Source: Hyaloraphidium curvatum (taxonomy: Eukaryota > Monoblepharomycota > Hyaloraphidiomycetes > Hyaloraphidiales > Hyaloraphidiaceae). Taken from it: 64,000 nucleotides of DNA. Position 1 is the stretch's first letter; each line of letters opens with the position of its first letter. The notes beneath the pieces were generated by a model. That model ran no database searches and was not told where the DNA came from. It worked only from the letters and a program-made list of their open reading frames with translations. The stretch spans positions 124,001 through 188,000 of the forward strand of contig JAIVFI010000009.1 in NCBI GenBank assembly GCA_025558095.1. The letters run 5' to 3'. The translations under genes were made by a program, and so were the position numbers. Shown one piece after another: positions 1-64,000 of this stretch.

Positions 1-1416
1 CCCGCCGGAAAAGTCGAGCGTGCCGAGCGGCTTGACGCTGACGGCGGCCGGGGAGCCCGGCGGGCACAGCGGCGAGTCGAGGTTGCGCGAGGTCATCAGC
101 AGGTGCGAGGCCGGCACGTAGGCGGATGTCGATGCGGGGTCGGCGCACGGCGAGTGCAGCACGAGGAAGCTGCGCGGATCGGGCGGCGACAGCGGCGCGT
201 TGAAGTCCAGGAAGCGCGCCGCCGACGCGCGCAGGGCGGCCACGCGGGCCTCGCCCGCCGACAGCGACACGCCGATGCGCATGCCCGCGCCGAGGGGGCC
301 GACGCCCGACGCCGACACGGTGCGCACGGTGCATCCCCAGGTTTTGGAGGCGGCGGCCTCCTGCGGCGTCAGCTCGACCTGGATCGCCCGGTACGGCGTC
401 ACGAAGGCCTTGCTGATGCGGCCGTCGGGCACCGGGTCCGATGCCGAGGCGGCCGAGAAGCAGTCCACGGCGAAGCCGGTCACGCGCGAGTCCGAGTCCC
501 AGAAGCGCGAGCCGTATGCGCGCACGCCGCGCCCGTTGGCAAAGGTGCCCCAGCCGATCGAGAAGGCGGTCTCGGAGACGAGCAGCACCGAAAGCGGGCC
601 CGGGGGTATCGGCAGCGTCGGGTCCTGCGCGTCCTTGGTGGCGATCGCGGCCGCCGGGGGAGGGGGCGTCGGCTGCGGGTTGATGGTCGACTTTGGCGCT
701 GATGGCGATGGCGGAGGTGGAGGCGGGGGAGCGGGCGGCGGCGGGGGTGGCGGGCTGGGCGGCCGCGTCGTCGTCTTTGCGGGAGGCGGGGGCGGCGGGG
801 GGGCGGGCGCCTTTGTCGTCCGCACGACGGCCGGCGGCGTGGTGACCTTTGGCGCGGCCGTCGTCGGCCTCGGCGCCACGGCGTCCCCGGCGCCCCGCTT
901 CGTCGTCAGCCGCCGCCTGCTCGTCGTCAGCCGCCGCCTGCTCGTCGTCTTGCGCCTCCGCGACGTGGTCTTCCTGACCGCCTTCCTCGTCGTCTTCCTC
1001 GCCGCCCTCTTTGTCGTCTTCCTCGCGACCAGCTGCCTCCGCGCCATCCGCCGCCGCTCCGCCTCCAGCGCGCCCACCGCCGCGCCGCCCTTTGCCCGGC
1101 CCTCCTCCGCCCTCAGTCTGCGCTCCTCCATCTCGCGCCCGCGCCGCGCCCGCTCCTCGGCCAGCAGCGCCGAGCCCTCCTCGACCGTCCGCGCCCGCTC
1201 GTACGCCAGCTCGTCCCAGAACCCCGGCACCTCGCGGTCCGCGTTCCCCTTGCCGTGCGCGAACGCCGGCGCCCTGCTCCCGCCGTGGTTGTGCAGCGCC
1301 GCCGACGCGTCCGACCGCCGTTTGTGGAGGAGAAAAGGCGTGCCCGCCGCGAGCGGCAGGAGCAGCAGCAGCGCCGCCGCCGCCCACGCCGCGGCACGGA
1401 TCTCGCTCGGGCGCAT
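1..1416 (-). CDS. Secreted or type-II membrane protein with Lys/Pro-rich linker, C-terminus beyond the left edge
   Basis: The minus frame is open from an ATG at 1416 to the window edge (472 codons, no stop), so the 3' end lies outside. Residues 1-12 are polar and 13-28 are an Ala/Leu stretch (AAAALLLLLPLAAGTPFLL), read as a signal peptide or signal anchor. Then come a Glu/Arg-rich, probably helical stretch (about 60-130), a Lys/Thr/Arg stretch with KTT and TTSRRRL repeats (about 132-180), a polyproline linker (about 185-270) and a compact C-terminal region with scattered cysteines. The order suggests an extracellular domain on a long flexible stalk. I do not recognise the C-terminal domain. 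The opposite strand has long frames but only low-complexity content. No intron was needed. Moderately sure it is a gene; function unknown. Confidence 0.6.
   Translation of the reverse strand, partial: MRPSEIRAAAWAAAALLLLLPLAAGTPFLLHKRRSDASAALHNHGGSRAPAFAHGKGNADREVPGFWDELAYERARTVEEGSALLAEERARRGREMEERRLRAEEGRAKGGAAVGALEAERRRMARRQLVARKTTKRAARKTTRKAVRKTTSRRRKTTSRRRLTTSRRRLTTKRGAGDAVAPRPTTAAPKVTTPPAVVRTTKAPAPPPPPPPAKTTTRPPSPPPPPPPAPPPPPPPSPSAPKSTINPQPTPPPPAAAIATKDAQDPTLPIPPGPLSVLLVSETAFSIGWGTFANGRGVRAYGSRFWDSDSRVTGFAVDCFSAASASDPVPDGRISKAFVTPYRAIQVELTPQEAAASKTWGCTVRTVSASGVGPLGAGMRIGVSLSAGEARVAALRASAARFLDFNAPLSPPDPRSFLVLHSPCADPASTSAYVPASHLLMTSRNLDSPLCPPGSPAAVSVKPLGTLDFSGG
901..949. repeat. 21-nt tandem repeat inside the first gene
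   Basis: A 21-nt unit beginning cgtcgtcagccgcc occurs twice in a row plus a partial third copy. On the minus strand it encodes a seven-residue TTSRRRL-type repeat. Since 21 is a multiple of three, copy-number change would keep the reading frame. Confidence 0.8.
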
Positions 1417-2086
1417 CTCAGGAGCGTGCGGGAAGACGGCGGGACCGCCCGGGGGGGCGCACGGGCCGGGGAGCCATTCTGGGATGTTGGCACCGCCAGA
1501 GGGTCTTTTGCAACGGCAAGGTGAGGTCGGCGGCTGGTGCTGATGACGGCAACCCCCAATCCCCCCCGACCTTCCGACCGCCCGGATTGGCTCCGGAGAG
1601 CCGCCCAAACTCGTCCGGAGGGATCAACCGGACCATTCGTGGGGCAGCGTGACCGGGGAGGTGCGGATCCCGGATGACTCGCCGTCCCTCTGCGGCGTCC
1701 CCCCAGGCAGGGCCGGGGACCACAGCCCTGCGCTTCCCCTGGCGAAAACGGGACCGTCGGAACGGCGGGTGCCACGGGCATAATCTCCGGAAATCGCTGG
1801 TGCGGGAAAAGTAGGCCGGACCGGTGGGGATGGGGACGGTGAAGCTCGTCCGCAAGCTGCACCCACGAGCCGCGCCCGGAATGGGACCGTGGTGGCGCGC
1901 ATCGCGCGTCCGGCAGGTCCGGCGCCGGCACGATCAGGATAAAACGGTCCGGTGGGGAAGTGCAGAGGGGCGATTCGGCTGGACTCTGGGAAGCGGACCG
2001 GTTCTGAAGGCTTCCGTGATCAGTGATGAGCCGTATAACAGACGAGCGCGGGCGGAGCCCACCAACCCGAATTGACGATTTGAAAA
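1417..2086. other. Intergenic stretch, nothing recognised
   Basis: Upstream region of the leftmost minus-strand gene. Overlapping frames on both strands are Pro/Arg/Gly-rich, lack domain-like composition and show no splice pattern. I see no RNA gene or repeat. Confidence 0.5.
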
Positions 2087-2497
2087 ATGCCGAAGCCCGG
2101 TTCCAAAAACCACCAGATTATGAGGACGTTCCAGCAGAAGGCCGAAGCGCACGCCAAAAGGTCCGGGGAGATTGCAGCCCGCCGGCGGAACGGGGCAGCT
2201 GATGGTGCGGACGTGCTGAAGCGGGACAGGCTGGCCAAGGAGTTCCTCGACGGCTTTTCCGAACCGCGGGATGCACTCCTTGCCCTCGACTTCCGCATGG
2301 TCAGAGAGGACATCCACGACTGGTACGAGCGCACCGCTCCCGACGGGACCCGGCAGCATGTCTCGCTTCCAAAGACCCCAAGCGACAATGCCCGTTGGAA
2401 GAAGAACAAGTTCAGCGAGATCAAAGGCAAGGCCTCCGAAGGAATGTTGCGCATGCCTTGGGGCAACTGCAGGCTCAGCTCTACAGTAGAGGCGTAG
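2087..2497 (+). CDS. Small basic protein, hypothetical
   Basis: ATG frame of 136 residues, rich in Lys/Arg with normal amino-acid diversity (starts MPKPGSKNHQIMRTF; includes LALDFRMVREDIHDWYERT). It has no signal peptide, membrane segment or known motif. The opposite strand at 2020-2466 also carries a frame of about 148 codons, but its composition looks like a shadow (Ser/Ala/Pro with unsupported cysteines). The charged composition and repeated AAG/GAG codons favour the plus frame. It could be a DNA- or RNA-binding protein, but nothing shows this. Coding status is uncertain. Confidence 0.35.
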   Translation: MPKPGSKNHQIMRTFQQKAEAHAKRSGEIAARRRNGAADGADVLKRDRLAKEFLDGFSEPRDALLALDFRMVREDIHDWYERTAPDGTRQHVSLPKTPSDNARWKKNKFSEIKGKASEGMLRMPWGNCRLSSTVEA

Positions 2498-2728
2498 GAT
2501 GTCAGGCAGAATCCAATAGACGATAGAGCAAGAACCCGGGATAAGGCTTCGGAAGAGCTTTTCTGCTCAAGACAAGTGATCGGAGGTTGAAGGCGGAGCG
2601 AACAAGATGTCGCTGCTCAGCCACCGCAGCTCTCAACTCCTCAAACGTCCGATTCCCGGCGCACCTTCGAGCCGTGCCGCAGTCTCCGGCCCGAAGACAC
2701 GCCGCCCAATCAACCCGCCGTCACCCCG

Positions 2729-4598
2729 ATGGATCTGCCTGGCGCCGCGGAGCCCGCGCCCGAGCCGCGCACGGCGGCGGCCCAGGCGCTGGAGCGCGGG
2801 CTGCGCGCCCCGCTGGAGGTGCCGCTGTGGATGCCCAACGCGGGTGTCGTGCTGGAAGCGTTGGACGCCGACCGGCCACTCGCGGTGGTGACCCTGGAGG
2901 GGCTGGCGGAGGCGGCGGATGCGGTGGCGGAATGCATCTTGTGGACGGCCGAACGCGGCCACGTCCAGCCTGCCGAGGGGGCCCTGGTGCCGGCCGCCCG
3001 CACGAAGCCGGTGGCCGTGAGAGGCGTGTTCAACATGCCCGGCTCCAGCCCCCTTCCGTGGCCTCTGCGGAGGGGCGGTCCGGCGTCGTCGCTTGCCGGC
3101 GACTCTAAGCAGGCACCTCGGCTGCACCCGGACATCTGGTACCAGATCGCCCAGTACGTGGACCGCAAGGTCTGGTTTCAGCTGCACATGGTATGCAGGG
3201 AAGCCTACGATGCCTCCGAAATGCTCCCGCCCTGGCGCACGCTGGCCTTCAAGCAGGCCTTCCTTTCGCGAAACCTGAGCATGCTCCTCTCACTCGCGGC
3301 ATCGCCGCGCAAGTTTGGTCACCAGATCCGCGAAGTCGTCCTCGACGGGACGGTTTGGGCCGCGGCTGACCTGTGCGGGAGCCACCAAGTGGAGCAGATG
3401 CGCGGGGTGTTTGGGAACGTGCTCGTCGCCGAGCGCGATCACCTCCTCCCACTCCTGCCCACCCTGCTGCCCAATGTGCGCAGGCTTTCGTTGCTCGACT
3501 ACTCCATCCCCGACAGTTCCCTCGACGTCCTGCTGCGCAGCTGGCCCCGGCTCGAGGTGTTCCGGTGCAACGGACATGGCGACTTTTCGCGCTCCGGCAA
3601 GGCGGTCATCTCCGTCCCTGTGATGCCCGGCGACCGGGGGTTCTTCGATGGCTGCACGCCACACCAGCGGCACCTCCGCTTCATCGACCTCTCCGGCATC
3701 CACCTGGCCCCGCACGCAGCCGGCCCGGCCGCCGATCTGGCGAGGGACATGCCGGCATTGCCGGCCCTGCGGTGTCTGGATCTGTGCGGGACCGACGCTC
3801 CCGTTGAGGTGATGACGCGCTACCCGGGGCTGTCCGCATAGCTGACGCTCCGCATTCCATGCACAGCTCGTCACAGCCCTCCTCGACAAGTCCCCCGGTC
3901 TCCGCTGCTTCGGCTACGGCCGCACGCCCGGCCAGCGCTCCCCCCGCAACCGCCGCCCCTCGGCCCCCGACGTCATATCCCGCTGCCGCGGGCTCGAGGT
4001 CCTTGTGCTCGCCGAGATCGCGCACGATTTCTTCCCTCCCATCCAACCCGGCCAGGGGCACCTGGCGTCGGGGCTGCGCAACCTCCGGTCCCTCTCAGTG
4101 CGGCAGGAAGGACAGGCCCACCCCACGTGGGCGGGGGAATACCTATCCCAGGCCGCCGGCCTGGCCACCATCGAATGGGACGCCCTCGCCGGGTCCGGCC
4201 TGGAAAGCCTCCTCAGAACCTGCGGCCACCCCCTGCGCCGCCTGGTGATCACCTCCTCCCGCCCCCGCGTGCGGCATCCCGGGGACAAGGAACCCGAGCC
4301 GAGGGACGGCGACTTCCGCGCCATCATGTCCGCGTGCCCCCTGCTCCGCGAGGTTGTGTTTGACGGGGACGTGCGCGTGGACCCCTGGAGGGCGTCGGAC
4401 CTGGTGTTCCGGTGCACAGACGTGCGGGTGATGCTTGCGCCCCCGAGTGGGGAGGATGGGGTGCAGATCGGGCTGCCCGAAGACCCGCGGATGAGGGGAC
4501 AGGTGGTGCTTCTGCGGGAGGAGGTGCAACCGGCGCTGCGGTTAGCAGAGTGCGCGGAGGCTCGGGGATGGATGGAGGGATCTGTTGCGCATAGGTGA
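2729..4598 (+). CDS. F-box/LRR-like protein, two exons
   Basis: Exons 2729-3808 and 3867-4598; the 58-nt intron starts gtgatg, has a gctgac branch sequence and ends gcacag. Phase 0 is kept, giving 603 residues. Around residues 130-170 is an F-box-like segment (LHPDIWYQIAQYVDRKVWF, then CREAYDAS). After it come irregular leucine-rich repeats, with segments such as LPNVRRLSLLDYSI, LPALRCLDLCGTD, SPGLRCFGYG and CRGLEVLVLAE. Splicing joins two LRR-like halves that otherwise end at a TAG at 3839. Such proteins usually act as substrate adaptors of SCF ubiquitin ligases; that role is inferred from architecture. Other members here are at 34.1, 35.2 and 63 kb. The first ~120 residues are low in recognisable motifs, so the true start could differ. 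Confidence 0.7.
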
Positions 4599-5282
4599 GG
4601 TTCCCCAACCGTTTTAGTGATCGCCCCCCCGGGCGCCCGGCAGTAGGAGATCCGCCCACCAGCGGGTCCAGAGGGCCAGTGAGCCTCGCAAGAAATCCGT
4701 ACGCACGATTCGATGGGTTTCGCATCCGCGCGGGAACCCCGTTGCCGGCGTCCGACCGACCGATCGATCCTCCCCCGGCGAAGCCCCTGTCGATCCCCGA
4801 GCCGCCATCGGGAAGGCTGAGCGGATCGCGTGGCATCCTCTGCCGGCTCCGCGAGCCGAGGATGGCGCCTTTAGAAAGCCTCAACTGGACGCGTGGGGTC
4901 GGGCACTGGAAGCTCAAAAGCGCGCGTGTGTAATGAGGAGCTAGCAATCCCACCGTACACTTAGAAATCCCCCTACGCCCCAAGAATCAGCTCCTCATCT
5001 ACATTCAAACCAAAGCGCGCGCGCACACCTCTCAGAAATTAGGCGACCTAATTACATCAGGTCATCACATCAGGCCAGCACATCAGAGAAAAAATGTTTT
5101 GATCGAACAGAACACGAAACTCTACCATCAAGGCATAACATCTGCACAAAACCTGATACGAACCCAATTACTGCAGACACAAAAGGTAAATGGACCACAA
5201 GTCAGAAGTCAACTCTGGACACTGACTTCCTACCTCCTACAGACTCGTCGATCCTATCCATCAATCCGACTCAGACAAAGCC
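4599..5282. other. Intergenic stretch with AT-richer segment
   Basis: No convincing ORF. From about 4920 the base composition becomes AT-richer than its surroundings. It contains a short alternating CG run, a perfect 7-nt inverted repeat at 5037-5053 and three copies of an acatcag motif just after it. It is probably the promoter and 5' leader of the gene starting at 5283. Confidence 0.5.
5037..5053. repeat. Perfect 7-bp inverted repeat with 3-nt loop
   Basis: AATTAGG, loop cga, CCTAATT. It lies 230 nt upstream of the coiled-coil gene in an AT-richer intergenic segment, so it may be a dimeric transcription-factor site or simply chance. No second copy was noticed in the window. Confidence 0.5.
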
Positions 5283-6131
5283 ATGGCTGCGATGCCGACC
5301 CTGCTGATCAAGTTCACCGACCCCGCCAGCCCAGCCCCCGAGCCAACCCAAGCCGCCGGACCCCTCCGCCCGCCGGCGGGCCCCGCGGTCGGCGGCGTCT
5401 TGATGGAGCTCTCCGATGCCCTCGGAGCCTTCTGCCGCGGGAGGATCACGAGGTTCGGGCTCCTGGTGGACTTGGAGCGCTTCCTCTCCGCCAACGGGTA
5501 CCACGCCGCCGCCAATGCCGTGAGTGCCGCGATCGGCGCGGAGATCGGGGCCGAGAGGCAGGAGCGCGTGGGGGTGCAGATGGCGGCCATAGAGGAACTT
5601 GAGGAGATGGCGCTGGCGGCGGTCAGGGAGGAAGTCGTTGCTGAGATGGCTGGGAAGGTCGCCGAGGCCGAGAGGGAGGCCGCCGAGAAGATAGAGCGGG
5701 AGGTGGACAAGGCCAGGAAGTAGGCCGTCGAAGCAGCGAGCAAGGTCAATGGTGGGTCCTTTGTGGATATCCGGGCGGATCAGCCAGCGTGCGAATAACC
5801 GGCGCGTGCAGCCGAACTCAAGGTCGTGGCTGAGAAGAAACTCAGGATGCTGGTCAACAAGTTCAAGCAGATGCGGCACGTGTCTGGCAAGGAGGTGCCC
5901 GACACCATCCCGCCCACCATCGACCCGGAGTTCTTGCAGACGCTATTGGACAAGTTCCAGAGGGCGAAGTACGCGGAAATCATCCAGATCTGTGAGAAGG
6001 TCAAACGGCAGGCTGTTGCCGGCGGTGTTGAGGGTGGGATCGTCGGCCAAGGAACGCCGGTCGATGTCGCTCAGGCCATGGAGGAAATCATCGACAAAGT
6101 CCGCAAGCTGGATCTGGTTGCAGCTGCCTAG
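5283..6131 (+). CDS. Coiled-coil protein, hypothetical, splice or stop uncertain
   Basis: Two plus-strand segments in the same frame look like one protein. Part one (ATG 5283; 146 codons to a TAG at 5721) ends in a long Glu/Ala/Lys coiled coil. Part two (to 6131) opens with a charged helix and a Pro-containing turn (VPDTIPPTIDPEF). The coiled-coil character continues for seven residues past the TAG. One splice avoids it: donor at 5703 (GAG|gtggac) and acceptor at 5822 (ctcaag), a 120-nt phase-0 intron giving 242 residues. Otherwise the gene carries a nonsense codon, or these are two genes. No family recognised. In the helical part Glu and Ala dominate, so it may be a scaffolding or dimerising protein. 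Confidence 0.45.
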
Positions 6132-6246
6132 AGAACATGTAGATGGCCCGAGCCTCACCAGAACAGGTCTAGCATTGCCAGTCGGCGACGTCGCGGCTGT
6201 AGATCAGCTGTGCAGTTCCTTCCGTCCTCCCTCCTTTGCGACAAAG

Positions 6247-6981
6247 CTAGTCGTCCGTGTCGGGCCGAAGGCAAGTCCGAAGAACAGGCTCCGCGACTCT
6301 TAGCGCGCTCATGAAACCCTCGTTGGGCTCCACGGTGCCCCGGAACCTTCGCACGTGGGCCAGCGCCTCGTCCACCCCCATGTCCAGGCACGCCATCACG
6401 TACGCCACCGTCACCGCGCCGCTGCGGCTCTTGCCCTGGGCGCAGTGGACCAGGCAGTTGGTAACGCCCGCCCGCACGCGATGGACGAACCGCACCGCGT
6501 TGACCAGCAGCTCCGGCGGCAGGGCCTGCTCTGCGTAGTCCATGAGCTCCAGTCGGAGCACCTCCAGCTGCCCCAGCTCGAGCAACGGGCGCACCTCGAC
6601 GGCCCATTTCGGAAACATGGCTTCCAGCCCCTTCGCACAGTTGACGGCGTGCGCGATGTCGTGCTCGCGCAGGAACCGCGCCCTGCACGCCTCAAACCCG
6701 CCGATCCAGAGTTTCCCAGCGAGCCCGTCGCCCAGCTCGACCCGGTTCGCGGGTTCCCCGGCCTGCCCTGCCGCGATGAACTTCCCGACCTGCTCGAGGC
6801 CCTCGGCGCCCAGTGCGACGGCGGTGGGCGCGTGGTCCGTCAGCCAAAGGCCGCATTCACGGCATTGGCGGGGTCTGAACGCGTGGGTGGTGAAGCGGGA
6901 GCACGCGTGGGGCAAGGAGCGGAACTGGAGCTGGCCGAGGAAGTCCGGCGTCGAGGTCGCGTCCGGCGGCGCGGAGACCAT
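6247..6981 (-). CDS. Dual-specificity protein phosphatase
   Basis: Single exon, 244 residues from the ATG at 6981; the frame opens further upstream but without an ATG. The phosphatase signature HCAQGKSRSG (HCx5R) lies near residue 178, with the P-loop Cys and Arg intact. A DSP-typical segment precedes it (LWIGGFEACRARFLREHDI, then HAVNCAKG), and the family's general-acid region should lie in the LMDYAEQALPP stretch. It removes phosphate from Tyr and Ser/Thr residues. The N-terminus carries a possible zinc-knuckle pattern (HAFRPRQCRECGLWLTDH: H, CxxC, H) that is not part of the standard domain. Substrate unknown. Phosphatase assignment is firm. Confidence 0.85.
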   Translation of the reverse strand: MVSAPPDATSTPDFLGQLQFRSLPHACSRFTTHAFRPRQCRECGLWLTDHAPTAVALGAEGLEQVGKFIAAGQAGEPANRVELGDGLAGKLWIGGFEACRARFLREHDIAHAVNCAKGLEAMFPKWAVEVRPLLELGQLEVLRLELMDYAEQALPPELLVNAVRFVHRVRAGVTNCLVHCAQGKSRSGAVTVAYVMACLDMGVDEALAHVRRFRGTVEPNEGFMSALRVAEPVLRTCLRPDTDD

Positions 6982-7555
6982 GATACGGAGATGGAGAGCG
7001 CGCCGAAAATGGCAGACAGAAAGCCGAAACGGGGCAACAAAGGTGGGCTGCAACGCGGTCCTGCGACAGCGAGTCGCGCCCCGTAGACCAGGCCCGCCCG
7101 TCCGTCAAGGAAAACCGTCCCACGATGCCGGCTTCCCGCTTTGCGCCTGGAACGAGGCCACGTCGGCACGTCGGGACGACGGATATCTGGCCAACAAAAT
7201 ACCAGCTACCTCGACTCTTGCCTTCGGTGTCGCGGCTGCGTTTGTGGACCTCCGTCCGGGTATACTTCGCGCTTCCAACCGCGCTTGGTAACTAGGGAGA
7301 CTTATAGACTAACCAATGTGTGGAAAATGATCAAACATGTTCTGTGGACTTTGAGACTTGATTCAAAACAACCAGTATTGAGGCCTGTCTTCTCCTGATT
7401 GACAGAGGTTTGGCTTACATGGGCTAGACAGGATGCGTAGTGAAGGGCATAGACTACTAAAGAGAGTTGCGAGATCGCTATATGAATAAGTGCCACATAT
7501 AAAAGGACATTGCACCAGCTGCGTACACAAGTGGGTATCGCCTTCATGCCATCCG
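6982..7555. other. Intergenic, AT-richer segment at 7290-7550
   Basis: Upstream region of the phosphatase and 3' flank of the next minus-strand gene. The part after 7290 is clearly AT-richer than the surrounding coding DNA and contains a short TATATAAAA-like run near 7495-7503. No tRNA-like cloverleaf or ORF with protein-like content was found. Confidence 0.5.
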
Positions 7556-10523
7556 TCAGACCCAGACCACGATGCCCCCCTGGACCCAGCTCTCGATCAC
7601 CTCCTCCACCTCCCCTTCCCCCAGCCGGCAAATCCGCACCGCATCCGCCAGCTTCCTCGCCTTCTTCCCCGCCGGCGACACCGGCACCGCGTACGACAGG
7701 CGCGCCGAGGCCGTGCGCCCGGGCTCGAGCACGCGCGGGCCGAACGAGACCGCGGGATCGGCGAGGTACGCGCGGGCGTCCCAGTCGGGCGCGGCGGCGG
7801 GGGAATCGCGAAGGGGAGGGACGTGCAGGGCGAGGTCGCGGAAGGAGAGGTGCGAGGAGCGGTTGGAGAGGCTGACGTTGAGGTGCACGGTCTGCGCCGA
7901 GGCCTTGCTGGCGACCTGGGGAAAGGTTGCTGGAGAGCAAGGAGTGTGAGCAGGCGGCACTGATTGTTCCCTGGCCGATGGGTGCAGCTCACCTTGCCAG
8001 GTCATCACCAGGATGCCCGCCTCGAACGCCGCCTTGAGCTCCCCGCGCGCCTGCTCCGCGAGCCCACCGTCGGACACGGGCAACCGCACCTCGCCGTCCA
8101 CGAACATCGACCTCCTCGCCAACCGAAGCGGGAACAGAGGCACCGACGGCACCATCGGGGTAAAGTCCAGCACCGCGGCGAACCTCGCCGTCCCGGTCTC
8201 GGCGCCCCTCCGCCAAGCGATCCTGACGGCGCACTCCCTCTGCAATCTCGTCTCGTTCAGTCCCCTTGCGGCCGCGAGCTCGAACACCCATTCGGGCCCG
8301 GCGTGCACCGCGAGCACGGCGCACCCGGGCGCCGACAAGCCCACGGAATCCACCTCCACCGCCGGATCCGACGCGAACGGCACCACCCTCACATCCCAGA
8401 GGTTCCCCATTCCGTCCCCCCTCAGGCCCCTCTCCTCGAGCCTCACGTCCACCTCCACCGGCTCCATCACCCCCGCCGCCGCCGCCGCCCTCCTCGCCGC
8501 CGGCGCGGGGAGCGGCACCGGCGGGAGCAGCATCAGCTCCGGCGGCGCTTCGCGGCCCGACGTGCGCGGGGGGGCGGGGAGCAGCCTCACGGCGTGGGTG
8601 TTGTGCGCGTGCCGGACGAGGGCGAGGGCGGTAAGGGTGCGTGAGAAGCGGCGCGCAGAGGGGTCCGTGCCGAGTTCGGGGTGGCGCGGGCGGAGGCAGG
8701 TGTCTTCCGCGGAAGGGTGGGAGGGGATGCGGGAGTGTGATGGAGGGAGGGAGAGGTCCACCGAGGCTTCGAGGGCGAGCGGCGCGGTAGGAAGCCACAC
8801 CCCGTCCGTTGCTTCACACGCTTGTCAGCATCGAGCACTTCAAAGGGCAAGCGCATCGACGTACCTGTATCCAAGGGCACCTCGACCTTCACCTCCACCC
8901 TCCTACCCTCCCTCCCCTCCCCCTCCTTTTCCCACAACACCCTCACCCCCATCCCCTCCATCTTTCCCACCCTCCCCACCCTCGTCGCCAGATGCACCCT
9001 CCCTCCCGTCCCATGAACAATCCTTACCCTCGGATCCCCCGCGTCCCCCTCGTCGGCTGCGGTGTCGGGGGTCCCCGCCGACCCCGCGCTCTCCTCGCTC
9101 CCGCGCTCGGCGATGGTTTCGAGGGAGTCGGAGCGGCCGATCCAGGGTTTCGGCGGGGGGCGGGGCGGGGGCGATGAGGAGGAAGAGGACGATGAGGAGG
9201 ATGAGGAGGTGCCGTAGAGGCCCGGATCGCCGTCGCTCTCGGTGTCCGATTCCGTGCCCGACGACGAGACCTCGGAATCCGACGCCTCGGCGTCCGATCC
9301 GGAGCCGTACGCGCCGTCGGATTCCGTTTCGCTGTCCGACACGGCGCCGCGGACGAAAAGCTCGCCCAGGAGGCCCGTGAACACGGTCCCGCGCGGCGCT
9401 TCCTGCCGGCCCGCGCGGCGCGGTCCCCGCGCACCCCTTGCGAGGCGGTCGGTGCCGCCAAAGGAGCTCCGCGACGGCGGTGGTGCAGCGACGATCGTCG
9501 ACGGATGGGAGGAAAGCAGCTCCCATATCGCCGGGCGTTCCTCCCCCCCGGGCAGGTCGTGCGGATCGTCGGCGCCGGGTGCGGCCAGGGAAGCGTCCAC
9601 GCGCATCCGCAGGTTCGCGAGGAAGGCGGCGAGGTCCGGGTTCTCGTCGGCGCGCTCCTCGGGGGTATGTTCCGCGAGCTCGGGGATGAGCGGCGGCAGG
9701 GGCGGGGAGGCGAGGGGGCCGCGGAAGGGGAAGGTGAGCAGGACTTTCAGGGTTGCGCGCTGGCCTGTGGGCCAAAGATGCGACAACGCGGTCAGCACTG
9801 CAACTAATCGCAAAGAGCGGCAAAAGACCCACCGAGAAAGATGGGCTGGTCCGAAAGACCGCCGACCGGCTCGATGCCTAGTTCCACGGTCGCGGCTTCC
9901 AGTGCGGAATGCCACCGGCCGTGGAGTGCCAGCAGCTCCTCCAGCGCCCGCACCTTGCCCAATGGATGGAGATCCGCCAGCGGCTCGCCGAGAAACCCCG
10001 CCGGCTTTGTCTTGGCGGCATCGTTTTCGCCCGCAGAAGGCGTCCGCGGGGTCGCGGGCGTTCCCCCTGCGGAAAACGAGCCCCGCGGGGACGCGGCAAC
10101 TGTCCGGTCGCCCGCCGATGTCCGGCCTTCCGCGTGAGGCGCAGCGGCCCGCACTGCGGCCTCGATCTGCGCGGCGAGCTCGCGCGAGGCGCGTTCGGTG
10201 CGGATGCGGCACGGCGGCCTCGCGGGGCCCGCCGTGGCCGCGGGCACCCGCCGATCCGAGACTTCCCACTCGCGGTCGCCGGAGAACCGCTTCGAGGCGT
10301 GCGGCGCGCGCGTCGGGGTGCCGTGCGACGGCAGCGAAACCGAAGCGTCGCGGCGGACGAGCGGCGGCCGCGCCCCGCGGCCCACGGAGCCGCCCGCCGC
10401 CCCGCCGCCGTCCGCGGCAATCGCCTTCGCTGTCCGCATTTCCGCACGGTCGCCGGGCGCGGGGCCCCACGGCGAGGAGCCGCCGCCGCGCGATCCCTGT
10501 CGAGTCACGGCCGGGCGACTCAT
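7556..10523 (-). CDS. Large unrecognised protein with Ser/acidic linker, four exons
   Basis: Exons in transcript order: 10523-9833, 9764-8865, 8811-7993, 7929-7556; introns of 68, 53 and 63 nt, all splicing in phase 1, 927 residues. Donors are gtgggt, gtacgt and gtgagc, and two introns carry gctgac. Residues 1-190 are disordered (Arg/Ser/Pro/Ala). A short helical block follows (LGKVRALEELLALHGRW). Then comes a strand region broken by a Ser/Asp/Glu tract with an oligoserine run (about 380-440). The C-terminal ~350 residues alternate in hydrophobicity like tandem beta-sandwich domains. The layout recalls trafficking-complex subunits such as TRAPP Trs65-like proteins, but no diagnostic motif was identified. 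Gene model well supported by phase; function not assigned. Confidence 0.65.
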
Positions 10524-10749
10524 CGCGTCAGGCGCGCGGCATTCCGGCCTGCCGACGCCGGGCAATCGCGCCGGGCATATTTCAAGGTCTGCCGAGGGCG
10601 GCTCTTTGGGTATAGAGGGCTTTGCGTGCCGGCGGTGGGAGCCGGTGCACTGCAACAGGACCCGTGAATGGACCGGCCCACGCGCACGTCGGAGACGGGG
10701 ACCTCAACACCCCACTTCTGCAGCCATACCCCCATTTCTCACCGCCAAA

Positions 10750-11334
10750 TCACTCGGACACCATCGAATAGCCCGCCTCCCTCATCCTCTGGGGGTCCGA
10801 CACCGCCACGCTCGCGCTGCGCTCCCCGAGTCCGCAGAGATCGCACTCCATACCCCACTCCTGGGTCCATTCCTCGGAGGACGCGCCCGTACGCACGAGA
10901 TCGAACGAGTGCCGGTGCCGGGCGATGAGGTGCGAGCAGTTGCTGCAGATGTCTGCGATTCGTCGGTCAGAGAGCGAACTAGACGGGGAGGAATGGCCGA
11001 ACCCACGTTCGTACGTCGTCCGCTCCTCGTCCTCGCCGTACGTCTCCTCTTCTTCCTCTTCCTCGTCATCATCTTGAGCACCGTTGGGCTGCCTGTCCGT
11101 TCTCGACGCGTTCGACGCGTCCTCCCCGTTCTGCCCCCCGGCCCCGGCTCCAAGTCCACTTTGGCCCGTTCCCCTGACGACAACCTCCACACCATTCAGC
11201 TTCCTCCCGCGCACCCCCGGCAGATCGCGCTTTCCGCACGCCCGGCAGCCCTTGAAGTTCACCAAATAGGCCCCCGAGTCCAAAGCGGTGGTACCGCGCT
11301 CGGGGAGCACCGAGACCAGGCAGCCGTGGCACAT
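10750..11334 (-). CDS. CHURC1: Churchill-family zinc protein
   Basis: Single exon, 194 residues from the ATG at 11334. It begins directly with the Churchill signature (MCHGCLVSVLPERG), then FKGCRACGKRD, later ICSNCSHLIARHRHSF and MECDLCG. These four CxxC-type sites plus histidines match the zinc-binding arrangement of vertebrate Churchill, a small multi-zinc protein. An insertion of roughly 60 residues sits between the two halves, rich in Gly, Asn and a Glu/Asp run, so the protein is nearly twice the usual ~110 residues. The frame is open upstream of the ATG, but the family start matches this Met exactly. It is divergent from the MFS gene, 201 bp apart. Family assignment is strong; biochemical role in a non-animal is unknown. 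Confidence 0.9.
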   Translation of the reverse strand: MCHGCLVSVLPERGTTALDSGAYLVNFKGCRACGKRDLPGVRGRKLNGVEVVVRGTGQSGLGAGAGGQNGEDASNASRTDRQPNGAQDDDEEEEEEETYGEDEERTTYERGFGHSSPSSSLSDRRIADICSNCSHLIARHRHSFDLVRTGASSEEWTQEWGMECDLCGLGERSASVAVSDPQRMREAGYSMVSE

Positions 11335-11535
11335 CGCTGCCTTGCGGTCGGGAACGAACGGGCCGTTGCCGGGAGTTCCGCTTACACGCGTGGCGAGGTT
11401 CCCGCCGGGTGTATCGCGTTCAAGCGGTGATGGGATGGGGTGCACAGCCGCCCACCTCGGCGCCGACGCGTAGCCGGCCACCAGCTCCCCGGCACTCTGC
11501 GGGGCCAATCGACGATTCGGACGCGGAAACACGCG
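11335..11535. promoter_or_regulatory. Divergent promoter region, Churchill gene and MFS transporter
   Basis: 201 bp separate the two start codons, which point away from each other, so this segment must hold both 5' leaders and probably a shared promoter. No TATA-like element was seen. Confidence 0.5.
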
Positions 11536-13569
11536 ATGGACGGCCGGCAGAGCGAGTTGGCGGGCTCCGCCCCGCCCCCCGACGACGCCGCCTCGGACTA
11601 CGCGGACGAGGTCTCGCTGGAACCGCTCACGGACCCCGCCCCGCCTGCCGGCGCCCTGCGCCGCCGCAGCGTCGCCAACCCGCCTCCCCCGCTCTCAAAA
11701 CCCCTGATCAGCCAGTCCAAATCGACCGGCGACCTCCGCGGCCCCCCCTCCTTCGCCGAGGAACCCCCGCTCTCCCCCGCGCCCTCGGTGCCCATGGCCG
11801 AGGCATTCCGGTTCGCGCGGCGGAGGTCGACCTTTGCCAGCTACGACTACACCCCGGAGCTGAGGAGGAAGATCGAGGACCCGGGGTACCTGCCGCCGGA
11901 GAAGGAGCTGGCGGCGGTGCCGCTGACCATCGAAGGGGCCGTGGGGGACGTGGAGGTGCCGGTGAAGGAGCCGTCGATACACATGCCCCAGGCGGACGAC
12001 GCGCCGCCGGACGGGGGGTACGGATGGGTGATCGTTGCGATCGTGTTTCTGGTCCATTTCCTGCCGCTGGGCGGGATCCTCTACACCTTCGGCGTGTTCC
12101 AGAGGTGCAGCCAGCTCCGCCACGTTCCCTGGGGTCACTAAATCGACATCTTGTCCAGGTACTATGTCAGCACGAACACCTTCCCCGGCGCCACCAACCT
12201 CCAGATCTCGTTCATCGGCTCCATCGGCTCGGCCGCCATGCCCGGGCTCGGCCCGCTCACGGGGCGGTTCGCGGACAAGTACGGCTACAGGCTGGCGACC
12301 CTCATCGGCAGCATCGTGCTGCTGCTGGCCATGGTGCTCGCCAGCTTCGCCACGCAGCTGTGGCAGGCCTATTTGACGCAGGGGCTGCTCTTTGGCGTCA
12401 GCATGTCCCTCGCCTAGTGAGTTTCCCATTGGGCACGCCATGCACACTGGCCCTGAACCCCTTGGCCAGCTTCCCAAACATCTCCTGCGTCCCGCAGTGG
12501 TTCTCCCGCCGCCGCGGCCTCGCCGTCGGCCTCGCGGTGAGCGGCGCGGGCCTGGGCGGGCTGGCCATGTCGCCCGCTGTGCAGGCGATGCTGGCCTCGC
12601 TGGGCCACGCGTGGACGCTGCGGATCCTTGGGATCCTGGGGTCGTCGGCGACGTTCCTGTCGGCGGTGTTTCTCAGGACGAGGGTGCCGCCCAAGCCGAG
12701 GGGGCCGGTCGTGGCGTGGCAGTACTTCAAGATCCCGAGCTTCTCCGTGCTCTTCGGGGCTTCCTTCCTCGGCGCTTTCGGGTACTTTACAGGTTGGCAC
12801 ACCGCCCCCGCAGGCCGCCCCCGCCGCCGCGCTGACGGACGACGCCAGGCTTCTACTTCGTCTCCCCGTTCGCCACCTCGAACGGCATGACGGCGTCGCA
12901 GGGCGCCCTCGCCGTCGCCTTGATGAACGGCGCCTCGGCCGTCGGCCGCGTGTTCCAGGGCCTCGTGGCAGACGCCTACCTGGGCCCGTTCAACTCGTTC
13001 GTCGCCTGCCAGGTGCTCGCGCCGCTGTCGACGCTGGTGATCTGGCCGTTTGCGACGAGCTTCGGGGTGCTCATCCTGTACTCGGTCGTCTACGGCTTCT
13101 TTGCTGGAGGTCGGGGGCCGTCGTTCGCCGGATCTGCAACCGTTTCTCACGCTTCCTGCGTCCGCAGGCTTTGTGTCGCTGTTCCCTGTCGTCCTTACCA
13201 TCATTTTCGGGACGGAGGAGGTGGCGACAGTGTTGGGCACGCAGGCACTTTCCGGGGTAGGAGCCGGAGCTCGATCGTATTTCTTGTGCCTAATCCGCTT
13301 CGCATAAGGTTGTTGGCAATCTTGCAGGACCGCCGCTGGCGGGGCTGATCCTGGACTCGACGGGGAGGTGGGCATGACCGGCCTGTCGCTGACCGTTGCC
13401 CTCTGATCGCCCTTTCTCGCATTCCCATTCTTGTTCTTGCTTCCCGTCACGCAACATTAGCTACGTCCCGTTGCAGATGTTTGCGGGCTTCGTCATGCTA
13501 TCCTCGGCCCTGCTGATCGGTTGGGTGCGGCACCAGCGGGCCGGCGGAAAGATCTTTGTCAAGCTCTGA
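11536..13569 (+). CDS. Monocarboxylate-type MFS transporter, seven exons
   Basis: Exons 11536-12104, 12159-12416, 12470-12792, 12849-13109, 13168-13256, 13309-13367, 13461-13569 (555 residues). Introns are 52-58 nt except the last (93 nt). A ~155-residue disordered cytosolic N-terminus leads into the SLC16-type signature DGGYGWVIV, followed by about 12 membrane segments. Further family landmarks restored only by splicing are TGRFADKYGYR, YFPNISCVPQWFSRRRGLA and AGPPLAGLILDSTG. The family carries monocarboxylates or related small solutes across the plasma membrane; fungal members are often riboflavin- or carboxylate-linked, so substrate is open. The exon-6 acceptor is an AAG at 13308; using the nearby CAG at 13327 would break the frame. 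Confidence 0.9.
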
Positions 13570-13715
13570 GGCGTGGCCAGAAGAGGAGACGAATGAGAAT
13601 CTTTGTCATACCCTAGATACCACGATAGAACAGATCGGTCAATCTCCTTCCGCGAATTGATGCGATTAGGGCGTAAAATCTTTGCCAACTTATTTTAGAC
13701 GTACGGGCAGAAGCT

Positions 13716-14118
13716 CTCCGGGACGCCGGGACTTCTTCCTCTACCTTCGCCTATTGCTCACTCGGCTGTCCGACGCTTTCATCGGCACCAGCTGGGCAAG
13801 CGGAGGTGCCAACGATCAGCTGCCGTTCGTTGTTTACGCCGTGCACCATCCCGATAGCCCCTCCCCATCTCCTACTCTCGGCGCATTTTTCTCCTGATGT
13901 TTCTCTTTTTCGGCGCCCGCGTGCACCCTCCGCGCGGCTGAAAAGACTCCGCAAGGAAGCTGGGGACTCACCCGTACCGGGATGGATGGCGTGCTCGAGG
14001 TAGCCCTGTTGTACACCTGTGGAAGCGGTGGATCGATAATCGGTCGATCGGAGGGCTGCCCCCGAAGATCATTGCGCAGGAGATCATGTTTGAAACGTGG
14101 ATCGAAATGCTGCGGTAG
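13716..14118 (+). pseudogene. Decayed 3' part of a paralogue of the 45.7 kb gene
   Basis: Starts with GRRDFFLYLRLLLTRLS, matching GRRDLFLYLRMVLTRLS of the intact gene at 45739-47106. It ends with NRSIGGLPPK, then EIMFETWIEMLR and a TAG at 14116, matching the intact C-terminus almost residue for residue. The middle (about 13850-14000) has frameshifts and stops, though a LFLFFGAR-like stretch persists. Only the last third of the gene is represented. It is a relic of duplication; no intact frame crosses it. Confidence 0.85.
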
Positions 14119-14334
14119 CAGGTCTGTCTGCTGGTAGTTAAAGAACGGTTTCCGACAGTTGCTTGATGAACATCCGATAGTGCTACTTCGTACGTCTTGC
14201 CGTTTGGCGACTGTTTATTGGGAACGGAAGACGTCGACAACAAAGGCCCCGTACGTAACCGAAAGCTAAAGATACACGACGAAGCTAAAGACACATGACG
14301 TTCCAAGACGAAGAAGGCGATAAAGTCCGATGGA

Positions 14335-15192
14335 TCACTTGCATTTGGACCTGGAGCATGAAAGGCCAAAGTTGCACTGCTTGCTTGAGCTGCACCTCCC
14401 TCCCCTCCCCACGAGCTGCCAAGCGGCCCATCTTGAACTGCAGACGCCATAATTCGAGTTGGCAAAGACGCAGTGGTCCCTGCTCGTTCTCTTGTTGCCG
14501 CACTTTCCCTGGTTGCCGGAGGTCCCGATGCACATCCCACTGCGGCATTCTTTGCTGTTCCAGCAGGATGCTCCGTTGGCCTTGGGCCAGCAAAACCATC
14601 CCCAGCACCCGTACGTGTGCCAGCAATAGTCGTAGCTCTCGTTGTCGCAGAATCCGCCGCATTTCTCGCAGTTGTCGCCGCAGGGCCAGTAGATGCCGAG
14701 AGGGCCACAACCCCACTCCCAACACGAGTTCTGGATAAGGTAAAAGACGAGGCGTTACACGTACTATCCGGATGATATCAGTAGAGCTGTGCGATGATCA
14801 CATACGCAGTTGGCGCAGCGGCGGCTATCGCAGTCTCCGTGGTTCATGCAGTTGGTCCCGCCGTCCCTGCATGTCGTACTGATGCAGCCGTCTTCCTTCC
14901 AGCAATAAACACTTCCCCGGGGAGTTGGAGCATTTGCGGTAAGGTTGGCCGGGGACGTGTTGTTGACGCGGCCGGCGGGCCGCGCGGGCTTAGGCGTCGG
15001 GGCCGCCGAGAGGGCAAGGTGAGCTCCGGTACCGTTGCTGACGAGCTGTGAGTCGGCGACGGAGAGCAGGAGGGCGATGACCAGAAGGAGGAGGGCGACG
15101 ATGTGCGCCACTCTGACAGGAGGCCGCGGCGCCCGCGTCAGCGCCTCGCCCCCGAGCGGATCTTGACGAGCGCCAGCATCTCACCTCTCCAT
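14335..15192 (-). CDS. Secreted cysteine-rich protein, 8-nt first exon
   Basis: Exons in transcript order: 15192-15185 (8 nt), 15112-14806, 14730-14335; 236 residues. Without the tiny exon there is no ATG: the large frame opens only at a GTG. ATGGAGAG plus a 72-nt intron (gtgaga, gctgac, gtcag) restores phase and gives a signal peptide (MERVAHIVALLLLVIALLLS). The second donor is gtatgt. After a Pro/Ala/Thr linker the mature part has 26 cysteines and many Trp/Gly/Asn. They are arranged in short modules such as ASCWNSKECRSGMC and GRCSSSKQCNFGLSC that resemble small disulfide knots of the dickkopf/colipase style. Expected to be secreted and disulfide-bonded. Function unknown; an adhesive, wall or effector role would be a guess. 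Confidence 0.75.
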
Positions 15193-15382
15193 GACGAGAT
15201 CCAGCGAGTGCTAATGCTTGCGAAAGTGCTGTTGCGTTTGTCCTGTCACAGGGTCCGCCACAGGATTTGGCTCCGTGCGGCCCTAGTTTGGGCTGAGCGA
15301 CAGGGACACAAAGTTCGATGACGTAGTGAAAGCCTCTCCATCCAAGTGGCCGTTTTCGTATCAGATGCCAAAACAGAATAAT

Positions 15383-18300
15383 CTACTGCTTCATCACCTC
15401 CATGGGGATCGACTCCGCCGCTCCGTTGCCGACCGTCGACCCGTTGCCGACCGTGGCCCCGTTCCCCGCCCCGTTCCCCGTCGCCGCCGCGGAGCCGTTG
15501 GTCGGCGCGCCATCCTTGTTGTAAACCAGCGCCGCCGCCGAGCTCGCCCGCCGCTTGACCCGCTGCATCTCCTCCTCGAGCGCCGGATCCAGTCGGCCCT
15601 CGACCTCGCGGATGAGCGACAAGAAGACCTGCAGCACGGGTCAGTCCGGTCTACCGCGCTCCCGTCCGCCAGCGACCCACCTCCTCGAGCGTCGTCTGCG
15701 ACAACCCCCACGCCTTGATCACCCCGTCCGGATCCGAGTCCAGGTAGTTCACCAGCCCAGGGATCTGGTCCATGTCCTCCGTGGCCAGGTTGAAGATGAG
15801 CGCGCCCGCCGAGTCGTCCTCGAGCTTCAGGCCGGGGGCCTCGGCCAGCATGAGCGCCTGCACGCGCTTCAGGTTGGCCTCGTCGGCGTCCGTGACCACC
15901 GAGACGCGGTAGCCGGTGCCGAACTTGGACTTGAGGCGGATGGAAGAGCCGATGGCGCGCAGACGGCCGTGGGCTGTCGCAGGAGGTCAGCAGCGATCCT
16001 CAAGCGGTGAGAAGGCAATCGTACCCATGATGGCGATCTTATCGCCGAGCACGTCCGCCTCCTCCATGGAGTGTGTCGTGAGCACGATGACACGGCCCTT
16101 CTTGAAGGCCTCGACGAAACTCCACACGTGCCGCCGGTTGACGGGGTCCATGCCGGTTGTAGGCTGTGGGCGAAGGTCAAGGCAAAGAGTGTTAGCGTTC
16201 GAAACGCAACGCAACCCCACGTCGCCCACCTCGTCCATGAAGATGATCCTCGGGTCCCCGATCGTCGAAATCATCATCGACAACCGCCGCTTCATCCCCC
16301 CCGAATAGGTCCCCGCGCGCTGCGCCTTGACGTTCCACAGCCTGACCGCCTCCAGCCTCTCCTCCGCCAGCTTCTTCATCTCCTCCTTCGGCACCCCCTT
16401 CAGGCCGGCGTAGAGCGCAATGTGCTCCTCGGCGGTGAGGTCGTTGAAGAGGATGTCGTGCTGCGGGCAGATGCCCATGTTGGCGCGGATGGCGTCCATC
16501 TCCTTGGTTACGGAGCGCCCGTAGATGAGGGCGTCGCCGGCGGTGGGGGGCGTGAGGCCGGAAAGGATGTTCATGGTGGTCGTCTTGCCGGCACCGTTCT
16601 GGCCGAGCAGGGCGAGGCTGGCGTTCGGGAGCATTAGCGAAAGCGAATGGAGCAGCAAGTTGCGGCGCAACGTACAGGCTCCCCTCCTGGAGGTTCAGGT
16701 ACAGCCCGTCCAGCGCCACCTTGTCCTTATCGCTCTCCCAGAACGGGTTGTTCCTGTACACCTTCCGCAGCCCCAGGATCCTCATCTCGGCCTCGGACTC
16801 GGGGTCCAGCGCCCGGCGCTTCTCGGCCTCGACGTCGTCGTCCTCCTCCAGCCCGTCGGGGTGGCGCACGGTCTTCTTGCCCGAGGAGCGGGTGAGGGTC
16901 TCGGACATCCACGCCTTGTGGCCGTCGCCGTCGGCGCCGACGGCCGAAGGGCGCTTCTTGAAGCCCCAGTAGGAGGGGAGGAGGAAGAAGTAGAAGGGTC
17001 TGGAGCGGCCGAACTCGTCGGGAATGACTGCGAGTAGGCACGTGTTCAGCCGCACGTCCGGCAGCGAGCCCGCAGTGCTCACCGTTGTCAAAGTACCACA
17101 TCAGCAGCATGTAGAACGCGATGTTCATGATGAGCCAGTACCAGCTCTGCACCGGCGGCGGGACCACCGGCTGCGCGCCGTTGCCGTAGTAGGGCAGGTA
17201 CAGGCTCGGGATGGGCTGGTACAGTGCCGACCAGGGGAAGCCGGGGCCGGGGATATACGAGTCCGTAAGGAGGTCCTGCCGGCCGGTCGTGAGAATGGTG
17301 ATATCGAGGAAGATCTTGCCAAAGTTGAAGAACTGCGGCAGGTGGTCAGGGGGACGCCGGAAAGGCTCGCAGGAAGAAGCCCACCGGAATGAAGATGAGG
17401 ACGATCCAGCCCGCCGGGTCGACCGTCCCGGGCTCCCACCACACGTAGCCCACGAACGCGTTGGAAAAGATGAAGCTCATGAAGAGTAGCCCGAGGATGA
17501 ACATGAAGATGCCGAGCAGCACGGCGACCCTGCTCTTGCGGACCATGGTGGTGATCCAGAACGCGAACGCGTTCATGGCCACGCCAAAGAGGAAGAAGGT
17601 GATGTAGAGCACGCCAAAGTTGCAGTTCCGGAAGGCCTGGAACCCGAAGGCGAGCCCGAACACACACGTGACGAGGGCCGCAACGGCGATGGCGATCATG
17701 TAGGTGATGAAGTACGAGAGCCAGTAGATGTGCGGGCTGAGGCCCATGACCTCCATCGCGTGCCGCAGGCGCTGCTCCTTCTCCGCAACGATGGTGTTGA
17801 GGATGTTGATGAAGACGACCATGGCGGCGCAGAAGAAGAAGGTCGTGCCGAGCTGCTGCACGATCGAGTCGTTGGTGCTGTTGGGCGGGATGCGGGGCCA
17901 GTCCTTGAGCGTGACGTCGAAGCGCGGCGTGGGGATGCCGGCGGCGATCGAGACTGTGCGTGCGGCCGGTCAGCTGGACCGCCCCGAGCCCGCCAAGGAC
18001 GCCTCTTACTGATGCTCTGGTCCATCATCTTGGCAAAGGCGAACGCGCCGGGTCCGTAAAGGTCGGATCCGTTGCCGGTTTGCGAAGTATTGAACCAGAC
18101 CTGATACCGGTAGTCGGGCGCGCCGAGCGGCGTGGTCGTGATCTCAAAGACGACACCTGGGGGAGCAAGAAGGCGTCAGATGATACTTCAGACGGCGATA
18201 AAGAAGAGATAGCCACCCCAGGATGTGTAGTTGGGGTGCATGACGGTGTAGTTGTATATGGCCTCAGCGTTGGCCGCTGGCACCATGCCGAGCACGCTGG

Positions 18301-18835
18301 TCGGCAGATCGGCCGGCGGCACGGGGGCATCGAACTGCCACGCCGGCTGCTTCGTCTTGCGGGCGTTCTCGTCCGCGAAGCCCCGCAGAATGGCGCGCAC
18401 GTCGGGCGTGTCCGGCGTGAAGAGCAGGTTGATGCACGGGTCGTTTGCCTCGGGCCCCTGGCACGTCAGCAGGCCGGGCAGGTCGTAGGCGGCGGGGTGG
18501 CGGTTGGAGCGCAGCTGCTGGCGGTAATCCGCCTGCTGCAGGCCCCACAGCAGCAGCAGGAAGAAGAGCGGCGCGAGCAGCACCTGCGCGAGCGTCGACT
18601 TCCAGTAGCGCTTGATGTACAGCGTGTAGTTGCGCTGCAGCATCACCGCCAGCTGCCGCAGCGGCGACGTGCCGGTGCGCGTCGTCGCGGGCGGCGCGCC
18701 CAGCGGGTGGGCCGGGGGCGCCGCGGCCGCCGCCACGTAGTCCGCGGGAGGGAGCGGCGCCCCGCCGGCAGCCGCGCCCGGCGCCGCCTTGTCGGCCGGC
18801 CACACCACGCCCTCGTCTGGCGCCGCGCTGGCCAT
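15383..18835 (-). CDS. ABC subfamily A half transporter, nine exons
   Basis: Exons in transcript order: 18835-18217, 18156-18010, 17953-17385, 17332-17083, 17027-16676, 16617-16230, 16163-16025, 15973-15681, 15628-15383 (introns 51-66 nt), 1000 residues. One transmembrane domain: a first membrane helix after YTLYIKRYWK, a large exocytoplasmic loop, then five to six helices from FFFCAAMVVFINIL on, ending YFDNVIPDEFGR. One nucleotide-binding domain follows with Walker A GQNGAGKTTT, Q-loop CPQHD, signature YSGGMKRR, Walker B IIFMDE and H-loop TTHSMEEAD; the IAIMAHGRLRAIGSS tail is typical of ABCA. All motifs emerge only after splicing. ABCA proteins move lipids, and half-size forms dimerise. The tail has a GNG/NGA-rich low-complexity stretch. 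Substrate not predictable. Confidence 0.93.
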
Positions 18836-19074
18836 TGCGGGGGTCCGGGGAGTTTAGGCGGATTCTTCGCCTGACGTGACGCTGTCCACGAGGCGGCGTT
18901 TCTCCAACCTCCGAAGGTGCGCTAACTCGGGGTTGCACCTGGGTCGCCCCGGCAAACTCAGTAAGCTTACTCTTGAGACTGGATTAGGCGGTTTCCGGGG
19001 ATCGGCTCCCGCGATTCCTTGCTACAGCGGGTATCTCATTGGTGCAGACTGCTCCAGACCTCCCCAGCTACGGA

Positions 19075-20253
19075 TCAAGGCTTTCCAAGCACCCGCTCCC
19101 ACTCCAGCATCCCACCGGCCAGGTTGTACACGTCCCCGAACCCCATGGCGTTCAACAGCGCCGCCGCCGTCGCGCTCCTCACCCCCGCCCGGCACACCAG
19201 CACGACCCTCTTGCCCCTGTGCGGCTCCAGCTCGGCGATACGCGACGGCAGAAGGTGCAGCGGGATCTCGATCGCGCTGGGGAGTTTAGGTAGCTCCGCG
19301 AACTCCTCGGGGAGCCGCACGTCGACGGCCACGGCGGCGTCGGGGCCCGATGCGAGCAGCGCGGCGAGCTCGTGTGGGCGGATCTGGCGGATCGCGTTGA
19401 GCTGCGGGTAGGTGGGCAGCTCCTTCAGCTGGTGCTTGTCGTCCAGCGCCGTGGCGTTCATCTGCAACGACTCCATGATCTTGTCCGGGAGCGGCAGCCC
19501 GAGGTTCTCCATGATGTGCCTGTACTCCTCCAGCGTCTTGCCGGCCAGCCGCGGGTTCGTCGCCCTCTCCCTCCCGATCGTGCTCGACGTGTTGAACCTG
19601 TAATCGTGCGCCGGGAACACCAGCGTCTCGTCCGGCAGCGAGAAAAGTCTCTGGGCGCTCGCGTAGGACTGGCCCGCGTCGCCGCCTGCAAAGTCCGTCC
19701 GCCCCGTGCCCCCGATCAGCAGCACGTCCCCCGTGTATGCCGCGCGCCCGGCCAGGACGGTCAGCGAGTCGGGAGTGTGCCCCGGGGTCGCCCACACCAG
19801 CAGCTCCTGCGTGCCGAGAGGGAGGGAATCCCCGTCGCGGAGGTGCACGTCCACCCTCGGCGCGGGCGACTCCCGGGAAGCGGCGTACCGCGCTCCCGTC
19901 AACCGGCGCAGCTCAAACGCCCCCGACACGTGGTCCGCGTGGGTGTGGGTGTCCAGCACCGTCTCGAGCTTCAAGCCATGGTAGGCCATGTAGGCGAGGT
20001 AGAGCGGCACGTTGTCGCGGAGGGGATCAACCAGCGCGCACGCGCGGGAGGATGGGTCGGCGAGGATGTACGTCTTGCACGAACGGTTGTTGAGCTCGAT
20101 CGAGGTGAGCGCGCCGAGGGAAACGGCGGGCTGCGCGGAGGTCGCGTCCGGAACGGAGGCGGAGGAGGTCGCGTGGCCCCGGAAAAGGGGGCGGCGGAAG
20201 GAACGGAGCATTGAGAATGAAAGAGCTACGCGAGGAGACGCGCAAAGCGGCAT
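19075..20253 (-). CDS. Persulfide dioxygenase fused to rhodanese (ETHE1-like)
   Basis: 392 residues, no intron. The ATG at 20253 is preferred because it yields an Arg/Ser-rich presequence (MPLCASPRVALSFSMLRSF), compatible with mitochondrial import; 20211 is an alternative. Residues ~45-260 form the metallo-beta-lactamase-fold persulfide dioxygenase: THTHADH (HxHxDH iron ligand motif), ATPGHTPDS, GDVLLIGG, AHDY. Residues ~295-392 are a rhodanese domain with active-site loop CRAGVRS, so the catalytic Cys is present. The pair oxidises glutathione persulfide to sulfite and transfers sulfane sulfur to sulfite or glutathione in mitochondrial sulfide detoxification. One-chain fusions are better known in bacteria. 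Divergent from the SfsA-like gene, 185 bp apart. Confidence 0.92.
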   Translation of the reverse strand: MPLCASPRVALSFSMLRSFRRPLFRGHATSSASVPDATSAQPAVSLGALTSIELNNRSCKTYILADPSSRACALVDPLRDNVPLYLAYMAYHGLKLETVLDTHTHADHVSGAFELRRLTGARYAASRESPAPRVDVHLRDGDSLPLGTQELLVWATPGHTPDSLTVLAGRAAYTGDVLLIGGTGRTDFAGGDAGQSYASAQRLFSLPDETLVFPAHDYRFNTSSTIGRERATNPRLAGKTLEEYRHIMENLGLPLPDKIMESLQMNATALDDKHQLKELPTYPQLNAIRQIRPHELAALLASGPDAAVAVDVRLPEEFAELPKLPSAIEIPLHLLPSRIAELEPHRGKRVVLVCRAGVRSATAAALLNAMGFGDVYNLAGGMLEWERVLGKP

Positions 20254-20438
20254 TCTGACTGCCGAGATTCGAGACAGGTGCTCAAGAACTTCGTGGTCGA
20301 CTCTGTTTTTGAGACGAAACCAATCGCGCGCGCGGGTGCGCGATCGTAAACGCCCTCCTTCGCTTCTGGGGACCTTGATATGGCGTCGAATCCTTTTTAT
20401 CTTTGATCCCCGTCGTTTGACGAGTGACGCCACCGGCG
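20254..20438. promoter_or_regulatory. Divergent promoter, ETHE1-rhodanese and SfsA-like genes
   Basis: 185 bp between the two start codons. Its segment at about 20310-20345 is CG-rich with repeated cgcgcg; the rest is closer to balanced composition. A shared promoter is inferred from the layout. Confidence 0.4.
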
Positions 20439-21410
20439 ATGGCGGCACAGCGACCCCAACTCGCGTTCCAGCATGCCCTCCGATTCGGCATCGTCTGTCT
20501 CCCCCTGTGCTCAGCGCCTAGACAACGCTAAACCTGTCGTTTGATTGTAGATCCGGGCCAGGCCGAATCGGTTCAAGATGGTCGTCGACGTGGACGGAGA
20601 ACAAATTGAGGCCCACTGCCCTGCGACCGGCCGCATTGGCAACTTGACCTTTACCGACATCGTGGGCTCAAGGCCTTTATGTGCATCCTGTTCTCGTCTG
20701 ACGCTCCTTTCGTGCAGCCCTGCCTCGTCTCCGACTCCCATTCTCCCCCGCTTCCCGCCCTCGGCAAGCCCAACGCATCCCGAAAGACCCGCTTCACCGT
20801 CGAAGCCATCTCCCTCTCCCCCCTCGAATCCTTCGGCACCGGCGCCCCCTCCCCCGACGAATCGTGGATCGGGATCAACCAGGGCCGCACCAACCGCTTC
20901 GTGGAGCACTTCCTCCGCGCCGGCAACCTGCCCGACCTCATCCCTTCTTCGACCCCGGGCGCGGAAACAACGATCAAGAGGGAGCAGACCGTCGGCGGCT
21001 CCAAGATCGACCTCGTCGCGCAGAGCTCCACGGGCACCGCCTACATCGAGGTCAAGACGCCGCTCATCCACCTTCCCACCGCCGGCCACCCGCGCGCCTC
21101 GCCAGACACGAAGAAGCTCGATTCGTACCACCGCCTCGTGAAGCACTTTGGGGACCTGGGCAACGCGCTGCCGGCGCCGGGGCGGGGTGGCCGGAAAAAG
21201 CGCACGGCGGACCGGTCGGTGCTCCTACTGACGTTCCAGTACGACGCGCCGCAGTTCAGGCGGCCCCCGGCGACGGCGGTGATCAAGGCCATCAGCGACG
21301 CGGCGGATGCGGCGGTCAAGAGAGGGGTGGAGTTCTACCAGCTCAACCTGAAGCTGAGGAGGGACGGGGTGGAGCTGATCAGATGCTGGAAGCTGCCCGA
21401 TGACTACTAG
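20439..21410 (+). CDS. SfsA-like putative nuclease, three exons
   Basis: Exons 20439-20492, 20551-20661, 20718-21410; introns of 58 and 56 nt with gctaaac and tctgac branch sequences; 285 residues. After splicing the protein reads RPNRFKMVVDVDGEQIEAHC, then PATGRIGNL, then PCLVS and RKTRFTVEAISL. These are the order and wording of SfsA-family proteins (RxxRF, HCxNTGR, RKxxYTxEAV). A later GGSKIDLVAQ and YIEVKTPLIHL supply the Asp and ExK of the predicted PD-(D/E)xK nuclease core. In Escherichia coli SfsA influences maltose metabolism and binds DNA; the activity here is inferred. Exon 1 is least certain: an ATG at 20473 with a different donor also keeps phase. Introns prove residence in the nuclear genome. 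Confidence 0.8.
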
Positions 21411-21534
21411 TGCGAGGGGCAATGAAGTGGTCGGATTTCTCTCGACAAGGGGAACTGCTGACATGGTAGTGGTGTACTAAGTCGCTCGGCGGTCGGAAGG
21501 AAAAGCAGTCTCATTGCAACATCTCCGCTTTACT

Positions 21535-23862
21535 TTAGAGCCTGCCCGCGCGGCTGTCCCTTTTCAGGTGCACCACGACGGGAGCAACATCGCCGCGCCG
21601 GTACGGAGCCACCAGCCCCCTCGCCATTAGCTCCTGCCCCGACATGATCCGCCGCGCGCCGCCGTAGTAGTAATCCAGCGAATACCTGGCGTCCGCGTCC
21701 AGCCCGTGCAGCCTGACCGTCGCATCCTTCTGGTTCGCCGAGCCCGAGGGCCGGTAGTGCAGCACCATGGCTTCCGATCGGTCCTTGGTCACGAACATCA
21801 CCGCGACCTCGTTGGACTTTGCGTGGGATCCGTACGGCGACCGCAGCCGGAACATGTCCCCCAGCTGCACGATGTGCCGGCGCTCCTTGAACCACGCCAC
21901 GTCCCTCGCGACCTCGTCCCACTCCTTGGCCGGCATCTTGGTCAGGTCCAGCTCGTATCCCAGCACGCCGGCCATCGCCACCGCCGTCCTGGCCCTGAGC
22001 GACGTCTGCCTCCCGGTCTGGTGGTTGGGCACCGCGCTCACGTGGCTCGACATCACCATCGCGGGCAGGAAGAGGCTCGCCCCGTGCTGTATCTCCAGGC
22101 GCGCCACGGCGTCCGTGTCGTCCGAGATCCAGTACTGCCCGAAGAAGCTCATGAGCGCGTAGTCGGACCGCCCGCCGCCGCCGGCGCAGCCTTCCCAGAT
22201 GATGTCGGGGAACGCAGAGGTGAGGCGGAAGAAGAGGGTGTAGACGCCGAGCACGTGCCGGTGCCTGTACCCTTCGTACCGGGCGTCCCGCTCGGATCCC
22301 CAGGCTTCCGCGGGGCCGGAGTGGGCAAACTGCCTGTTGCTGTCGACCTTGCAGTAGCTTATCCTCGCCGATCGCAGCACCGCCGAGATGGCGTCGAACA
22401 GGTGGTCGCGCACCTGCGGCAGCGACATGTCCAGGATGAGCTGGTTCCGGCCCTCGGTCCGCGGCCGGCCTGCGAACGAGAGGCACCAGTCCGGATGGGC
22501 GCGGTACAGGTCCGAATCGGGGGAGACCATCTCCGGCTCGAACCAGAGCCCGAAGGAGACCCCGCGGGCGTTGATCCTGTCCGCCAGGGGCGCCAGCCCG
22601 CCGGGAAGCTTCCTCCTGTCCACGAACCAGTCCCCCAGGCTCGAATTGTCGCTGTCCCTTTTGCCGAACCACCCGTCGTCGAGCACGAACAGCTCGATCC
22701 CCAGGTCGGCGGCCTTGTCCGCGATCTTCTCCAGCTTGGCCTGGTCGAAATCGAAGTACGTCGCCTCCCAGTTGTTGCACAGGATCGGCCTGACCCTCTC
22801 GGCGTACTGCGGCGGGATCACGGAATACCGCACGTGGTCGTGGAGCATCTGGCTGAGCGCCGTCAGCCCGCGGTCCGATTTGGCGAGCACCGCCTCGGGC
22901 GCCGAGAATTTGGCACCGGGGGCGAGCGTCCACGAGGCCACCTCGGCGTTCAGTCCGCCCTGCACCCGCACGCCCTCGTCCTCGTCCCGCTCGACCGACA
23001 AAGTCCAGTCGCCGCTGTAGGCGACCGCGAACGCCCACGCGTCGCCGGCGTATTCCGTCGTCGACGAATCGCACAGGTATATTCCGGGCCAGGACTGGTG
23101 CGAGGAGATGCCGTTGCGCGAGCGGGTCGAGAAATGGGAGGCGACGGGCTCGCGGACGAGGGAGAACTCGCGGGCCCAGGAGCCGCGCGTGCAAATCACG
23201 TCCGGGGGCGAGCCGGACGTGTTGCGGTCCAGCGAGGAGGACGACATGATGTCGACCGAGAAGGAGTAGGCGCGCGCGAGCCGGATCGGGTTCGTGGGGT
23301 TGGCGTTGACAAAAGTGACGTTCCGGAGGAGCACCGAATCTGCCGTGGAAAACACCGTGTAGTGAATGAGCACCCTGAGACCCGTGACGGCGTCCGAGAG
23401 CGCGATTTCCAGGGTCTCGGCCGCGGCACCGAGGGGCACCCTGCCTCCGGGCAGCACGCCCTCAGCTTCGGGCACCTTTTCGGCCAATCCGGCATGGATC
23501 CGGTGCGATTCGTAGACCAAGTCCAACGCCGGCTTCGTGCCGCCGCCCTCGAGGAGCTCGTAGGCCTTGAACGCGGGCGGGCGGAAGTCGCCGGCTTCGC
23601 CGTACGGGTACTCGAGCGGCAGCCTGTTGAGCGAGAATGGCGGGCCGGGATCGGTCCCCGGGATGGAGTACTCGCGCGGCTGCGCGGGAATCGCGTCCAA
23701 CACGAACGAATCGGGGTGGTGGGAGAGGTCGCCGAGCGGGGAGCCCCAGTGCACGAGGACGGGCCATTTGCCGTGGTAGAGGCCGACGACGTACTCCTGG
23801 CGCCCGGCGCGGATGCGGAAGATGCCGAGGCGCGCGTCGTGAGAGATCAGCGGCGATGCCAT
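21535..23862 (-). CDS. GH36-type alpha-galactosidase, intronless
   Basis: 775 residues from the ATG at 23862; the open frame continues upstream but the family N-terminus begins here. An N-terminal beta-sandwich (about 1-310) is followed by a TIM barrel with NNWEATYFDF, LFVLDDGWFG, WFEPEMVSPDSDLY, SYCKVDSNRQ (nucleophile Asp, where most relatives have KWDMNR), EGCAGGGGRSDYAL and WISDDTDA (acid/base Asp). The C-terminal domain has YYYGGARRIMSGQELM. It hydrolyses terminal alpha-galactosyl residues of oligosaccharides. No signal peptide is evident at this start, which suggests intracellular action. Single-exon structure among spliced neighbours and bacterial-style motifs suggest acquisition from bacteria, but this is inference. 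Confidence 0.93.
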   Translation of the reverse strand: MASPLISHDARLGIFRIRAGRQEYVVGLYHGKWPVLVHWGSPLGDLSHHPDSFVLDAIPAQPREYSIPGTDPGPPFSLNRLPLEYPYGEAGDFRPPAFKAYELLEGGGTKPALDLVYESHRIHAGLAEKVPEAEGVLPGGRVPLGAAAETLEIALSDAVTGLRVLIHYTVFSTADSVLLRNVTFVNANPTNPIRLARAYSFSVDIMSSSSLDRNTSGSPPDVICTRGSWAREFSLVREPVASHFSTRSRNGISSHQSWPGIYLCDSSTTEYAGDAWAFAVAYSGDWTLSVERDEDEGVRVQGGLNAEVASWTLAPGAKFSAPEAVLAKSDRGLTALSQMLHDHVRYSVIPPQYAERVRPILCNNWEATYFDFDQAKLEKIADKAADLGIELFVLDDGWFGKRDSDNSSLGDWFVDRRKLPGGLAPLADRINARGVSFGLWFEPEMVSPDSDLYRAHPDWCLSFAGRPRTEGRNQLILDMSLPQVRDHLFDAISAVLRSARISYCKVDSNRQFAHSGPAEAWGSERDARYEGYRHRHVLGVYTLFFRLTSAFPDIIWEGCAGGGGRSDYALMSFFGQYWISDDTDAVARLEIQHGASLFLPAMVMSSHVSAVPNHQTGRQTSLRARTAVAMAGVLGYELDLTKMPAKEWDEVARDVAWFKERRHIVQLGDMFRLRSPYGSHAKSNEVAVMFVTKDRSEAMVLHYRPSGSANQKDATVRLHGLDADARYSLDYYYGGARRIMSGQELMARGLVAPYRRGDVAPVVVHLKRDSRAGRL

Positions 23863-24305
23863 GGCGAATGCGGCCTCAGAATGCGGTGGTGACGACGCGT
23901 CGACGGTCTCGACGGGGTTACTTGACTTGATCTGCACTCGTCCGATCACCCAAGATCTTCTGCGCCGGGATGGAAAGCTAAGAGATCCGAGAGCACGAGC
24001 TCGTCTTCCTTCTTCCTCGCTGTTGAGATGGGTCAATTGAGGAGCGTCTTTGCGGGTCCGAACAAGCATTCGAGGCTACAGGGGCCCATGGCAAGGATGC
24101 AGGCATCAAAGCAATCGGCAAAGTCCTGTTACGAAAGCATCCATCCTGTCTTTCGAGGTTGCTTCGGTGGCATTTCCTGCCGCTTGCCGGGGGTGGGCGA
24201 GAAATCGGTCATCCGCCGCCTGCCCGCCGCCCGTGCCCGTGTCGATCGGACTCCGAGGGCCGAGGACGGCATTCGCCCCCGGAATCCCCCGCGCATCCGG
24301 AGGCG
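23863..24305. promoter_or_regulatory. Divergent upstream region, GH36 and Ubp8 genes
   Basis: 443 bp between start codons pointing away from each other. Open frames here are extensions without ATG context or domain content. Nothing else recognised. Confidence 0.4.
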
Positions 24306-27300
24306 ATGTCGCAGCAGGACACGATGGCGCTGCTGCGCAGCCTGCAGGCGGCGGGCGTCGGCGTCGGCGGCGGCGGCCTCGCGGGCGGCGGCGCGGTGTA
24401 CGGCGTGCCGCTCGCCGGCGCCGCGCACTTCGGGCAGTTCGCGCCGCCGCCGCAGCCGGACGTGTCGTCGGCGCAGCTCGCGCAGCTCATGTCGAACCCG
24501 GTGTTCCAGCGGATGGCGTCGCAGAACCAGCTGGCCGCGAGCCGCCAGGCCAGCCAGCAGGCCGCGCTGAACGCGGGCGCCCCCGGCATCGCGGCAAACA
24601 TCGCCGCTGGCATCGGCTCGGGCCTGGGAGCCAGCCTGGGTGCGAATGTGGCCGCCTCGTTGGGCAGCCTGGCCAGCATCGGGGGCCTGGGCAACCTCAA
24701 CATGGCGAGCCTCGCGAACCTGAGCGGCCTCGGCAATTTCGGACACTCGGTGGCCACGACCGCCGCCGGGGGGCCGCTGGGCATGGCCCCCATGGCCCCC
24801 GCCCCCGCATTCGCGTACCAGAACCAGCAGGCGTCCGTGCCCGGGTCGCAGCCCGCGTTCGGCATGCAGGTCAAGGTCGAACCCCAGCAGCACGCGGCCC
24901 AGGCAGGGCAAATCATCACGTCGCCCTACTCCGCGTTCCGGGACATGGCGCGGCCGCATCCCACGGAGCACGGCTGCCCGCACCTTTTCCAGCTCTTCCA
25001 GCAGCCCTCGCCCAACCGGCCCGCCGACGGGGAGGGCCCGCGGACGCGGAAGCAGGACCTGATGGACGACTACGCGGCCGCGGTGCGGTACAGCCTGACG
25101 TGCAGGTACCGTTCCGAGCTGAAGAGCGGGCTCGAGGCGAGGGCGGGGAGCGCGCGGAAGCGGAAGCTGGACGAGGACATGGACGAGGACGGGCATGCGA
25201 CGGACGAGATGCGGGAGAGGAGCAACCTCGAAAAGGCATACCGTGCCTTGGACAAGGTAAAGAGCAAGCGCTTCACCCGCAATCTGGCTAAATGATTCGG
25301 ACTTCGTCAGATCAAGGTTCCGTCGTGCTCGACATGCAAGGCTTGCGTCTCGAGGATCCATGCTTGCCTGGAGTGCACGGCAATGGGATGCTGGTCATCT
25401 GGCAAGGGCGGCGAGAACCATATCCGTTCCCATTTGGACCAGACGGGCCACACTTTCGGTCGGTTCCACCCTGGGTTTCGTTCCTGCCTTCGTCTCACGT
25501 CTTTGTTCCATTCCTTCAGCCCTGGACATGTCCGCGCACACCGTCTACTGCCGCCAGTGCCGCGACTACGTCTACGACGTGGAGCTCGAGCGCCTCCTCG
25601 CCCTCGAGCGCGTCGGCATGTCCGAATCCGTCGCCTTCCTCCTCTCCTCCCTCGCCCCCGGCGCCACCTCCTCGCAGGACACCCCCCTCTCCCCCTCCGC
25701 CTCGCGCAGCGCCTTGATCCCCCTCATCGCCTCCAAGCGGCACCGCTACTCCCCTCGCCCCCTGCCGACCCCGGCGAGCCTGCAGGCGGTGCGGCAGCAC
25801 TTCAAGCTCCCCCCGCAGTGCCCCCGTGGCCTGCGCGGGCTGCGCAACCTGGGGTCGACGTGCTTCATGAACGTGGTGCTGCAGACGGTGGTGCACAACC
25901 CGGTGCTGAGGAGCTGGTGGCTCGGGGACGGGCACAACGGCAAGACGTGCCCGAGGGGGAGGGACGGGGTGTGCATGGCGTGCCAGGTGGATTCGCTGTT
26001 CAGCCAGGTGGGAGCGTTTGCGAAGGGCGATGGTCGTTCGTTGACGGAGTCATCGGGCTCTTGCTCGGCGTGTTCCCACAGTTCTACTCGGGCATGAAGT
26101 ACCCCTTCGGCCCCTCCTCCTTCCTCCATGCGCTCTGGGTCTCGCAGATCCACCTGGCCGGCTACTCGCAGCAGGACGCGCACGAGTTCTTCATCTCCCT
26201 CCTGAACCAGCTCCACCTCGACCTCGCTCCCGGCCAGGGCGAGCGCCACCAGCCCGGGTGCCGCTGCATCGTGCACCAATCCTTCGGCGGCGTGCTGCAG
26301 TCGGACGTGCGCTGCGAGCGGTGCGGCGGGACGACCACGGCGTGGGACCCGATTTTGGACCTGAGCCTGGAGCTCAAGGGGCTCGCCAGGCCCGGCGGCG
26401 CGCCCGTCAACCTGGACGACCCCGGCGCGCCGCCCCCGGCGCTCACGCTGGCCGAGTGCCTCGACCGGTTCACGCACCCCGAGCGCCTCTCCGCGGGATC
26501 ATACACCTGCACGCGCTGCGGATCCAACAACGGCGGCGCGACCAAGCAGATGTCCGTGCGCACGCTCCCGCAGGTCCTGGGGATCCAGTTCAAGCGGTTC
26601 GAGCACCGCTTGGGCCACGTGTCGGTGCCCGGCAAGCCGGCCAAGGTCAAGGGCGAGGGGCGCAAGGTGGACACGTACGTGCGGGTGCCGGTCAAGCTGG
26701 ACATGGAGGGGTACACGGCGGCGGCGGTGCGCAGGCGGAGGCAGAGGTCCGACGCGATTGCGCCGTCGGTAGGGCCCATGTCGCCGCTCATGTCGCCGAC
26801 GGCGTCGCCGGCGTCGATGGCCTGGGCGGCGACGGGGAGGAAGGCCGGGGAGGAGCGCGAGGGGGGGAGGGTGCATCCGGATCCGGGGTACCAGTACTCG
26901 CTGTTCGCCGTCATCGAGCACATCGGCAAGCTGGATTCGGGGCACTACCGGGCCTACGTCAAGAGCCGCGGGCAGGTTCGTCGTTTGGCAATCCGACGTC
27001 GGTGCTGTGGCCTGACTTGCCCTTCTCGCACAACAGTGGTTTGCGTTCGATGACCACGTCGTCACCCTCACGTCGCAGAAGCACGTCTTGGACTGCAAGG
27101 CCTACATGACGTTCTACGTCAAGGACACCTTCGATTTCGGCGACGAACCGGAACCGCTGCCGGAGAAGCTGTCGCCGCTGCAGCAGTTCCTCCCCCAGGC
27201 GCCGATCGTCTTGGACGACGACGACGACGACCTGCTGCCCATGCAGTCGCACGGCTCTGTCACGACCGGGCACGTGCTCCTCAACACCCCTCCCCCCGGA

Positions 27301-27759
27301 CCGGTGCCGATCCACCGCTCGCCGAGCACCGTGTCCTCGGGTGGCGCGCGGCCGTTGCCCAAGGTCACGATCCTCCCCCCGGCACCCCCCAGGAACGGAA
27401 TGGATCCCAGCAAGAAGCCAAAGGTGGCGCCCTCCCCCTCCCCGATGCCTTCCATGGCTGGCAAGACCCTGCCTGGCTACGTGCCGGGCGCCAGCATGGT
27501 GCCTCCGCCGACTGGCACCTTCTCGCCCTCCCCGGGCACGCCTCCGGGCCGCGTGGGGATGAGCCCCGGCACGCCACCGTCCCAGGGTGCCAAGAACGGG
27601 ACGGTGAAGAGCACGGGCAACTCGCCCGTCTCGACGGGGCCCAAGTCGGGCAGGGCGTCGCCGATGGTGCCGCCGCCGCCGGTCAGGCAGATGTCGGAGG
27701 AGGAACTGGCGGCGCAGCAGTGGAGCGCGGTGATCCAGAGCAAGAATAAGAAGATCTGA
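24306..27759 (+). CDS. UBP8: Ubp8/USP22-type ubiquitin hydrolase, five exons
   Basis: Exons 24306-25256, 25311-25458, 25520-26007, 26082-26975, 27037-27759; introns 54-74 nt; 1067 residues. Exon 1 encodes ~200 residues of Gly/Ala/Gln-rich low complexity, then the start of a ZnF-UBP (HGCPHLFQLFQ). Splicing AAG|gtaaag to exon 2 continues it: CSTCKACVSRIHACLEC, HIRSHLDQTGHTFALD, TVYCRQCRDYVYD. The peptidase follows: Cys box GLRNLGSTCFMN (about 472), QQDAHEFF, two CxxC pairs in the core (CERCGG, CTRCGS) and His box LDSGHYRAYVKSRGQWFAFDD. The ~230-residue tail is Pro/Ser/Gly-rich. Ubp8/USP22 is the SAGA deubiquitinase acting on histone H2B. Both long disordered ends are unlike compact yeast Ubp8. 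Confidence 0.92.
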
Positions 27760-27852
27760 ACGGACTTTGATACCCTCGACGACACGTGCAGATGAACCTC
27801 TGTCACATCACTCAAATGTGTACATCTTCAAGACAACTACACTCGATCTAGA

Positions 27853-29039
27853 TCAATCTTTGTTGGCAACGGGCCCGTCCGGCCGCGGAACAAAGACGCC
27901 TCCGTCTTTGGCGATCAGCGCCACAGTCTCCGGTTCGATTGAGGCCAGGAAGTCCGCGACCGTCTTCTTAGGCTTCCAGCCCAGGGCGCGCGAGCGGTCG
28001 GCGTGGCACCGGGAGTTGGTTCCAAGGTATGGCGACCTGCTCATTTCATCAGTACGATATCCCTACAGCAGCGGGATAACAACGCACCCGAAGTACTTCA
28101 TGATCTCGGCTTCCGAGAACGTGGTCACCTCGTCCGTCGAGCTCCGTCCGAGCTTCTTCATGGCCTTGCCGATCTCGACTGAGACGTCTTTCATGACGTG
28201 CTCGCCGTTCTCGAGGAAGTAGAAGCCGTCGCGCCCTGTGGCTGTCTCGCCCTTCAGGGCTTTCTCGAGAATCACGATGTAGCCGTCGGCGCAGTCGTCG
28301 ATGTGGACGTCGGCTGAAAGGACTATCAGCGACTGTTCAGGTTCGCGACACTAGACAACTCACGCCAGTGATTCAGCCCCTCACCGACCATTCCGGCCTG
28401 CTTCCGGTCCAGCGACGCCCTGATGAGGGTCGGAATCTGTATGCTGTGGGGGTTCGCGATACCCTTTTCGTAGACGATGCCGGACGCGACGCCGTAGATC
28501 GTGCAGGGCAGGATGATGTGTGTCTTGACGTGTCCTTTCTTACCGACGGCGACGATCTCGAGATCCACATCCCGGTGCGGCTGCGTGTCCTTCAGGGACT
28601 CGATGAGCGGAATGTCCAGGTCCGAGTAGATCTTGTACTCGGGGACCGGAGCTTCTCCGGGATGGTCTTTGATCATGACCAGGACGCCGGTGCCGCTGGT
28701 GTGCAGGAGGATGGGGGGAGTGGGCCGCTTCTCCATTCCCTTCAGAATCGCCTTCGCTGCGACCATGTGGTCCGCGTGGGCCGTGTGGATGACGAGGTCC
28801 ATCTTCGAACAAATATCCTCGATCTTGTCCGCATCGGAGAGCGAGCCGATGAGCGGTGTGCAGTGCGGGAGCTCAGAAATGAGCTTCGCCTTCTCGGGCG
28901 ACCGCACGAGCGCGGTTATCTCGTATGTGTAGCCGTGCTCCGGATCCTCATTCAGCGCGAGCAGCCTGTTGAGGACTGATCCACCAATGTATCCCGTCGC
29001 GCCCGTGAAGAACGTCGGAATCGTCTTCCTCGGCGCCAT
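27853..29039 (-). CDS. NAD-dependent epimerase/dehydratase-like SDR, three exons
   Basis: Exons in transcript order: 29039-28364, 28313-28088, 28036-27853; introns 50 and 51 nt; 361 residues. The N-terminus has the extended/atypical SDR nucleotide motif (FFTGATGYIGGSVLNRLL, GxxGxxG). Later come VIHTAHADH, LLHTSGTGVL and a domain end with PDVHIDDCADGY. The strict YxxxK is not obvious, although a YKIYSDLD segment sits where it would lie, so catalytic competence is uncertain. Proteins of this shape in fungi are often annotated as NAD(P)-binding epimerase-like and may act in secondary carbon metabolism. Divergent from DPH1 across 175 bp. Fold assignment firm; substrate unknown. Confidence 0.85.
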
Positions 29040-29214
29040 CTGGCCTGTGTATGCCTAGATCGAAGAAAGAGGTTCGACCGGTCGCGACACAAAAGACTAA
29101 AACGCGTCACAATGCGAACAGCGAGCGTGCCGGGATCAGTGCGGTCACGGAGATCGTCGGACCGCGGGTTTCTGAGAATAAGGCCGCGTCGCATTGTTTA
29201 CACTTGCAGGTGCG
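29040..29214. promoter_or_regulatory. Divergent promoter region, SDR and DPH1
   Basis: 175 bp between start codons. A cttgcag|gtgcg sequence just before the DPH1 ATG could be an acceptor of a 5'-leader intron. Confidence 0.4.
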
Positions 29215-30790
29215 ATGGCGGAGGCCGAGATCTACGGCGATGGCTTCTTCGATCTGCAAAAGGGGCCGTCTGAATCGTTGGAGGCGACTTCTCCGGCCGC
29301 GACTGCGGAGCCCGTCGCGGGAAAGGTCGAAGGAGCTCCGGACAAAGCTGCCTCTGGCGACGGGAATGAGGCCACATCTGCTCCTCCGGAAAAGGAACAA
29401 CCGAAGCCGGCTCGGAAACGATTTGTTGGCGCAGGGAGATCGACCCGGACAGCTCAGCCGGACGGGGTCGCGTCGATAGAGGACTCGACCACCCTGACGG
29501 CTGCCCCGCGGCCCAAGGCCGCACCCCGGCTGGCCTCATCCGTGCCGGCATCGATTCTGGAGAATGCCCAGCTGAACGAGGCCATTGCGGTGCTGCCAAA
29601 GAACTACAACTTTGAGATCCACAAGTCGATCCATGCCATCCAGATGGCCGGGGCGAAACGCGTGGCACTGCAGATGCCCGAGGGGCTCCTGATGTACGCG
29701 TGCACGATCGTCGACATCCTCTCAGGCTTTGCGGGTGTGGAGTGCGTTGTTCTCGGGGACGTGACCTACGGAGCGTGCTGCGTGGACGACTACACGGCTG
29801 TGGCCGCGGGCTGCGACTTTCTCATTCATTACGGACATTCGTGCCTTGTTCCCGTCAGCGTAACCAAGATCAAGGCACTCTACGTCTTTGTGGACATCCA
29901 GATAGACCTGCCGCACTTTGTGGAGACGATGAAGCTTAACTTTGTGGACGCCAAAACTGGCAAGGGCGGCAGAGTCGTGATGGTTGCGACGATTCAGTTC
30001 ATTGCGAGCCTCCAGGTGGGATTTCTCGAGTCGCGCTTCTTTTGCACTGCTGATGGCGATTCACCAGCTGGCGAAACCGCTTCTTGAACCCTTCTTCGAA
30101 CTGCTCTACGTTCCGCAGACGCGCCCGTTGTCTCCTGGAGAGCTGTTGGGCTGCACTTCGCCGGTGCTGCCAAGCTCGATCAACCCGGACTTTGTCATCT
30201 ACTTGGGTGACGGCCGCTTTCACCTGGAATCGATGATGATCCACAACCCGGATCTGGCCTACTACCAGTACGACCCGTACGGACGGACCATCACCCGGGA
30301 GTACTACGACCACGGCGCCATGAAGTCGTTGCGCCTCGGCGCCATCGAGCAGGCCAAGAAGAACGGCCGATCGTGGGGCCTGATTCTCGGAACCCTGGGC
30401 CGCCAGGGAAACCCGAACGTCTACGCGCACATCAAGTCCCAGCTGGACGCCCGACAGCTTCCCCACACCACCATCCTCCTTTCCGAGATCAGCCCGGCAA
30501 AGCTGGCGAATTTTGCCGACATCGACGTCTTTGTGCAGACCTCGTGCCCCCGTCTTTCGATCGATTGGGGCCACCAGTATCCGAAGCCGCTTCTGAGCCC
30601 CTACGAGGCGAGCGTCGTGCTGGGCAGCGCCGAGTGGAAGGAGCGGTACCCGATGGACTACTACTCCAAGGAGAGCTCAGGGCCTTGGACTCCTTACTGG
30701 GATCCGAAGCGCGCGGAGCAGGAGGCAGAGCGGAGGGCGAAGAGGGAGGCGAGATCGGCGGAAAGGGCTTCGCTGGTCCAGGATTCTTGA
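29215..30790 (+). CDS. DPH1: Diphthamide biosynthesis protein 1
   Basis: Exons 29215-30015 and 30068-30790, a 52-nt phase-0 intron; 507 residues. A ~110-residue disordered N-terminus precedes the DPH1/DPH2 fold: [33 protein letters not shown], then the three radical-type iron-sulfur cysteines in their usual settings, [19 protein letters not shown] and [13 protein letters not shown]. With DPH2 it transfers the 3-amino-3-carboxypropyl group of SAM to a histidine of translation elongation factor 2 in the cytosol, the first diphthamide step. The C-terminus ends in a charged helix (Arg/Glu/Ala-rich). Three Cys and length are normal for DPH1, so it is not DPH2. Confidence 0.96.
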
Positions 30791-30958
30791 TATCCAGCTT
30801 TGCTCTTTTGGATTAGAGCTTCGACCTCGAATCCGAGCTCACATCGCGATTCCTTGCGGTCCGATTTGATCTTCGGGGGCCTTTCGCGGGTCAACTCCGG
30901 CTCGACTCCCATTTCTCAAAACCTCGAGACACAGCGCGAGCACAGCGTCAGCTGCTTT

Positions 30959-31727
30959 ATGAGCCTGCGTGCTCTGCTTTCTCAGCAGTCACTCGGACTC
31001 TCCCGAAGCCTTTCCGTCCTTCCCGCGCAACGAGCTCTCTCGTTCCTGTCTCCCGCTCCCGCTCGGCTCCACATCGCATCGTCGCCTTCTAGCGCCAATC
31101 GGCGCTCTTTCCACGTTTCCTGCACAATGTCGGCCCCGAAAGCTGCCAAGAGCGAGTCGGAATGGCGCGCGGTCCTCACGCCCGCCCAGTTCAAAATTCT
31201 GCGCGAGAAGGGTACAGAACCTGCCTACACCGGCGAGTACGACAAGCACTACCCGAAGCAAGGTACAAGACGCTTGCAGGAGTCCTCCGGGATGTGCTGA
31301 AACGCTTCTTCTAGGCGTCTACGCTTGCGCGGGCTGCGGAACACCACTCTACACTGCCAATACCAAGTTCAACAGCGGATGCGGCTGGCCGGCCTTCTTT
31401 GACGCGATTCCCGGTGCTGTATCGCGCCACGAGGACAACTCTTTTGGTATGAGGCGCGTGGAGATCACCTGCACCGCGTGTGGTGGCCACCTTGGGTGCG
31501 TGGAGTTCCGCCAGCGTACTGGAAGATCCACTGACGCAGATCTTCCCTTGAAGGCACGTTTTTGAGGGAGAGGGCTTCCCGACGCCCACGGACGAGCGTC
31601 ACTGTGTCAACTCCGTAGGGATCTCCCTGTTCTGGACCTAGCCAGGGCGAAAGAAACTGACGTCGTTGTGCCTCGCAACCAGATCTCGCTCAAGTTCCAC
31701 GAGGACGCTCCCAAACCCTCCGCATAG
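30959..31727 (+). CDS. msrB: Peptide methionine-R-sulfoxide reductase MsrB, four exons
   Basis: Exons 30959-31262, 31315-31495, 31554-31614, 31683-31727; introns 52, 58 and 68 nt; 196 residues. The ATG at 30959 gives a Leu/Ser/Arg-rich, acid-poor presequence of ~56 residues. A second in-frame ATG at 31127 (MSAPKAAKSESEWR) starts exactly at the family domain. The domain shows LREKGTEPAYTGEYDKHY, two zinc CxxC pairs (CAGC, CTAC), SGCGWPAFFDAI and the catalytic RHCVNSISLKF. It reduces R-methionine sulfoxide in proteins using thioredoxin. Two starts suggest mitochondrial and cytosolic forms. Several acceptors are unusual (ctag, gaag), but only these keep the domain intact. Confidence 0.94.
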
Positions 31728-31806
31728 TTGCTGTCGATCTGTGTCATTCATTTCTTGATTTCAACACGAGTAATCAACATCGAAGTTCATTCTTGGGTAT
31801 CGCTGC

Positions 31807-32792
31807 TCATTGGCGGAACACCGGCGGCCGATGCTGCCGATTCCGCTGTATCCTGTCCGCCAACCATTCCACCGCCTCCTTGACGTTCTCCCTGTTGGTT
31901 CCCCCCAAATGAGCACCATTCCGACCTCCGTGGGAAGGAGACTCACCCCGTCAAGGCACTAACGCCCCGCACGGCGCTCTCCCTGGCACCGAGCCGAAGC
32001 GCAATCCGGTTGAACACCTCCTTGATCTCGTGAACCTTGAGAGAGTTCGGCAGGTCCTGCTTGTTGGCGAGGACGATGATTGGGACACCCTCGGTCGTGT
32101 CCGAAGTGATAATCTTCTCTGTATATGTCATGATCAGTTAAGATGTGGCCAGATTCCGAGCTGCAGTTGCCAAAGAGTGCCCACCGAACGCAACACGGCA
32201 TTCCTCTAACCGTTCCGCATCCCCGGAATCAATCACAAAGACGACGCCGTGGCTCTCGGCGTAGTACTTTTCCCACAAACTCCGGAGGTCGCGCTGGCCC
32301 CCGAGGTCCCAGAAGTTCAAACGGGATCGGCCATCGGCGAGAGAGATCTTCCCGACTGCGGGCGGGCGAGTCGTAAGGCGTTTCGCTGCGCCAAACCAGA
32401 CCTGTTGCCTACTGTTCAATCCCACAGTGGGCGCTATCTTCTCGGGCGGTATCCCTGGCGTCCCGGAGAAGATCGACTTGATCTTTTCCAGCAGCGTCTG
32501 CGAAGTGAGAGGTGGGAATTAGTGAACCACAGATGTCGTGTTCCCCTTGGGGCCGTGAAGGCGCCAAATCGCTCCGCAGCGAGCCCAAGTAGGCAACAAG
32601 GCGAACGAAGAGCACCAAAAGGTGGTCCAGTCCGATACTGGGCTCCGTGCTCGCCTCTCGGAACTTCGCCTTCGGGTCTCCAACTGAAGGTCCACGCACC
32701 GTCTTGCCCGCGTTGTCCAGTCCGAGAATGATGACATAGTACTCCTCCTTCTGCGTCAGGTGCTTGTAGAGCCCCGAAAAAAGCGTGTACAT
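31807..32792 (-). CDS. ARFRP1: ARFRP1/Arl3p-type small GTPase, five exons
   Basis: Exons in transcript order: 32792-32700, 32497-32413, 32355-32185, 32118-31947, 31891-31807; 201 residues. It starts MYTLFSGLYKHLTQKEEYY, the hallmark N-terminus of ARFRP1 (no Gly-2 for myristoylation). G1 is GLDNAGKT with the last T at the exon 1 end and TLLEKIKS next; G3 is FWDLGGQ; G4 is ANKQD; G5 is SALTG. The first intron is 202 nt, long for this locus; the rest are 55-66 nt. The protein cycles GTP at the trans-Golgi and recruits ARL1 and then GRIP-domain golgins. Head-to-head with the membrane protein at 33003. Confidence 0.95.
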
Positions 32793-33002
32793 CGTCCGAT
32801 TCCGACGCGGCGCCGCCGAGCGAGTTACGAGCGCGTCCGGCCGGCTCTACGGTGAGCCCGGCCACGGGCGCCTCATGTACCGTTCCGTTTCGAGGTTCCC
32901 CGTGCCCTCTGACTAGCGGCAGGGCCACGCCCGTGGTGGTTGTGAAGAGCGCGTGATCGCGGCCGCGCGACGCGTCTCGTCGGAACTTGGAACTCCGTCG
33001 CG
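32793..33002. promoter_or_regulatory. Divergent promoter region, ARFRP1 and membrane protein
   Basis: 210 bp between start codons pointing outward; no other content seen. Confidence 0.4.
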
Positions 33003-33927
33003 ATGTCCTACAGAGTCGCAGGCTTCGCGACCAAAGCCGGGAGGAGGCTGAAGGAGGCCGAGCATTTCGTCACGACGGAGATCCGCGCCGTCCCGCCGTG
33101 GTCGATTCTGAAGGACCCGCTGGGCCACCTCCTCCCGTTCTACGGCTCGACGCGACCGTTCCCGCCCCCAATACCCCTTCTCGGCGGCGAGACGACACCG
33201 CGGTTACGCGCTGCCGGAGATCGACCCCACTACGAGCGGCCGCGTTACATTCCGTTCCAGTCTTCCGCGAGCCCCATCGTCGATCGCGAAGCGGTCGTGC
33301 GGAGGCCGGCAGACGAAACGGGACCGGGCTTGGTCGGGGAGAGGGACCCTGGGGACCTGCTGAGGACCTACTACAGGCGGCCTTCCTGGGTTTGGGCCGC
33401 CGTTGGTGTCGTCGGACTGTTCGTGGGAGGTGGGTCTAGTTTGACCCGCCAGTGAAGCCATTGCTGGCGACTGATTCGAGGCCGTTTGCCAATCCTCGAT
33501 AACAGCTCTCGTGTACAGGAGGTCTCCGTTCTCTTCACTTGGCCAGGACAGCGCGAAGCAGCAGCGTCAGGAGATCCGAGAGCTGGCCCAGATCGTTGCA
33601 GCGTCCAAGGCGCGGGAAGCCCATTATTCTGAAGCAGAGCGCGCAGCTGCCATCGTTTCGACCGAAGCCGTGGTCGAGGACACTGGAGTCGGCGGCAACC
33701 AGTCTTCTTTAACAAATGCGGCCGACTTGGCGGTTACAAGTGCCTCGATCGGGGCCAACGGTGACAGTGCCGAGTCAGAGGATGGTTTGCGAGTTTCTGT
33801 GATACCCGTGCACGATGTTTCGGGCTCAGAAGAGGGGCGGGAGGGCGACGAGGAGAAGGTCGGCTGGGTCATCGTAGACTCGAGCACGATCCCGCCATCC
33901 GAGGAAGAGATCTTTGGCAAGGATTGA
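33003..33927 (+). CDS. Single-pass membrane protein, hypothetical, two exons
   Basis: Exons 33003-33429 and 33506-33927; the 76-nt intron splits the single membrane helix. Donor gga g|gtgggt and acceptor gataacag restore WVWAAVGVVGLFVGALVY, which the unspliced frame would truncate; 282 residues. Residues 1-120 are basic and Pro-rich (TRPFPPPIPLLGG), with no signal peptide. After the helix comes a Gln/Arg/Glu/Ala helical stretch and an acidic Ser-rich tail ending in WVIVDSSTIPPSEEEIFG. I do not recognise the family. The WVIVDSS... tail could be a short linear motif, for example for adaptor binding, but that is a guess. Confidence 0.6.
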
Positions 33928-34141
33928 TGCCATGCTTGTACTCTTCTTTCTGATTCATTCTTTGTCCCTTTCTGAAGAGCGATGACAGCACGGTGGGAGA
34001 CGTCACCGCCTCGTGCTGGGCCCCGGCGCCGCCAACGCAAACACGGAATCGTCGCGCCACAGCGCTCAGCAAGCCGCTGCCGTGGCATATGAGCGGGCGC
34101 TACTGGGCCTCTCCGTCTACTTTCGCATTTGCTTCGCGACG

Positions 34142-35188
34142 ATGCTCGCCTTGGAAGTCTCCGGCACCGCGGGAAGCGACGCTGAGGTTCGCGCAGCGGG
34201 CGAGCCGCCTGGCGACCCGCTGCTCCCTCCCGAGCTCTTCGTTCCGATAATGGAGTACCTCGGAGCCGACTGCAAGGCGACTCTGGCCAATTTCATGCTG
34301 GCCTCGAAAAACTGCTACCACCTCGGCTTGCCGGTTCTCCTCCGACACGTCGAGCTCACGTCCTACCGGTTCGACATGGCGGCGGCGGAGATGCTGCGGG
34401 ATCCGGAACGCTTTCGACACGTTCGATCGGCGCAGATCCACAGCCCGCGCGGCCTGGTGTTCCTGAAGCACGCGATGCCTTTCCTGGAGCGGCTCACGGT
34501 GGAAGTTTCGGATGCCGAGTTCTCGAAGAAGCTCTTCGAAATCATGTTGCTCGCCTCTGGGAAGCTCGTCAAGCTGGAGCTCGCCGTCTGGCCGCAGGCG
34601 CTGTTTATCGACGAGAGCACGGCGCTGCCTCCTAGCATCGAGGTGCTGGACTGTTCGTTCCATTGCCGCGACAACGCGAGGCGTTTCGCGGCGGTGCTGA
34701 GCAAGCTCGACGCACTGAAGCAGTGGAGCCTGAAGACGTCGTGCCTGCAGCTCTTGTGCCTCGACAGCCACCCTGGGCTCATGGACCGCCTGCAGTCCCT
34801 CCAGATCCCCGGACGCTGCCTCCAGGAGCTTGCGGCGCTCCGCGGCCTGAAGATCACGCGACTACGGCTGTTGCTGATGAACGTGGTCCCGCGGAGCGAC
34901 GCGGAAATCTGGGAAACCGTGTCCGCCATCGACACCCTCCGCCACCTGGTGCTGTCGGACGCCAGGACAACCATGCTCGCTGGCTTGCGCCATCTCTCTC
35001 ACCCGCTGGACACCCTGACCGTTGAGAACCCGTGGCCGACGGTCCACTGGGCCGACTTTGGGGCGCTGAGGGAGTCTGTGGGGGCGTGCCGGACGGTGCA
35101 GGCGATCGAGTTCAGGGGCGAGTGGAGGTTCGACCAGTTCAACGAGGAGGGGCTGTGGCGGTCCCTGCCGCGGGTGACGGTGCTTTGA
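34142..35188 (+). CDS. F-box/LRR-like protein
   Basis: 348 residues from the ATG at 34142; the frame opens further upstream only with a GTG. Residues ~25-75 form an F-box (LPPELFVPIMEYLGADCK, then LASKNCYHLGLPVLL). Behind it are irregular leucine-rich repeats (FLERLTVEVSD, LVKLELAVWP, SIEVLDCSF, LQSLQIPG, LRHLVLSDA). Presumed SCF substrate adaptor, by architecture. Its TGA at 35186-35188 is immediately followed by the TAA of a minus-strand relative (35191-35189), so the two are tail to tail with no spacer. Confidence 0.75.
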   Translation: MLALEVSGTAGSDAEVRAAGEPPGDPLLPPELFVPIMEYLGADCKATLANFMLASKNCYHLGLPVLLRHVELTSYRFDMAAAEMLRDPERFRHVRSAQIHSPRGLVFLKHAMPFLERLTVEVSDAEFSKKLFEIMLLASGKLVKLELAVWPQALFIDESTALPPSIEVLDCSFHCRDNARRFAAVLSKLDALKQWSLKTSCLQLLCLDSHPGLMDRLQSLQIPGRCLQELAALRGLKITRLRLLLMNVVPRSDAEIWETVSAIDTLRHLVLSDARTTMLAGLRHLSHPLDTLTVENPWPTVHWADFGALRESVGACRTVQAIEFRGEWRFDQFNEEGLWRSLPRVTVL

Positions 35189-36232
35189 TTAATCGAACAC
35201 GTCGCTTCGTCGTGTCTCCAGAATGTCACTTAGACAGTCCGACGGCTCCCCGGGGTAACTCAGCCCGGCTGCCGTGAGCTTTATCTTGTTTTCCAGCACA
35301 TCCATTACCTTCCCGTGTTTCTCCTTGCTATGGTCCAAGTCCAGCTGCCCGGCTTTCACCCTCTTGAGCTTCTTGGGCAGGCCCTTCTCGAAACTCGGGT
35401 AAGATAGTAAACATCCAGAACCTCCACACAGTCCATTTTCCGCAAGTTTGCCAACGAGAGTTCAAATTCCTCCAGATCAGGGGTGTCAGACCGCACCCGG
35501 ACCGTGTGTGGCTTTCCTAGCACCGGCGCACCGGCCAGGATGCGGAGATCGGGCCAGTCCCTGCATTCCAAGATGCTCACGAGCGACAGGATGCGGGGAG
35601 GGATGGTTCTGCCTCTGGAGAGCTCCTGCACATCGAGAACAAAGTCATTCAACAGCGGCAAGCCCTTGTCGGGCGCTTCCAGAATGTCCCGCAGCACGTC
35701 AGGGAACTCGGTCTTTGCGGGACGCATTGCGGGCGAATCGGCCTCGCAAGTCAAGCTCCTGGAGAGAAGGCAGCCTAAGCAAGCTGAACATCTCCACATC
35801 ATCATCAGAGCCGAGCGAGACATCCAACGTCCGGAGGTGCGCGATCATGCAAAATACGTCCGGCTTCTCGTGGACGATGTGGCGCGCCGCGATGACCTCC
35901 TGGGCCTTGCTGTCAACAAGCTGCCCCGCAAGGCCGCACAGATCCCGGAGCTCGCACAGGGAGCCGGCGGCTTCGCCTAGTTCTTTCTGGATTTCGCGCA
36001 GCAAGGCGACCGAGTCGAGCGGATTTTCCTGGGCAGCCGCAAGGACGGCGGTGGACACAGCGACCGAAGCCCCAGCGGCTTCCAAGACGGCGCGGAAATC
36101 GGCGGCCAGGGCGTGCGCGCGGTCGGAGAGCGACGCGAGGGTAGGCGGGAAGGGCGCGGAAGAGGTCGGTAGTGAACGAAGTTTCGTTTTCGGCAAGTTA
36201 TGCTGTTCCAGCGCCAGCAAGACTCCTCGCAT
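35189..36232 (-). pseudogene. F-box/LRR-family relative with two frameshifts
   Basis: Reading leftward from an ATG at 36232, the sequence is protein-like through an LRR stretch (LRTLDVSLGS, LPSLQELDLRG), shifts frame near 35715, and continues (FPDVLRDILEAPDKGLPLL, LEEFELSLANLRKMD). It shifts again near 35395 into the C-terminal frame (FEKGLPKKLKRVKAGQLDLD) to a TAA at 35189. The final stretch parallels the gene at 63 kb (MGLPRRLRRLRVGCFDLDHD). No GT...AG intron explains either shift. It is either a recently broken gene or carries two single-base sequencing errors. No clear F-box was found at its N-terminus. Confidence 0.65.
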
Positions 36233-36775
36233 ACCGCGAAGGCGTCGTGTCGATCCACCCCACACGAGGAACGGCGGTCAGCCGGCCTCGCCGCCGCCGC
36301 TGGAGGCCATCAGAAGGCGGGGCGTCGTCCGTGCTCGTACCGTACCGCAGTCGTCGGCGCCGCCGCGCGCCAGCCTTGACACCGCGTCGCAAGAACAAAA
36401 GCTCACCTGAGAAGGCGGATTCCCCGCGGGAGGACCGAAGCCGTTAGTATGCCCGCCGAAAGGGCCGTTGCCGACGGGATTCATGATGAGGAAGGCGGCG
36501 GCGCGGTGAGTGAAGTGCTCGTGGCGGCGGCTGGCGCAGGGCGGCGACGACGACGTTGGTGGAGGTCGGGCACGGGAGCGATGGCGCAATCGCGTGGGCA
36601 CTATCGGCAGCAGTCGGCCGATCGGCCGGCGATACGGGCTGGTGCAGGCGTCGTCCGCAGTAGGCGGGAAGGCGGACGGGGCCGTGGCGCTCGGCGAGGC
36701 GGTCGCAAGTGCGATCGGCCGGCGGGGGCGAGCGCAGGACCGCCAGGCGGTGCTTCAGGGCAAGTAGCGGTATAT
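36233..36775. other. Intergenic, nothing recognised
   Basis: Between the F-box relative and the reverse-transcriptase relic. Frames are Arg/Ala/Gly low complexity on both strands. Confidence 0.4.
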
Positions 36776-38343
36776 TTAGGCATCGGTGGTGGCACGGAGG
36801 CGGCGGATGTCGCTGGGCGACCAGTGGAGGCGCCCGCGATCGACAGCACGGGAAAGCCCGGCGTGGAGAACACGACTGGGATAGCCGCGCTCAAGCCGCA
36901 GGTGGCGGAGGAGAGTGTCCGCATCCGTCAGCGCATCCGCGAGTTGCGAGCAGTTGGCATCAATGGCGCGGAGGCCCATCGCAATGGTGTTCACGAACAT
37001 GTGATCGGGCAGGGTGTTGAAGCCGTAATCGGGGAAGAGGCGAACGGGAAAAGGAAAGGAGAGAACCTTGTTGTAGTAGCGCCGATGGACGCGGCCGTCC
37101 GCCGTGAGGGTGTACGTGCACCGAAGGTGCGTGCCGCCGCGATCGGTGGCGCTGACACGCTTCAGACCGAGGCCCGCAGCCTCCCGCCGCACGGAAGATG
37201 GGAAGCACCAGGGCCTCGAGGATGTGCCACGGCGCGTTCCAGATCAGGATGTCGTCGACGTAGCGGTGCCAGTCCCATGAGAGGCGCGGCAAGGTAAGGT
37301 AGAGAGAGCGGAAGACGTCGTACTCGATCATCAGCACCACCAGGTCCGCGAAACGGCCACTGCCAATGCCACCGATCGGCACGCCGCGGATTTGGAGGAG
37401 TACGGCGGTGCCCAGGGTGCAGTAGAGATTGGAGAGCAGCGTGCGGAGGAGGCGGCCGAACTTTGCCGGGGAGTAATGGAAGAAACAGTCGCGCCGGTAC
37501 GATGCACGCGGCCGGAACGCCCCGCGGTATCTTCCTGTGCGCTCGCGCCAGATGCACAGATAGAGGCCGGGAAAGAGAAAAGCCAGGCATGAAGGAGCCA
37601 GGGTAGCAGGGTGTGCAGAAGGCCGACAGCCGGAACCGACTCCTACATCTGGTCGACGTCGGTGACAACCACCGACGTCGCGTGCTGCGGCGCCACGTCA
37701 TGAACGGCGTCATTGGTCTGGTACGAGTTGAAAAAGTTGATGTGCTGGCCGGCATCGGCGCGTTCCGCGGTCAGCAGGGCACGGAGCGGGTCGGCGACAT
37801 CGTAAGGCCGCAGAGGGCCGCGGCATCGACCTCCGAGTGCGCAACCTCGTGGCAGGCAACGATCACCCGCACAGGAAAGCCGGGTTTGTGCAGCTTGAGC
37901 GAGGCATAGATCCGTGGGAGGCGCTGGCGGGCAGGGGGGCCACCAGCTCCGAGCGCGGCAAAGTCGCGGGCCATCAAGCCAAGGGCCGTGCCCGTGGAGA
38001 CGCCATGTTGCACGGCATAGGAGGGCGTGTCGAGGACGGCTTTGGCGACCAGGAAGCGGTAGAGATCCGGGCATATCCAGCCGAACATGGTGGGGGCTTT
38101 GTCGATCATGATCGTTGCCAGGATCGGGAGAAGACGCCGAAGCTAGTCGCGGAAGCCCGGGGCGGCAGCCGGGGACGGCGCAATCACCGGTTCCGGGGCG
38201 GCCAGGAGCGCGGCAGTGAGCCGGCGGAGCCAGGAAGCGGCATCGCGAAAGGGGACGGTAGGCTCGGCCTCCCGTGCCTGCCCAGCCAGCGCACTCCCAA
38301 GGCGAACGGGCCGCGCCGCCGTTAACCAGGCGCAGGCCCGCAA
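36776..38343 (-). mobile_element. Decayed Penelope-like reverse transcriptase
   Basis: Read on the minus strand, RT blocks appear in order but in changing frames. At ~38110 a TIMIDKAPTMFG segment; ~37900 LKLHKPGFPVRVIVACHE (the KxHKPxxPxRPIV block of Penelope-like RTs); ~37665 TSVVVTDVDQM (motif A); ~37380 RGVPIGGIGSGRFAD (motif B); ~37250 WHRYVDDILIW (catalytic YVDD). A C-terminal thumb-like part runs to 36776. In-frame TAGs sit at 38143-38145 and 37643-37645, and at least three frameshifts separate the blocks. No GIY-YIG endonuclease, terminal repeat or target duplication was found. The element is inactive as written. Assignment to Penelope-like rather than another class rests on the KxHKP block. 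Confidence 0.7.
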
Positions 38344-38375
38344 ACGTCGGAGCCGTCGCCGCTACAACCGGCAAA

Positions 38376-40349
38376 ATGGACTCCGACAGCGAAGTCGCAC
38401 GGGCCCGCGCTGTGGTCGCGCTAAAGCAGGCGAACCTGGACTCTCTCGGGGCCGCTGCGCCGGCACCCGAGCGCCTGGTGGCGGAGGCGCGCCTCAACGT
38501 GGCGCTTGCGGCCCTCGATGTCGCGGAAGCGGTACACGAAAGTGAGCTCGCGGCGGACACGGTCGCGGCGGCGGCGGCGGCTCTGGAATCGGCAGAACGT
38601 GCTTTGCAACTGGCCGTCGCCGACGTCCCCGCTGCCGAGGATGGTGGCAACGGCGACGCCGGCGAGAAGGCGAGAACAGCTCTCGCACAAAGGCGACTCG
38701 AGCACGTGGAGAGGCAGCGCGCATTCGAGGCACGGAAGCTCGAACTGGAGGAGAGACGGCGCGAACTCGGGGACAGGCGGCGCGAACTCGGGGACAGGCG
38801 GAGCGAGCTCGCAGACAGGCAGCGCGCTCTTGAGGAGAGGCAGAACCGGGATCTTGGAAGCGCTTCGCCGCCACCCGCCCCGAGGGAGCTCATATCTTCG
38901 CCGAGCCAGCGCGTACGCTCCCAGATCCAGCACAAGCTCCTCAAACGCTGGATGCCGACGGCGCAGATCGTGGCAGCAATGGTCGAGCTCCACTCGCCGC
39001 GGGCCAGAGACGATGCCGCTGTCCGAGATTGGCAGCGCCTGGTCACATGGATCGAAAAGGGCCCGCCTGAAGGTGCCTTTTCGCGAACTGAGTTCTTTTC
39101 ATCGCAATCCGATGAACACCGGAAGCAGGTCGCTATGGTGTCACAGGTCGCGCTGTATCTCGAAAAGCGTCTTCGCGATCGTCAGCGGGGCAGAGACAGC
39201 GGCATCGGCTCTACACCCGTTTGGATCAACGAATTATCGACTGCGAAGTCAAACAGATTGGACCTCGCTCTTTTGGCTGTAGAGGACAGCGGTATCGCCA
39301 ACGTTCGAGTCGTTGTGGACGGCGTGGTGGGGTCCAGCTCGATGAACAAAGAGGCACCGATTGATGCCTACGTCTACGAAGTGGCCTCAACCTCTCTGCC
39401 GGACCACAGGCCCTACTACATGTTGGGCATCGCGCTTGGTCTGCCCCGGAACGGTGCGATGGAGGCCAGTGTCTGGGCGTTCTCCGGCTTCAACGACAAG
39501 AGGCAAGAGGATCAACATCGATCTCTCTTGTTTTCCGGCACCGGGGGTTGCTCGGCAGGGGAACTTATGGCACGACTCGAAGCCGCGGCGTGTGCCTTTG
39601 CCGAAGCCGAGCCCGAGGACGCGCTAGTTCAGTTTGAGAACGAGGCACACATCTTCCGGACGGCAAACGGGATGCTTCGGAAAGTTGTTTTCAATCCGGA
39701 ACGGTTAGAGCAGTGGAGGGACGTAACTGAGGCTGCCGAGAGGCTGTATGAGAAGCGCGGAGGAGCCGTCTGTCGCTTGCGGGACCGCCGGCCCCTTTTC
39801 GTCGAGTATCCCTTTTGCAAAGGACAGCACCTGCCGGGCACTGCCGCGGAGACTGCGAGTGCAGCACGGGCACTCGCCGAGTTGCACGCCGTGGGATTCA
39901 TTCACGGTGACATCCGCCTGTCGAACATCATCTTTTCCGGAAGCGGCGCGGCCCATTTGATTGATTTTGACCTCGCGGGAACAGTGGGCTCGCCGTATGT
40001 GTCGAACTACAACACCGAAGTCGCGGACGGCGTGCGGGCAGCCGGTGCAGATTCGGGACGACGGATGGAGTTTGATCACGATTGGGAGGCGCTTGCAGGG
40101 ACGTTTTCCAAGTGCCTGAAGCCACCGGAAGACCAGCGGAGCGCATGGGAAGCCGCCTTGGGACTGCTGCGAAGCGGGAACTTCAGCGGACTCGATGCGC
40201 TGGGCCCCTTGCCACTGGAGCCGACGGCCGCTGCTCGGGAGCTGTTCGGGGAGCCCGCAACAAGAGCACGTGGAACGGCATCTCCGGCATCGCTTGGGTC
40301 ACCCGTTACCGGGGAGCCGCCGTCAAAGCGTCTGCGCACGGAGACTTAG
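38376..40349 (+). CDS. Coiled-coil protein with atypical kinase domain (Crinkler-type)
   Basis: 657 residues from the ATG at 38376 (an in-frame ATG at 38274 is possible). Residues 1-100 are Ala/Glu helical. About 105-160 is an Arg/Glu/Leu coiled coil with RRRELGDRRRELGD repeats. A middle domain (about 170-390) contains NRLDLALLAVED and DAYVYEVAS, which might be a degenerate nuclease-like core. At 509 lies HGDIRLSNIIF and at 527 HLIDFDLAG, i.e. a kinase catalytic loop of the HGDxRxxN type with a DFD metal motif and a glycine-containing segment after it. That pattern is known from Crinkler (CRN) and related fungal kinase-like proteins. The C-terminus ends in SKRLRTE, a possible nuclear signal. 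No signal peptide. Domain call moderate; substrate unknown. Confidence 0.65.
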   Translation: MDSDSEVARARAVVALKQANLDSLGAAAPAPERLVAEARLNVALAALDVAEAVHESELAADTVAAAAAALESAERALQLAVADVPAAEDGGNGDAGEKARTALAQRRLEHVERQRAFEARKLELEERRRELGDRRRELGDRRSELADRQRALEERQNRDLGSASPPPAPRELISSPSQRVRSQIQHKLLKRWMPTAQIVAAMVELHSPRARDDAAVRDWQRLVTWIEKGPPEGAFSRTEFFSSQSDEHRKQVAMVSQVALYLEKRLRDRQRGRDSGIGSTPVWINELSTAKSNRLDLALLAVEDSGIANVRVVVDGVVGSSSMNKEAPIDAYVYEVASTSLPDHRPYYMLGIALGLPRNGAMEASVWAFSGFNDKRQEDQHRSLLFSGTGGCSAGELMARLEAAACAFAEAEPEDALVQFENEAHIFRTANGMLRKVVFNPERLEQWRDVTEAAERLYEKRGGAVCRLRDRRPLFVEYPFCKGQHLPGTAAETASAARALAELHAVGFIHGDIRLSNIIFSGSGAAHLIDFDLAGTVGSPYVSNYNTEVADGVRAAGADSGRRMEFDHDWEALAGTFSKCLKPPEDQRSAWEAALGLLRSGNFSGLDALGPLPLEPTAAARELFGEPATRARGTASPASLGSPVTGEPPSKRLRTET

Positions 40350-40648
40350 CGCTCGCTCGTTGCCTCCCGAAGACAGTGTCTGTCGCGGTGGTGCCGCGAA
40401 CACGTCCCTGTCTTCCAGCTATCTTCCATTCCACTTCCGGGACGTCAGTTGCCCCTGTGATTTGTCGACAAACGAGTAGAATGACTAATCAAGCCATCTA
40501 CTTTGCCCCGGAGACGCCCCGACGGCAAACGTGGACACTCCCCGACTTCTGATGGTTGTTGCCTCCGTGTCAAACGGTGGACGTTCGGACGAGCCGTGTC
40601 CACCTCCACCGTCGCCAGCAGCGCCAGTCCCCTGGCCCCGATCCACCT

Positions 40649-41300
40649 TTACTTGCCCTCCAGCCCCACCAACCTCTCCACCAGCGGCCTCGTCGGCCGC
40701 CCCGTGATTGCCCCCCTCTTCAGGTCCCGGGTCCGCCTCCCCCACCGCCATCACCCCCTTCCTTGAACCTGGACATGAGCTGTTGGCAGCCCAGCCGCCC
40801 GCGCTGAACGACGGCGCGCAGACGGCCAGTCTGGCGGGCCATGAGACCATCGACATCCCAGTCTTTGCCGTCCGATTTGGTGCGCGGGGGGGCAATCTCC
40901 CGGGACCAAATGCGAAGCTGCTCGTCCGCCGCCGGGTGACGCCGGCCGTAGGTCGTGACGGCGAACCAAACGAGGTTGTGCACGAGGGGATCGGGAACGT
41001 AAAACTGGTCCGCGAGGTCCTTGGCCTTGGCTTGAACGGCCCGGTGGTCTCGTCGCGGGAGTTCGTCGACTGCGAAGTTGCGACGGCGCAGGGTGACGAC
41101 GGTGACGTCCACGAGATCCCTCCCCATCATCTTTCGCGAGGCCGTCGACGAACTCCCGCAGGAACGCGGCGGCGGTGCACGCGGCCCCCGGGCGCCCGCC
41201 AACGTTCTTCAGATCGGCGGTCTGGGATTTCATCTGAGAGAGGTACGTCGCGGGAAGGCGGACGCAAGGGTCGGCTCCCGCAAGGGACGCGGAGGCAGCT
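40649..41300 (-). pseudogene. Inverted partial copy of leucyl aminopeptidase, interrupted
   Basis: The minus strand from 41300 encodes ATYLSQMKSQTADLKNVGGR, then CTAAAFLREFVDGLAKD. This matches the last exon of the intact gene at 43732-45569 and stays nearly identical down to 41105. After a 346-nt interruption the match resumes at 40758 (GVMAVGEADPG) with a deletion in the GYLK region and ends at a stop corresponding to the real terminus (GLEGK). Short deletions and frame changes make it non-functional. The copy is in opposite orientation, about 4 kb from the parent. Confidence 0.85.
40759..41104 (-). other. 346-nt insert inside the aminopeptidase relic
   Basis: This segment has no counterpart in the intact aminopeptidase. 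On the minus strand it begins GTCACC (the GT taken from the last shared bases) and ends AAGGAAG, so it has GT...AG edges. It is open in one frame throughout, encoding a normal-looking mix (DQFYVPDPLVHNLVWF, TKSDGKDWDVDGLMARQ). It may be an inserted exon-sized fragment of another gene, a long intron, or a mobile element. No similar sequence was seen elsewhere in the window. Confidence 0.55.
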
Positions 41301-41699
41301 TCCATGAGTCCGAAACGAAGGAGCGCCGGACCATGGGTGACAACGTCCGCATTTCAGCTTCAATCGGCGGGGCCGCAGGGTGCATGCAAGCTGAAAGGCG
41401 GGCAATCCTCCCCCAAAAGGGCAAACGGGGGTCATTGCGTCATGTACCGCGGTCGGGACCGGCGATGGGATGGGCCGGATTTCCCAGACGGATCGATCGG
41501 GGTCGGAGGCCGACGGTGCGATTTGTTGCATGGATCCGTGCTCCTACCATGTCGGGTGGCACATGCAGCCGACAACAACGCTGCTCAACTTGAGGATGTC
41601 TCCCGGAGCGACGGGGAAACGAGGGCAGCGAGAATGCGGATCCGATCGGCATGCAGTCGCACTGGGACTGCGGATCGCCGTCTTTTCGACCTCGTTTCA
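41301..41699. other. Spacer 3' of the SET-domain gene
   Basis: No protein-like frame independent of neighbouring shadows. It likely holds the 3' end of the SET gene transcript. Nothing else seen. Confidence 0.4.
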
Positions 41700-43622
41700 T
41701 CACGACCTGGGCACGGCCACCACGAGCACCGCTTCCTCCTCGCCTCCCCCGTCTTCCCCATCGTCCTCGACCAGCATCCCCGACGGCACCTCGACCCCGA
41801 ACCTCTCGACCGCCACCGCCGCCAGCGCCATCCTCCCCTCCGCCTCCGCTTCCGATCCCAGCAATGCGCGCGCGACGGGGAGCAGCTCCTCCACCGTCCC
41901 GCGCCACCCGTCTCCGATGATCCCTGTTGCCGCCTCCCCACCGAGGGTGCGCTTGACCTCCCCCTCGAGCCACCCCGCGTGGCGGTGGGCGAGGTACAGC
42001 GCGAGGATCTCGTCCTCCGCCGCTTCCAGCCTCCCTGCTTCGGGGTCGACGGCCTGAACGGCGGCAGCGAGCTCCTCCGCGAACCCCGAGTCCCCGAACG
42101 CGCTCCCGGCCGTCAGCATCATTGCCCTCCCGGCCAAGCTGCGCACCGCCTCCCCGCACGCACGCATCGCCGACCCCAATATCTCCAGTTGTCCCTCCCT
42201 CAATATCTTGGCCATCGCAGCGCGGTGTCCCCTGTCCCCGCCGCGCTTCCCGAGCCGCCGCCGCCAGTACCCCTCCGCCGCCCCGTGCGCCGCCTGCAGA
42301 GCGTCGCGCTTGCCGGCCAGCAGCCCGTGCAGCCTCGCGTACGCCCTCAGCACCGCCGCCGGCCTCGCCAGGACCGCATCCGCCGCTTCCCCGGCATCGA
42401 CCGCGTCGAGCTCCCACCCCTCGAGCGAAAGCACCCCCACCAGCCCGACCAACCCCCCCGGCACCCCGCCCTCCCCGCGCCGGATGAGGAACGGGTGCTG
42501 CCCCTCCCCCGTGCCCTCCCCCAGCACCGCGTCCCGCGCCGGCAGCAGCGCCTCCCTGCGTTCAAAGAGCGGGTCCGCCGCGCGGCCGTCGTTGGCGAGC
42601 ACCCTGACCGCGTCGGCGGGGTTGCCGGGGAGACAGAATGCGTAGCCGACCAGGAGCTCCTCGTTCGTTTTGCCGCCGTAGTTGTTGAGCGCTTCCTCCC
42701 CCTTGGCCAGCTCGACGCCCGTGGGGAGGGAGAACGAGACGGAGGGGGGGGTGGACCGCCATTCCACCCTCGCGGTCGGGGAATGGTTGAGCATGTCGAG
42801 GAAGGGGAGGAGGGCGAGGCCGCACGGTTCGCGGGAGGGATCGCCGAGCTCGAACGTCGCCGTCCCCGAGGGAGCGGGGGAGGAGAAAGGAGTGTTCCGG
42901 GCGGGGAAGGCGCGCGAGTAGACCGCCGAGTAGGCCCACAGCCACTTGTCGTACTCCAGCGTGCCGGGAGAGAACAGGGAGCCGGCGGCGAGGCGGGCGT
43001 GCTCCATGTCGGCGCGGAGCTCGGCGACGCGGGCGGGGAGGAAGCCGGGGAGGTTTGTGCCGGCGAGCTCGCGGGAGACCTCGTCCTCGGTCCAGTGCAG
43101 GGGGTCGTCGAATTCCCTTGGGAGGATGGCGAGGTAGGGAAACCACGGGGAGGGAAGATCGGGCGCGGTGGGAGGCGCGTCGACGCCGCCGTGGGCGTCG
43201 AGCGAGAAGTCCGAGTTGGGCCGCTGGAACATCTCGTGGACGAGGAAGGCGAGCAGCAGCGTGCGGTGCCGGTTGGGCATCTCACCGCCCTTGGCTTCCA
43301 GGTCCGACAGGTATGCGACGATCTTCCCGCCGACTTGGCTTTTGGCCGCCACCAGCTCGTCGAGCACCAGGGCCGAGGGGATTGAGGCAAACTCGCCGAC
43401 CAGGGGGGTTGCGGCGACGACCGTCCGTCCCGTGGGTCCTTGGACCTGCTGCAGCGAGTCCATGCCCTGTGCTCCGTTGAGCCGGCACCACGACAGGAAG
43501 AGATCCATCGATGGGTCGTTGATGGGGACGAAGGCGTCGACGGGGTTCGCATTGCCTGATTCCGGCTCGCCGGCGGCGGTCAGTTCGGCGCCATCGTCGG
43601 CAGGGACCTTCCTCTTTCCCAT
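41700..43622 (-). CDS. SET-domain protein methyltransferase (LSMT/SETD3-like)
   Basis: Single exon, 640 residues from the ATG at 43622. The split SET domain shows GRTVVAATPLVGEFASIPS near the start, a large insert, LLPFLDMLNHSP (about 270; NHS core motif) and LNNYGGKTNEELLVGYAFCL (about 310; post-insert Tyr and the usual NYG[GP]KxNEELL wording). A helical C-terminal Rubis-subs-bind-like region follows. Members methylate lysine or histidine of cytosolic proteins such as ribosomal proteins, elongation factor or actin. The tail is acidic (VEDDGEDGGGEEE). Divergent from leucyl aminopeptidase with only 109 bp between starts. Target unknown. Confidence 0.9.
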   Translation of the reverse strand: MGKRKVPADDGAELTAAGEPESGNANPVDAFVPINDPSMDLFLSWCRLNGAQGMDSLQQVQGPTGRTVVAATPLVGEFASIPSALVLDELVAAKSQVGGKIVAYLSDLEAKGGEMPNRHRTLLLAFLVHEMFQRPNSDFSLDAHGGVDAPPTAPDLPSPWFPYLAILPREFDDPLHWTEDEVSRELAGTNLPGFLPARVAELRADMEHARLAAGSLFSPGTLEYDKWLWAYSAVYSRAFPARNTPFSSPAPSGTATFELGDPSREPCGLALLPFLDMLNHSPTARVEWRSTPPSVSFSLPTGVELAKGEEALNNYGGKTNEELLVGYAFCLPGNPADAVRVLANDGRAADPLFERREALLPARDAVLGEGTGEGQHPFLIRRGEGGVPGGLVGLVGVLSLEGWELDAVDAGEAADAVLARPAAVLRAYARLHGLLAGKRDALQAAHGAAEGYWRRRLGKRGGDRGHRAAMAKILREGQLEILGSAMRACGEAVRSLAGRAMMLTAGSAFGDSGFAEELAAAVQAVDPEAGRLEAAEDEILALYLAHRHAGWLEGEVKRTLGGEAATGIIGDGWRGTVEELLPVARALLGSEAEAEGRMALAAVAVERFGVEVPSGMLVEDDGEDGGGEEEAVLVVAVPRS

Positions 43623-43731
43623 CGCAGCGTCGCCTCCGGTTTGCAGCTGGTTCTGAAGCCTGGACAGCGGGCTCAGTGCGTGTTTACAGTTGTTGTGGGC
43701 GCGTCGAGCCGCCGATCGCCGGGAACCGCGA
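43623..43731. promoter_or_regulatory. Very short divergent promoter, SET protein and aminopeptidase
   Basis: 109 bp must serve both 5' leaders and promoters; one of the tightest divergent pairs here. Confidence 0.45.
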
Positions 43732-45569
<1,838 letters not shown>

Positions 45570-45641
45570 CGCGGAGCGGGGAGGGTGTGCTATTGCGCCG
45601 GTAGCGGGGAAATCGACGATGTAGTACGACGCCGGTCGGAT

Positions 45642-45660
45642 AGACCAGACCAGACCAGAC
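45642..45660. repeat. Short (AGACC)n microsatellite
   Basis: About four 5-nt AGACC units between the aminopeptidase and the next gene. The reverse-complement array (GGTCT)n occurs at 57201-57220. Confidence 0.7.
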
Positions 45661-45738
45661 GAGACGCGGCGGCCGGGTGTCAATGGGCCGGGAGTCCCAC
45701 TTGCATCACTCGTCGGATTCCGGCTCGCTCTCCGAACG

Positions 45739-47106
45739 ATGTTCCCCGAATACCACGTGGTTTACAAGGCCCTTCATGGCGGCGCGGATGTGCCGCCCGT
45801 CATCGCGGCCGCGGCCGCGGGCAGCGTCGAGATGCTGCGCGCGCTGGTGCCGCCCCCCGGCGCGCCCCGCCGCGCGCACGCCATCCAGGTGCTCCGGGCC
45901 GGCAGGTTCACGGACCCGCAGCCGTGGGGCGTGGTGCAGGCGGACGACACGCACGTCTACTCGCCCGCGCAGATCGCCGCCGCGGGGAACCACACGGGAT
46001 TCCTGGCCGCATGGGCGGAGCTCGTCGGCCCTTTCAAGCTCTGGGGAGCGTTCGAAGCCGCGTTGCATTGGTTCGCCGACGAGTCTGTGGCCTGGTTGCT
46101 CGAGAATCTGGCGACGTTGGACGATGCGGCGGACGGGAACCGAAGTCTGCGTAGCATCGTGGCCGACCGGAACGCAGCCCAGGAGCTCCTCCTCAAACTA
46201 GCGGTTTGGGACTACAGATTTCACAGAAAAGAGGCGAGAACCGGGCCCTTGGCAGCGGCGAGAGACTATGCGCGCAGTCAGGAGGCGTGCCGGCGATGCT
46301 TTCGAATCCTCGGACACCATGTCTTCGCTAGATTCCAAGGGTACCCGAATCAGAGTGAGCAGTTCGTCGGGACGGAACATTTGCGAAGTCTTCTTCTCGG
46401 AACCGGGCTATGGGTCACCTACGAAAGCCTCAAGGAGCTTGGACATGGCCCCACAAATGATGATTGGCTGCGTTACTTGAGCTACCTGAAGACTACGATT
46501 CGTAAATCCCGACCATCGTCTAAATATTTCGTTCGCGTGCTCTGGGATTTCTTCCGGGACGATGCTGGGACGCGTTTGCAGATCTTGAATTGGATCCGCG
46601 ACTACGCACTGCTCAGCTGGAGGAATCCGGACGTCTTGAAGCAGCTTCTGGACTGCGGTGCCGTCAGTGTGGATGGCGCCCTCCTTTCGTCATCCCTGCA
46701 CCTCAGCCAGAAACTGAGCACATACGTTACCGGGTTTCCTGGACGCCGCGACCTTTTCCTCTACCTTCGCATGGTTCTCACCCGCCTGTCTGCCGCCGTG
46801 GGCTGCGCCGGCGCGGGAGCCAACGACCTTGCGGCCGCCATCGACGCCTCGCAGGACCCTAAGGGCCCGATCTCGGGGCGGCGCAGCTTCGTGCTGCTGC
46901 TGCTCTTTTTTGGCGCCCGGGGACCCTCCGCGGTGCTGGAGAAGATCGTGAAGGGCGGTGGAAAGAACGCGTACCGCGGGCTGACAGACGACCTGCTCGA
47001 GGTCTCGCGGTGGAAGCGGTGGATCGCAAACCGCTCGATCGGAGGGCTGCCCCCGGAGATTGCGCAGGAGAACATGTTCGAGACCTGGATTGAGATGCTA
47101 CGGTAG
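45739..47106 (+). CDS. Helical-repeat protein of a local duplicating family
   Basis: 455 residues, no intron. The N-terminus resembles degenerate ankyrin-type repeats (VPPVIAAAAAGSVEMLRALV; YSPAQIAAAGNHTGFLAAW). The centre is helical and Arg/Trp-rich, and the C-terminus ends NRSIGGLPPEIAQENMFETW. No catalytic motif or signal peptide. The C-terminal third is duplicated as a pseudogene at 13.7 kb, and a shorter similar piece follows at 47.2 kb, so the family has been copying locally. Possibly a protein-interaction module; function unknown. The LPPEIAQEN end loosely resembles the start of an F-box, seen here at the C-terminus. Confidence 0.65.
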   Translation: MFPEYHVVYKALHGGADVPPVIAAAAAGSVEMLRALVPPPGAPRRAHAIQVLRAGRFTDPQPWGVVQADDTHVYSPAQIAAAGNHTGFLAAWAELVGPFKLWGAFEAALHWFADESVAWLLENLATLDDAADGNRSLRSIVADRNAAQELLLKLAVWDYRFHRKEARTGPLAAARDYARSQEACRRCFRILGHHVFARFQGYPNQSEQFVGTEHLRSLLLGTGLWVTYESLKELGHGPTNDDWLRYLSYLKTTIRKSRPSSKYFVRVLWDFFRDDAGTRLQILNWIRDYALLSWRNPDVLKQLLDCGAVSVDGALLSSSLHLSQKLSTYVTGFPGRRDLFLYLRMVLTRLSAAVGCAGAGANDLAAAIDASQDPKGPISGRRSFVLLLLFFGARGPSAVLEKIVKGGGKNAYRGLTDDLLEVSRWKRWIANRSIGGLPPEIAQENMFETWIEMLR

Positions 47107-47475
47107 CCGACTTGAAGGTTTGGCCAACGACGGGAGGGAAGAGGAGGGGGGCGGGTGGGCCCACGGGGACGGGGCGCGGTTGATGGGGGCGGGGCAGCGA
47201 GGCGGATCCGCGGCGCGGCTTCGTCCTGCTGCTCCTATATCTTTCGGCGCCCCCGGGCCCTTTACGGTAGTCAATACTCTCGCTGGGTGATGCTCCACGG
47301 TCTGCAATTGCAGTTCCTGCCCGCGACCTGTGACGGGGGAGCCGTAGCACTGCAATCTATTGTTGGTGGAATTCCGGCACCCTTGACCTCCCCCGCCCGG
47401 CGCTGGAGCCCTGCGCATCCTCCATGTCCCCTTGGTCCTTCCCGTTGCGTTGAGCATTCACAACCGGATCCAGCT
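47107..47475. other. Intergenic with fragment of the upstream gene family
   Basis: Around 47205-47270 a stretch encodes LLLLYLSAPPGPFTV-like sequence. It resembles at base level the FVLLLLFFGARGPSAV region of the gene just upstream, so it may be a second partial duplicate. The remainder shows nothing. Confidence 0.45.
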
Positions 47476-50449
47476 TCACCAGTGCCCGTTGCCAGGCTTG
47501 CTACCGGTCGACGGTGACCGGCCGCGTCCTCCTTGGGGCTGCGGCCCGGTCCTGCCCGCGTCGGACCTCAACCTGCCACCGCCCGCACCCCCCGTACGAC
47601 CCGTGCCGGATCCGCTCCCGCCGCTCGGCGCATCCCCATCCGTTTCTCCCCCTCCGCCCTCCTCGGCACCGCCCGCCTCATCGGCGCCCTTATTCCCACC
47701 GCCCTCCTCATCACCGCCCGCCTCATCCGCGCCCTCATTCCCGCCCTCCTCAGTCCCGCCCGCCTCATCCGCGCCCTCATTCCCGCCCTCCTCAATTGCA
47801 TCCGGCACATCGAGAGGCGCATCGTTGCCGGGCCTGCCGCCGGGGGACGCCGACCTCCCGTTCCCGCCACCCAGGGGCCTCCGCCCGATCCTCCCATCCG
47901 CCCGCGATCGCCCTCCTTGGCCTCGCTGCGGGCGCTGCGGGCGCTCTTGCGGTGCATCCGTGCTGGGCCTCCGAGGCAGCTGCGTATCGGCGTTCTCGGT
48001 TTCGCCGACGTCCTCGCCTCCTCCCTCGCCGCCGGCGTCGCCGCCTCCTCCCTCCGTTCCGCCTCCGCCGTCCTGCGTCGGCAGTCCCGCCGTGCTCAGC
48101 CGCCTCTGGGCCTCCTTGACAGTGATACCGGAGGTGATCCGCCGGATCAGCGGAGCCGGGACGGCGATCCCGACCGGCGTTTGGCCGCCCCAGGATTCCG
48201 ACGGATTCCTCCCGAGCCCGCTGTTGCCCTGTTTGCCCTCTTTGAGACGAGCCCTGTTCTCTTCGAAGCTTTTGTCGCGGGTGGGCATCTGCCGCTCATC
48301 CCGGTACTGCTGGACCTGCTCCTGGGCCTGATCCTGCTCCTGGTCCTGCTCCGGTGTTGGCACATTCCACTTGGGCTTCCCATTCCCGCCCTTGTCCTGC
48401 ACGGCCTGCTTCTTCCTTGCCCAGGGGTCCATCCCCGTCAACTGCCGCCACATCCTCGCCGCCGACGCATCCAGCACGACCAACAAGCCCCCCTTTGGCG
48501 CTTCCTCCACTACGTCCGTCTCGGGTTCCAGCTCGTTCTCCATCACCGTTCCGAAGTCGGAGCGCCACGGTCCCAGCCTTTTGTTAGTCATGGTCAACGT
48601 TCCCTCGGCCCACGGATCGTCATCTTCCAACCGCCTGTTGAACCACCCGTACGGCGAAAAAAGGCCCGGCTCGGTTTCGTTGCCGGAAAAGCGCTTCGAC
48701 GCGTACGAAAAGCCACACACGTCATCGGCGCGGCTAAGCTTTGGGGGGCAGCACAAGGCTTCGGTGCGGGCTTCGTACCTCGCCAGGGCGAAAAGGTGCT
48801 GGTTCCTGCGGAAAGGATCTCAAGGATGAGCGCGAGCGGAAAGGAGCGGCAACATCCCCGACCCACCAGCAAGAAACGATGTTGCGCAAGCCTTTGATGT
48901 TGAACGAGGCCATGTTCATGCAGTTTTCCCTGTTTTTTGGGTCCGCGTACAAGCACACCGGCCCCGGCTGGACGCCGATCTTCGGCACCCAGTCGAACAT
49001 GGCGATGTGGTTGACGAACGCGACTTCGCCCCGCGCTCGCCGCTTCCAGAGGCGAGCGGGCACGACGTCGCGGCCGACAAAGTCGTCCCCACGGTCGATG
49101 TAGCTGCGCATTGCCCCCGGGGCGGCCACGGTGCGACACACGACCCGGCCGCGGTGCCCCGAGACGTTGAGGTGCAGGGCCAGCAGCTGCGCGAGGAAGC
49201 CGCCGAGCGAGACGCCGCACACGTAGACGGGGATGTTGGGGAAGTCCGCCAGCAGCGGCTTGAAGAACTTGAAGTACCAATCCCGGAAGAAGTCAATGTA
49301 CTGCCAGCCACCGTTCGCCGTGCGTTTCGACACGGCGAGCTTCAGCAGGTCGTGCAGCAGCGTGCTCTTGAGCGAGAACCTGCCCTGGCGGAAGGTCGTG
49401 GCCCGCTCCACGAACGCGCCCTCCATCAGGTTCAGGTCCAGCTGCGCGTCGTTCCAGTTCTCGGTCCCCCGGAAGTGGACCGCGATGGCGGAAGGCTCCT
49501 CCTCGGCCGCGTTTTCGTAGATCCGTGCAGTGGCGATGGTGTCCCAGTTCGTGGTGAACATCTTTCCGCTCCATTTCTGGAACGCCCCCGTCCACTGGAT
49601 CTCGGCTTTGTACTTCCTGTCTTTCGGCCACACGCGGATGCGCGGCCCGTCCCGGACCTGGTATTTCCCTTCCGCGGGGGTCACGCGCTTGGCGTTGCCG
49701 TACTTGGGCCACAGGCACACGCCGAGGAGTTCCAAGCCGCTGATGCCCCTCAGAGGCCCCTCTTCCCCGGCCAGCTCGTGGTCCAGGCCCGGCTTCGCTC
49801 CCCGCTTCCTCTCTACCCTCTCCACGGCCAGAGCGTTCTTGCGGGCAGCCGATCGTTGCCCGAGCAGCTCCCTGAGCGTCCGCATCTGGTTCGAGACCTG
49901 CTCCGACGACGTGCAGATGACAAAGAGGTGGGACGGGCCGGGGTCATCGCTGAGCTCGGTGCGCAGCTCGAACGAGAAGCAGGCCACGCGCTGCTTGTGC
50001 TTTAAGAAGTTTTCGTCCGCGAGTTTCTCGGCCCATTCGAGCTGGGGGTTGTGGATCATGAGCCACACCGAGGAGAGCGAGAAGGCGATGGCCTCCGTGG
50101 GCTGGTCGCTGCCGGGATCCCTAACGGGGCGATACAGGACAAGGGGCCTGCCGTTCTTGCCGAGACCCAGGAGGTGCAGCTCGCCCGTGCGCGCGGCCAG
50201 TGCGACGGTGTCGTCGGGGCCCGGCCGCCGCGACTTGCCGCCCTTCCTCGCCGCCTTTGCGGGGACGCGCGATTCGTCGATGACGCGCCGCTCGGCGCCC
50301 GCCGTGACGATGGCGACCTCCGGCCCGAATGCCTTGCCCGCGGTCTCGGAAACCCCCATGTAGGCCGATGGCGACCACGCGACCCACGTGACCGCCGACA
50401 CCGCCGGCGCCAGCAGCAGCGCTACGAGGACGGGCAGGGCCGCGCGCAT
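47476..50449 (-). CDS. Secreted lipase-like alpha/beta hydrolase with repeat tail, two exons
   Basis: Exons in transcript order: 50449-48867 and 48805-47476; a 61-nt phase-2 intron; 970 residues. The ATG at 50449 starts a signal peptide (MRAALPVLVALLLAPAVSAV). The central part is a class-3-lipase-like fold: IAVHFRGTENWNDAQLD (oxyanion strand), VYVCGVSLGGFLAQLLALHL (GxSxG nucleophile elbow, about 412), GRVVCRTVAAPGA and NHIAMFDWVPKIG (region of the catalytic Asp/His). The last ~330 residues are disordered: Gln/Asp/Glu, then Gly/Glu/Ala with tandem GGNEGADEA repeats. Expected to cleave lipid esters outside the cell or in the secretory path; substrate unknown. Confidence 0.8.
47658..47796. repeat. 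~39-nt tandem repeat in the lipase tail
   Basis: Roughly three imperfect copies of a unit carrying cgcctcatccgcgccctcat. On the minus strand they encode GGNEGADEAGG-type repeats that differ by a few substitutions. Confidence 0.7.
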
Positions 50450-50904
50450 CGCGGGCAAGTGTGAGGTTGGATGCCTGAGGAGGTCGGTGGGTTCGTGGGT
50501 CCAGTCGGACGGTGAGGTGTCGGCAAAGCGGGGCGGACTTCACGCGCACCTGTTCCCGCGTTTACTTCCCCAATTGAGAGGCATCCATGTGTCTCTAGCG
50601 TCCGCCGACGTGTCCCGGGGGGCCCGAGATGTGATTTTTGAGGATCTGTGGCCGCACGAGACACGGTAGGCAAAGGAAGTTGGTCGCAGACCGGAGGATT
50701 CGCAATGACATGCTAGAGGCAACAAAGAGGGCTAGCTTTCACAAAGAAACATCGCATGAAGAATGCGCTGCATGTTTAGCGCTGAGACAAGAAGCACCTC
50801 CGGAAAATCCGGTGAACCGCCGGGAATCGCTCAAGGCTACTGATCTCCGACACGAACCTCCTCGCCGCCGCGCCCGCGATTCAACACAGCGCCACCTGCC
50901 TCCC
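50450..50904. other. Intergenic, nothing recognised
   Basis: Upstream region of the lipase-like gene and 3' flank of the next minus-strand gene. It is AT-richer near 50690-50820; no ORF of interest, RNA or repeat was found. Confidence 0.4.
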
Positions 50905-52475
50905 TCACGCCTCCCACACGAACCTCCTGGCCCCGGCGCCCGCGATCGAAGACAGCGCCACCAAGCTTCCCGTGCCCCCACCGCACTTGCCGCCCTTGGG
51001 ATCGACACCCTGCGCCGCCAGATCGGACGCGTTCCCGAAGAACACCACCTTGGACGAATCGACCCCCTGGAAGATCGACTGCAGCTTTTGATTGCTCGGT
51101 TTCCCGTGAATGGTGTCGAACGAGTCGTCGGTCTGCGTGGTGTTGCGCACATAGATGCACGATATCGAAGGGGCGTATTGTCTGGCGATGTCGGCGTACC
51201 CGGAAAGCGCGGTCGGCGAGGAGGTGTCGCCCACGAGGATGAATTTGCGGAGGGAGGCAAAGGTCTCGAAGATGCGGGCGAGGCCTGCCGTTTCGGACGG
51301 AGCGGCGTGAGTTACTTGATGCGTCGGTCGAACCGGTCACGCACCTTGCGATCGGGCCTCCAGCACCTCGCCCGGGTTGAGCACGTACAGCGGTCGCATG
51401 TCAAGGGAGCCCGGTGGGTAGTACGTGGCCAGGAAATCCTCGTAGGCGCCCACCAGCGGGAACGGCGTGGTAGTGAGGTAGTGGAAGATGACGGGTCCGC
51501 TGGCTCCGTCCAGGGTCGAGTTCCATGAAGCAAACACGTCCGGCATCCCCGGCAGCACCTCGTACGGGTTCTGCGTGAACGTGGCCTTGAGCCCCTCGAG
51601 CGGATGCCAGATCCGGGTCACGCGCAGCAGGTCGTCGATGTCCGCGACCACGGAAACGGGGACCGAGGCGTTGTCGGAAGGCAGCTGCGCCGGCGCGACG
51701 TGCACGTAGGCGCGGACTTCGGTCCTGTTTGCGCTCGATCCCGCCGCCTCGGCGTCCGCACCCCCCGATCCCGCGGTGCTGTTGGCGAACTCGAGCCGCA
51801 GCGCGACGACATGTCCGCCCGATCCCTGGGCCTGCGGGAGCTGCAGTTCCCCGGCGATGGGCACCATGGTGTCAAAGAAGCCGTTGATGTCCGTGGGCCC
51901 GGCGGTCAGGTTGGTCTGGACAGGCGGCGAGGCGGGACCGGAAGTGTTGGCGACCGAGTCGAGGAGCGTGGCCTGCACCGTGACATTCTCCCCGACCTTG
52001 CCGACCACTAGAAAGCCATGGGTGCGGTTCTTAAGGGCATCTTTCTAGAAGCCGCAAGAATCGAGATCGAATCGACTGAGCCGAAAGGCCGATTAGGCTT
52101 ACCTCGGTGTCGTTCAGGCCACCCGAGAGCAGCGAGCCAATCGCAGAGACGAAGCCGCTGAGCGCCTCCTCCCCGCCCGAAACGGGGGTCGAGAACAGCT
52201 GTCCCTGGAGCCGAAGGTGCGTCTGGTTGCCGTAGGACGGGAGCCTGTGGTAGTCATGCTCGTGAGCGGGCCCGGTCGTGAGCGCACGGCGAAGCGTCGG
52301 CTTACAGGAGCGCAGTGACGGAGCCCTGGGAGTTTTCGGGGCTTCCCTGCCGGGCAAGCAGCTGCGAGACTGCCGCGGCCTCCGCGGGGCCGATGGCAAT
52401 TCCTGAAGCCTCCTTGAGGGGAAAGAAGAGAGCGAAGATGACCAGGACGGTGACGAAGGCCGGCGAGTGCATCAT
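50905..52475 (-). CDS. Secreted APP1-domain (DUF2183-like) protein, four exons
   Basis: Exons in transcript order: 52475-52306, 52244-52103, 52044-51345, 51284-50905; introns 61, 58 and 60 nt; 463 residues. A signal peptide (MMHSPAFVTVLVIFALFFPL) is followed by a beta-rich domain with several N-x-S/T sites. Then comes the APP1 core: SVVADIDDLLRVTRIW (about 235), LPGMPDVFASW, VIFHYLTTTPFPLV and, after the last intron, FILVGDTSSPTALSGYADIA. In yeast App1 this HAD-like domain dephosphorylates phosphatidic acid, with DxDxT as nucleophile motif. Here the Thr is Leu (DIDDLL), which may weaken activity. Extracellular or vacuolar location is inferred from the signal peptide. Confidence 0.8.
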
Positions 52476-52726
52476 TGGTCGGGGACGCGAGGTGGGAGTT
52501 TTCGAGCAATGCTGGATTCGGGTCCTCGAGTTCTGGAGGTCGCCACGTCATCACCGTGAACCGTCAACTTTCACGAGGCCATACAAAATGTATCAAATCA
52601 CGATCGCCCGTCGACTTCGACTGCTTCTTCCAGCCACGAGGCAAGCGACAAATGGGCGAGTTCGGCGCCTGTATTCGCTAACGGTAATGCTTCCTTTATC
52701 GAATCACGAACTACATGCACAAAGGC

Positions 52727-54244
52727 TCATTCCACGACGGGGCACACGGTCTGTATCGTGATGCCAACGCTCAGCGACCGGAAAACGGACCACAGCGCCA
52801 CGGCCAGCGACACCACCGTCGTCGCCAGCGCGCGGATTACGTCGCCCGTGATCGGAAACCCAAGGAACCTCGCCCGTGCCCCGTCCAGCTGCGCGAACCG
52901 CTTGAGCAGCGACCGGTGGGATCGAATCGAGGCCTGCACGGCGGACGGCGCGAGCGCGGCCTCGTCGGCGAGCGCGGTGAGGTCCAACACGGCCCCGCGG
53001 TACGCCGCCGCCGCCGCGTCGCACTGCCTGTTGACCGACGCCGTGTTGAGCATGGTGGCGCCGGTGAGGCACAGGTTGACGCCGATGCTGAACAGGTACG
53101 AGGCCGGCACGCATGAGGCGCCGGCGGCGTTGAGGAGGATGGCGGCGCAGTCCGAGAGGAAGAGGGAGCGCGTCAGACGGCCGGTGGCGCGGGAGAATAT
53201 GAAGTCATCGCTCCACTCGCTGAGCAGACTCGCGTGCAGTGCGATGTATTGCGACGAAGTGATGGAGGGCAGCTCCACGGGATCCGCGTCACGCAGTGCG
53301 TGCCGCAGCCTTTCGTTCAGATCATCCAGAGCCATGCTTAGAGCTCGCATGCGCAGACGGAGCTCCAGGTCCAGCAGAGGTCCACTGAAGGTCAGTACCG
53401 GCAAGAAGGTGGCTGCAAATACATAAACTGTCATTGCCGTCAAGGCGAGGCCCAACAGAATGGCCGACCAGGGCGTCCTCCAAACGAACGGCCCCAATGT
53501 AACAAGGGAGGTCCAGTTCTTGAACAAGACAAAGGCGAGCAGGCCGAAGATGGAGAAAAAGGCGCTGAAGAGCGTCACCAAGATCGCTCCCCAGCGAAGG
53601 ACGCTCTGCGTGCATTCGACACAAGGACACAGGTCCACGTTTGTGGGATCGTGCTCCAGCATGGTGGATTGCGATGCATCCTCGGCGCGCAAACTCTGCA
53701 CGAGCTGCTGGTACCGCACAGCACCGGCGAGTACCCCGGCTTCGTTTGGAGCCTCCGAAGGGTTCTGAACCTCGGTAGCCCCGTTCTCAAGGTCATTGGG
53801 CTTCAGCGAGCGGTCCGCAAGGGCCCCATAGAAGTCGAGATTCCCGTAGAAGGTCCAGGTCCACCAGGCCGCTTGGAGCACAAAGGCCACTGTCGCGACA
53901 GCGAGGCCTCGGGTCGCGAACATTCCGTTGTTGAAGGGGTACACGAGAAGGAAGATGAATATCTCGGGGACATTCAGGAGCAGCAGCCGCGACCAAAGAA
54001 GCGAGAGGAAAGGACGCAGGCGGATGGCGATGCCCACGGTGCCAGCCAGCGTGGGAAGCTTCTTGAGCATATCGAGCGTCGATTTCGCGTCCAGCTGCCT
54101 CTCGGCGCGGAGTTCCGCGGCGTCGGGCGGGTCGGCAAAGCCCGCTGCGAACGCGGGCGGGAGACCTTTCGGAGCTTTCGCCGGCGGGGGCGCGGGGAAG
54201 CAGGCGAGGAACGCGGCGGGACCCGGCAGCGGCAACGGCGACAT
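52727..54244 (-). CDS. Seven-transmembrane protein, chemoreceptor-like topology
   Basis: 505 residues, intronless. Seven hydrophobic segments can be drawn: LLLLNVPEIFIFLLVYPF; LAVATVAFVLQAAWWTW; ILVTLFSAFFSIFGLLAFVL; AILLGLALTAMTVYVFAATF; LFLSDCAAILLNAAG; YLFSIGVNLCLTGATML; VIRALATTVVSLAVALWSVF. A long loop with Cys pairs (VDLCPCVEC) lies between TM2 and TM3. The C-terminus after the last segment is short. The intracellular-loop/last-helix layout is reminiscent of gustatory-receptor-like (GRL) proteins, which occur in chytrid fungi, but I cannot point to a diagnostic motif. Could also be an uncharacterised fungal membrane protein. Divergent from the Cys-rich gene by 173 bp. Confidence 0.6.
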   Translation of the reverse strand: MSPLPLPGPAAFLACFPAPPPAKAPKGLPPAFAAGFADPPDAAELRAERQLDAKSTLDMLKKLPTLAGTVGIAIRLRPFLSLLWSRLLLLNVPEIFIFLLVYPFNNGMFATRGLAVATVAFVLQAAWWTWTFYGNLDFYGALADRSLKPNDLENGATEVQNPSEAPNEAGVLAGAVRYQQLVQSLRAEDASQSTMLEHDPTNVDLCPCVECTQSVLRWGAILVTLFSAFFSIFGLLAFVLFKNWTSLVTLGPFVWRTPWSAILLGLALTAMTVYVFAATFLPVLTFSGPLLDLELRLRMRALSMALDDLNERLRHALRDADPVELPSITSSQYIALHASLLSEWSDDFIFSRATGRLTRSLFLSDCAAILLNAAGASCVPASYLFSIGVNLCLTGATMLNTASVNRQCDAAAAAYRGAVLDLTALADEAALAPSAVQASIRSHRSLLKRFAQLDGARARFLGFPITGDVIRALATTVVSLAVALWSVFRSLSVGITIQTVCPVVE

Positions 54245-54417
54245 GGCGGCCGCGTTTGAGGGTGTCGATGAGATTGGAAAAGAGCTCCTCGTTTGCCTTC
54301 GTGAGGGAGACGAGGAGAGGAGCGGTGGGTGAAGGGATTGCGCGGGTCAACTGCACAGCCCCTCCGCAGGGTGCTTTCGGCGTGCCCTCTGGGTAGCCTC
54401 GCGTCGCTCTGGTCGCG

Positions 54418-54858
54418 ATGTCGGAGGCAACGGCGTACCCGGTACAGCCGGCCATGACGCCCGGCCCGCGCCCCGAATCCCCGCTGCGGAACCCCGTCGC
54501 CCGCGCCTTCAGCAACTGCTGCGAGCTCCTCACCACGTGCTTCGCCGGCGCCACGATGCTGTGCTGCGCGCCGTGCGCGATGTGCTGCATGCGAATCTGC
54601 GGCGACAGGGAGGAGCCGTGCGGGGAGTGGTGCGTGAACTGGTTGGGGATGACCGGGCTGCTGTGCTGCGGGCCGTGTGTTTACGTGTGGGGTTGGGCGA
54701 GGGACTCGTGCGACCGATGCCGGCAGGAGGAGGAAGAGGAGGAGGAAGTGCAGGGCGCGAAGGAGGCTGGGAACGGCGCGGGCGGGGCGAAAGCGGACGC
54801 GGAGTTGCCCAGACCTGAACCCCGATACGGACCCGAAGGAAGCCCGGAGACGCGGTGA
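54418..54858 (+). CDS. Small cysteine-rich membrane-associated protein
   Basis: 146 residues with 16 cysteines clustered in two hydrophobic stretches (CCELLTTCFAGATMLCC and TGLLCCGPCVYVWGW). Paired CC and CxxC motifs resemble PLAC8/cornifelin-type or palmitoylated peripheral membrane proteins. The tail is highly acidic with a run of glutamates, then Gly/Ala/Pro. No signal peptide. The cysteines are likely S-acylated or metal-binding; no catalytic motif. Family assignment is tentative. Confidence 0.6.
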   Translation: MSEATAYPVQPAMTPGPRPESPLRNPVARAFSNCCELLTTCFAGATMLCCAPCAMCCMRICGDREEPCGEWCVNWLGMTGLLCCGPCVYVWGWARDSCDRCRQEEEEEEEVQGAKEAGNGAGGAKADAELPRPEPRYGPEGSPETR

Positions 54859-55220
54859 CGATTGACGGCAGGAACAAAGCAGAAGGTAACGAGAACATCA
54901 CTCTCCATCAAATGAAAATACCAATAAACGCTCCGGAAAGCAGGCTGGACTGTCACCCGACCGAACTCGGGCATTGACTGCCGCTCCGTAATGGGGCAGC
55001 CGGCCGAGGCGAATGAAGAGCCCCCTTCTTCGTGCGCCATGTTTAGCGGAGCCTCTTTCTAGGGCGTTGCTCACCCCTGCGGTTTGTGGATTCGCAATCT
55101 TCGCGTGACAACTGGCAACTCAATCGACATAGACACAATCCATACACCTCTGCCATTCCATGCCCCTGCCTCCCTGCCTCCCTTCCTTCCTTCCCTTCCC
55201 TGCCCCCTTCCAAGCCCGCG
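54859..55220. other. Convergent 3' spacer
   Basis: Lies between two genes pointing towards each other. It contains a pyrimidine-rich tract near 55160-55215 and no ORF of interest. Confidence 0.4.
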
Positions 55221-56789
55221 CTACACTTCCCCCCACGCCACCCCGCTCTGCTCGCTCGGCGACCCCTTCCCCCCTCCCTCCCAGACCACCCCCTGCCCCG
55301 GCGTCCCCGGCATCGCTTCGGGATCCGGCGCCGGGCTCCACGCGTCCGGCGGTGCCGCCACCTGCTGCGCGGCCCACGGATCCGCCGCGGGCGGATCCGC
55401 AAACGGCGATTCCGGCGCGCGGGTGACCACTTCCTTCCCCTTCCACGGCCTCCCCCCCTCCTCCACGGGCGACCCGAGGGACAGCGGGGACCCGAGCTCG
55501 CCCGTGCCCACCGACGTCCGCGGGCCGATCGACGGGGACACGCCGGAGCGGACCATACGCCGGGGGAGGGGCGTCTTGCGACCCTCGGGCGGAGGGGGCG
55601 AGAGCGGGTCCGCGGAGAAGGTGGAAGGGGTGGGAGAGGCGAGTGAGGCTGGTGCGGGGGAGGAGAGGAAGGCCGGTGTTGGGGTGGGGAGGGGTTCCGT
55701 GCTGGCGAGGAAAGCTGGTGCCGAGGAGGGGAGGGGTTCGGTGGGTGTCGGGGGTGCGTCGGCCGGGGGATTCAGCGGGATGGAGTACCGCACCGGCGCC
55801 GGTTGCGGGGGCAGGGAGGCCGGCGAGGCAGGGTAGGGAGCCTGCGCGGGGGAATACGGAGCCTGCGCCTGGGAATAAGCGTACCCGGACGACATGCGTG
55901 CCTGCATGTCGTTCCAGTCCCCCCCGCCCGGTTGCTGCGGTTGCGGCGGCACCAGGAACGGATTCGAGGCCTGCGCGGGGGCCATTGCGGGCACAGCGGC
56001 CGAATTGAGCGGGTCGTCGAGGATCCCCACGCCCTGCAGGCTGGGCCTGCGGCCCGTGCCGACGGTGGTCCACGGGCCGACTTGGGTCTTTTGCCTGCCC
56101 CTCCGCGGCGGCTGGGCCTGCGAGGTCCAGTGGTCCGGCGGCGGGGCGGGCTCTGCGATGCCGTCCTGTCGCGGCACGACGGCGTGCGGGTCCGAGGTGT
56201 CGGGGAGCGGGGCGTAGGTGTTCAGGGGCGGCTGGGCGTCGCCGTCGCGGCGCTTGGGCGCCGTGAGGAGCGAATAGATTTCGGCGAGCCAGCCGAGGGC
56301 GAGCGTGGCAAACAGCATCCACATGATTGCCATCTCGGTGGATATCAGCTGCTGCAGGTAGCGCACGATTGCGGTCTGGCAGGCGTCGACCGACGGGCAG
56401 TTGTTTCTGAACAGGAAGTCCGCCTGCTGCTCGCGCGACAGCGAGGCCCACCAGCGGGCGGCCGAGGCCGGCGCGCCGTAGAAGGCGGCGGTGACGAGCG
56501 ACGCCGACAGGCCGGCCAGCGCGGCGGCGGCGAGCAGCGCGACGCGGTTCAGCCGGCGGAAGACCGGGTCGCCGACCCACGCCGCGAGCATCGTGAAGAG
56601 CACGACGCCCAGCGAGGCGACGCCGACGAACGTGCCGATCGCGAAGCCCGCGATGCCCATCGGCCCGACCGCCGAGATGCGCGCCAGGCAGTACGACGAC
56701 ACGCCCATCGCAAACGACCCCAGCGGCAGCTGCAGGCACATCAGCGACGTCTGCAGCCCCTGCAGCCCCGGCCCGACAAACGAGTTCAT
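55221..56789 (-). CDS. Four-TM protein with long proline-rich tail
   Basis: 522 residues from the ATG at 56789. Residues 1-190 have four hydrophobic segments: near the start (PLGSFAMGVSSYCLARI), MGIAGFAIGTFVGVASLGVV, VALLAAAALAGLSASLVTAA and MAIMWMLFATLALGWLAEI. Two cysteines lie in the second loop (NCPSVDACQTAIVRYL), a tetraspan arrangement. The remaining ~330 residues are Pro/Ser/Ala/Gln-rich with repeats of YSPAQAPYP and TEPLP(S/T) type, so probably a cytosolic disordered tail. Fungal SUR7/MARVEL-like proteins have comparable topology, but no signature was confirmed. Gene convincing; function unknown. Confidence 0.7.
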   Translation of the reverse strand: MNSFVGPGLQGLQTSLMCLQLPLGSFAMGVSSYCLARISAVGPMGIAGFAIGTFVGVASLGVVLFTMLAAWVGDPVFRRLNRVALLAAAALAGLSASLVTAAFYGAPASAARWWASLSREQQADFLFRNNCPSVDACQTAIVRYLQQLISTEMAIMWMLFATLALGWLAEIYSLLTAPKRRDGDAQPPLNTYAPLPDTSDPHAVVPRQDGIAEPAPPPDHWTSQAQPPRRGRQKTQVGPWTTVGTGRRPSLQGVGILDDPLNSAAVPAMAPAQASNPFLVPPQPQQPGGGDWNDMQARMSSGYAYSQAQAPYSPAQAPYPASPASLPPQPAPVRYSIPLNPPADAPPTPTEPLPSSAPAFLASTEPLPTPTPAFLSSPAPASLASPTPSTFSADPLSPPPPEGRKTPLPRRMVRSGVSPSIGPRTSVGTGELGSPLSLGSPVEEGGRPWKGKEVVTRAPESPFADPPAADPWAAQQVAAPPDAWSPAPDPEAMPGTPGQGVVWEGGGKGSPSEQSGVAWGEV

Positions 56790-57641
56790 CGCTGCGGGCC
56801 CGCGGGCGGGGGAGGAGGGGAGAGGGCGGTGGGGAGAGGGGAGGATGAAGTCGGAGCTGCGGCAAACTCGCCTGCGGAGCGCCCAAGGCATCCCCTGCCG
56901 GGATTCATCGCCCTCGCTGTCCATTGCCAGTCTTGTTCAATGCAAATTCGGGATTTCATCGACATGAAATGCTTAAATCCGTTCATAACGGATTCGCTGC
57001 GTCCGGGCGTCCGGAGTCGAGGGCCAGGCGCAAGGGCGAGATGCACCCGGCAATCGGACACGAAATCACCACTTCAGGGGGCCATGGTGGCGTCAGGAGC
57101 GAATAATTCTTCTGGTTTTGGTCTTGCCGGTCCCGAAAGACCCCGATCGGTTGTTTCCCGGGCTCGACGGCCGCCTCCGCCAGGGCGCCGTAGGGCGCAT
57201 CTGGTCTGGTCTGGTCTGGTATTTTCCGCCGGCTTCGCAGTACACTAGGTAGATCGATGCCACTAGGTTATCGGATCACGCTTAAGGCGCGTGTCAGGCC
57301 ATTCCGTCAATTCCTTAGAGAAGTCCGCCCCAGTGAGTTGCCTCAGTGAGGTGGCGGCACCGTGCAGCGGGGCAAACCCGACGAAATCCGCCGCTGCATG
57401 AAAACAATCCAGAGTGCCACGAGTAGACTGTCGGTCGCGGCACTCTGTGGTGCCTCTCAACTTTGGCGCGAGGAGCATCAAGCGGTGTTCACGAAGCAGG
57501 AAGAGCTCAAAGCATCGCCACCGCCACGCAACGCGAACAACCCCGCAATCCTCGCCTGCAGCACCCCTCCAGAACCCCGCCGACACCCGCATCACGCGTC
57601 TTCCCTCCCTGTGTTCCCCTTCTGCGCCTCTCTATCCCGCG
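56790..57641. other. Intergenic with GGTCT microsatellite
   Basis: 852 bp without a convincing gene. A short (GGTCT)n run lies at 57201-57220, followed by a somewhat AT-richer segment. The far end is the leader of the aldo-keto reductase. Nothing else recognised. Confidence 0.5.
57201..57220. repeat. Short (GGTCT)n microsatellite
   Basis: Four copies of a TCTGG/GGTCT 5-mer; reverse complement of the array at 45642-45660. Confidence 0.7.
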
Positions 57642-58842
57642 ATGCCCCTCGTCGTCCCCACCGGCCTCACCCTCCTCCCCGCCGCCCCCTTCGGCGCGAC
57701 GGGCGAGCAGCTCCCCCGCCTCGGCTTCGGCTGCATGGGGCTCACTCCCATTTACGGCGCCGGCGCGGACGAGGAGGCCGCGATGCGGACGATAGAGGCG
57801 TGCCTGGACATGGGCGTGAAGCACTTTGACACGGCGGTGAGTCGGCGTTCCGGCGCAAGGAACGGGGTCCCTGACACGTGCTCCGCGTGTCGCGGGTGAA
57901 GGACGTCTACGGCCTCGGGAAGAACGAGGAGCTCGTCGGCCGCGCGATAAAGAAGTTCGGGCGGGACCGTTTCTTCCTCGCCTCCAAGTTCGGCTTCGTC
58001 CGCGACGCCTCGGGCAAGCTGATCCGGTTCGACGCCTCCCCCGCCTACATCAAGCAAGCCTGCGCCGCCTCCCTCGCCCGCCTCGGGGTCGAGACGATCG
58101 ACCTGTACTACGCGCACCGGATCGACCCCAAGGTGCCCGTGGAGGAGACGGTGGCCGCGATGGCGGAGCTGGTGAAGGAGGGCAAGGTGCGGTATCTGGG
58201 GCTGTCCGAGTGCTCGGCCGAGACGCTGCGGAGGGCGTGCAAGGTGCACCCGATCGCGGCGGTGCAGAGCGAGTACTGTGGGTCGCGCGGCATTACCTCC
58301 GGGTCGCAGGGGGTGACCTCCATGGCAGCGCTGTTCTCCCTCGACCCCGAACAAAACGGCGTCCTCGACGCCTGCCGCGAGCTCGGCGTCGCCTTTGTCG
58401 CCTTCTCCCCCCTCGGCCGCGGCTTCCTCTCCGGCACCCTGACCAGCCCGGAGGACTTTGGCGAGAGGGATTACCGCCGGCTGCTGCCGCGTTTCCAGGG
58501 CGAGAACTTTGAGAAGAACATGGAGCTGGTGCGGGCGGTGGAAGTTATGGCGAAGGAGAAAGGGTGCACGGCGTCGCAGGTACCTTCCCCGCCCTTGTGC
58601 GCGCCGGCAGGACGATGGATTGAACCCCCCGATCGCAGCTCGCAATCGCATGGACCCTGCGCAACCCCGTCGTCTTCCCGATCCCCGGAACCAAGAGCCC
58701 CGAGCGCGTAGTGGAGAACGTCGGGTCGGCGCTGGTGGAGATCACGGACGAGGAGGACAAGCAGATTCGAAAGATGCTGGAGGGGATGCCGCCGGCGGGG
58801 GAGAGATACAATGCCGAGATGGCGGCGCTGGTGGAATCGTAG
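57642..58842 (+). CDS. Aldo-keto reductase, four exons
   Basis: Exons 57642-57836, 57902-58277, 58329-58579, 58639-58842; introns 65, 51 and 59 nt; 341 residues. Motifs: [13 protein letters not shown], then [18 protein letters not shown] (catalytic Asp and Tyr, created by splicing), FFLASKFGF (Lys), [10 protein letters not shown] (His), [29 protein letters not shown] (second splice), [12 protein letters not shown] and the NADP-binding [19 protein letters not shown]13/YakC-type oxidoreductase reducing aldehydes or ketones with NADPH in the cytosol. The second intron (51 nt) happens to be in frame, so a read-through product would carry 17 extra residues. Confidence 0.94.
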
Positions 58843-59097
58843 GGCGTGTCGCTGGGCTGTCGGCCGATCAGGATCAGTTGCTCCGTCCGGAAAACGATGA
58901 CGGCATCATCCAGGGCGGTGCTATGCAGGCCTCGGTAGACTAGTAGACGGCCCGTTCAAGAGACGTGTGTGCGAGACTTCAGGGACCGGGCGGCACAACG
59001 CGGCACTGCGCCACGGCCCTGAAATCCTTCCCTCCTCCAGCGGTCTGCGACCGCCCAAGCCCCCGTCGAGAGGCGACGGTCCAAGCCGCGTCCCGCA

Positions 59098-60528
59098 ATG
59101 CGCAGAGCTCTCCTTGCCGCCGCCGCGGCCCTCGGTTTCGGGGTGGCCAATGCCGGCACGGCGGCCGCGCAGGCGCCGTTCCCGTTCTGCGCTTGGTGGT
59201 TTGAAACGACCGCGACGACGACCAATGTCGCCTTCCCCGACACCTCGGCGACCTACTTCACCACGCCGTACACCGTGACAGAGCCGGGGATGAAGATCGT
59301 CGTCAACGGGAGCTATCCCGAGACCCGCTTCATGAGCCTGACGACGTACGCCAACACTTTCGGATACTTTTCCGTCAACGGCGTTCAATCGCAGCTCACG
59401 GACTATCAGATCCAGCCCTTGCCGGGTTCCCAGAATCCGTGGGCGACTGTGAACGCCAGCACCGGCGGAAGCTTTTCGGTCGCTGTGCAACAAGATGTCG
59501 GGCCGGGCGTGGCGAACGTCCTCCCGATCTTGCCCGTCAACTCGACCGCGAACAACAACCTGCCTGCAAACGTGGGCTTCCTCGTCATGCGCGTCTATCT
59601 GCCGACGGGAGGTCCGGAGAATGTGGCCCTGCCGCAAGTCTCGATTGTGTATTCGAACGGGTCCTCCGCGGTCCTCGAGAAGTGCTCGAGGAAGGACTCG
59701 GACGACGCTCAGCAATCGGGGCTGGGAGCACAGGTCGCGAAGGCCATCAACTCGATCAAGAACTACGACGGCCCGCCCCCGGCACCTTGCGCACCGACCT
59801 GCCCTCCCGACTACCAGTTCTTCCGCGCCACCGCAGCAACGACGGGTTCATTCTTCCCTAACGCCGCAAACGCGTACCTCAGCATGCTTTTCACGCCCGA
59901 GAAGGACAAAATCGTCGTGATCAAGATGCTGGCTCCCACGTCGCCCTCGGTTGCCGGCGGCACTGGGACCGTTCCCGTTGCCTGGCCGAACGCGGCGTAC
60001 GACGTGCGCTACTTCTCCATCTGCACCAACGTCTACGCCGCCCCGTACCCCGTTGTCGCCAACAACAACACGGATGGCGGCGCAGGGGTCACGTTCGGTT
60101 GCGTCGCGGACAACGAGGTAGTCCTTGTCAACGGTACAGCCACGATCGTCATCTCTCGGCCCAGCGACAGACCGAGCAATGCAAACGTGGCGAACGGATA
60201 CAACTGGTTGCCTACGTCGGTGCTTGCTCCCCTAGCCGTCGAAATGGTCGCCATTAGGAACATGCTCACGACCTCTGGGTTCACGCAGTCGGTGCTGAGC
60301 GTGCCGCAGGATGCAAACCCGGCTTCCGCGCAGAAGGCCATGGGACCATACTATCCCGTCGTCGCAAACTGCACCAAGGCCCAGTTCGAGAGCGGCGCGA
60401 GTGCTTGCGTACCGAAACAGAGCCAGGTATTGCCTTCTAGTGGGAAAAGGCCGCACGACCAGCTGTCGTTGAAGTACTCGTCTGTGCTGGCTTCATTGGC
60501 AGCTCTTGGTGTTGCTTGGGGTCTCTGA
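59098..60528 (+). CDS. Secreted protein of bacterial flavour, possible GPI anchor
   Basis: 476 residues, intronless. A signal peptide (MRRALLAAAAALGFGVANAG) leads to an extracellular-type sequence rich in Asn, Thr, Val and Tyr with several N-x-S/T sites and six or more cysteines. PGMKIVVNGSYPETRFMSLT is similar in style to actinobacterial secreted proteins of unknown function. The C-terminal 17 residues are hydrophobic (SSVLASLAALGVAWGL) after a Ser/Gly site, as in GPI-anchor signals. No known catalytic motif. Lack of introns and bacterial resemblance suggest horizontal gain followed by adaptation to the fungal surface; this is inference. Confidence 0.75.
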   Translation: MRRALLAAAAALGFGVANAGTAAAQAPFPFCAWWFETTATTTNVAFPDTSATYFTTPYTVTEPGMKIVVNGSYPETRFMSLTTYANTFGYFSVNGVQSQLTDYQIQPLPGSQNPWATVNASTGGSFSVAVQQDVGPGVANVLPILPVNSTANNNLPANVGFLVMRVYLPTGGPENVALPQVSIVYSNGSSAVLEKCSRKDSDDAQQSGLGAQVAKAINSIKNYDGPPPAPCAPTCPPDYQFFRATAATTGSFFPNAANAYLSMLFTPEKDKIVVIKMLAPTSPSVAGGTGTVPVAWPNAAYDVRYFSICTNVYAAPYPVVANNNTDGGAGVTFGCVADNEVVLVNGTATIVISRPSDRPSNANVANGYNWLPTSVLAPLAVEMVAIRNMLTTSGFTQSVLSVPQDANPASAQKAMGPYYPVVANCTKAQFESGASACVPKQSQVLPSSGKRPHDQLSLKYSSVLASLAALGVAWGL

Positions 60529-60620
60529 GTTCATGGAAGCGAGGCTCAGGTAGTCACGTCGGTGGATATTTATGACCGATACAGAGATATCTCCGCCTGA
60601 TGCCATCCTTCCCCGCATCG

Positions 60621-61416
60621 TCACCCCTTGGTCCCCACCGCGTACCAGAAGAACCTCCCCGTGGAGGTCCATTTCCCCTCTATCCCAGCCCTCCCCAAGG
60701 TGCCCTCCAGCTCCGGCCCGTAAAACACCTTGACGATCGTGAAGCCCCTCCCATCGTTGAGCCGCCTGGCATGCCAGTGCTCCGGATGCCTGTCGGGCGT
60801 CTCGTCGTTGGCGGAGGATGTGCCCTCGGCCTTGAGCGAGTCCACGGCGAAGAATCTGCCTCCCGGCTTGAGCGCCCCCGAGACGCGGGAGAGGAAGCCG
60901 TCGAGGAGCTCGGGGGGAACGTGGGAGAACCAGAAGCCGGCAAAGACGGCGTCGTATGCGCCCGGCTCGGGGGACCACGAGGGGGAGAGGAGGTCGGCGA
61001 CGGCGTAGGTGACGTTGGACGCTCCGACCTTGGCGCGGTTGACTTCCAGCGTCTCTGGGGATGCGTCGAGCGCGTCCACAGTCTCGGACTGCCTACCCCG
61101 AAGGCGAAGACGCGTGGCCGGTTCGCGTCAGCGCGTCCGCAACTGGGTTCCCGGCGGCATATCAACCCACGATTGCAGCCAGCGCCCCCGTGAAGTTCCC
61201 CGTCCCCGCCGCGAGCTCTAACGTCCTCCCCACTGGCCCGATGGCGGCCAGCGCGGCGTAAACCGCATCGCGTTCGGCGAACCAGCGCTCCCGCCCCTCG
61301 GGGCCGAGCTCGTACCGCTCGCCGACGCGGTCCCACCATTCGTCATATTCTGGGGCACGCGCAGCATAGTATGCCTTTTGCTCCTCGAGGCGGGCGTCGA
61401 GCGCGGCAGGATCCAT
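60621..61416 (-). CDS. Class I SAM-dependent methyltransferase, two exons
   Basis: Exons in transcript order: 61416-61171 and 61088-60621; an 82-nt intron with cgctgacgcg; 237 residues. The start ATG at 61416 gives an N-terminus of usual length; the open frame upstream is low complexity. Motif I is TLELAAGTGNFTGALAA, followed by ETVDALDASPETLEV (acidic loop, built by splicing), AVADLLSPSW, YDAVFAGFWFSHVP and LKPGGRFFAVDS. The fold transfers a methyl group from SAM to a small molecule or protein; substrate cannot be read from sequence. Divergent from the thioesterase gene, 137 bp apart. Confidence 0.9.
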
Positions 61417-61553
61417 TTTCGTTCTGCAGGAAGCGCGATCGTGTCGCGATCGTCGCGGTTGTTTACGTCCCGCCTCCGCTTCGGTCGCTCGTTCCGGCAG
61501 CGGCCTATCTGCGCAGCGGCCTATCTGCCTTCTTTTGCTCGTTATCCTGACCA
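61417..61553. promoter_or_regulatory. Divergent promoter, methyltransferase and thioesterase
   Basis: 137 bp between start codons. Two copies of a GCAGCGGCCTATCTGC(G/C) element lie adjacent at about 61498-61530. Confidence 0.45.
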
Positions 61554-62972
61554 ATGTGGCGCGTTGCTCGCCTCTGCCGGCGGGTTTCGCCCTGGCTGGT
61601 CCCGCTCCGGCCCCGCTTCCACTCCTCCGCCCCCGCACACCCTCCCGGACCCCCGCCGGCCCGGCCCCGGCCCCGCTTCCACTCCTCCTCCTCCTCCCCA
61701 CCTCCCGGCCCCAGTGCTCGCCACGTCACCGCCTCTGCTCCCCCGGAAACCTACGTGGGCGGATATACTCCCATTACGAAGCTGCTCTGGGCCCGCCGTC
61801 TGCAGTGGGATCCCTCGGCGGCGCCTGGCGACGGGCGGTTCACTGTCGCGCTGCCCTTTACGACCGACAGCGTGCTCAGGGAGGAGTATGCCAACCCTTG
61901 GGGCGCGGTTCGCGTTGGGCGGACGCTGGAGGATCTGGATTCGCTGTCGGGCACGGTGGCCTTCGCCCACGTGGCGGACGGCATGGGGGAGGGTTCGGCC
62001 AAGCCGACGTTGGTCACGGCCAGCGTGGACGAGGTACGGGTCAACAGGAGACTAGCACTCGACAAGGACATGGTGATGTCGGGGAGGGTGGTGTGGACGG
62101 GCGCCTCGTCCCTGGACGTGCTTATGGAGGTGCGGCAGGACGGCCCGGCCGCGAAACGCGATGGAGGCGACGCTGCTGCGTCCGCACCTCAGACCGAACC
62201 CTCACTGGTTGCTCTCTTTTCCTACGTCGCCCTGGACCCGGTCACTCGCAAGCCCACGCGTGTGCCCCCCGTGGTCCCCAGCACGGACGCCGACCGCGCC
62301 CTCTTCGCCGAACGGCAGGCGATCGCCGACGCCCGGCGACAGCGACGCAAGCTCCCCCCCTCCTCCGCCCCTCCCTTGGCACCCCCCGCTTCAGCGCTCC
62401 TGGCCCGCCTACGCCGCGCCTCCTCCCTGATGTTTGACCTTCCCGCTCTCACCCCGCCGCGCTTCCTCCCAGTTCCCTCGACCCGCCTCGACGACGCCTT
62501 CCTCACGCACCCCCAGGACCGCAACACGGCGGGCCGCATCTTCGGGGGCTTTCTCCTCCGCCGTGCGTTCGAACTCTCCTTTGCTGCCGCCTTCCTGTTC
62601 TCGGGTGCCAGGCCGACGTTCGTACGCTGCGACGAGGTCAGCTTCGCCGCACCGGTGGACGCGGGGGAGCTGCTACGCTTCTCGGCACGGGTGCTGGCCG
62701 CGTGGCCCGAGCCCGAGGGCAAGGAGGGGGATTGGCTGGTGGCCGTCGAGACTGTAGCGGAGAAGTCGGACCCCGGGCGGCGCACGTCCGAGGTGGCCAA
62801 CGTGTTCAGCTACGTGTTCCGGTGCGCTCCCAAGGGGAGGCCGAGGGTGCCGGTGCCGGCTTCGGCGGAGGACGCGGCGAAAATGGCGGGGCTGCTGGCG
62901 AGGCTGCCGGAGGAAGATGCGGCGGCGATCGCCGGGGAGGTGGAGGCAGCGGAGGCTGAACGTTGCGACTGA
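61554..62972 (+). CDS. Mitochondrial acyl-CoA thioesterase, ACOT9-like double hotdog
   Basis: 472 residues, intronless. The N-terminal ~60 residues are Arg/Pro/Ser-rich with a repeated RPRFHSS element, fitting a mitochondrial presequence. The first hotdog domain is about 85-240 (YANPWGAVRVGRTLEDLDSL; GTVAFAHVAD). The second begins near 310 with QDRNTAGRIFGGFLLRRAFE and PTFVRCDEVSFAAPVDAGEL, the typical ACOT9/10 active-site helix and following strand. It hydrolyses medium- to long-chain acyl-CoA to free fatty acid and CoA in mitochondria. A Pro/Ala linker joins the two domains. Confidence 0.92.
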   Translation: MWRVARLCRRVSPWLVPLRPRFHSSAPAHPPGPPPARPRPRFHSSSSSPPPGPSARHVTASAPPETYVGGYTPITKLLWARRLQWDPSAAPGDGRFTVALPFTTDSVLREEYANPWGAVRVGRTLEDLDSLSGTVAFAHVADGMGEGSAKPTLVTASVDEVRVNRRLALDKDMVMSGRVVWTGASSLDVLMEVRQDGPAAKRDGGDAAASAPQTEPSLVALFSYVALDPVTRKPTRVPPVVPSTDADRALFAERQAIADARRQRRKLPPSSAPPLAPPASALLARLRRASSLMFDLPALTPPRFLPVPSTRLDDAFLTHPQDRNTAGRIFGGFLLRRAFELSFAAAFLFSGARPTFVRCDEVSFAAPVDAGELLRFSARVLAAWPEPEGKEGDWLVAVETVAEKSDPGRRTSEVANVFSYVFRCAPKGRPRVPVPASAEDAAKMAGLLARLPEEDAAAIAGEVEAAEAERCD

Positions 62973-63079
62973 TTACTACTTCGACGCCGCTTTGTCGGAC
63001 CCACAAACGATCAAGACATCGGTCCATGACGCGCGGGAAGCTGATATGCGTATGCTGTCTATTTCAGTTTTGATGGGGA

Positions 63080-64000
63080 TCACGGTCTGGCAAGCACCGA
63101 GCCTAGGTCCAGGTGTGGCCCGTCGTGATAGCGCACCTCGTCCGCCTTGAGCCCGCCTCCCAGCCTTGCCAGGACGGCCGACACCCTCTTGTTCTCCGCC
63201 GGATCGTGGTCCAGGTCGAAGCATCCGACCCGGAGGCGCCGCAACCTCCTGGGAAGCCCCATGGCTAGCGCGGAGGTTGACACATAGTCCGCCTCGAGCT
63301 CCTCCAGGAAAGACAGGCGGATCATGTCGGTCCAGCAGGCCAGCAGAGGACCCGGTTCGAACGTTTCGCAGAGCAGCTTCACGGTGTTCGGCCTGAGGTC
63401 TGGGTTGTCCACGGCCGAGACCTGCAGGTCCTCCCAGTCGTAGCAGGTCAGCCTGCTGACCCAGAACGCCAGCCTTGGGGGAACGCAGTAGCCTTCGATG
63501 AGGTTGAACTCCAAGTCGACGTCCTTGAGCAGCGGAGACCGGTCCCCGATCGCATCGAAGAGGTCGACCGCGTCGAACCCGATGTACTTGAGCCGGCAGA
63601 GCGAGGGGAAGCTGGTGCTGAACTTCCTTGGTCGCCGTTCAAAGCCGATCTCCCCGAACGCATCGATCTGGAGCTCGAGCTCCTCCAGCTGCGGCAGGCT
63701 GAGGAAGGCAAAGCGGCCAGGTCGTCGACGTCTTGGAGCACGCAGTCCAGGGAGCGCAGGTTCGAGAAGGCTCCCAGGAAGGGCGGCAGGGTGTGGCGCA
63801 GGTGGATGCCGTCCAGCCCATTGGTGCCAAGCCGGTTGTGCGAGAACCCGGCAAGGAAGCCACGGAGGTGCCCCGTGTTGCCGTAGAACGACACGTCCCG
63901 CACGAACACGTGGTAGGTGCTCCGGTACGTCTGCCATGAGGCCACGCACAGCCGGCGCCGGTCCTTCTGAATATCCAGTCGCGCCGCGATCATGGCCAGC
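63080..64000 (-). pseudogene. F-box/LRR-like gene with one frameshift, 5' end beyond the window
   Basis: The minus strand enters from the right edge with an F-box-like segment (LAMIAARLDIQKDRRRLC), then LRSLDCVLQDVDDLA. It shifts by one base near 63715 into FAFLSLPQLEELELQ and runs to a stop at 63080. Later repeats include FLEELEADYVSTSALA and PRRLRRLRVGCFDLD. The only GT...AG pair that could bridge the shift is 41 nt with no branch sequence, shorter than every other intron here. A one-base deletion or sequencing error is therefore likelier. Family members lie at 2.7, 34.1 and 35.2 kb. Confidence 0.7.

What the first reader, a model, noticed from the sequence alone, without database searches (positions are those of the whole stretch)
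38376..40349. Coiled-coil protein carrying a Crinkler-style HGDxRxxN/DFD kinase
Seen: a long Arg/Glu coiled coil, a middle domain with LDLALL...DAYVYEVA that may be a nuclease-like core, and a kinase catalytic loop of the form HGDIRLSN with DFD. Known: Crinkler and RHS-like proteins of oomycetes, chytrids and Rhizophagus combine nuclease-like and kinase domains. Inference: a member with an unusual coiled-coil head and a C-terminal KR-rich end, sitting beside a retroelement relic. It could act in genome conflict or nuclear signalling.
Basis: partly seen in the sequence, partly recalled or inferred. Interest (0 to 1): 0.6.

Follow-up and report, generated by a model that had tools for sequence, protein, structure and literature searches.

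The report
Fungal three-part HGD-kinase gene, two copies
This is a real, intact fungal gene present in two diverged copies, whose protein joins a repeat-built helical head, a strongly conserved middle part of unknown kind and an unusual kinase; its layout recalls fungal spore-killer proteins, but it fails the tests for being one, or for being a Crinkler.

Summary
The ORF at 38376-40349 is a real gene (657 aa, no intron). An intact paralog lies elsewhere in the genome at 74% identity, with overall dN/dS about 0.2. The C-terminal domain is a kinase: Pfam, NCBIfam, PADLOC and PDB profiles all land on residues ~494-540. It is the HGD type, related to APH, Kdo and Bud32 kinases, not an RD kinase like Crinkler CRN8. 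The Arg/Glu head is built on 21-bp repeats and differs in length between the copies. The middle domain is the most conserved part (82% identity, dN/dS ~0.09) and matches no Pfam or PDB entry. It contains no D/E-x-K motif in either copy, so the nuclease reading is not supported as an active nuclease. No Crinkler header was found. The host is an opisthokont, most likely a fungus. The closest known layout is the SPOK spore killers: repeat-variable coiled coil, nuclease, Kdo-like kinase. SPOK membership fails on the catalytic lysine, QxxxY and the cysteine cluster. Best reading: a nuclear kinase of the SPOK/Crinkler-RHS conflict type whose middle domain is a non-catalytic or unrecognised module. 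Single-sequence structure predictions failed, so the middle fold stays open.

The parts
38376..40349 (+). Whole gene: single-exon ORF, 657 aa
   Evidence: intact paralog at G000:C2:288211-290172; dN/dS about 0.2
38376..38669 (+). Head, residues 1-98: Ala-rich predicted helix with heptad-like hydrophobic pattern
   Evidence: 101 of 5000 shuffles reach the a/d pattern of residues 1-85; 60% identical to the paralog
38673..38849 (+). Arg/Glu heptad repeat, residues 100-158, built on a 21-bp tandem repeat (38737-38839)
   Evidence: the paralog has its own 21-bp array with a different unit; length differs between copies
38898..39650 (+). Middle domain, residues 175-425: most conserved part, no known family; contains RLDLALL, VVVDGVV and DAYVYEVA
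   Evidence: 82% identity and dN/dS 0.09 for residues 179-430; no Pfam match; no convincing PDB match; no D/E-x-K; no further copies at E <= 10
39651..40205 (+). Kinase domain, residues 426-610
   Evidence: Pfam Pkinase 2.1e-5 and APH (26.3 bits, over its cut-off, for the isolated domain), NCBIfam Bud32/Kdo kinase/LanKC, PADLOC MkoA/mad6/PD-T4-6; matches cover the catalytic loop region, outer borders inferred
39681..39683 (+). Lys436, candidate beta-3 ATP-binding lysine (LRKVVF)
   Evidence: invariant in both copies; role inferred
39903..39926 (+). Catalytic loop HGDIRLSN (residues 510-517)
   Evidence: identical in both copies
39963..39971 (+). Metal-binding motif DFD (residues 530-532)
   Evidence: identical in both copies
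40074..40085 (+). DHDW (567-570), the alpha-F-like D-x-W position of kinase C-lobes
   Evidence: HDW kept in both copies; role inferred
40317..40337 (+). Basic tail PPSKRLR, nuclear-signal-like
   Evidence: kept as PPAKRPR in the paralog; role inferred
40758..41118 (-). Old fragment of a LINE-like 3' end, neighbour only, not part of the gene
   Evidence: 29 matches listed in the genome, the longer ones about 80% identical to this one; the other copies read are ~99% alike with variable 5' ends

Best explanation
A two-copy fungal gene for a three-part, probably nuclear, HGD-type kinase of the kind used in genetic conflict: helical repeat head, conserved middle module, kinase. I think it most likely that the head multimerises or selects partners, the middle module binds a nucleic acid or protein target without a classical PD-(D/E)XK active site, and the kinase phosphorylates that target or the protein itself as the switch. 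Shown: two intact copies under purifying selection, a kinase domain with the core motifs, a head whose repeat length differs between copies, absence of D/E-x-K in the middle domain and of a Crinkler header in the protein. Inferred: nuclear location, multimerisation, target binding and the conflict role.
For: Kinase evidence from several profile libraries plus PDB profiles. K436, HGD, N517, DFD and HDW are all kept in the paralog. Middle domain dN/dS is 0.09, so its lack of an ExK lysine is not decay. The head's 21-bp arrays are independent in the two copies, like the variable coiled-coil repeats of SPOKs. The order coil-middle-kinase and the likeness of the kinase to Kdo kinase are features described for SPOKs. 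REase plus kinase is a known Crinkler-RHS layout.
Against: Sequence similarity to SPOK or Crinkler proteins could not be tested directly, because no such sequences are held here. Only two copies exist, on interior parts of long contigs, with low dN/dS: more like stable duplicates than fast-evolving drivers. No data on expression, location or activity. AlphaFold without an alignment gave unusable models (mean pLDDT 36 and 50), and a fold search with the latter found nothing.
Confidence: 0.4

Rival explanations
1. An active SPOK-like single-protein toxin and antidote: the middle domain damages DNA and the kinase neutralises it.
For: Same order of parts as SPOK (coil, middle, Kdo-like kinase), repeat-variable coil, basic tail, single-exon gene.
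Against: The SPOK lysine needed for killing (K240) has no counterpart: no D/E-x-K in the middle domain of either copy; the only QxxxY of the window protein (257-261) precedes the candidate Asp instead of following it; no C-x3-C-x13-C cluster before the kinase. No Pfam or PDB nuclease match.
Confidence: 0.15
2. A Crinkler / Crinkler-RHS member: nuclease-like plus kinase protein.
For: REase plus kinase makes up about one sixth of Crinkler-RHS C-termini, and headers in that class are diverse. RLDLALL...DAYVYEV resembles a degenerate PD-(D/E)XK core by eye.
Against: No Crinkler header, HGD not RD loop, no recognisable REase, no family expansion.
Confidence: 0.15
3. A lineage-specific regulatory kinase (FunK1-like or another eukaryotic-like kinase) with an ordinary cellular role and an orphan regulatory domain.
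For: Weak FunK1 match (PF17667, E 0.005-0.04, below cut-off). Strong purifying selection and only two copies.
Against: PF17667 cut-off not reached; the genome's own PF17667 matches that were read are ordinary HRD kinases. Length-unstable repeat head.
Confidence: 0.27
4. A spurious ORF in GC-rich DNA.
For: Long antisense ORFs are common here.
Against: Paralog intact over the full length with dN/dS 0.2, and kinase profile matches.
Confidence: 0.01

Closest known systems
SPOK spore-killer proteins (Podospora, Fusarium; PMC6660238, PMC12693581, PMC9972908)
   Same: Repeat-length-variable coiled coil, middle domain, C-terminal eukaryotic-like kinase compared with Kdo kinase; same order
   Different: No PD-(D/E)XK lysine, no QxxxY in place, no cysteine cluster; only two copies; SPOK homologs are described as distributed across Pezizomycotina
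Crinkler-RHS (CR) proteins with REase plus kinase (PMC5289972 citing Zhang et al. 2016; CRN8, PMC3426532)
   Same: Kinase at the C-terminus after a middle domain; nuclear-signal-like stretch
   Different: No Crinkler header; HGD loop where CRN8 is RD; REase not recognisable; no expansion
FunK1 fungal kinases (PF17667)
   Same: Fungal kinase family; weak profile match to the catalytic region
   Different: Below the family cut-off; only the catalytic loop region aligns
Eukaryotic-like kinases: APH (PF01636), Kdo kinase, Bud32; defence kinases PD-T4-6, mad6, MkoA
   Same: Profile matches over residues ~494-540, the catalytic loop and DFD region
   Different: Matches cover mainly the catalytic loop; none aligns to the head or middle domain

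Membership tests
Protein kinase-like superfamily | Catalytic loop H-x-D-x4-N, metal-binding DF(D/G), beta-3 Lys, C-lobe D-x-W | tested here: met
   a folded model was not obtained
Crinkler (CRN) | N-terminal Crinkler header (PF20147) | tested here: not met
   no PF20147 match in the protein; none found in the genome (control silent)
Crinkler CRN8 type | RD kinase catalytic site | tested here: not met
   HGD here; CRN8 is R469-D470
Crinkler-RHS REase-kinase | REase-superfamily domain before the kinase | tested here: inconclusive
   no Pfam or PDB match, no D/E-x-K, AlphaFold model unusable
SPOK | Order: coiled coil, middle domain, kinase | tested here: met
   repeat head; coiled coil itself not proven; middle; kinase; SPOK layout
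SPOK | Catalytic Lys of PD-(D/E)XK (K240 in SPOK3) | tested here: not met
   no D/E-x-K in the middle domain of either copy
SPOK | Cysteine cluster C-x3-C-x13-C-x5-H-x7-H before the kinase | tested here: not met
   only C392 and C406 are kept in that region
SPOK | Sequence homology to SPOK proteins (IPR052396) | not testable with these tools
   no eukaryotic protein collection or InterPro model held
SPOK | Toxin and antidote activity / drive | not testable with these tools
   needs expression or crosses
FunK1 (PF17667) | Score over the Pfam cut-off (24.1 bits) | tested here: not met
   13.1 and 16.2 bits for the two proteins

The most novel reading that the evidence does not exclude
A second, independently built type of single-gene conflict protein in fungi, outside the known SPOK range, in which a non-PD-(D/E)XK middle domain is the harmful or targeting part and an HGD kinase is its switch.
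Probability: 0.12. Interest if true: 0.75.

Novelty: new variant of a known kind. Interest (0 to 1): 0.4.

Why it matters
SPOKs are a rare case of one protein acting as both poison and antidote, and how the kinase protects is an open question. A gene with the same layout but without the nuclease lysine would show either that the layout serves roles other than DNA damage, or that the middle domain can act in another way. Its middle domain is an orphan under stronger constraint than the kinase, so it is a worthwhile target for a structure.

Tried and rejected
Relatives in viral contigs, bacterial and archaeal genomes and phages: none for the protein. A motif scan HGDIRxxN-12-DFD in prokaryote genomes gave 11 kinases that share only the catalytic loop region. 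AlphaFold on the middle and kinase domains from a single sequence: pLDDT 36 and 50, not usable; the fold search of the latter was meaningless. A weak middle-domain match to the BUB1 N-terminal domain (E 0.18) was rejected as chance because Pfam gave nothing at E <= 10. PF17667 matches elsewhere in the genome that were read proved to be ordinary HRD kinases. The small-subunit rRNA search failed twice, so the host is placed only by EF-1alpha and chitin synthase. The idea that the two copies moved with a larger segment: flanks show no similarity except a scattered LINE-like piece, which at dS ~0.8 says nothing either way.

Full report
What is there. The + strand ORF 38376-40349 encodes 657 residues without an intron. 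The genome (31.9 Mb, 55 contigs) holds one more copy, at G000:C2:288211-290172, intact and 74% identical; the only other match is an ordinary kinase at 39% over 51 residues. DNA similarity starts at the ATG and stops at the stop codon. Both ATGs have an AAATGG context. Nei-Gojobori counts give dS 0.77 and dN 0.15 overall. By part, dN/dS is about 0.8 in the first 100 residues (where dS is low, 0.30), 0.30 in the repeat, 0.09 in the middle domain, 0.17 in the kinase and 0.31 in the tail. So this is a real, selected gene pair, not an open frame by chance.

Head. Residues 1-98 are Ala-rich with a heptad-like pattern. Residues 100-158 are a charged 7-residue repeat made by a 21-bp tandem array. The paralog has its own 21-bp array with a different unit, and the copies differ by gaps of 7 and 5 residues there. 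The hydrophobic a/d pattern of 98-160 is not above shuffled sequence, so a single charged helix is as likely as a classical coiled coil.

Kinase. Full-protein scans give Pkinase 2.1e-5 (paralog 5.9e-7) and APH 8.9e-5; the isolated domain passes the APH cut-off (26.3 against 23.2 bits). NCBIfam adds Bud32, Kdo kinase and LanKC; PADLOC adds MkoA, mad6 and PD-T4-6. PDB profile matches are to Ser/Thr and Tyr kinases from 1e-5. Most of these matches cover only the catalytic loop. Lys436, HGD512, Asn517, DFD and HDW are identical in both copies. HGD in place of HRD is the form usual in eukaryotic-like kinases such as APH and Kdo kinase (established knowledge; the profile similarity agrees). The genome's own ordinary kinases that were read carry HRD. 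A kinase fold was not confirmed by prediction, because the single-sequence model is poor.

Middle domain. It is the most conserved part yet has no Pfam match at E <= 10, no convincing PDB match, and no other copy in the genome at E <= 10. In a PD-(D/E)XK reading, Asp296 and Glu335 (or Asp315) could be the acidic pair, but the position of the lysine is Ala/Thr (or Val), and no D/E-x-K occurs anywhere in the middle domain of either copy. Low dN/dS argues that this is not decay. The domain may be a non-catalytic relative of that fold or another fold; the model (pLDDT 36) cannot decide.

Host. EF-1alpha carries the opisthokont insertion (KGWKKEGKAGEVTGK...; the insertion as an opisthokont mark is established knowledge), no light-harvesting family is found, and fungal-type chitin synthases are strong (2e-62). 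A fungus is most likely; the species is unknown. Introns are present in other genes (EF-1alpha and chitin synthase match in pieces), so a 658-codon single exon is worth noting but proves nothing.

Comparison. Crinkler: header not found (the genome search had no positive control), and CRN8 is an RD kinase. Crinkler-RHS proteins do include REase plus kinase forms with diverse headers, so distant kinship stays possible. SPOK: tripartite coil-nuclease-kinase, variable coil repeats, kinase likened to Kdo kinase, K240 needed for killing, D667 for resistance, cysteine cluster required for resistance. The window protein meets the layout and kinase type but fails the lysine, QxxxY and cysteine-cluster tests. 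It may therefore work along similar lines but is not filed as a SPOK.

Surroundings. A LINE-like 3' fragment lies 0.4 kb downstream (40758-41118); another copy of that element lies about 5.7 kb downstream of the paralog (C2:295850-296222). The family has 29 listed matches; the others read are ~99% alike with variable 5' ends. A rough count puts the chance of a random locus lying within 6 kb of one at about 1%, so the double proximity is suggestive but post hoc.

Verdict. A real, conserved, two-copy fungal gene with an HGD kinase and an orphan middle domain; a conflict-type role is plausible (0.4) but not shown; the Crinkler label is not supported.

Noticed in passing
window 40651-41252 and 45293-45567: Two inverted copies of a ~275-bp sequence (88-93% identical); in the first a ~360-bp LINE 3'-end-like piece sits at 40758-41118 where the second has only 30 bp.
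   Followed up: partly
L016-L024 (e.g. L018:1430-3373, - strand): A LINE-like family with copies ~99% identical and 5' ends of varying length, suggesting recent activity; its 648-aa frame has no Pfam or PDB match.
   Followed up: partly
window 42347-44606, - strand: By eye a SET-domain (Rubisco LSMT/SETD3-like) protein; Pfam on the ORFs tried gave nothing.
   Followed up: no
window 21535-24069, - strand: Complete GH36 alpha-galactosidase (Melibiase, E 8.7e-139).
   Followed up: no
G000:C46:640-7827 and 39296: Row of at least four kinase genes near a contig end, all weakly matching PF17667; two of the C46 genes were read (L005, L006) and are HRD kinases with DFD in place of DFG.
   Followed up: partly
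window 36776-38109, - strand: Frame-broken relic with HRYVDDILIW, reverse-transcriptase-like by eye, single-copy, unmatched by Pfam and PDB.
   Followed up: partly
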